IMG/VR virus record: IMGVR_UViG_3300023179_000449
Span: 1 to 26,113 of that record
Length of the DNA: 26,113 nucleotides
Reading direction: 5' to 3' (one strand)
Source of the DNA: a virus
Below the pieces are notes generated by a model that saw only the letters and a program-made list of their open reading frames with translations, did not search any database and had not been told where the DNA came from. Shown here one piece after another: positions 1-26,113 of this stretch. The number at the start of each line of letters is the position of its first letter. Position 1 is the first letter of the stretch. A program made the position numbers and the translations under genes.

Positions 1-62
1 CATTTTTTTCTCTTTTCTCTTGATGATGTTTCTATTGTAGGGGATAGGTCTGACATTTTTTG
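1..62 (-). promoter_or_regulatory. Promoter and leader of a leftward gene that starts at the window edge
   Basis: On the minus strand a -10-like TACAAT (39..34) is preceded 17 bases upstream by ATGTCAG within an A-tract, and followed by a purine-rich leader (AAGAGAAAAGAG) and an ATG at 3..1. The gene itself lies outside the window. The same arrangement with nearly the same leader is repeated at 286-348 (minus) and 511-571 (plus), which is why I read it as a promoter cassette. No good -35 hexamer is present. Confidence 0.55.
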
Positions 63-80
63 CGGGGCAAAAATTTTACC
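62..80. repeat. GCGGGGC repeat, copy A
   Basis: A 19-base sequence beginning GCGGGGCAAAAA is identical at 62-80 and 404-422, and a shorter version lies at 372-385. All copies are in or next to the promoter regions of the leftmost small genes. Here it overlaps the stop codon (78..76) of the gene at 76-288. Function unknown; the copies could be binding sites or remnants of duplication of the promoter cassette. Confidence 0.6.
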
Positions 81-288
81 AATTAGGGGTCATTCCCCTA
101 TGTGCCTCGCAAGTGTTATTTCCCGTACCGCTAGGGATAGGGCAGAAACAGATTACGCAAGCAATTTGGATTGCGTTAGGCGTTGCTAGGGCTAATTCCA
201 ATTCAACGCTATCCGCAAAAGATAGTTCGTTGATGTCGGTACGGCTAACGCCATTTTCGTCTAGGTTGATGATTTCAATGAAGCCCAT
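76..288 (-). CDS. Small hypothetical protein with possible zinc-binding Cys/His set (70 aa)
   Basis: I chose the ATG at 288..286 because it sits directly behind the leader shared with the gene at the left edge; a longer reading to 399 would run through the promoter. The product begins MGFIEIINLDENG, is acidic in the middle, and ends with C44-x2-C47 and C60-x2-H63 (CVIC then CEAH), which could bind one zinc ion. No family is recognised. The start is preceded by AAGAGAAAAGAG rather than a strong Shine-Dalgarno sequence. It is probably an early accessory gene controlled together with the neighbouring genes that carry the same leader. Confidence 0.6.
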   Translation of the reverse strand: MGFIEIINLDENGVSRTDINELSFADSVELELALATPNAIQIACVICFCPIPSGTGNNTCEAHRGMTPNW

Positions 289-317
289 TTTTTTTCTCTT
301 TTCTCTTGATGATGTTT

Positions 318-348
318 TAATTGTAGCAGATGGCACTGACATTTTTTG
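318..348 (-). promoter_or_regulatory. Promoter of the leftward gene at 76-288
   Basis: On the minus strand: ATGTCAG beginning at 342 inside an A-tract, then TACAAT at 325..320, exactly 17 bases from the A of ATGTC to the T of TACAAT. Spacing and motif are the same as at 31-62 and 511-539. The -35 position is an A-tract, so recognition may need an activator or a phage-specific factor (inference). Confidence 0.5.
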
Positions 349-350
349 AC

Positions 351-361
351 AGCGACACGCC
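351..361. repeat. AGCGACACGCC direct repeat, copy 1
   Basis: An 11-base sequence, AGCGACACGCC, occurs here and again at 446-456, both inside the divergent control region. Together with the GCGGGGC repeats it shows that this intergenic region is built from duplicated blocks. Confidence 0.5.
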
Positions 362-380
362 AGAGAATTTTGCGGGGCAA

Positions 381-402
381 AATTTGAACAAATGTTCAAA
401 TT
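381..402. promoter_or_regulatory. LexA-like (SOS box) palindrome
   Basis: A perfect inverted repeat with 10-base arms (AATTTGAACA and TGTTCAAATT) around two A residues. Its core GAAC-AAAT-GTTC (386-397) matches the GAAC-N4-GTTC core known for LexA boxes of Bacillus and actinobacteria. It lies between the divergent promoters at 318-348 and 511-539, overlapping one GCGGGGC repeat. Regulation by host LexA or by a phage repressor with similar specificity is inferred; the core alone could occur by chance in this much sequence, but the long arms and location support it. Confidence 0.45.
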
Positions 403-403
403 G

Positions 404-422
404 GCGGGGCAAAAATTTTACC
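404..422. repeat. GCGGGGC repeat, copy C
   Basis: Identical over 19 bases to 62-80; a shorter version (GCGGGGCAAAATTT) is at 372-385, directly in front of the LexA-like palindrome. Confidence 0.6.
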
Positions 423-445
423 ATAGGGGTATGACAAAAACGGTT

Positions 446-456
446 AGCGACACGCC
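446..456. repeat. AGCGACACGCC direct repeat, copy 2
   Basis: Second copy of the 11-base sequence seen at 351-361. The stretch 289-570 holds no convincing gene; it contains two promoters, the LexA-like palindrome and these repeats. Confidence 0.5.
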
Positions 457-510
457 GAAAAAACAAAAAACATTGGATACAATTTAATTCCAAAACACTA
501 GCCAAAATGC

Positions 511-539
511 AAAAAAATGTCGGTGATGTTTGCTACAAT
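511..539 (+). promoter_or_regulatory. Promoter of the rightward gene at 571
   Basis: An A-tract followed by ATGTCGG (517-523) and TACAAT (534-539), with the same 17-base offset as the two minus-strand copies. A purine-rich leader with AAGAGAAAAGAG precedes the ATG at 571. It is divergent from the promoter at 318-348. Confidence 0.55.
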
Positions 540-570
540 TAAGGCATAACCTAAGAGAAAAGAGTCCCAA

Positions 571-876
571 ATGTCACTTTATTCATACAACCCTAACGGT
601 CAAAAGGTCTATGACTTACTAAAAGATTGGGATGCAATTTCATTTGCTTGCACTATGGCAGAATTCGCACATAGCCCATTTTCAAATGACGATTGCTCTT
701 ACACCATTTCCAAATGGTACAAATTTTGTGATGAGGTTGCAGAATGGCTACTTTATGAGGATGAGGCACACGCCAATTCTTTAGGCATTTTTACACCTAG
801 CGAATGTGCAGAATGTTTGGGTAAAGGTTGGTTTGAAAACCCGATTGAACATAACAGTTATTGTACGCAAGCATAA
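571..876 (+). CDS. Hypothetical protein with one CxxCxGxG motif (101 aa)
   Basis: The product begins MSLYSYNPNGQKVYDLLKDW and is rich in acidic and aromatic residues. Near the end, C79-A-E-C82-L-G-K-G matches the CxxCxGxG unit of DnaJ-type zinc centres, but only a single unit is present, with H94 and C98 as possible further ligands. No family is recognised. It has its own promoter from the shared cassette and is followed within 15 bases by a strong hairpin terminator, so it is transcribed alone. Its promoter suggests co-regulation with the leftward genes at the window edge. Confidence 0.65.
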   Translation: MSLYSYNPNGQKVYDLLKDWDAISFACTMAEFAHSPFSNDDCSYTISKWYKFCDEVAEWLLYEDEAHANSLGIFTPSECAECLGKGWFENPIEHNSYCTQA

Positions 877-889
877 AACGCTAATGCGT

Positions 890-922
890 AATAGTGTGCC
901 TATGGGCACACTATTTTTTTTT
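890..922 (+). terminator. Rho-independent terminator
   Basis: A perfect 11-base-pair stem (AATAGTGTGCC at 890-900 and GGCACACTATT at 905-915) with loop TATG, followed by a run of T to 922. It closes the gene at 571-876. Confidence 0.9.
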
Positions 923-936
923 GCCTACGCACAAAA

Positions 937-955
937 TTTTTGTATCATACAAAAA
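937..955. repeat. Palindrome TTTTTGTAT-C-ATACAAAAA
   Basis: Nine-base arms around one C. A closely similar palindrome (TTTTGTAT-tgc-ATACAAAA) lies at 14154-14172 in front of the protease gene. With only one central base it is more likely a protein-binding site than an RNA hairpin. It stands between convergent genes here, so its role is unclear. The stretch 877-1026 holds this element, the terminator and the inverted repeat at 991-1008, but no gene. Confidence 0.4.
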
Positions 956-990
956 AAATAAATATTAACATTTTGATCAAACTGAATTAT

Positions 991-1008
991 ATGTGACCAA
1001 TCTCACAT
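991..1008. repeat. Inverted repeat ATGTGA-N6-TCACAT (CRP-like form)
   Basis: The sequence TGTGA-CCAATC-TCACA has the exact half-sites of the CRP/FNR-family operator. It lies downstream of the leftward operon and between convergent genes rather than in a promoter, so a regulatory role is doubtful. It may instead be a stem at the end of the operon transcript. Confidence 0.3.
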
Positions 1009-1026
1009 TTATAAGGTGGGCGGGAT

Positions 1027-1182
1027 CTAAAAAGAGTTATAAGCCACAATTAAAGCAGCTATAGTTAATACAACAGGTAAGAACATATCCCTGAGTGGCA
1101 TTTTGTGACGAATAATGTCTTTTGATACGCTAAATATCACACAACTTAGCAAAAATAGGTAAGCTAATGTCAAAATAATCAT
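1027..1182 (-). CDS. Small two-helix membrane protein (51 aa)
   Basis: On the minus strand an ATG at 1182..1180 follows a good Shine-Dalgarno AGGAGA (1193..1188) by five bases. The product has a hydrophobic N-terminal segment (about residues 2-18, ILTLAYLFLLSCVIF), a basic connecting loop (KDIIRHK, then R31) and a second hydrophobic segment (about 33-47, MFLPVVLTIAALIVA), and stops with TAG at 1029..1027. This pattern predicts a hairpin of two membrane helices in the cytoplasmic membrane. Function is unknown; possibilities such as a small holin or superinfection factor are guesses. It is the last gene of the leftward operon and is separated from the gene before it by an AT-rich hairpin. Confidence 0.7.
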   Translation of the reverse strand: MIILTLAYLFLLSCVIFSVSKDIIRHKMPLRDMFLPVVLTIAALIVAYNSF

Positions 1183-1208
1183 AATTTTCTCCTAAAAGTG
1201 ACTATATT

Positions 1209-1230
1209 AATAAATACTGGTGTATTTATT
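1209..1230. repeat. AT-rich hairpin between operon genes
   Basis: AATAAATAC (1209-1217) and GTATTTATT (1222-1230) form a perfect nine-base-pair stem with a four-base loop. It overlaps the stop codon of the gene at 1229-1426 and precedes the ribosome binding site of the membrane-protein gene. It could mark an RNA processing or attenuation point, but the stem is weak because it is nearly all A/T. Confidence 0.4.
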
Positions 1231-1426
1231 AGTTATATCCAAGGCTAATATTCTCGGAATTGATGCTGTTCCTATTAAAATTGGCGGGATTTGAAGAACA
1301 ATCAACAACATGGGCATCAAACTTATCCATAATACTCTTGTCAAACGGAATTACTACTGACATTTTGTAATTTTTACAAATTTTACACTCTAAATAGCCT
1401 ACTTTGGTCTTTGATACCTTATTCAT
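1229..1426 (-). CDS. Small zinc-finger-like protein C-x2-C-x21-H-x3-C (65 aa), third paralogue
   Basis: Cysteines at 14 and 17 (CKIC), histidine 39 and cysteine 43 (HVVDC) give the pattern C-x2-C-x21-H-x3-C, identical in spacing to the products of 1419-1637 and 1639-1803. A C2HC zinc site is inferred. The tail after residue 45 is Asn/Ser-rich and unlike the other two. The ATG lies inside the end of the preceding gene (overlap ATGAATAA, eight bases), with GGAG ten bases upstream, so translation is probably coupled. Function is unknown; small zinc proteins of phages often bind host proteins or nucleic acid, but nothing here shows which. Confidence 0.7.
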   Translation of the reverse strand: MNKVSKTKVGYLECKICKNYKMSVVIPFDKSIMDKFDAHVVDCSSNPANFNRNSINSENISLGYN

Positions 1427-1637
1427 CTTCTAATTTCTCCAATAATTCTTCATTTTCGTCTATAACGACCTTAATTGTATCATATAATCTATTTTTTCGG
1501 CAAGAAAAAACATGATTTTCGTAATCTTGAAGTTGGCGGGATGATAAAAAGAAGTATCCCATAATACTAAAGTCATCACAATAGGGACATTTGACAACAA
1601 CATAATCATCCTTATTAAATACAATCGGTGATTTCAT
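1419..1637 (-). CDS. Small zinc-finger-like protein C-x2-C-x21-H-x3-C (72 aa), second paralogue
   Basis: I prefer the ATG at 1637..1635, which lies one base after the preceding stop and nine bases after AAGGTG; starts at 1646 or 1649 would add three or four residues. Counting from 1637, the motif is C17-P-Y-C20 and H42-x3-C46, the same C-x2-C-x21-H-x3-C as in both neighbours. The C-terminus is strongly acidic (ENEELLEKLEDE). It is the middle one of three tandem paralogues, presumably made by duplication followed by strong divergence, since little besides the ligand spacing is shared. No known family is recognised. Confidence 0.7.
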   Translation of the reverse strand: MKSPIVFNKDDYVVVKCPYCDDFSIMGYFFLSSRQLQDYENHVFSCRKNRLYDTIKVVIDENEELLEKLEDE

Positions 1638-1638
1638 A

Positions 1639-1803
1639 TTAATCATCACCTTTTTTATTTTTTTTACGAACAGGACATTTATCTATATGAGTTTCATATG
1701 CAAGTTGTGCAGAAGCAGACATTGGCTCTTGAAACAGCATCTTGTATTCCAAACAGAACGGACAAAGAACAATTTTTAGCTTATTATTTCCCTGTGTATA
1801 CAT
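1639..1803 (-). CDS. Small zinc-finger-like protein C-x2-C-x21-H-x3-C (54 aa), first paralogue
   Basis: An open frame starts at ATG 1803..1801 after GGTGG with seven bases spacing and stops with TAA at 1641..1639. The product begins MYTQGNNKLKIVLCPFC. Its possible zinc ligands are C14, C17, H39 and C43, exactly the positions found in the 65-residue paralogue, and the tail is basic (RKKNKKG). The conserved spacing, the ribosome binding site and the tight packing between neighbours make it very likely a real gene. A fold of the treble-clef or C2HC type is inferred only. Confidence 0.7.
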   Translation of the reverse strand: MYTQGNNKLKIVLCPFCLEYKMLFQEPMSASAQLAYETHIDKCPVRKKNKKGDD

Positions 1804-1841
1804 GAGTAAGCCACCACAACAACAATAATATAAAAATTACC

Positions 1842-2075
1842 TTATTCATCTTCATCAATCACTAGGGCGGGATCTGGAGACAGGACCTTTCCTGACTCAT
1901 GTAAAGAAATCATACGATCTACAATAGCCTGATTACTATCACCTGATGCAATGAGAGTCAATAGGTCGTATATGCGAAGTAACTGGATATACATGCCTCC
2001 TAGAAGCTCATATAACGCCTCAGAATTTATTTTGGCGGTATCTTGGATATTTTCCTCTGACTTTAATTCAGACAT
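1842..2075 (-). CDS. Hypothetical helical protein (77 aa)
   Basis: The product begins MSELKSEENIQDTAK, has a central hydrophobic helical stretch (about residues 21-44, ALYELLGGMYIQLLRIYDLL within it), and ends with an acidic tail (IDEDE). It contains no cysteine and no recognised domain. The stretch is amphipathic rather than clearly transmembrane, so a helical oligomer is more likely than a membrane protein (inference). Its ATG overlaps the end of the preceding gene by eight bases (ATGTCTGA), so translation is coupled within the leftward operon. Confidence 0.65.
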   Translation of the reverse strand: MSELKSEENIQDTAKINSEALYELLGGMYIQLLRIYDLLTLIASGDSNQAIVDRMISLHESGKVLSPDPALVIDEDE

Positions 2076-2289
2076 TTTCTACCTCGTTTACCAAATTAGT
2101 TATTTGTTCATACATCTTTAATCCAGGTCTTAGTCTATACTCACATGCATAACAACGAAGCGTCAAATCTTCTTTTTCATCAAAGAAGGGAACAAGTGTC
2201 ATATGTTCCTCATCTACCTTACATTTCAACTGTGGAACTTTTCCATCAAGAGATAAAAGATAGTATTTAACAAAAATCTTTTTGTTCAT
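2068..2289 (-). CDS. Hypothetical Cys-containing small protein, first gene of the leftward operon (73 aa)
   Basis: The product begins MNKKIFVKYYLLSLDGKVPQ and carries C23, H29, C46 and C49 (CYAC), which could form a zinc site with a different spacing from the three paralogues downstream. The start ATG at 2289..2287 follows AAGG in an AT-rich leader, with a -10-like TATAAT further upstream. It is the promoter-proximal gene of six small leftward genes ending at 1027. No function can be assigned. Confidence 0.65.
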   Translation of the reverse strand: MNKKIFVKYYLLSLDGKVPQLKCKVDEEHMTLVPFFDEKEDLTLRCYACEYRLRPGLKMYEQITNLVNEVENV

Positions 2290-2429
2290 AATAATATATA
2301 TACCTTAATATAGATTATATAATTTCTATAACTTATATATTTATATAGGTTATATTATCTTATATATAAGAAAGTATAATAATAAAATTAAAAATTGTCA
2401 AATTAAAATTTATATTTTATAATTGAGCC
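2290..2429. promoter_or_regulatory. AT-only divergent control region
   Basis: About 140 bases almost without G or C separate the leftward small-gene operon from the rightward late region. On the minus strand TATAAT (2319..2314) is the likely -10 of the leftward operon. On the plus strand the promoter of the glycosyltransferase lies at the right end. Such a region would melt easily; whether it is also an origin cannot be judged because no iterons are visible. Confidence 0.5.
2395..2423 (+). promoter_or_regulatory. Sigma-70-type promoter giving a leaderless transcript
   Basis: TTGTCA (2395-2400), a 17-base spacer and a perfect TATAAT (2418-2423), then six bases to the ATG at 2430. Transcription normally starts about seven bases after the last base of the -10, which is the A of the start codon, so the mRNA would have no leader. 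No Shine-Dalgarno sequence precedes the ATG, in agreement. Confidence 0.7.
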
Positions 2430-3407
2430 ATGAAAGTTTCTTTTACAGGTGCTCCCGAATATATGTATGTTGCTCTAGGATATGGTAACGCATCTTGGCA
2501 TATTTTTCAAAGTATGAAGAAATTAGGTTTAGATCCTGTGGTTCGGGATAAACAAGCAGATATTGGTATTTCTTTCTGTCCACCCGCTCAATATTCCTTC
2601 GGCGAAAATCAATATAAAATTGGTTATACACCTTGGGAATCAACAGAATTTCAACCAGATTGGCAAGAAGGTTTAGATTTATGTGATGAAATTTGGACTA
2701 CATCGCATTGGAACAAAAAAATCTTTGAAGCAAAGCTAGATAAAGAAGTTTTTGTTTATTTGCATGGAATAGATAAACAATTTGCACCTATGAAGCGTAA
2801 ATGGGACAGATCTCAACCTTTCACCTTCTTGCATATTGGCGAGCCATTTAATCGTAAAGATGGTCAGTTGGTTGTGGATACATTTGCAAGACTTTATGGA
2901 AACGACCCCCGCTATCGCCTAATTATGAAGTGTACCAAATCAAATATGCTAAGTTTGATGAATATGCCTCCGAATTTAGTTTGCGACAACATCATCATTA
3001 GAAATGATGTCATTTCTCGTGAAGAACTTATAGACCTATATGCTTCTGTTCAATGCTTTGTGTATCCATCGTGGGGAGAAGGTTTTGGATTTAACCCTCT
3101 TCAGGCATTAGCTATGGGAATACCAACTATTTGTACCGCAGAATGGGCGGAGTACAAAAATAGAATTACCCTACCCCTTGACTCAGAACCAGCATGGTCT
3201 CCTTGGCAAGAAGTTCATCCAGGATATATGGTAAAACCTAGTGCAGAACAACTTGCTCAGCATATGATTGAAGTTGTAGAAAATTACGATAAATATTGTG
3301 CAGTAGCATTTAAAAATTCTCTTAAAGTTCACCAAGAATATGATTGGGATCTTGTTACAAGACCCGCTGTCGGTAGACTAAAAAAAATAAAAAAATCTAG
3401 ATTTTAG
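2430..3407 (+). CDS. GT4-like glycosyltransferase (325 aa)
   Basis: This looks like a GT-B fold, family GT4 (Glycos_transf_1) transferase, moving a sugar from a nucleotide-sugar donor to an unknown acceptor. The N-terminal half contains a GYGNASW loop (18-24) and IGYTPWES (64-71), typical of the acceptor domain. The C-terminal half has FTFLHIGEPFNRKD (131-144) and the donor-site motif WGEGFGFNPLQALAMG (215-230). In the usual E-x7-E motif the first glutamate is present (E217) but the second is Q225. The gene starts leaderless and precedes nrdJ by 55 bases. Modified phage DNA, virion protein or host surface glycan are all possible targets; the sequence does not decide. Confidence 0.85.
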   Translation: MKVSFTGAPEYMYVALGYGNASWHIFQSMKKLGLDPVVRDKQADIGISFCPPAQYSFGENQYKIGYTPWESTEFQPDWQEGLDLCDEIWTTSHWNKKIFEAKLDKEVFVYLHGIDKQFAPMKRKWDRSQPFTFLHIGEPFNRKDGQLVVDTFARLYGNDPRYRLIMKCTKSNMLSLMNMPPNLVCDNIIIRNDVISREELIDLYASVQCFVYPSWGEGFGFNPLQALAMGIPTICTAEWAEYKNRITLPLDSEPAWSPWQEVHPGYMVKPSAEQLAQHMIEVVENYDKYCAVAFKNSLKVHQEYDWDLVTRPAVGRLKKIKKSRF

Positions 3408-3462
3408 AAAAAAATAATGTTACACTAGAAGCCTAATTAAAAATGAAAAGGTGTGTGTATAC

Positions 3463-5391
3463 ATGAGCGGGATTGAAAATCCTTATGAAAATTTTATTGC
3501 CCTAAGCCGTTATGCTCGTTGGCTTAGTGAAGAAAATAGACGAGAAACTTGGTCAGAGACCGTAGATAGATATTTTAATTATATTCAAAAGCATTTAAAA
3601 GAAAAGCATGGCTATGTGCCAGATGAAAAACTTGTTGCCGAATTAAAACAATTTGTATTCGATAGAAATGTAATGCCTAGTATGCGTTCGGTTATGACCG
3701 CAGGTACTGCGTTGGAAAGAGATAATGTTGCAGGATATAACTGCTCTTTTCTTCCTGTCGACTCACTTCGTTCATTCGATGAGGCAATGTATATTCTTAT
3801 GTGTGGAACAGGGGTGGGTTTCTCAGTAGAGAGTATGTATGTAAATAAACTTCCAGTTGTAGCAGAAGTATTTGAAAAGACCGACACAATTGTTGTTGTA
3901 GAAGACTCAAAGGCTGGGTGGGCTAAGGCTCTTAGAGAACTTATTGCTTTGCTTTATCAAGGTCAGATTCCAGCTATTGATGTTTCTAAGGTTAGACCAG
4001 CAGGTGCAAGACTAAAGACATTTGGTGGTCGTGCATCGGGTCCACAGCCACTTGTAAACCTTTTTGATTTTACAATTAGAACATTTAAACATGCTGCAGG
4101 TAGAAAATTAAAGCCAATTGAAGCGCACGACATTATGTGCAAAATTGGTGAAGTTGTAGTTGTTGGTGGTGTACGCCGTAGTGCTATGATTTCCCTTTCC
4201 GACCTCAACGATCACGATATGGCAACTGCAAAAGCGGGTGCTTGGTGGGAAAATCATCCGCAAAGAGCCTTGTCAAACAACTCTGTTGCATTTGCTGGTA
4301 AGCCAGAAATGAATGACTTTATTGCAGAGTGGAAGTCAGTATATGATTCTAAGTCTGGAGAGCGTGGTATTTATAATGTAAAGGCTGCACAAACACAGGC
4401 TGCAAATTTTGGTCGGAGAGACCCAGAAGTGCATTATGGAACTAATCCCTGCTCCGAGATCATTCTTAGACCGTATCAATTTTGCAACCTATCTGAAGTT
4501 GTTATTCGTGAAGATGATACGGTTGAAAAGATTGCTCGAAAAGTAGAACTTGCCACTATACTTGGAACATGGCAGTCCACACTTACCGATTTTAAATATT
4601 TGCGTAAAATCTGGAAAGATAATACAGAAGAAGAGCGTCTTCTTGGTGTATCACTTACTGGTCAATTTGGACACAAGTATATGTCTGGTCAACAAGGTCT
4701 TGACAGACTAGCAAAAACTTTAGATTTTCTTAGAGAACTAGCAGTAACAACAAATGTTGATGAAGCGCAAAAAATTGGAATTAATCCATCTGCAGCAATT
4801 ACTTGTGTAAAGCCTTCTGGTACTGTTTCTCAGTTGGTTGGTGTATCTTCTGGTATGCACCCTTGGCATAGCGAATATTATATTCGTACTGTTCGTGGAG
4901 ATAAAAAAGACCCACTTACTCAATTTCTTGCAGATTCTGGTATTCCCGCCGAAGATGATTTTATGAAACCTAACGATACCACAGTATTTTCATTTCCAAT
5001 GAAAGCTCCAAAAAATGCTATTAAAAGAAATGATTTAACAGCAATTGAGCATCTTAATGTTTGGCTAACATACCAAAGACACTGGTGTGAACATAAGCCA
5101 TCAATCACAGTTTCCGTTCGTGAAGATGAATGGATGGAGGTTGGTGCTTGGGTATACAAGCACTTTGATGAATTATCTGGAGTTTCATTTCTTCCGTATT
5201 CTGAACACACCTATGTACAAGCACCATATCAGGATGCTACAAAAGAAGAATATGAAGAGTTTGTAAAGAAAATGCCTAAGCATATTGCTTGGGAAAATCT
5301 TTCTTTATATGAAACAGAAGATAATACTACTGGTTCTCAATCACTTGCCTGTACAAGTGGAGAATGTGAATTGGTAGATATTGGATCTTAA
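3463..5391 (+). CDS. nrdJ: Adenosylcobalamin-dependent ribonucleoside-triphosphate reductase, class II (642 aa)
   Basis: It reduces ribonucleotides to deoxyribonucleotides using a cobalamin-generated thiyl radical. All key residues can be matched to the Lactobacillus leichmannii enzyme: redox cysteines C94 (GYNCSF) and C341 (QFCNL), radical cysteine C330 with E332 (NPCSE), and the C-terminal reducing pair C630/C635 (ACTSGEC). At 642 residues it is about 100 shorter than that 739-residue enzyme. I chose the ATG at 3463, nine bases after AAGGTG (3448-3453), over the GTG at 3451, which overlaps that site. A weak -10 (TACACT, 3421-3426) lies upstream. It follows the glycosyltransferase and ends before a strong terminator. 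It would supply dNTPs for phage replication and depends on host cobalamin and a thiol reductant. Confidence 0.95.
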   Translation: MSGIENPYENFIALSRYARWLSEENRRETWSETVDRYFNYIQKHLKEKHGYVPDEKLVAELKQFVFDRNVMPSMRSVMTAGTALERDNVAGYNCSFLPVDSLRSFDEAMYILMCGTGVGFSVESMYVNKLPVVAEVFEKTDTIVVVEDSKAGWAKALRELIALLYQGQIPAIDVSKVRPAGARLKTFGGRASGPQPLVNLFDFTIRTFKHAAGRKLKPIEAHDIMCKIGEVVVVGGVRRSAMISLSDLNDHDMATAKAGAWWENHPQRALSNNSVAFAGKPEMNDFIAEWKSVYDSKSGERGIYNVKAAQTQAANFGRRDPEVHYGTNPCSEIILRPYQFCNLSEVVIREDDTVEKIARKVELATILGTWQSTLTDFKYLRKIWKDNTEEERLLGVSLTGQFGHKYMSGQQGLDRLAKTLDFLRELAVTTNVDEAQKIGINPSAAITCVKPSGTVSQLVGVSSGMHPWHSEYYIRTVRGDKKDPLTQFLADSGIPAEDDFMKPNDTTVFSFPMKAPKNAIKRNDLTAIEHLNVWLTYQRHWCEHKPSITVSVREDEWMEVGAWVYKHFDELSGVSFLPYSEHTYVQAPYQDATKEEYEEFVKKMPKHIAWENLSLYETEDNTTGSQSLACTSGECELVDIGS

Positions 5392-5410
5392 TGTATAATA
5401 GATTCATACC

Positions 5411-5445
5411 ACCCGCCTCCTATGGGGGCGGGTTTTCTTTTTGCT
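5411..5445 (+). terminator. Rho-independent terminator after nrdJ
   Basis: ACCCGCCTCC (5411-5420) pairs with GGGGGCGGGT (5424-5433) through ten pairs including one T-G wobble, with loop TAT, followed by TTTTC and more T. It separates nrdJ from the tail-fibre genes. Confidence 0.9.
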
Positions 5446-5456
5446 CACAAAAGTGG

Positions 5457-5462
5457 TATAAT
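5457..5462 (+). promoter_or_regulatory. Late-type promoter, extended -10 GGTATAAT
   Basis: GGTATAAT with TATAAT at 5457-5462, directly after the nrdJ terminator and 31 bases before the ATG at 5494. No good -35 is visible. The same GGTATAAT or close variants precede 9099, 12215, 14192, 16893 and 20835. Confidence 0.6.
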
Positions 5463-5493
5463 CTTGTTATAAATCTTATGGAATGGTCGTGGC

Positions 5494-5874
5494 ATGGCAA
5501 CTAAAGCAAATTTTGAACATATTCAGGGAGATAATTTCCAACTGAATATTACATATTATGATTCAAGCGGTAGTACCGTAAATCTATCGGGCTATTCTGC
5601 CATACTTGAGGTTAGAGATCAGCCTGGTGGTCAGCTTTTATGCACTACTGCCTCTATTGGTTCAATTCCATCAAGTGGATCTTATTCTGGATTATATATC
5701 TCTACCCCAAGTGCATCTACTGGGACATTGATTATTAATCTTCCAGGAACCGAAACAGCTAATTTCAATTACCCACGGTCATCATACCAGATTAGAGTTC
5801 AAAGTTCGGGTGGAATAAAAGATACCCTTGCTCATGGATGGATTTCTGTAGATGCGGGTACAATTGACATATGA
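5494..5874 (+). CDS. Small beta-rich virion-associated protein, probable fibre or baseplate accessory (126 aa)
   Basis: The product begins MATKANFEHIQGDNFQLNIT and shows alternating hydrophobic strands with the signature LNITYYD...VNLSGYSAILEVRD, as seen in small Ig-like or BppU-N-like modules that sit in front of phage fibre genes. It is rich in Ser, Gly and Thr and has no catalytic motif. The fibre gene follows with a four-base ATGA overlap, so the two are translationally coupled and probably act in one structure. The N-terminal part of the connector at 17305 has a similar pattern. Identification as a structural protein is from context and fold-like pattern, not from a clear family match. 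Confidence 0.65.
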   Translation: MATKANFEHIQGDNFQLNITYYDSSGSTVNLSGYSAILEVRDQPGGQLLCTTASIGSIPSSGSYSGLYISTPSASTGTLIINLPGTETANFNYPRSSYQIRVQSSGGIKDTLAHGWISVDAGTIDI

Positions 5875-8800
5875 GCGATAACTATTCCATAATTCAACCA
5901 ATAGTTCATACAGTAAGTGCTACTCAGGTAATTAATACTGTTGTAGTTACATCTCCAGGTCCACAAGGTCCAGTTGGAGAATTTCAAACTGAGAACATTC
6001 CTGTTATAAATCCAATTACAAATACATCTGGAAGCATTGGGTTGAGTGCTTCTTATATTCCTGCTAGTGCTACATATTCCGCAAGTTCTGGAATTTCTGC
6101 ATCAACCGTTCAAACAAACTTTTCTAATTTAACTATATCAGGCTCACAAGTTGCTACACAAGCCTATGTTCTTGCAAATATTCCAGCATCTGCACAATAT
6201 GCAGGAAGCGCAATATATTCAACATCTGCTGGTTATTCAGTTAATTCTGGTTCATCACAAAACTCTATTACATCTGCATCATCAGTAATATCAGGTTCAG
6301 CTCTGGTATCCTCAAGTGCCATATACTCAAGTTCTTCAAATCATTCTTTATCCGCAGACTCATCAATTTTATCAACATATGCTACATATTCTAGTTCATC
6401 TAACTATTCAATTAACTCTGGAAGTTTAAATGGACAACCAGGTTCCTATTATGCTCCCGCCACATCAAGTGTAAGAATTGGCTCTACAACAATTCCATTA
6501 AATACTACAACTGCATCATTGGGTCAGGTTTTAATAAACAATAGCTCTTCAGTGTTATCTCCATTTTTAATTCTTAATAATACTGCTACGCAACCATCAA
6601 CATCTCAGGGCACATTTTATTATGAAACAAATACTTTTAGCCCAACAGTAATTACCGATACCACTAGCCCAATTCACATGCTTCAGCAAGTTATGATTCG
6701 TGCGGTAAATGATAGTAATGCAACTATATTAAAGGGTCAGGCTGTATACTTAAGTGGCGCACAAGGAAATAGACCAGCAGTTAAATTGGGAATTGCAAGC
6801 AGCTCTACCCAACACGATATTATTGGTCTGGTTTATGATAATATTGCAGCCCATCAAGATGGATGGATTATTACTCAAGGTCTTATAGAGGGAATAGACA
6901 CAAGAAGCTATATTGAAGGGGCATACATTTATCTTTCGGCAGCAAGTGCTGGATATCTTACTCCTATTGCACCAGGATATCCAAATTATGATTATGTTGT
7001 TGCACAGGCACTTAACTCAACTCCAAATGGCAAATTACTTGTTGAGCCATATAATGCATATAATCAAGTTAATGTTAATGGAGCAATTCAATTCTCTGAC
7101 TCCTATAGAACGGTTGGCTCAGGAAACGCTACACTAGATTTAAGTGGCAATGCTTCTGTAACAACTTTAAATATTACATCTTCTGCAAAAACATTAAATC
7201 CAACAAGCGGTGCTTTAAAAGTTACAGGTGGAACAGGAATTTCTGGAGATCTTTATGTTAATGGAAATATTAATGTGGCTGGAAGTGCATTTTTTGGTGG
7301 AAGTGCTGTATATGTTAGTGCATCTGAACTTATAATATCAGACCCATTGATTTATTTAGCAGAAGGAAATGTTGCTAATGTCTGGGATATTGGTTTTGTT
7401 GGAAACTTTACTCCAACTGCATCAGGATATCAACATACTGGATTAGCTAGAGATCATACAGATGGAAAATGGAAACTTTTTTCTGGTGTTGTTCCAGAAC
7501 CTACAAACACAATTAATTTTGCATCCGCCACATATGATACATTAAAACTGGGAACAATTGAAGTTTCATCTAGTGCTCAAGTTTCTAATTTTAATGCACA
7601 ATATTTAAACGGTCAACAAGGTTCTTATTATATTTCTACGGCATCAAATGCAGCAGTTTCTTCAGCATCCGCATACACATCAAATGGTGTTTGGAACAAT
7701 GTAAATGCCTCCGTTGTATATTCAACAAACTCAGGATCTTCAAATTATTCAACTACTGGAGCAAGTTCAACCATTTCTGCTTCTTCGATTATATCCTCAA
7801 GTGCTATAATTTCAGAAAGTTCTAATACATCTGCAAGTTTGGGCGGAATTACAAGCAGCTCTTATGCACTTCAATCATATGTGGATACACAAGATAGCAA
7901 TTACTATTCTTCTGCCCAAGCTTATGCAAATACTGCAAGCTTGAACGCATATAATGCTGCTTCAGGATATACTAGAAATTCTGCGTGGAATAATACAAGT
8001 GCTTCTGTTAAATATGCGTCAACTACTGGTGGAACTTTAATAGGTGGCAACTTTGACACATCAAATACATCAGTACAATTGTTCTCAACTCCCGCATCAG
8101 TTAATATTGGAAATAATTCTGGTGGCGGAGCCCAATTTATTAATATTGGAACTGGAACTATTACATCAACCAGGTCTATAAATATTGGAACATCAATATT
8201 AGGTGGAACAACCGAAACAATTAATATCGGCTCAAGTTCTGGAGGATCTGGAGTAAGAAATATTAATATTGGTACAGGAGCTAGTTTTAATAGCATTGTA
8301 ATTGGTGCTGGAGGAATTTCTCAAACTGCATCAATAAATTCTAATGTTAGAATTTCTGGATCTCTGACCGTAGTGGGACCAATTGGCGGTACCATTACAA
8401 ACTCTACAAACTCAGCAAGCTCCAATATTTCAGCAAGTTCTAATATTTCATCAAGTGCCATTAATGCTACAACATCATTGAATTCTGCAAGTTTGGGTGG
8501 TGTGCAAGCATCTGACTATGCTTTAGAAACAGATATTTATACAGCTCAATTGACCCCAACAACATCTATAGATCTTTTTCCAAGAACAGCTATTTCAGGA
8601 ACAAGAACTCTTGGTGCTGGAACTATTTATTTTACTGGATTTGTTCCAATTAAAAACTTTACTTTAAATAGTGTTACTGTAGTTCTTACAACTACTGGAA
8701 CATCATCTTTGCAATTTGGTTTATTTTCTACATCGGGATCTATAGTAACTGTTGTTGCAAGCACATCTTTTGTTGTACCATCTGGTGCAGGTGCTGTTAC

Positions 8801-9056
8801 TGCATCTTTTTCTACGCCACAAACATTAACTTCTGGTCAAAGCTATGCGATTGGTTTCTTAGCGGTAGGAGGAACTAATCCAGTAATGGTTGGTCAAACA
8901 ATTTCTACAACTAATGCTGCTATAAGCTACGGACTATTTCCATTAATGGCTGCAAACTCATCAACAACAACATATACATCAATTCCAGCCTCGGGCTCTA
9001 TCACCTTGAACACTTCTACTGCGCCAGTTGCATTTGGATGGGCAAGGCTATCATGA
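5871..9056 (+). CDS. Tail fibre protein with collagen-like and fibre repeats (1061 aa)
   Basis: A long Ser/Ala/Asn/Tyr-rich protein. In order: a collagen-like GPQGPVG (30-36); SSSNYS-type low-complexity repeats; LNGQPGSYY (about 186) and LNGQQGSYY (about 578); a globular module at about 264-395 (ILKGQAVYLSGAQGNRP), of a kind frequent in phage fibres; a second module at about 471-563 (ISDPLIYLAEGN); fibre repeats SLGGITSSSYAL (about 656) and SLGGVQASDYAL (about 874), resembling the repeats of lambda-type side fibres; four or more NIGT/NIGS repeats (about 745-810); and a beta-sandwich C-terminus (about 897-1061) that is the likely receptor-binding tip. It is probably a trimer. It shares its operon with the small gene upstream and ends 42 bases before the next fibre gene. 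Confidence 0.85.
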   Translation: MSDNYSIIQPIVHTVSATQVINTVVVTSPGPQGPVGEFQTENIPVINPITNTSGSIGLSASYIPASATYSASSGISASTVQTNFSNLTISGSQVATQAYVLANIPASAQYAGSAIYSTSAGYSVNSGSSQNSITSASSVISGSALVSSSAIYSSSSNHSLSADSSILSTYATYSSSSNYSINSGSLNGQPGSYYAPATSSVRIGSTTIPLNTTTASLGQVLINNSSSVLSPFLILNNTATQPSTSQGTFYYETNTFSPTVITDTTSPIHMLQQVMIRAVNDSNATILKGQAVYLSGAQGNRPAVKLGIASSSTQHDIIGLVYDNIAAHQDGWIITQGLIEGIDTRSYIEGAYIYLSAASAGYLTPIAPGYPNYDYVVAQALNSTPNGKLLVEPYNAYNQVNVNGAIQFSDSYRTVGSGNATLDLSGNASVTTLNITSSAKTLNPTSGALKVTGGTGISGDLYVNGNINVAGSAFFGGSAVYVSASELIISDPLIYLAEGNVANVWDIGFVGNFTPTASGYQHTGLARDHTDGKWKLFSGVVPEPTNTINFASATYDTLKLGTIEVSSSAQVSNFNAQYLNGQQGSYYISTASNAAVSSASAYTSNGVWNNVNASVVYSTNSGSSNYSTTGASSTISASSIISSSAIISESSNTSASLGGITSSSYALQSYVDTQDSNYYSSAQAYANTASLNAYNAASGYTRNSAWNNTSASVKYASTTGGTLIGGNFDTSNTSVQLFSTPASVNIGNNSGGGAQFINIGTGTITSTRSINIGTSILGGTTETINIGSSSGGSGVRNINIGTGASFNSIVIGAGGISQTASINSNVRISGSLTVVGPIGGTITNSTNSASSNISASSNISSSAINATTSLNSASLGGVQASDYALETDIYTAQLTPTTSIDLFPRTAISGTRTLGAGTIYFTGFVPIKNFTLNSVTVVLTTTGTSSLQFGLFSTSGSIVTVVASTSFVVPSGAGAVTASFSTPQTLTSGQSYAIGFLAVGGTNPVMVGQTISTTNAAISYGLFPLMAANSSTTTYTSIPASGSITLNTSTAPVAFGWARLS

Positions 9057-9086
9057 TGAAAACCTTTAACAAAAATATAGAAAAGG

Positions 9087-9092
9087 TATAAT
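9087..9092 (+). promoter_or_regulatory. Promoter giving a leaderless transcript of the gene at 9099
   Basis: GGTATAAT with TATAAT at 9087-9092, then six bases (AGTATT) to the ATG at 9099. The expected transcription start falls on the A of the ATG. No Shine-Dalgarno sequence precedes this ATG. Confidence 0.6.
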
Positions 9093-9098
9093 AGTATT

Positions 9099-12000
9099 AT
9101 GTCATATGATTTACAAGTACTAAGAGATAATCCAATTGGATATTGGTCATTTAATAATACCAATAAAGATATTACTAAATTTGCTAATACTGCTACTGTT
9201 AGTGGATCTTATGTAGCCCCGCCTATTATTGCAAACGGCGGATATTCTTTAAGAGTAAATAATTCTACCACTGCCACAATAACCAATACCGCTGGTAAAT
9301 ACGAATGTTTTTCTAATAATTATCAAAATAGAACTTTTACTATTGCTTTTTGGTTTAGTTTAAATAATCAATTAAACGGTTCTGGTGCAGGAACCTACAC
9401 AAATGATCAATTAACTTTATTATCAATAAAAAATGGTTCTACGATTATTGGAAAAATCGTGTATGACTATAAATCAAATACCATTAGATATACTTTTCCA
9501 GGAACAGGAAATACAGACTCCTATGCAGTAATTGAAGATTTTGACAAGCAGTATTATGTTGTTGCTGGATATTCAAATGGAAGCCATTCGTTAAATATAA
9601 ATGGTGCCGATGGGTCTGGAGGTCAAATAAGTGATTTTTCAAATATTACATCTGCATCAAAAACAAATATTTCGTTTGTTGTTGCAGATTCTTCAACTAC
9701 ATCAAGTTTTTTAATAAACTCAGTTGAATTTTATGACTATCAATTGTCTTTAGAGCAAATAAAAAGACATATTCTTTGGGCAGGAAATGATGAAAAACCT
9801 AAATTTCAGGGATCTGTATCTGCAAGCACCTCTATGTTTTCTTTTTCAGAAAGCCAAGATGAATTAGGTTATTCAAGAACCATATCGGGTTTTGACTTTT
9901 CTAATCTTGGGGAAACAGACAAACTAAAAATAAGCAAACATGGATTAAGTGCTCTTACCATAAATACCCCTCAGTTTAATACAAATTATGACTCATCTGC
10001 ATCTTATACAATAAACACATCATCTGGAATTAATTGGTCGGGAACTGCAGGAGTAGACCTTGATTTTATTCCAGAATATTTTAATATGACAACTGGGCTT
10101 ACCCTATATATGACTATAAACAGAACATCTACGGGAAGCTACAATGAATACTTGTTTGGAATTTCAAATATTAATGGAAACAGCATGTTCCTTGAGTATG
10201 ATGTTCCAGATGGAAATACTAATTATTATTTAAGAATGTATGATTCTTACACTGGGTCTACTACAACTATTGTTAGTTTAGCTAGTGGTCAATCAGCAAG
10301 TGCCGCAAAAATTTCAAATGTTGCTGTACAATTTTCTGGAAGTCTAGTTAGTTTATATACATCAGATAACTCTGGAATAACTGCATCTTCAACAATAACA
10401 ACATCTTTAAATCTTAATCAAGGTTCCATTTTGACAATTGGAAATAGTTATCATTCAACAAAAAATCTTTATTCTTATATAGATAATTTTGGAATTACCG
10501 ACAAGTATTCTGGAAGCATATCATCCATTCCGTTTGATAGTGTTTCTGTGTTTATGATGCCATTTACATCTTCAGCAACACCATTTTTGGTTAAACAGAG
10601 TGGAACATGGATTCATCAAATTCCTTCGGTAATAATACCGATGAGTAATTATTATGGAACTGTTTTTGACTGGACAACTATAGATAATTGTAAGGTTTAT
10701 TATTCTATAGATAGTGGAAATACCTATAATTTAATAAATAGGTATGAAACTGCAAGCCTATATAATACTGTTGGTGTATCAAATAATATTACATTAAAAG
10801 TTCAAATAGACACTGATTATAATATAGATAAAAACTATCAGTATTTTAATAATTTATTTTATAACATATACAATCCTTTGGAATTAATTTCTGACGGAGA
10901 AATGTATTCTTTATCTGCATCCACATCTAGTATTAATCCAAATTTAACAATATCAAATGGAACAAACAATATTCTAGCAAGACAAGAAAATTTTGGAGCT
11001 AAATTTACTGGAGCACTGCCAACAAATGCTCTTATTACTCCTCCAGACTCCGCATCATATTCTGCTATTGAACTATGGTATAGACCAGATTTTATTCCTA
11101 CTCAAATATTAAGAACAAATATTATAAAAAATCCATCTTTTGAAGTAACTCCAACTGCAAGTATGTTTATAACTTATAATTCAAACTATCCAGTTTCTAC
11201 ATCAACAGCGTCTCCAATATTTAGAACTAGAAGTTTAACTCAGTCTGCATCTTTGTCTAATGCACAATTAAGAATTGGCTTTCACAGAAATAATTCTGTA
11301 TCATCTATAATATATTATTCTTGCACTCCTGGCGAAACATATACTTTTTCTTACTACATAGCAGACATAGCCCTTCCAACACCATCTGCCACTGCAAGAA
11401 TAAGATTTTATAATTCTGCGGCATCTGCAACAGTTCTTTCAACTACAACATCAACAAGTATTATATCAACAAGTTCTTACACAAGAGTGTCTGTAACAGC
11501 AACTGCACCTACATCATCTACATCTTCTTTAAATGGAAATTTGATATATCCAGATTTTTATTGTCCAGTAAATACCCCATCTGCAGGATATACTGGTGCG
11601 AGATATTTGTTGGATGGAGTTTTACTAGAAGCAAGTTCAACATTAAATGAATATTTTGACGGCTCTTTTACAGGAGCATCTTGGTCGGGAACCGCAGATA
11701 TTTCATCGTCAAGTATTTTGTATGCCAGTCCAGTTCATATAATAAATAATACAATAGATCAAAGCATTAACTCTTCTTCTATTGCAACTGCCCCAGCTAT
11801 ATATATAGATAATCTTGGAAAATTTAGATCTTTGGGAGGAATACTTTATATAAATGGAGCATCTGTAGCCGATGGAACTTATTCTGCTAGTCAAAATGAA
11901 GTTTATCATTTAACACTTGTTTTAACATCTCCAACATCATCTAGCCTATATTTAAATGGCGGGAACTTAATTATGAATTCTACAAGAAGTAAAGGCACTT

Positions 12001-12164
12001 ATGGCTACATACAATTTTGGAATAATACACCGACATCATCAGATGTTTTAGACAGATATTCTCAATTTATTGGTAAGACAACGGCGACAATTACAGATGC
12101 AAATAATGCTAAGTTGTACTCTGTTTTGTCACCAGAATCATATGTCATAACCAATCTTGGTTAG
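9099..12164 (+). CDS. Lectin-like minor tail protein with LamG and carbohydrate-binding modules (1021 aa)
   Basis: Three concanavalin/LamG-like regions can be traced. The first starts with DNPIGYWSFN (about residues 10-19) and contains FTIAFWFSL; the second covers about 280-467; the third starts near 600 with GAKFTGALP and AIELWYRPDF. The third seems to be interrupted at about 675-865 by a carbohydrate-binding-like module (NIIKNPSFEV near the start, LLDGVLLEAS...EYFDGSF near the end), after which LamG-like sequence resumes (YLNGGNLIM). All recognisable arginine codons are AGA/AGG, unlike the capsid gene. The role is likely glycan binding on the host surface, as part of the tail tip or a second fibre. 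It has its own leaderless promoter and lies directly behind the fibre gene. Confidence 0.75.
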   Translation: MSYDLQVLRDNPIGYWSFNNTNKDITKFANTATVSGSYVAPPIIANGGYSLRVNNSTTATITNTAGKYECFSNNYQNRTFTIAFWFSLNNQLNGSGAGTYTNDQLTLLSIKNGSTIIGKIVYDYKSNTIRYTFPGTGNTDSYAVIEDFDKQYYVVAGYSNGSHSLNINGADGSGGQISDFSNITSASKTNISFVVADSSTTSSFLINSVEFYDYQLSLEQIKRHILWAGNDEKPKFQGSVSASTSMFSFSESQDELGYSRTISGFDFSNLGETDKLKISKHGLSALTINTPQFNTNYDSSASYTINTSSGINWSGTAGVDLDFIPEYFNMTTGLTLYMTINRTSTGSYNEYLFGISNINGNSMFLEYDVPDGNTNYYLRMYDSYTGSTTTIVSLASGQSASAAKISNVAVQFSGSLVSLYTSDNSGITASSTITTSLNLNQGSILTIGNSYHSTKNLYSYIDNFGITDKYSGSISSIPFDSVSVFMMPFTSSATPFLVKQSGTWIHQIPSVIIPMSNYYGTVFDWTTIDNCKVYYSIDSGNTYNLINRYETASLYNTVGVSNNITLKVQIDTDYNIDKNYQYFNNLFYNIYNPLELISDGEMYSLSASTSSINPNLTISNGTNNILARQENFGAKFTGALPTNALITPPDSASYSAIELWYRPDFIPTQILRTNIIKNPSFEVTPTASMFITYNSNYPVSTSTASPIFRTRSLTQSASLSNAQLRIGFHRNNSVSSIIYYSCTPGETYTFSYYIADIALPTPSATARIRFYNSAASATVLSTTTSTSIISTSSYTRVSVTATAPTSSTSSLNGNLIYPDFYCPVNTPSAGYTGARYLLDGVLLEASSTLNEYFDGSFTGASWSGTADISSSSILYASPVHIINNTIDQSINSSSIATAPAIYIDNLGKFRSLGGILYINGASVADGTYSASQNEVYHLTLVLTSPTSSSLYLNGGNLIMNSTRSKGTYGYIQFWNNTPTSSDVLDRYSQFIGKTTATITDANNAKLYSVLSPESYVITNLG

Positions 12165-12202
12165 TATATGTTACAAAATTTCGTTTTCGTAAGTAAAAAT
12201 GG

Positions 12203-12208
12203 TAAAAT
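12203..12208 (+). promoter_or_regulatory. Promoter giving a leaderless transcript of the gene at 12215
   Basis: GGTAAAAT with TAAAAT at 12203-12208, then six bases (CTATTT) to the ATG at 12215, the same geometry as at 2418 and 9087. Confidence 0.55.
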
Positions 12209-12214
12209 CTATTT

Positions 12215-12553
12215 ATGGGAAGAATGAATATAACAGAAGTAGAAGAGGTTAATTACGGACTTTATTTGTGGCAAACTCCAGATGGAAAGTTGGTCGTAGA
12301 TGAAGAAGGTAATTATTTAAATATCGCCGCTATGAAAGGCGATATTAGAAAAATTAATATTTTGAAACAGGCGGCAAAATCTTATGGGTTAGAGGGAGAG
12401 CCTGTATGGTTTTCTGGTCATAGAAGGGTTACAGAAGACGAATACGAGTATCAAAAGCAGAGAATGGATTTAGGTTTAATTCCAGATGAACTAGATGTAC
12501 CTGCAATTAAAGAAGATATTGAACAAAAAAGAAAGATGGGTTTATATAAATAA
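12215..12553 (+). CDS. Hypothetical protein preceding the portal (112 aa)
   Basis: The product begins MGRMNITEVEEVNYGLYLWQ and contains a short beta-rich stretch (YLWQTPDGKLVVDEEGNYLN) followed by helical, charged sequence with FSGHRRVTEDEYEYQKQR and a basic C-terminus. No domain is recognised. The stop codon overlaps the portal start (TAATG), so the two are coupled. Its place directly before the portal, where many phages have a terminase gene, suggests a head-assembly or packaging-related role, but this is position only. The first ATG fits the leaderless promoter; a second in-frame ATG at 12224 is possible. Confidence 0.65.
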   Translation: MGRMNITEVEEVNYGLYLWQTPDGKLVVDEEGNYLNIAAMKGDIRKINILKQAAKSYGLEGEPVWFSGHRRVTEDEYEYQKQRMDLGLIPDELDVPAIKEDIEQKRKMGLYK

Positions 12554-14139
12554 TGGCAAATTTAACACCAGTTGATGACGATGACTTTGATTTTAACAAA
12601 ACAATAAGTATTGTTTCGGATAAAGATCGTGTGTCAAAATCTAAAGAGCTTGAGTATGACGACCCTTTTGCTAAAAGTTGGGGGGACCTAAAGCAAATTG
12701 ATGGTCTTAGTGAAAATTTTAAGCGTAGAGCTAATAGACTAGAAAAATCTTTTACTGGTGTTGATGGCGCAAAATCAAAGAAACTTGACCCGCTTGATTT
12801 AACAGGTTATTCATTATTTATGATTGTTCAGCCACCATATAATGTTATGTATTTGGCTCAACTTTTTGATCTGTCTCCATTTCATCACGCAGCAGTTGAA
12901 GCAAAGGTTGCAAATGTTATTGGTCTTGGATATGAATTTCAGGAAACACAAAAAACCTTAGACAAGGTGTCTGATGTAATGGACAATCCAGCTAAGTTAG
13001 ACAAAATAAGAAGAAACATTGCTCGTGGAAAAGTAGAATTAAAAAATTATTTAGAAAAAATGAATTCGGATGATGGATTTCTTGAGACGCTTAAAAAAGT
13101 TTATACAGATTTAGAAGTTACTGGAAATGCCTACATTGAAATTGGCAGAACATCTTCTGGTCATATTGGTTACATTGGTCATATTCCTGCAATTACAATG
13201 CGTATTCGCCGACACAGAGATGGTTTTGTTCAGGTTGTATATAACCGCTACACATTCTTTAGAAACTATGGAGACACAACAACTGAAGATCAAATTGGCA
13301 CAGACCCAAGACCAAACGAAGTAATTCATTTAAAAAAGTATTCTCCAACAAACACTTACTATGGAATTCCAGACATTATGTCTGCAAAAAATGCAGTGGC
13401 TGGTGATGAATTTGCTCAAAGATTTAATTTAGATTACTTTGAAAACAAAGCGGTACCAAGATACATTATTACCGTAAAGGGAGCTCGCCTTAATGCAGAA
13501 TCAGAAAGAAAATTGTTAGAATTTTTCCAAACAGGTCTTAAGGGTCGTAATCACAGAACTCTTTATATCCCGCTTCCTTCAGATGGCGAAAATGCTCGTG
13601 TAGAGTTTAACATGGAACCTATTGAAGCAGGAATTCAAGATTCCTCATTTAAAGAGTATGCAATTGAATCTCGTGACCGTATTCTTTTAGCACATAGAGT
13701 TCCAATTAGCAAGCTTGGCACTCCGCAGGGTACATCTTTGGCGGGAGCAAGAGATGCCGACAAGACCTTTAAAGAGCAGGTTTGTAGACCAATGCAGGAC
13801 TACATTGAAAGAAAACTTGGCGGTGTAATTTCCGAGTTAACTGATGCTTTCACACTACAATTTAATGAACTTACACTAACTGACGAAGAGACACAAGCAA
13901 GAATTGACGATGTTTATCTTAAAGATCAGGTCATTGTTCCTAATGATGTTAGACTTCGTAAGGGTATGCCACCTAGAGCGGGTGGAGATGATCCTTTGAT
14001 TATTGGCGGAAAAGATGCGGCAGAAGCAAGAACTCAGGCAAACGGAACTAGACAAAGAGATCAACAAAGAAAAATAAACGCTCCCGACACTCAGGGCGAG
14101 GCTCGTAGTCCAAAGGGCGAGGGAAGAACACAGGAGTAA
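12553..14139 (+). CDS. Portal protein, PBSX-type (528 aa)
   Basis: The portal forms the dodecameric ring at the unique capsid vertex through which DNA passes and to which the connectors attach. The sequence fits the Phage_portal family of the PBSX type: a middle region with VTGNAYIEIGR (about 194-204), then the characteristic YFENKAVPRYIITVKG (about 296-311), HRVPISKLG (about 377-385) and a long C-terminal part. Its length is a little above the family's usual 400-500 residues because of an acidic N-terminal stretch and a charged Gln/Arg-rich tail. It is followed by the protease and capsid genes, the standard order. No terminase gene precedes it. Confidence 0.9.
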   Translation: MANLTPVDDDDFDFNKTISIVSDKDRVSKSKELEYDDPFAKSWGDLKQIDGLSENFKRRANRLEKSFTGVDGAKSKKLDPLDLTGYSLFMIVQPPYNVMYLAQLFDLSPFHHAAVEAKVANVIGLGYEFQETQKTLDKVSDVMDNPAKLDKIRRNIARGKVELKNYLEKMNSDDGFLETLKKVYTDLEVTGNAYIEIGRTSSGHIGYIGHIPAITMRIRRHRDGFVQVVYNRYTFFRNYGDTTTEDQIGTDPRPNEVIHLKKYSPTNTYYGIPDIMSAKNAVAGDEFAQRFNLDYFENKAVPRYIITVKGARLNAESERKLLEFFQTGLKGRNHRTLYIPLPSDGENARVEFNMEPIEAGIQDSSFKEYAIESRDRILLAHRVPISKLGTPQGTSLAGARDADKTFKEQVCRPMQDYIERKLGGVISELTDAFTLQFNELTLTDEETQARIDDVYLKDQVIVPNDVRLRKGMPPRAGGDDPLIIGGKDAAEARTQANGTRQRDQQRKINAPDTQGEARSPKGEGRTQE

Positions 14140-14142
14140 TAC

Positions 14143-14183
14143 GATACCGTAAATTTTGTATTGCATACAAAACTTGGTATCAT
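14143..14183. promoter_or_regulatory. Nested inverted repeats overlapping the protease promoter
   Basis: Outer arms GATACC (14143-14148) and GGTATC (14176-14181) enclose inner arms TTTTGTAT (14154-14161) and ATACAAAA (14165-14172). The right outer arm contains the -10 GGTATCAT (TATCAT at 14178-14183), eight bases before the ATG at 14192. The structure could be an operator or a weak terminator for the portal gene; the inner palindrome resembles the one at 937-955. Confidence 0.5.
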
Positions 14184-14191
14184 TAAGTAAT

Positions 14192-15577
14192 ATGAATATT
14201 CAAAAAGCCACATGGCTAAATGGAGATCGCAAGATGAGTCTTGCCTTTCCATTTGCTAAAATAGATAAAGAAAATCGCACCGTATCTGGTTTTGCTACTT
14301 TGGATAATGTAGACAGACACGGAGATATTGTTACATCAGATGCAAGTAAGGCTGCATTTGAAAGGTTTCGTGGAAACATTCGTGAAATGCATCAACCAAT
14401 TGCAGTAGGTAAAATTCTTTCATTCAATGAAGAAGACTACTATGATGCTAACGAAGGTAAAAATTATAAAGGCGTATTTGTTCAAGCATATATTTCAAAG
14501 GGTGCACAGGATACTTGGGAAAAGGTTCTTGATGGCACCCTTACAGGTTTTTCAATAGGCGGAAACATCGTTAAGGCTTCTATGGAAAAAGGCGATAACG
14601 AAACAGATGAAGAGCGTAGAGTTATTAAAGAGTATGACCTACACGAACTAAGTCTTGTTGATAATCCCGCCAACCCACTTGCGAATGTATTTTCAATTCA
14701 AAAGAACGGGGATAGTTTAATTTTTAAGGGGATGGCAACAGAAATTGAAACAGAAAATGTTTTCTGGTGCGGAACAGACCAGGTTGCTACAGCTTATTCG
14801 GGAGAAACAAAAGATTGCAGCATTTGTGGTGATTCAATGGACACCATTGGCTGGGTTGAAAAAAATGATACAGAAAAGAATTCGGCTATTCAAAAAGTAG
14901 TTGATGGCTATTTGCAAAAAGATGATGCATCTGGACCAAATCATGGTCCAAATAATATTGCATTAGAATCTGCTTCTAGCCCAATTAATTCTCAGGATAC
15001 AATTAATCTTTATCCTGATCAAAATAACATCAGTACCACTCGTCAGGGTGTTATGGATGATACTAGAAAAAAAATCAGCAAAGGAGGTAGTCTCGTGACA
15101 GAAGAAAATATAGAAACTCAGGAAGCTGAAGAAATCAACGAAGTAGTTGAAGAAAGTAACGAAGATGCAGCAATTGAAAAGGCTGCGGAAGTTTCAGAAG
15201 TAGAGGTTGATGACCTAGATTTCACGAAGATGGTTACAGACCTAAAAGACTTTGTTGGTGAAAAGCTTGAGAAGAGCGCAGAAAGCGCAAAAGATAGCAC
15301 AAAAGAACTAAAGAAAGCTCTTAAAGCAGAAACATCAGATTTGATAAAGAAATTTGACGAACTTTCTGCTGAAAAAGATGAGCTTGCTAAGTCCGTTGAT
15401 GCTTTAAACAAACTTGTTACCGAACTACAAAAGTCTCTAACAGAGACAAATGAAAGAGTCGCATCTTATGAAAGTGACACTGCAATTAAAAAGTCTGGTG
15501 AAGTGGATAAGCCAGCAGTGGTAACAAGAGATGATGATTTTTGGCAAGGATCCTTCCTCGGAGTAAATGCCCTATAA
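14192..15577 (+). CDS. Prohead maturation protease fused to scaffold (461 aa)
   Basis: The N-terminal 170 residues look like an XkdF/S78-type serine protease: GFATLDNVDRHGDIV (33-47), probable catalytic His67 (REMHQP), Ser121 (TGFSIGG) and an acidic third residue in HELSLVDNPA (151-160). A short segment with C193, C209 and C212 (WCGTD, CSICG) may bind zinc. From residue 302 the sequence is an acidic coiled coil typical of scaffolding proteins, and an internal start makes it separately. The ATG at 14192 is preferred because it sits two bases from the expected transcription start; a start at 14156 would lie upstream of the promoter. The protease would cleave scaffold and capsid N-termini during head maturation. 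Confidence 0.85.
   Translation: MNIQKATWLNGDRKMSLAFPFAKIDKENRTVSGFATLDNVDRHGDIVTSDASKAAFERFRGNIREMHQPIAVGKILSFNEEDYYDANEGKNYKGVFVQAYISKGAQDTWEKVLDGTLTGFSIGGNIVKASMEKGDNETDEERRVIKEYDLHELSLVDNPANPLANVFSIQKNGDSLIFKGMATEIETENVFWCGTDQVATAYSGETKDCSICGDSMDTIGWVEKNDTEKNSAIQKVVDGYLQKDDASGPNHGPNNIALESASSPINSQDTINLYPDQNNISTTRQGVMDDTRKKISKGGSLVTEENIETQEAEEINEVVEESNEDAAIEKAAEVSEVEVDDLDFTKMVTDLKDFVGEKLEKSAESAKDSTKELKKALKAETSDLIKKFDELSAEKDELAKSVDALNKLVTELQKSLTETNERVASYESDTAIKKSGEVDKPAVVTRDDDFWQGSFLGVNAL
15095..15577 (+). CDS. Nested scaffold protein from an internal in-frame start (160 aa)
   Basis: Inside the protease gene and in the same frame, AAAGGAGG (15080-15087) stands seven bases before GTG (15095). 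This is one of the strongest ribosome binding sites in the window and is best explained as the start of a separate protein. The product begins VTEENIETQEAEE, is very acidic and is mostly coiled coil (DDLDFTKMVTDLKDFVGEKL onwards), and ends shortly before the capsid gene. Lambda C/Nu3 has the same arrangement of nested protease and scaffold. It would guide procapsid assembly and be degraded by the protease. Confidence 0.75.
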   Translation: MTEENIETQEAEEINEVVEESNEDAAIEKAAEVSEVEVDDLDFTKMVTDLKDFVGEKLEKSAESAKDSTKELKKALKAETSDLIKKFDELSAEKDELAKSVDALNKLVTELQKSLTETNERVASYESDTAIKKSGEVDKPAVVTRDDDFWQGSFLGVNAL

Positions 15578-15608
15578 AAACCACTATTGAAAGGTAGGTG
15601 AAAAAAAT

Positions 15609-16793
15609 ATGAGTAACGAACTTTTACAGAAAGTAATTGATACAAGCAATCTTGGTGCTAATGCCCCATTGACCACAACAGGTGACAATGGACCTACAGC
15701 ACAGGGTGGTGCTGGTCTCCTTTACCCAGATCAGGCTAATCGTTTCTTGGACTACATGTGGGATGCAACAATCTTGGCTAAGTCAGCTCGTACAATCCGT
15801 ATGCGCTCAAACACAACCGAAATTGATCGTCTAGCAGTTGGTCAGAGAATTATGACGGTTGCTTCAGAAGATAATCCTCGTGACTACACAAATAGCACAG
15901 GCGCAGGTTTCACTGCTGCAGGTGCAGTATTCTCAAAGATTTCTTTGACAACTCGCAAGCTTCGTCTAGACTGGGAACTTTCAGCCGAAGCTCTTGAGGA
16001 TAACCTTGAGGGTCCAGACTTGGAAGATCACATCGCTCGTCTGATGGCAACACAGGCTGGTAACGATGTTGAAGATGTTCTGATTAATGGTGATGGTTCT
16101 TCAGCAGGTCTGATGGGTGCCTTTAAAGGCTTCCGCACACTTGCTAATACAAATGCACATGTCGTTGATGCACAGGGTTACGGTCTAGATAAGGCTGTAT
16201 TCAACCTTGCAATCAAGACCCTGCCTCGTAAGTACAAGCAACGCCGTAATCAGCTAAGATTCTTCGCTGGTTCTAACTTGGTACAGGACTATTTGTATAA
16301 CTTGACTAACACAGTTGGTAACTTCCTCCCATTTGATATCTCTTCGGGTATCATCCGTGGTGATGTGGCTGCTAACGATGGTGGTCCAGGTACCACAACG
16401 CCTTTTGCGTTTGGTATTCCAGTTATCAATGTTCCGCTAATCGATGAGACTCGTGCTGGCACATATGCTGGTGCAAGTGGTCTGCACGGTGATGTCCACT
16501 TGACATTCCCACAGAACTTTATCGTTGGTATCAAGCGTGATGTTGTTGTTTACCGTCAGTTCGTGGCAAAGAAAGATACAATTGAATACACTCTATTCAT
16601 TCGTGTCGGCTGTGCCCTAGAGAACTACGATGCACATGTTCTTGTTAAGAACATTAAGGTTGCAGGTACAACCGTACCACAAGGTTCAACATTCGGCTCT
16701 ATTGCAAATGGATCTGGTCTAACAGATGACACTGCAGTAAGAGGTTCAAATGTACAGCTTTTGCCAGGTACTGGAGGAGTTTCAACCTTCTAA
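15609..16793 (+). CDS. Major capsid protein, HK97 fold (394 aa)
   Basis: Order after protease and scaffold, length and sequence fit an HK97-type shell protein. The N-terminal arm is flexible (ANAPLTTTGDNGPTAQGG); the E-loop region contains AVGQRIMTVASEDNPRDYTN; LRLDWELSAEALEDN and NDVEDVLINGDGS resemble the spine-helix and A-domain region; and IKRDVVVYRQFVAKKDTIEY is the usual late P-domain segment. AAGGTAGGTG (15591-15600) provides a strong ribosome binding site. Arginine codons are mostly CGT/CGC and the gene is richer in G+C than the fibres, as expected for very high expression. A terminator follows at 16812. Confidence 0.9.
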   Translation: MSNELLQKVIDTSNLGANAPLTTTGDNGPTAQGGAGLLYPDQANRFLDYMWDATILAKSARTIRMRSNTTEIDRLAVGQRIMTVASEDNPRDYTNSTGAGFTAAGAVFSKISLTTRKLRLDWELSAEALEDNLEGPDLEDHIARLMATQAGNDVEDVLINGDGSSAGLMGAFKGFRTLANTNAHVVDAQGYGLDKAVFNLAIKTLPRKYKQRRNQLRFFAGSNLVQDYLYNLTNTVGNFLPFDISSGIIRGDVAANDGGPGTTTPFAFGIPVINVPLIDETRAGTYAGASGLHGDVHLTFPQNFIVGIKRDVVVYRQFVAKKDTIEYTLFIRVGCALENYDAHVLVKNIKVAGTTVPQGSTFGSIANGSGLTDDTAVRGSNVQLLPGTGGVSTF

Positions 16794-16811
16794 CATTAAG
16801 CGTGTTATGGG

Positions 16812-16848
16812 TAAAGGGAGCATATATTGGCTCCCTTTATTCATTTTT
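16812..16848 (+). terminator. Rho-independent terminator after the capsid gene
   Basis: TAAAGGGAGC (16812-16821) pairs perfectly with GCTCCCTTTA (16830-16839) around an eight-base loop, followed by TTCATTTTT. It separates the capsid gene from the connector operon. Confidence 0.85.
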
Positions 16849-16860
16849 AATATTATTTGG

Positions 16861-16866
16861 TATAAT
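16861..16866 (+). promoter_or_regulatory. Late-type promoter, TTTGGTATAAT
   Basis: TATAAT at 16861-16866 preceded by TTTGG; it lies directly behind the capsid terminator and 26 bases before the ATG at 16893, which here has a Shine-Dalgarno sequence (AGAGGA). Confidence 0.6.
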
Positions 16867-16892
16867 AATTACAGAAGAGAAAGAGGAATCAA

Positions 16893-17285
16893 ATGTCTTT
16901 TGATACTTTAAAAGTACAAGAATTGCGAGATATCGCAGAATCTTTTGCCGTAGATTTGCCAGCAAAGATTTCAAAGCAGCAGTTAATTTTGCTACTTGAA
17001 GAAGAAGGCGTAACTTACGACACATACCAAAGATTTTTTGAGAGTGAAAAACTTGAGCCACAGCCAGATCCAAGCCCAAGAGCACAAAATTTGGATGTAT
17101 CTTCGCCAAATGTTGTTTTGGTAAAGATGGAAAGAGGCAATATGTCTTATCAAGTTGGAAACTATGTTTTTACTAACGAACACCCATTTGTTCCAATGAC
17201 GGAACCAGATGCTCAAAGAATCTTTGACACCTATGAAGGTTTCAGATTAGCTACACCTAGAGAAGTCCAGGAATTTTACGGCTAA
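16893..17285 (+). CDS. Head protein with N-terminal SAP/HeH-like domain (130 aa)
   Basis: Residues about 4-40 (LKVQELRDIAESFAVDLPAK then ISKQQLILLLEEEGV) form a helix-extension-helix pattern like HeH/LEM/Rho-N/SAP motifs, which in phage heads occur in small proteins next to the capsid gene. A proline-rich linker (QPDPSPRAQ) leads to a C-terminal beta-like part with MSYQVGNYVFTNEHPFVPM. The gene follows its own promoter and a Shine-Dalgarno sequence AGAGGA five bases before the ATG. It could contact DNA or decorate the capsid; neither is shown by the sequence. Confidence 0.65.
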   Translation: MSFDTLKVQELRDIAESFAVDLPAKISKQQLILLLEEEGVTYDTYQRFFESEKLEPQPDPSPRAQNLDVSSPNVVLVKMERGNMSYQVGNYVFTNEHPFVPMTEPDAQRIFDTYEGFRLATPREVQEFYG

Positions 17286-17304
17286 TCTTATTGGAGGAAT
17301 TTAA

Positions 17305-18246
17305 TTGCAACAGATCCACAATGGGACTCAAGAAACAGTCACATTAGAAATTTATAAGCAAGGACAATTAACAAATGCTGACGGAGCTGTTTTAGTAAGC
17401 ATAAAGGATGCAGATGATGGTACTATCCTACTATCTTCTGCATCTGCTACTAATGACCAGCCCGAAGGTCAGTATTCTTTTGAAATAACACCCGATTTAA
17501 CATCTGAAAATCGGGTACTTCAAATTATTTGGTCTTACACTTTAAGTGGGGATTCAACATCACAAACACAATATGCACAGGTAGTTACTCCGTATGCTCT
17601 AGTTAGCGATATTGTTGATTACTATAATATTGGAACAAAACCATCAGAAATAAACTATTATTCACAGTCACAAATATTGTCAGCAGAACAAATTGCAAGA
17701 ACAATGATTAATAATTATACTAGCCTAGATTTTGGAAGAAGATATGGTTTTCAAGAGATTTTTGGCTCTGGTAGCGATGCATTGGAGCTAACTGAAAAAA
17801 TGCTATATGTAGATAAAATTTACGAAAATGATGTTTTGCAGGTGGATTATACTGCTAGTCCAGCATACAATGTTTTTGGATACGATGTAGAATTAAGTCC
17901 TACTGGAAAAGTTGTTAGAATTGTAAATACATTTGGAAATGTTAGGTACGACAATCAGGTAGATCCAACCATCCTGTATTATGGCAAATTTCGGGATAAT
18001 TCCCGCTATAAAATTTATGGAGAAATTGGGTATAATTATGTACCACAAGATATTAAACTTTGCTCTCTGTTGCTTGTAGGGGATTTATTAAGCAATGACG
18101 CAGCATGGCGTACTAAGTATTTAAAAAAGGTAAACCTTGCCGAAGTAACTTTTGAACTAGCGGCGGGAGCTTTTAATGGTACTGGAAATGTCATTGTTGA
18201 CGGAATCCTAGATCAATATCGCAACTACAATATTGTGGTGATTTAA
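17305..18246 (+). CDS. Head-tail connector with extra N-terminal beta domain (313 aa)
   Basis: Translation starts at TTG 17305, six bases after GGAGGA. The first roughly 95 residues are a Ser/Thr-rich beta-sandwich-like module (VTLEIYKQGQLTNADGAVLV...), similar in style to the 126-residue protein at 5494. The remainder resembles gp6-like adaptor proteins: an N-terminal helical part (SAEQIARTMINNYTS, about 131-145) and the typical end PQDIKLCSLLLVGDLLSND...GTGNVIVDGILDQY. Such proteins bind below the portal. The fusion with an outer beta domain is uncommon in small connectors and may make it surface-exposed. The next gene starts directly after the stop. Confidence 0.75.
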   Translation: MQQIHNGTQETVTLEIYKQGQLTNADGAVLVSIKDADDGTILLSSASATNDQPEGQYSFEITPDLTSENRVLQIIWSYTLSGDSTSQTQYAQVVTPYALVSDIVDYYNIGTKPSEINYYSQSQILSAEQIARTMINNYTSLDFGRRYGFQEIFGSGSDALELTEKMLYVDKIYENDVLQVDYTASPAYNVFGYDVELSPTGKVVRIVNTFGNVRYDNQVDPTILYYGKFRDNSRYKIYGEIGYNYVPQDIKLCSLLLVGDLLSNDAAWRTKYLKKVNLAEVTFELAAGAFNGTGNVIVDGILDQYRNYNIVVI

Positions 18247-18702
18247 ATGTCTATATTTCAACTTAATTCATATGTAAATACATTTATGAATATGTCTGCA
18301 GATATCTTTGTTCAAAAAAATGTCCAATCTGAAAGTGGTGCAATGACTCGTCAATGGGTATATGATCAAACAATTCATTGTAAAGTTATGTCCGTTCAAG
18401 ATAAAGGTGGTCGTGGTGTATCAGATGACAAACAATATAGCACTGGTACTAGCGGATACATTGAAGATGTTCATGTAAAAATGCAATCTCCAATAAGACT
18501 TAGCAAAAGATGGCGGGTAGGAAATGTTGTTTCTGCTGCAGGAGAAAGAATATTTATTGAACCAGACAAATTGGATCTTGGAGATACAATTTTTGACATT
18601 GTTTCTAATCACCCCGTTTTAGACCCATTTGGACAAATTGCTTATTATGCTATTAATTTACGAAGGGCACAGGTTCAGAATAATGATATCGTTACAGTTT
18701 AA
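18247..18702 (+). CDS. Head-tail connector/stopper-like protein (151 aa)
   Basis: A beta-rich protein of the usual length of head-completion stoppers, with ADIFVQKNVQSESGAMTRQW at the beginning of the strand region and KRWRVGNVVSAAGERIFIEPD further on. Position between the adaptor and the tail-completion protein fits the stopper that keeps DNA in the filled head. The start codon abuts the preceding stop (TAAATG) without a clear Shine-Dalgarno sequence, so translational coupling is likely. Assignment rests on order and general pattern more than on a specific motif. Confidence 0.65.
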   Translation: MSIFQLNSYVNTFMNMSADIFVQKNVQSESGAMTRQWVYDQTIHCKVMSVQDKGGRGVSDDKQYSTGTSGYIEDVHVKMQSPIRLSKRWRVGNVVSAAGERIFIEPDKLDLGDTIFDIVSNHPVLDPFGQIAYYAINLRRAQVQNNDIVTV

Positions 18703-19390
18703 GAACATAGATGCTTTATATAAAGAATTAGATAAAAAAGTTATTGGTATTGGCGAACTTATGAAACCATCTACAAAAAATGAAGTTTCTAAAGCACTTT
18801 TTACACTTACTGGCAAAAAGTTTTTAAAAGATATTGCAATTGCAGCCAGATTAGACCCACAAAAATTTTTCCATGTTTTTGAGTGGGGGCAATTGGGTAG
18901 TCCTTCTGGAAAATTGTTTATAATAAAAAGAACAAGGGTTGTAAATGGTAATCTTAGTATTAATTTTGCTTTTACTAAATCAAAAAAGAATGTTCCAGTT
19001 CCAGCTAGAATTAGAAATAAAGTTAAAAAAAGAAGTGTTTTTGCTAATAAAGCTGAAGTCATGGAATCTGGAAAACCCGTATCATTTACCACAAAACAAA
19101 CAATTGTTTTTTTAAGTAAAAAAAATGGAAATGTTCGTTTTGTTGGACCTGGTGTCTTGATAAACATACAAAATCCTGGCGGAAAAAGAACTACTGGATC
19201 TTTTGCAAAATATGCTAATACTTGGTATTTAAAAAAATCCAATATTGTGTTAAATTCATCTGGTCTAATAAATGCTTTAGGTAAATCAGTAAGTTCGGCA
19301 TTAAATAAAAAGGGTGCGGGACCAGAAGAAGCAAGAATTGCCATTTCTAATACTGCTCAAAAATATTCGCAAGGAGTAACTGAGTTCTAA
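18683..19390 (+). CDS. Tail-completion protein, HK97 gp10-like position (235 aa)
   Basis: I chose ATG 18683 (MISLQFKNIDALYKELDKK), which overlaps the preceding gene by 20 bases and follows AAGGGC; the longer frame from 18629 would overlap by 74. The product is basic, with helical ends and a central strand region (KKNVPVPARIRNKVKKRSVF). The place between stopper and tail terminator corresponds to gp10-like tail-completion proteins, which are also basic and similar in order but usually shorter (about 120-170 residues). The identification is mainly positional. The opposite strand has a long open frame over this gene, which I regard as chance. Confidence 0.6.
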   Translation: MISLQFKNIDALYKELDKKVIGIGELMKPSTKNEVSKALFTLTGKKFLKDIAIAARLDPQKFFHVFEWGQLGSPSGKLFIIKRTRVVNGNLSINFAFTKSKKNVPVPARIRNKVKKRSVFANKAEVMESGKPVSFTTKQTIVFLSKKNGNVRFVGPGVLINIQNPGGKRTTGSFAKYANTWYLKKSNIVLNSSGLINALGKSVSSALNKKGAGPEEARIAISNTAQKYSQGVTEF

Positions 19391-19899
19391 TGTCTAATTA
19401 TAATACATTACCAATATTTGAAATAAATCGATATATTTGGGATAAACTAAAATCTAATCAGATACTTGACGAGAATAATTATTATACAGATGAATTTATG
19501 GAAATTTTAACACCAATAGTTCCAGCTCAGCAAATTCCAGAATTTAATAATTTGCTTCCAGGTCAAACCTACCTTATTTATGATTATGAAGATAAGCCAA
19601 GTCCAGAAAATTGGTGGATATCGGAGCAAATACTTACTTATTCTATTGTCTCTCCAAATTATGATACGATTAATCAAATTATGAATATGTTAAAGGATAC
19701 TTTTAGAAGATATGATGATTCTGCAAAAGATCTTAATACATGGTCTGGAAAATCTGGATATTACAATTTTCATTTTATATATGTTGATAGCGTAATTTCA
19801 CCACAACATTTTGCTAGTGAAGGTGGATTTATGATGGGTGAAGTTCAAATATGTATATCTTACGCAAGAAATTTAGATTCGGGTGGCAGATTTTCTTAA
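19390..19899 (+). CDS. Tail terminator protein (169 aa)
   Basis: It is the gene immediately before the tail tube, overlaps the preceding stop by one base (TAATG), and has the size of tail terminators, which cap the tube and join it to the head. Visible pieces are an N-terminal helix (PIFEINRYIWDKLKSNQIL) and a beta-rich body with QTYLIYDYEDKP, WWISEQILTYSIVS and helix INQIMNMLKDTFRRYDDS, as in the alpha/beta fold of lambda gpU. No specific signature is seen, so the call depends on order and fold-like pattern. Confidence 0.7.
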   Translation: MSNYNTLPIFEINRYIWDKLKSNQILDENNYYTDEFMEILTPIVPAQQIPEFNNLLPGQTYLIYDYEDKPSPENWWISEQILTYSIVSPNYDTINQIMNMLKDTFRRYDDSAKDLNTWSGKSGYYNFHFIYVDSVISPQHFASEGGFMMGEVQICISYARNLDSGGRFS

Positions 19900-19922
19900 T
19901 TCGCATTTAGTATGTTTTGTGA

Positions 19923-19987
19923 TACAATTAAGTCGAGGAAGAGAAAATTGCCAATATTCTAAAAAAGAATAGAGGTGAAAATAAATT
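19923..19987 (+). promoter_or_regulatory. Promoter and structured leader of the tail tube gene
   Basis: TACAAT (19923-19928) within TGATACAATTAAG is the -10. The leader of about 50 bases contains a small hairpin (TATTCT at 19955-19960 and AGAATA at 19966-19971) directly before the ribosome binding site AGAGGTGA (19971-19978), nine bases from the ATG. A leader hairpin may stabilise this highly expressed mRNA (inference). Confidence 0.5.
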
Positions 19988-20731
19988 ATGGCAGATGTAA
20001 AAAATATTATCGTTGGTGCCGCTCAGATTTTTATATCTACTGGCACTGGCACAAACCGTCCAATTACAACACCAAGTGCTCTTGGATTTACAGCATCAGT
20101 TAGTGCTAGAACAGCACTTTCTGCATCAAACTCCTGGAGAGATGTTGGTTACACCAATGCTGGTCTTGAGGTTTCTTATGAGCCAGGCTACAACGATGTG
20201 ATGGTTGATCAGCTACTTGACGCAGCTCGTTTGTTCAAGTCAACAATTAAGGTTATGCTTAAGACTGAATTGACTGAAGGTACACTTCAGAATATCAACT
20301 TGGTATTTGGTCAGCAGGAAACAATTACTGCATACTCAGGTTCAACCGCTTCAACATACAACATTCTAAGTGGTTCTTACTCAGGTTCAACTGGTTCGGC
20401 TGGATCAGCGGTCTTGAATATTTCTGGTGGCGCACTAGGTGATGCTCCTGTAGAGCGTTCACTTGTTGCTGTTGGTAATGCCCCTGGTAAGCTAACAGTA
20501 AGTGCTTCGGCTAACAGTGATGGTACTGCTGTTGCTTCAGGTGCTAAGTCAGAGCGTGTATATGTTGCTCGCCGTGTTGTACAAATTGAAGCGTCTTCTC
20601 ATGGTCTAAAGCGTGATGCTGCAACTGTATTCCCAGTTCAGTTCCGTTGTCTACCAGACGATGACAATCAGTACGATGGTGCAGAATATGGTCTTATTAT
20701 TGACCGTGTTCTTTCAGCTAGCTGGAGTTAA
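19988..20731 (+). CDS. Major tail tube protein (247 aa)
   Basis: The sequence and position (after the terminator protein, before the chaperones and tape measure) fit the major tube subunit of a siphovirus. It begins MADVKNIIVGAAQIFISTG; the phrase VGYTNAGLEVSYEPGYNDVMVDQL is typical of tube proteins of this class, where the strand-turn is followed by a conserved Asp/Gln region. A Gly/Ser/Ala-rich stretch (about 118-150) probably forms a surface loop. Codon use resembles that of the capsid gene (CGT for Arg), as expected for an abundant protein. It has its own promoter and a terminator-like hairpin behind it. Confidence 0.85.
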   Translation: MADVKNIIVGAAQIFISTGTGTNRPITTPSALGFTASVSARTALSASNSWRDVGYTNAGLEVSYEPGYNDVMVDQLLDAARLFKSTIKVMLKTELTEGTLQNINLVFGQQETITAYSGSTASTYNILSGSYSGSTGSAGSAVLNISGGALGDAPVERSLVAVGNAPGKLTVSASANSDGTAVASGAKSERVYVARRVVQIEASSHGLKRDAATVFPVQFRCLPDDDNQYDGAEYGLIIDRVLSASWS

Positions 20732-20749
20732 TATCCAAAAAGCTTTAGT

Positions 20750-20779
20750 AAATGCCCTCCCAGAAATGGGGGGGCATTT
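20750..20779 (+). terminator. Hairpin terminator after the tail tube gene
   Basis: AAATGCCCTCCC (20750-20761) pairs with GGGGGGGCATTT (20768-20779) through twelve pairs with one T-G wobble and a six-base loop. The following bases are not a clean T-run, so termination may be partial. Confidence 0.7.
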
Positions 20780-20801
20780 ATGTATTAAATAATACTTTTG
20801 G

Positions 20802-20807
20802 TATAAT
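20802..20807 (+). promoter_or_regulatory. Late-type promoter, TTTTGGTATAAT
   Basis: TATAAT at 20802-20807 preceded by TTTTGG, between the tube terminator and the chaperone gene. Its transcript has a leader with AAAGGAGG (20822-20829) five bases before the GTG. Confidence 0.6.
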
Positions 20808-20834
20808 TCTATTATACAAACAAAGGAGGTTGCT

Positions 20835-21170
20835 GTGGCAACAACAGTATATGATGTTGAGGAAATTCAACTATCAAATGGTGAGACATTAGTTATCAAA
20901 CCACTTACAATTAAACACTTAAAGAAATTCTTAAAAGTAATGAAGAAAATGGAAGATCCAAAAATTGAATCAGAAGAACAAGTTATGGAAATCTTTGTTG
21001 AAGGTGCAATGGTTTGCCTAGAGCAGCTAAAGCCATCACTTGCAGAAGATCTTGAAACCTTTGAAGAGGTTATCGAAGTTCCTACACTTATGAAAATTTT
21101 AGAAGTTGCTGGAGGCTTGAAGTTGAATGACCCAAACCTAAGCGCAGCGAATCTAGCTGGGATCAACTAG
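20835..21170 (+). CDS. Tail assembly chaperone, short form (111 aa)
   Basis: This is the non-shifted product of the two-frame chaperone locus found between tail tube and tape measure genes in siphoviruses (lambda G in the classical case). The start is GTG after AAAGGAGG. The protein begins MATTVYDVEEIQLSNGETLV, is acidic and largely helical (TIKHLKKFLKVMKKMEDPKI), and ends NLSAANLAGIN. It would bind the tape measure during tail assembly and is absent from the finished particle. Most ribosomes stop at 21168-21170, inside the hairpin of the frameshift signal. Confidence 0.85.
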   Translation: MATTVYDVEEIQLSNGETLVIKPLTIKHLKKFLKVMKKMEDPKIESEEQVMEIFVEGAMVCLEQLKPSLAEDLETFEEVIEVPTLMKILEVAGGLKLNDPNLSAANLAGIN

Positions 21171-21451
21171 ACCTCGCTGAACTAGAGGCAGAAGTTTTTC
21201 TTCTGGGTCATTGGAAAAATTATGATGATTTGGAAGCCAGTTTGTCTGTTGAAGAATTGCTTGCTACACTCAAAGCAATATATAGCAAAGAAGATAGATT
21301 TAATAGATTTCAGGCTGCGCTACAAGGTGTGGACATTGACGAACAGTCAAATGAAGAAGAGACTGTATCAGATATTAAAACCCTTACAGGGTACAGTGCA
21401 TCCAAAGCAGGATTTGGCATTGGTCTTGGTCTGGGATATGTGGAGGGGTAG
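20835..21451 (+). CDS. Tail assembly chaperone, -1 frameshifted long form (205 aa)
   Basis: At CCCAAAC (21131-21137) a -1 slip after residue 101 leads into the overlapping frame, which has a stop at 21128-21130 just before the slip site and is then open to the TAG at 21449-21451, adding 104 residues (PKRSESSWDQLDLAELEAEV...). This corresponds to the lambda G-T arrangement. The added part is acidic and helical (LEASLSVEELLATLKAIYSK) and ends about four bases before the tape measure start. The long form is needed in small amount to recruit tube subunits to the tape measure-chaperone complex (known for lambda). Confidence 0.85.
21131..21179 (+). promoter_or_regulatory. Programmed -1 ribosomal frameshift signal
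   Basis: The heptamer C-CCA-AAC in the correct reading phase is followed, after a seven-base spacer, by a two-part stem: CAGCGA (21145-21150) with TCGCTG (21174-21179), and TCTAG (21152-21156) with CTAGA (21167-21171), closing a ten-base loop. The zero-frame stop lies in the upper stem. Heptamer, spacer and stem are the canonical three parts of such signals. Confidence 0.85.
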
Positions 21452-21454
21452 TAA

Positions 21455-24400
21455 GTGGTAAATCGCATTGACATTGAAGTTAGTGCTAGGGGAAACTTTA
21501 GTCAACTTAATGCTCAGATAGCCGAGTTAAAGGCTGCAGTTGCACAACTGCAGTCTAAACCACTTTTAGGCGATACTGGTAGAGCTACTACCGCTCAACT
21601 TGCTCAAATACAAACACAGTTCGATAAGATGCTTTTGGCAACAAGAGCGTTTAATGTTGAAACTGTTAAAATGTCAAATGCTGTTGACAATTTTGGAAAC
21701 AGGCTACAAGCAGGAAAACTACACTTCTCAGAATACGCCCGCATATATAGTCAAACAATGAAGGGCATGCGTACAGAGCTAGATTCTCTCGCAGAAGCCC
21801 AAGCAAGAGTTGCAAAATCTGTTATTTTGCCAGACGCATTAAAAACTGGATATGCAAGAGTAATTACAAATTTAACATCCGACCTTAAAACACTTAATGC
21901 CGCTGAAGAGGCAGCAATAATAAAAACAAGAGCATTAAATTCTGTTATTCATGGCATGGGAACATCTCTTGTCAACATGGGTAAAAATACACAGTGGGCA
22001 GGTCGTCAGCTTACTGTTGGTCTTACTGTTCCTGTTGCAGCTTTTGGTGCAATGGCTGCTAAGGTGTTTAAAGATGTGAATACAGAACTTACCAGAATGC
22101 AGAGAATGTATGGAACTGGACTTACACTTCCTAGCGAACAAGAAATATCAAAGGTATCAGCCGCAATTATAGATCTTAGCAAAAAGGTTGCTGAGAACAT
22201 GGGTATTGCACAAAAAGAAACAGTTACTGCTGCTGCTAATTTTGCTGCTGTTGGTACAACTGGAGACGCACTTATAACTGCAACAGAGCAAGCGATGAGA
22301 CTTTCTAAACTTGGTGCTGTTAATGCAGATACTGCACAAAAAACAATTACATCTTTGCAAACTACATTTAGGGTTGGCACTAAAGATGTAGCAGAAGCAG
22401 TAAACTTTTTAAATGATATTCAAAAGCAGACATCTACAGATTTGCAAGATTTAACAGATGCAATACCTCGTGTTGGTCCTATTGTTGCTCAGCTTGGTGG
22501 TACATACAAAGACACCGCTGTTATGATGGTAGCAATGAAAGAGGCTGGAGTTCCAGCAGCACAATCTGCAAACGCAATCAAATCTGCGGTAGCATCTATG
22601 ATTGGTCCAACTCGTCAAGCCCGTGATGAATTTGAAAAATATGGAATCAGTCTTACAAAAATAAAAGATGATACTCAAGGCAACCCAATCAAAATGGTTG
22701 AAGCTTTACAAGATTCTCTTAAAAAATTATCCCCACTCGTTCAAGCGCAATTAATTGAAAAACTTTTTGGTAAGTTTCAGTTTGCTCGTGTTACCGCCCT
22801 TATTGACAATTTGGGTCGTGCTGGAAGTCAGACTCAAAATGCTTTTCTTGTAGCAAAGGCAAGTGCTGGAGAATTGGCAAAATTAGCAAATCAGGAAATG
22901 AAAATTGCTACAGAATCAACTACCGCAAAATGGTCTAGAGCTTTAGAAGGATTTAAAGCAACGCTAATGCCACTAGGTGAAAAATTTATGAAATTTGGAA
23001 CAAAAGTTTTAGATTTCTTTTCAAAAGTAATGCATTTCTTAGACAAATTTAAACCATTAGAAAATTTTTTGGTTAGTGTACTTGGCGGAGCTGCAATTAT
23101 TGGTCCAGTTCTAATGCTTGTTGGTCTATTTGGAAACCTTGTCGGTAACATTATTAAAGGTGTTAATTACTTTAGAATGTTTGCTCAAGGAGTAAAATCT
23201 GGCGGTATTGTAGAAGGCTTTAGAAGTATGGCTAACTTCTTTGAAATGATTAATATTGAAACTTTAGCTTCTTCAAAGAATATGGATGGTCTAACCACAT
23301 CAACCGAAAAGACTGTAAAAGCTTTTGAAGTATTAAACCAAGAAATTGGAATTATGACTAGAAGTCTTAATGAAGTATTTGCTCGTAGTAGCAGAATGCC
23401 GATAATTGCATCTCCATATGCACAACAAACACTTTCCGAACTGCAGTACACAAATCCAAATTATAATAAAAATGCTGGAGCCACGGAAGGTATAGAAAGA
23501 CCACACATGTTCCCCGCAGCAAGAACATGGGGCGGTTGGATATCAAACGAACAAAATATTCAGGGTCAACATTTAATGCTTCAAAGATTTTTGTCAAACC
23601 CTTCCATGTTTCCTAGCACATCTGACCAAGAATCTTGGATGAGAAAAGGTACATCGGAGCAGTGGGGAAGACCAGTTCCAGCAGGTGGTCTTGCTGCAGA
23701 ACTTCAAAAGAAATTTGGCAAAGAAGATGTAATTTATGGACCAAAATTTGGGGTTCAAAAGGAAGAAGTTTATACTAGAGGCTTCCAGAAACTTCAGATG
23801 ATTAAAGATGAAATACTTACTGGACAAATAGCTGCAGACTCAAAAGCAGCGGCAGAGATGGAAAAAATTGCAGCAATGCCGATGGAAGAACAAACAGCGG
23901 CTCTTTCAGCAGTTATTGATCGTGTGGTATTTAGTGAAGAGCAGTATTTTAGAAATTTGATAGAAACTTTGGTTCAAAGTCAAGCACTTCTTTCTGCTCC
24001 AGAAGAAATGTTAAAAACAGTAGATGTTAAAATTAAGTCTGTAATGTCAGATCCAACTATTGCAGATAAACCAGCAGAAATACAAAAAGTAATCTCTGAC
24101 TTTAATAGAGATTTTAAACTTCTTGGAGGAACTATTGTAGAAGATATCAGTGCCTATAGACTTTTGGTAGAACAAGCAATTATTAGTACAAATAGTGCAT
24201 TTGAGGCGGCAATTGTCGCAGCAGAATTTAGAGCTGGAATTGTCACTGGTGCTGAAATGTCTGGAGGAATTAGAAGAGCAACACTTGGAAAAATTGCAAG
24301 TATGGATAAACACCCATTAGAACAGGCACTTGGATTTACAAGAGAGGTTCCAAAAGGTTTTCAAACTGGTGGAGCAATTCATGCACAGGATGGTGTATGG

Positions 24401-26113
24401 GTGCCAGGAACTGGTTCTGGAGACAGAGTTCCCGCAATGCTTGAGCCAGGAGAATTTGTTGTTAATCGTAATGCTGCTAAACAATATGGCGGGCTACTAG
24501 AGCATCTTAACTGGAAAGCTGCTCCAAGATTTGGATCTGGTGGAAAAAATCCTAGCTCTGCTCCTGTTGGAATAAGAGGATATGTTACTGGAGATGAAGT
24601 TGACGGATTGCCAAAACCACATTTTGCACATATTCAAGAGCGACTTGATTTTGGAAGTACTGAAGATATTAAAAAAGCATTAATGGGATACTTAATGTAT
24701 ACTCCTCAAAAAAATTCAAATATTTCAAAAGTAATAAGCCATTTCTTGTCGTTAGCTGAAACTAATCCAGAATTACTAAAAGGTTTTAGATTTGTTGGAA
24801 ATATGGGTCTTGATGTAGATGAAGAAATTAACACTCTATTAAGAACAAAAGGTGTAAGTCCAGTAAGATTAATTCAAAATTTAAATGATAGATATAATTT
24901 AACCAATCATCCTTACGAGCAAATGTTAAAAGCAATTGGTCTTTCAGATAATGAAATTGATAGAGTTAAGCCAATATTGCATAGAAACATTACAAAATCT
25001 TTATCTAGAGTAAAAATAGATTCTGTAAACGATCCATATTTATATAATCTTTTGCCAAGAGTTGTAGAAGGAACTCTTAAATCCACTGGGTTTGAATCAG
25101 CTATACCAAAACTTTATGCAGTTAGAGAAGTAAGAACGCCAGGATTATTGCTAAAAGATGTTGAAAGATTAGGCTTAAAACCAGGTTATACTTGGGGAAC
25201 ATCTACAAAAAGTAGATTTTTTGAAGGATTTAGACAAACACTTTTATCTAGACAAAAGGGCGGTGGTATCCCAGGATATCAAAGTGGATTAACAACATTC
25301 CCCGAACTTGAGGGACTTCGTAGACCTCAACAGGAAAAAGTTATCAAAGACTATGTTTCTCAATATCTGCCAAAATCAACAGCCATGCAAATGCTGGAGT
25401 CCGAGATTCTTTCCGCTGTAACGCCAAGCCAATTAGGTCTTTTAAGGTCGGGCTACGGTACAGAAGTAATGGCTATGAATCCCGAACTGAAAAAGGTTTT
25501 AGAAAAATATACAATTTTAGAACAAGTTTCTAGATTTAGACCTGGACGCTTACCAGAAAAAGGTCAGTTAAATATAATGAATACCAAAGGTTTGAATGAA
25601 AGATTTTTATTAGAAATGACTAAAAACAGTTTTGAGTCTTGGCATCCAAAAACTATGCTGGCAACAAGTCCAAAATCAGAATTGTTTACTGTATCTCTTG
25701 CACAAGCAATTAAAGAACAATATAACAGAATTGGTGGCATTGGAATTGCTCCAGAAGAACTAAGCCTAAGTCCTTATAGTGAAAGATTGCTTAAAAATTT
25801 GCAGAAAAGAGGAATGCAAACTGATGCTTCAATGTCAGTAATCAATGGGCTAACAGAAGAATATGATAAAAATGATTATGGTTTTTCAGATGCAAAAACT
25901 GTAACTAGAGGCAGACTAGATATACTATTAAGAAAAATAACAAATGGATTATTTAATGATTTTTTGTATGTAGACAGTCCTTTTACTACTCGCTCAAATA
26001 ATCCTTTTGGAGCAGTAACACCTATTGTTGGTGCAAAATTAAGCCAAATAGAAGCACTTCCAAAAATTTCAGAAATAGAAGCCAGAAAAACTTTAATGGG
26101 TTGGCTAAAAGCA
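21455..26113 (+). CDS. Tail tape measure protein, TP901 family, 3' end outside window (at least 1553 aa)
   Basis: The start is GTG at 21455, six bases after GGAGGGG; the frame is open to the window edge. The N-terminus is coiled coil (QLNAQIAELKAAVAQLQ). Residues about 207-450 match the TP901-type tape measure core (TELTRMQRMYG...; FAAVGTTGDALITATEQAM; GPIVAQLGGTYKDTAVMMVAM). Hydrophobic segments are at about 180-205 and 536-566 (GGAAIIGPVLMLVGLFG), for membrane or DNA-channel function. At about 971-1006 the motif TGGAIHAQDGVWVPG...LEPGEFVVNRNAA, usually near the end of such proteins, is followed by at least 540 more residues, including a second GGGIPGYQSG near 1268. The protein sets tail length and is released with DNA at infection. 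Confidence 0.9.
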   Translation, partial: MVNRIDIEVSARGNFSQLNAQIAELKAAVAQLQSKPLLGDTGRATTAQLAQIQTQFDKMLLATRAFNVETVKMSNAVDNFGNRLQAGKLHFSEYARIYSQTMKGMRTELDSLAEAQARVAKSVILPDALKTGYARVITNLTSDLKTLNAAEEAAIIKTRALNSVIHGMGTSLVNMGKNTQWAGRQLTVGLTVPVAAFGAMAAKVFKDVNTELTRMQRMYGTGLTLPSEQEISKVSAAIIDLSKKVAENMGIAQKETVTAAANFAAVGTTGDALITATEQAMRLSKLGAVNADTAQKTITSLQTTFRVGTKDVAEAVNFLNDIQKQTSTDLQDLTDAIPRVGPIVAQLGGTYKDTAVMMVAMKEAGVPAAQSANAIKSAVASMIGPTRQARDEFEKYGISLTKIKDDTQGNPIKMVEALQDSLKKLSPLVQAQLIEKLFGKFQFARVTALIDNLGRAGSQTQNAFLVAKASAGELAKLANQEMKIATESTTAKWSRALEGFKATLMPLGEKFMKFGTKVLDFFSKVMHFLDKFKPLENFLVSVLGGAAIIGPVLMLVGLFGNLVGNIIKGVNYFRMFAQGVKSGGIVEGFRSMANFFEMINIETLASSKNMDGLTTSTEKTVKAFEVLNQEIGIMTRSLNEVFARSSRMPIIASPYAQQTLSELQYTNPNYNKNAGATEGIERPHMFPAARTWGGWISNEQNIQGQHLMLQRFLSNPSMFPSTSDQESWMRKGTSEQWGRPVPAGGLAAELQKKFGKEDVIYGPKFGVQKEEVYTRGFQKLQMIKDEILTGQIAADSKAAAEMEKIAAMPMEEQTAALSAVIDRVVFSEEQYFRNLIETLVQSQALLSAPEEMLKTVDVKIKSVMSDPTIADKPAEIQKVISDFNRDFKLLGGTIVEDISAYRLLVEQAIISTNSAFEAAIVAAEFRAGIVTGAEMSGGIRRATLGKIASMDKHPLEQALGFTREVPKGFQTGGAIHAQDGVWVPGTGSGDRVPAMLEPGEFVVNRNAAKQYGGLLEHLNWKAAPRFGSGGKNPSSAPVGIRGYVTGDEVDGLPKPHFAHIQERLDFGSTEDIKKALMGYLMYTPQKNSNISKVISHFLSLAETNPELLKGFRFVGNMGLDVDEEINTLLRTKGVSPVRLIQNLNDRYNLTNHPYEQMLKAIGLSDNEIDRVKPILHRNITKSLSRVKIDSVNDPYLYNLLPRVVEGTLKSTGFESAIPKLYAVREVRTPGLLLKDVERLGLKPGYTWGTSTKSRFFEGFRQTLLSRQKGGGIPGYQSGLTTFPELEGLRRPQQEKVIKDYVSQYLPKSTAMQMLESEILSAVTPSQLGLLRSGYGTEVMAMNPELKKVLEKYTILEQVSRFRPGRLPEKGQLNIMNTKGLNERFLLEMTKNSFESWHPKTMLATSPKSELFTVSLAQAIKEQYNRIGGIGIAPEELSLSPYSERLLKNLQKRGMQTDASMSVINGLTEEYDKNDYGFSDAKTVTRGRLDILLRKITNGLFNDFLYVDSPFTTRSNNPFGAVTPIVGAKLSQIEALPKISEIEARKTLMGWLKA

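Follow-up and report, generated by a model that had tools for sequence, protein, structure and literature searches.

Tandem paralogous zinc-finger-type microproteins with variable modules in a predicted early operon of an uncultured phage

Small early phage proteins are one of the main sources from which new means of inhibiting or redirecting bacterial machinery are obtained, and the majority are single orphans. The locus described here raises the question of what three neighbouring small genes with one common cysteine/histidine spacing are, how they arose and what they might do. The analysed stretch of DNA, referred to as the window, spans a complete IMG/VR record (26,113 bases). Its plus strand encodes a glycosyltransferase and a ribonucleotide reductase (RNR), followed by portal, head protease, capsid-type and tape-measure genes. 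Divergent from these genes, a minus-strand operon is located at the left with the order p73, p77, finger A, finger B, finger C and a 51-aa peptide. An overview of the features is given in Table 1; loci of related phages are denoted by L numbers.

Table 1 Features of the finger operon, in window coordinates
Feature	Position	Strand	Length	Description
Candidate finger-operon promoter	2373..2401	-		TTGACA-17-TATACT; sequence match, conserved in related phages (9/9)
p73	2068..2289	-	73 aa	First operon gene; Cys/His-rich; homologous to Annadreamy gp13 (CxxC...CxxC)
p77	1842..2075	-	77 aa	Conserved neighbour in the operon; PHROG 12271 (labelled unknown function); Streptomyces phages have weak homologues
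Finger A	1639..1803	-	54 aa	Ligands C14, C17, H39, C43; CPFC-x21-HIDKC; finger about 1675-1764
Finger B	1419..1637	-	72 aa	Ligands C17, C20, H42, C46; CPYC-x21-HVFSC; finger about 1500-1589
Tail of B (RKNRLYDTIKVVIDENEELLEKLEDE)	1422..1499	-		Homologous to the finger A tail of L004; putative recombination junction
Finger C	1229..1426	-	65 aa	Ligands C14, C17, H39, C43; CKIC-x21-HVVDC; finger about 1298-1387
Predicted membrane peptide	1027..1182	-	51 aa	After finger C; ThyX instead in the lineage of L009-L011, L101 and L105

The initial annotation had described an identical C-x2-C-x21-H-x3-C spacing in the products of three tandem ORFs, and the spacing is indeed exact in A, B and C. Within the window, these are the only three of 187 ORFs of 30-150 aa that carry the motif. 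Among 9,170 ORFs of this length from 1.14 Mb of fetched loci, 19 distinct matches were found, all of which are family members, and a chance origin of the spacing is thereby ruled out. The four ligands (C, C, H, C) are invariant in the 19 members from 9 distinct phages; a loss of Cys or His in close relatives, which had been named as evidence that would speak against the proposal, was not seen in any member found. Because of this invariance, the fingers are predicted to bind zinc. The dN/dS ratios between orthologues are low (0.11 for A between the window and L003, 0.12 for C between the window and L004, and 0.34-0.41 for other finger C pairs), which indicates purifying selection, marks A and C as real, selected genes and rules out that the ORFs are spurious. 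Finger B and finger C overlap by 8 nt, finger A and finger B are 1 nt apart, and an in-frame GTG at 1649 is a possible start of finger B that would add four residues. Short overlaps among the finger ORFs occur at complete loci and suggest translational coupling.

A window ORF at 571-876 that ends in CxxC...HxxxC was rejected as a family member, since its spacer is shorter and no profile match was obtained. The p73 protein was rejected as a fourth finger, its ligands being C-x5-H/C followed by CxxC, not CxxC-x21-HxxxC. Within the p73 family, C-x5-H ... CxxC in the window stands against CxxC ... CxxC in the Streptomyces phage homologues, an apparent zinc-ligand switch within one family.

Profiles built from A only, B only or C only each detect both other types, and the three fingers are therefore paralogues. 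The corresponding hhalign E-values are 2.9e-6 for A/C, 5.6e-7 for B/C and 2.2e-14 for A/B, the latter with the shared tail included. The three products had been said to have little other sequence in common. This holds for their pairwise identity, which is only ~25%, but not at the level of profiles, which cross-detect one another, nor for two features common to A, B and C, the pattern CxxCxx[YFW]x[MIV] and a helix with HxxxC at its end. In a tree of the 37-residue core, the three B members group together (support 94) and the A-type is split from B plus C (support 95), with several inner nodes being weak, the C group among them. As each finger type is present in both phage sub-groups, the duplications probably predate the split of these phages.

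The types carry motifs of their own, namely IPxDK in C and Q-x-P-[MIL] in A; a GYN at the C-terminal end is furthermore conserved across the C type. Most A-type members are basic in the stretch behind the last Cys (PVRRKN, KKRE). The helices are not consistently basic, with a net charge of -3 to 0 for every C member and two of the three B members. Since each finger type has its own conserved surface motif, an adaptation to different partners is plausible.

AlphaFold2 models of fingers A and B were obtained from family alignments of 19 and 17 rows. Both are predicted to fold as a beta-beta-alpha unit, finger A with a mean pLDDT of 81 (strands 9-13 and 21-25, helix 30-42) and finger B with a mean pLDDT of 79 (strands 12-16 and 24-28, helix 33-61). 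In both models C-x2-C comes after strand 1 and H-x3-C is located at the end of the core helix, which is likewise where the ligand pairs of classical zinc fingers are found; in finger A, C14 and C17 lie between the strands, H39 inside the helix and C43 just past it. The structure prediction that had been proposed as a check accordingly places the ligands of A and B at opposite ends of a single hairpin-helix unit, and the modelled architecture, two strands plus a helix with ligands at hairpin turn and helix end, corresponds to the beta-beta-alpha (C2H2/C2HC-like) fold class.

No significant match was found in the Pfam, PHROGs, NCBIfam and PADLOC family libraries, a PDB sequence search with a seven-member finger profile gave no match, tblastn of each finger against named phages gave chance-level matches only, and a GTDB genome scan with a finger returned nothing. 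PHROG 9259 ('zinc-finger domain protein') aligns weakly with finger A (E 0.016, 37 of 129 profile positions) and is matched by 2 of 19 finger members, so that the family falls outside it. C2HC beta-beta-alpha fingers such as zf-MYST (PF17772) have the same order of C-x2-C and then H-x3-C, and zf-MYST aligns weakly across the finger in A-type members (E 0.19-0.58). However, the scores of 10.3-11.9 bits lie below the Pfam gathering score of 28.8, and the loop between the ligand pairs is much longer in the phage fingers.

Foldseek was used to compare the finger models with known structures. For finger A, the top neighbour in the PDB is the U11-48K CHHC finger, and GTSF1 as well as the U11 snRNP/spliceosome entries 9gcl and 8y6o are found among its 25 matches, with a best E-value of 3.7 and thus none significant. 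The finger B model gave no meaningful match among PDB and viral structures, its long helix being dominant. CHHC fingers have the pattern CPX4HX9HX3C, bind structured RNA and are described as exclusively eukaryotic (PMC9539491). Like the phage fingers, those of U11-48K, GTSF1 and the TRM13-type are small beta-beta-alpha units whose first ligand lies in a CP pair and whose helix ends in H-x3-C. All phage members, in contrast, have C-x2-C-x21-H-x3-C instead of C-P-x4-H-x9-H-x3-C, the likeness comes with no significant sequence or fold score, and no CHHC-finger family of Pfam is listed for them at E-values up to 10. As the CHHC pattern is absent and the PDB fold matches are not significant, RNA binding may be regarded as a lead, not as an assignment.

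With the fingers, the familiar phage early zinc-finger microproteins gain a new small family, whose record of module shuffling is unusually clear. Nine further viral contigs were found to carry the family, two of them near-identical (those holding L014 and L015), and every one has the p73-p77 neighbourhood. All records are possibly fragments; in L003, which stops soon after A, the ORF that follows is not C. As far as found, the fingers are confined to one group of uncultured phages. Fingers were not found in more distantly related phages with p73-p77 (L016-L018, L023-L026), where HNH nucleases or other genes come next. A scan of 80 RNR relatives gave no fingers beyond the contigs already found, and several of these relatives have p73-p77 without fingers. 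The 100-kb record holding L004 contains exactly three finger copies, all at this locus.

Fingers A and C are present at every complete locus and B is optional. In L004 the order is B, A, C, with a separate B upstream of A; in L009, B is fused in frame to A and followed by C; L010, L011, L101, L105 and L014/L015 carry A and C only. The copy number in related phages thus varies at this position, a point that the initial annotation had proposed to check, with two or three fingers and B present, absent or fused. Together with the paralogy, the invariant ligands and the predicted finger fold, this supports the earlier proposal of duplicated zinc microproteins with unchanged ligand geometry. In the aligned DNA of L009, L010 and L101, one B module is cleanly present or absent, in frame, between p77 and A. 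The window differs in having A upstream of B, where A is without a tail and B carries an A-type tail; the finger A orthologues in L003, L004 and L014 have a C-terminal tail of ~25 aa. A nucleotide match between the window and L004 starts in B at CGAAAAAAT, shows 89% identity over 100 nt and runs into C. The match between the window and L003 (85% over 162 nt) ends in an A-rich stretch at the end of A. On the simplest reading of these alignments, an A-type gene received a B-type finger by recombination at short A-rich homology. Across the family, the zinc site, the fold class and the operon stay constant; surfaces, tails and module number are variable.

By gene order and by a head protease 41% identical to that of Streptomyces phages of Stanwilliamsviridae, the phage is classed as an uncultured relative of this family. 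StarPlatinum and Annadreamy have the same layout, with leftward small genes including p73 and ThyX, divergent from glycosyltransferase, RNR, portal and protease. The p73 protein is 36% identical to its Streptomyces phage homologue, and the G+C content of the phage is low (36%). Since head protease, p73, p77 and the arrangement match the Streptomyces phages of Stanwilliamsviridae, an actinobacterial host is likely; a GTDB genome scan with a glycosyltransferase profile found nothing. The small proteins encoded between p73 and ThyX in Stanwilliamsviridae are different ones, for the most part short and helical or acidic, and not zinc fingers, and in related phages the same slot holds HNH nucleases and metabolic genes. 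It looks like a place of small early protein turnover. Similar-looking short helical proteins of about 53-55 aa with a motif like GDxxGAKRAxR are encoded in the early slot of StarPlatinum and Annadreamy (L108 13669-13990; L109 3267-3431 and 3715-3876) and are possibly another tandem-duplicated microprotein set.

The finger operon is predicted to start at a near-consensus sigma-70 promoter. TTGACA-17-TA[TC]A[AC]T is invariant upstream of the p73 operon in all phages compared (9/9), lying about 83-104 nt before the aligned region ends at the start of p73, and the window copy is one of three window sites with at least 11 of 12 promoter matches. A near-consensus housekeeping promoter points to immediate-early transcription by the host polymerase, and the fingers are probably switched on by this strong promoter at the start of infection. 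A conserved glycosyltransferase promoter (TTGTCA-17-TATAAT, 2395-2423, plus strand) overlaps the finger-operon promoter. Its -10 element lies only about 6 nt before the ATG, which suggests a leaderless or near-leaderless transcript.

Statements on the structure and evolution of the fingers are much firmer than any function proposed for them. The reading tentatively preferred here, with somewhat less than even confidence, is that the fingers are immediate-early protein-binding adaptors acting on host machinery. The host RNA polymerase would read the immediate-early operon p73-p77-fingers from the near-consensus promoter. As tandem paralogues, A, B and C would each be a single-domain beta-beta-alpha zinc finger with CCHC ligands and a 21-residue loop, the zinc site would serve as a fixed scaffold, and the type-specific surface of strand 2, loop and helix would dock onto a particular target. 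Host proteins would be the most likely targets, and the fingers would work early in infection as small adaptors or inhibitors. A and C would form the core pair, B an optional third module before, after or fused with A, and the acidic helical tail would add a further contact module that can be exchanged. From these features we infer early expression, protein binding and a role in host takeover; the takeover role is consistent with the conserved host-type promoter and is not proven by position, because HNH nucleases and metabolic genes occupy the same slot in relatives. The neutral to acidic helices of most B and C members lend mild support to protein over nucleic-acid partners.

This helix charge also bears on the possible but unlikely alternative that each finger is a regulator of phage or host gene expression that binds DNA or, as eukaryotic CHHC fingers do (PMC9539491), structured RNA. 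The basic patch after the last Cys in most A-type members and the CHHC-type neighbours of finger A (U11-48K as the best, then GTSF1, 9gcl and 8y6o) would fit such a function, but all fold E-values are at least 3.7, finger B is without such neighbours, and ligand pattern and spacing are unlike CHHC. A further reading, which appears quite unlikely, takes the family as a phage-specific scaffold that is used as a shuffling cassette: by inserting, fusing and swapping whole finger modules and tails within an immediate-early operon, the phages would retarget host machinery, and a CHHC-like finger that binds structured RNA might be among the modules of such a bacterial virus.

Less probable still is a counter-defence function, in which anti-phage proteins of the host would be bound and blocked by the fingers, and B would be gained or lost in step with differences in host defence. 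Copy number and module order do differ between near-identical phages (L009/L010), and in more distant relatives the position behind p77 is taken by different genes, as in accessory loci; however, neither a defence-related neighbour nor a PADLOC match was found, and the stable A plus C core pair contrasts with typically patchy anti-defence cargo. If anything more doubtful again is that the fingers serve as small subunits or metal carriers for phage nucleotide metabolism or DNA replication and not for host takeover. RNR, across the divergent promoter, and ThyX flank the operon, ThyX follows finger C directly in five loci, and the RNR/ThyX arrangement is common to Stanwilliamsviridae. Yet the Streptomyces phage relatives with RNR and ThyX are without fingers, the lineage of the window, L004 and L014 is without ThyX beside the fingers, and multiplying surfaces are a poor fit to a metal store. 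Whichever partners the preferred adaptor reading would involve, three paralogues with one metal scaffold, differing surfaces and natural gain/loss, fusion and tail-swap variants are a ready comparison set that could teach which surface binds what, and the conserved operon and promoter make the fingers testable as a group.

Several repeats were observed in and around the locus. In the small-gene region beyond the operon, the promoter-like ATGTC-N12-TACAAT (often with an extended -10, TGn) occurs in three exact copies in the window, at 34-56 (-), 320-342 (-) and 517-539 (+), each followed by a AAGAGAAAAGAG-like leader and then a small ORF. In L004, 15 copies with at most one mismatch are found between 10885 and 19467 (0.8 expected). 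The 7-mer GCGGGAT, mostly within TGGCGGGAT, is present seven times in the window against 0.5 expected, with plus-strand sites at 1020, 1284, 1536, 1867 and 3467. Four copies lie inside or beside finger-operon genes; in relatives, the copies in p77 and at the RNR start belong to conserved coding sequence. The 10.5-20 kb region of L004 additionally holds GGCGTGTC repeats between small ORFs and palindromic GGGGTACC-containing repeats on both strands (16 versus 0.2 expected).
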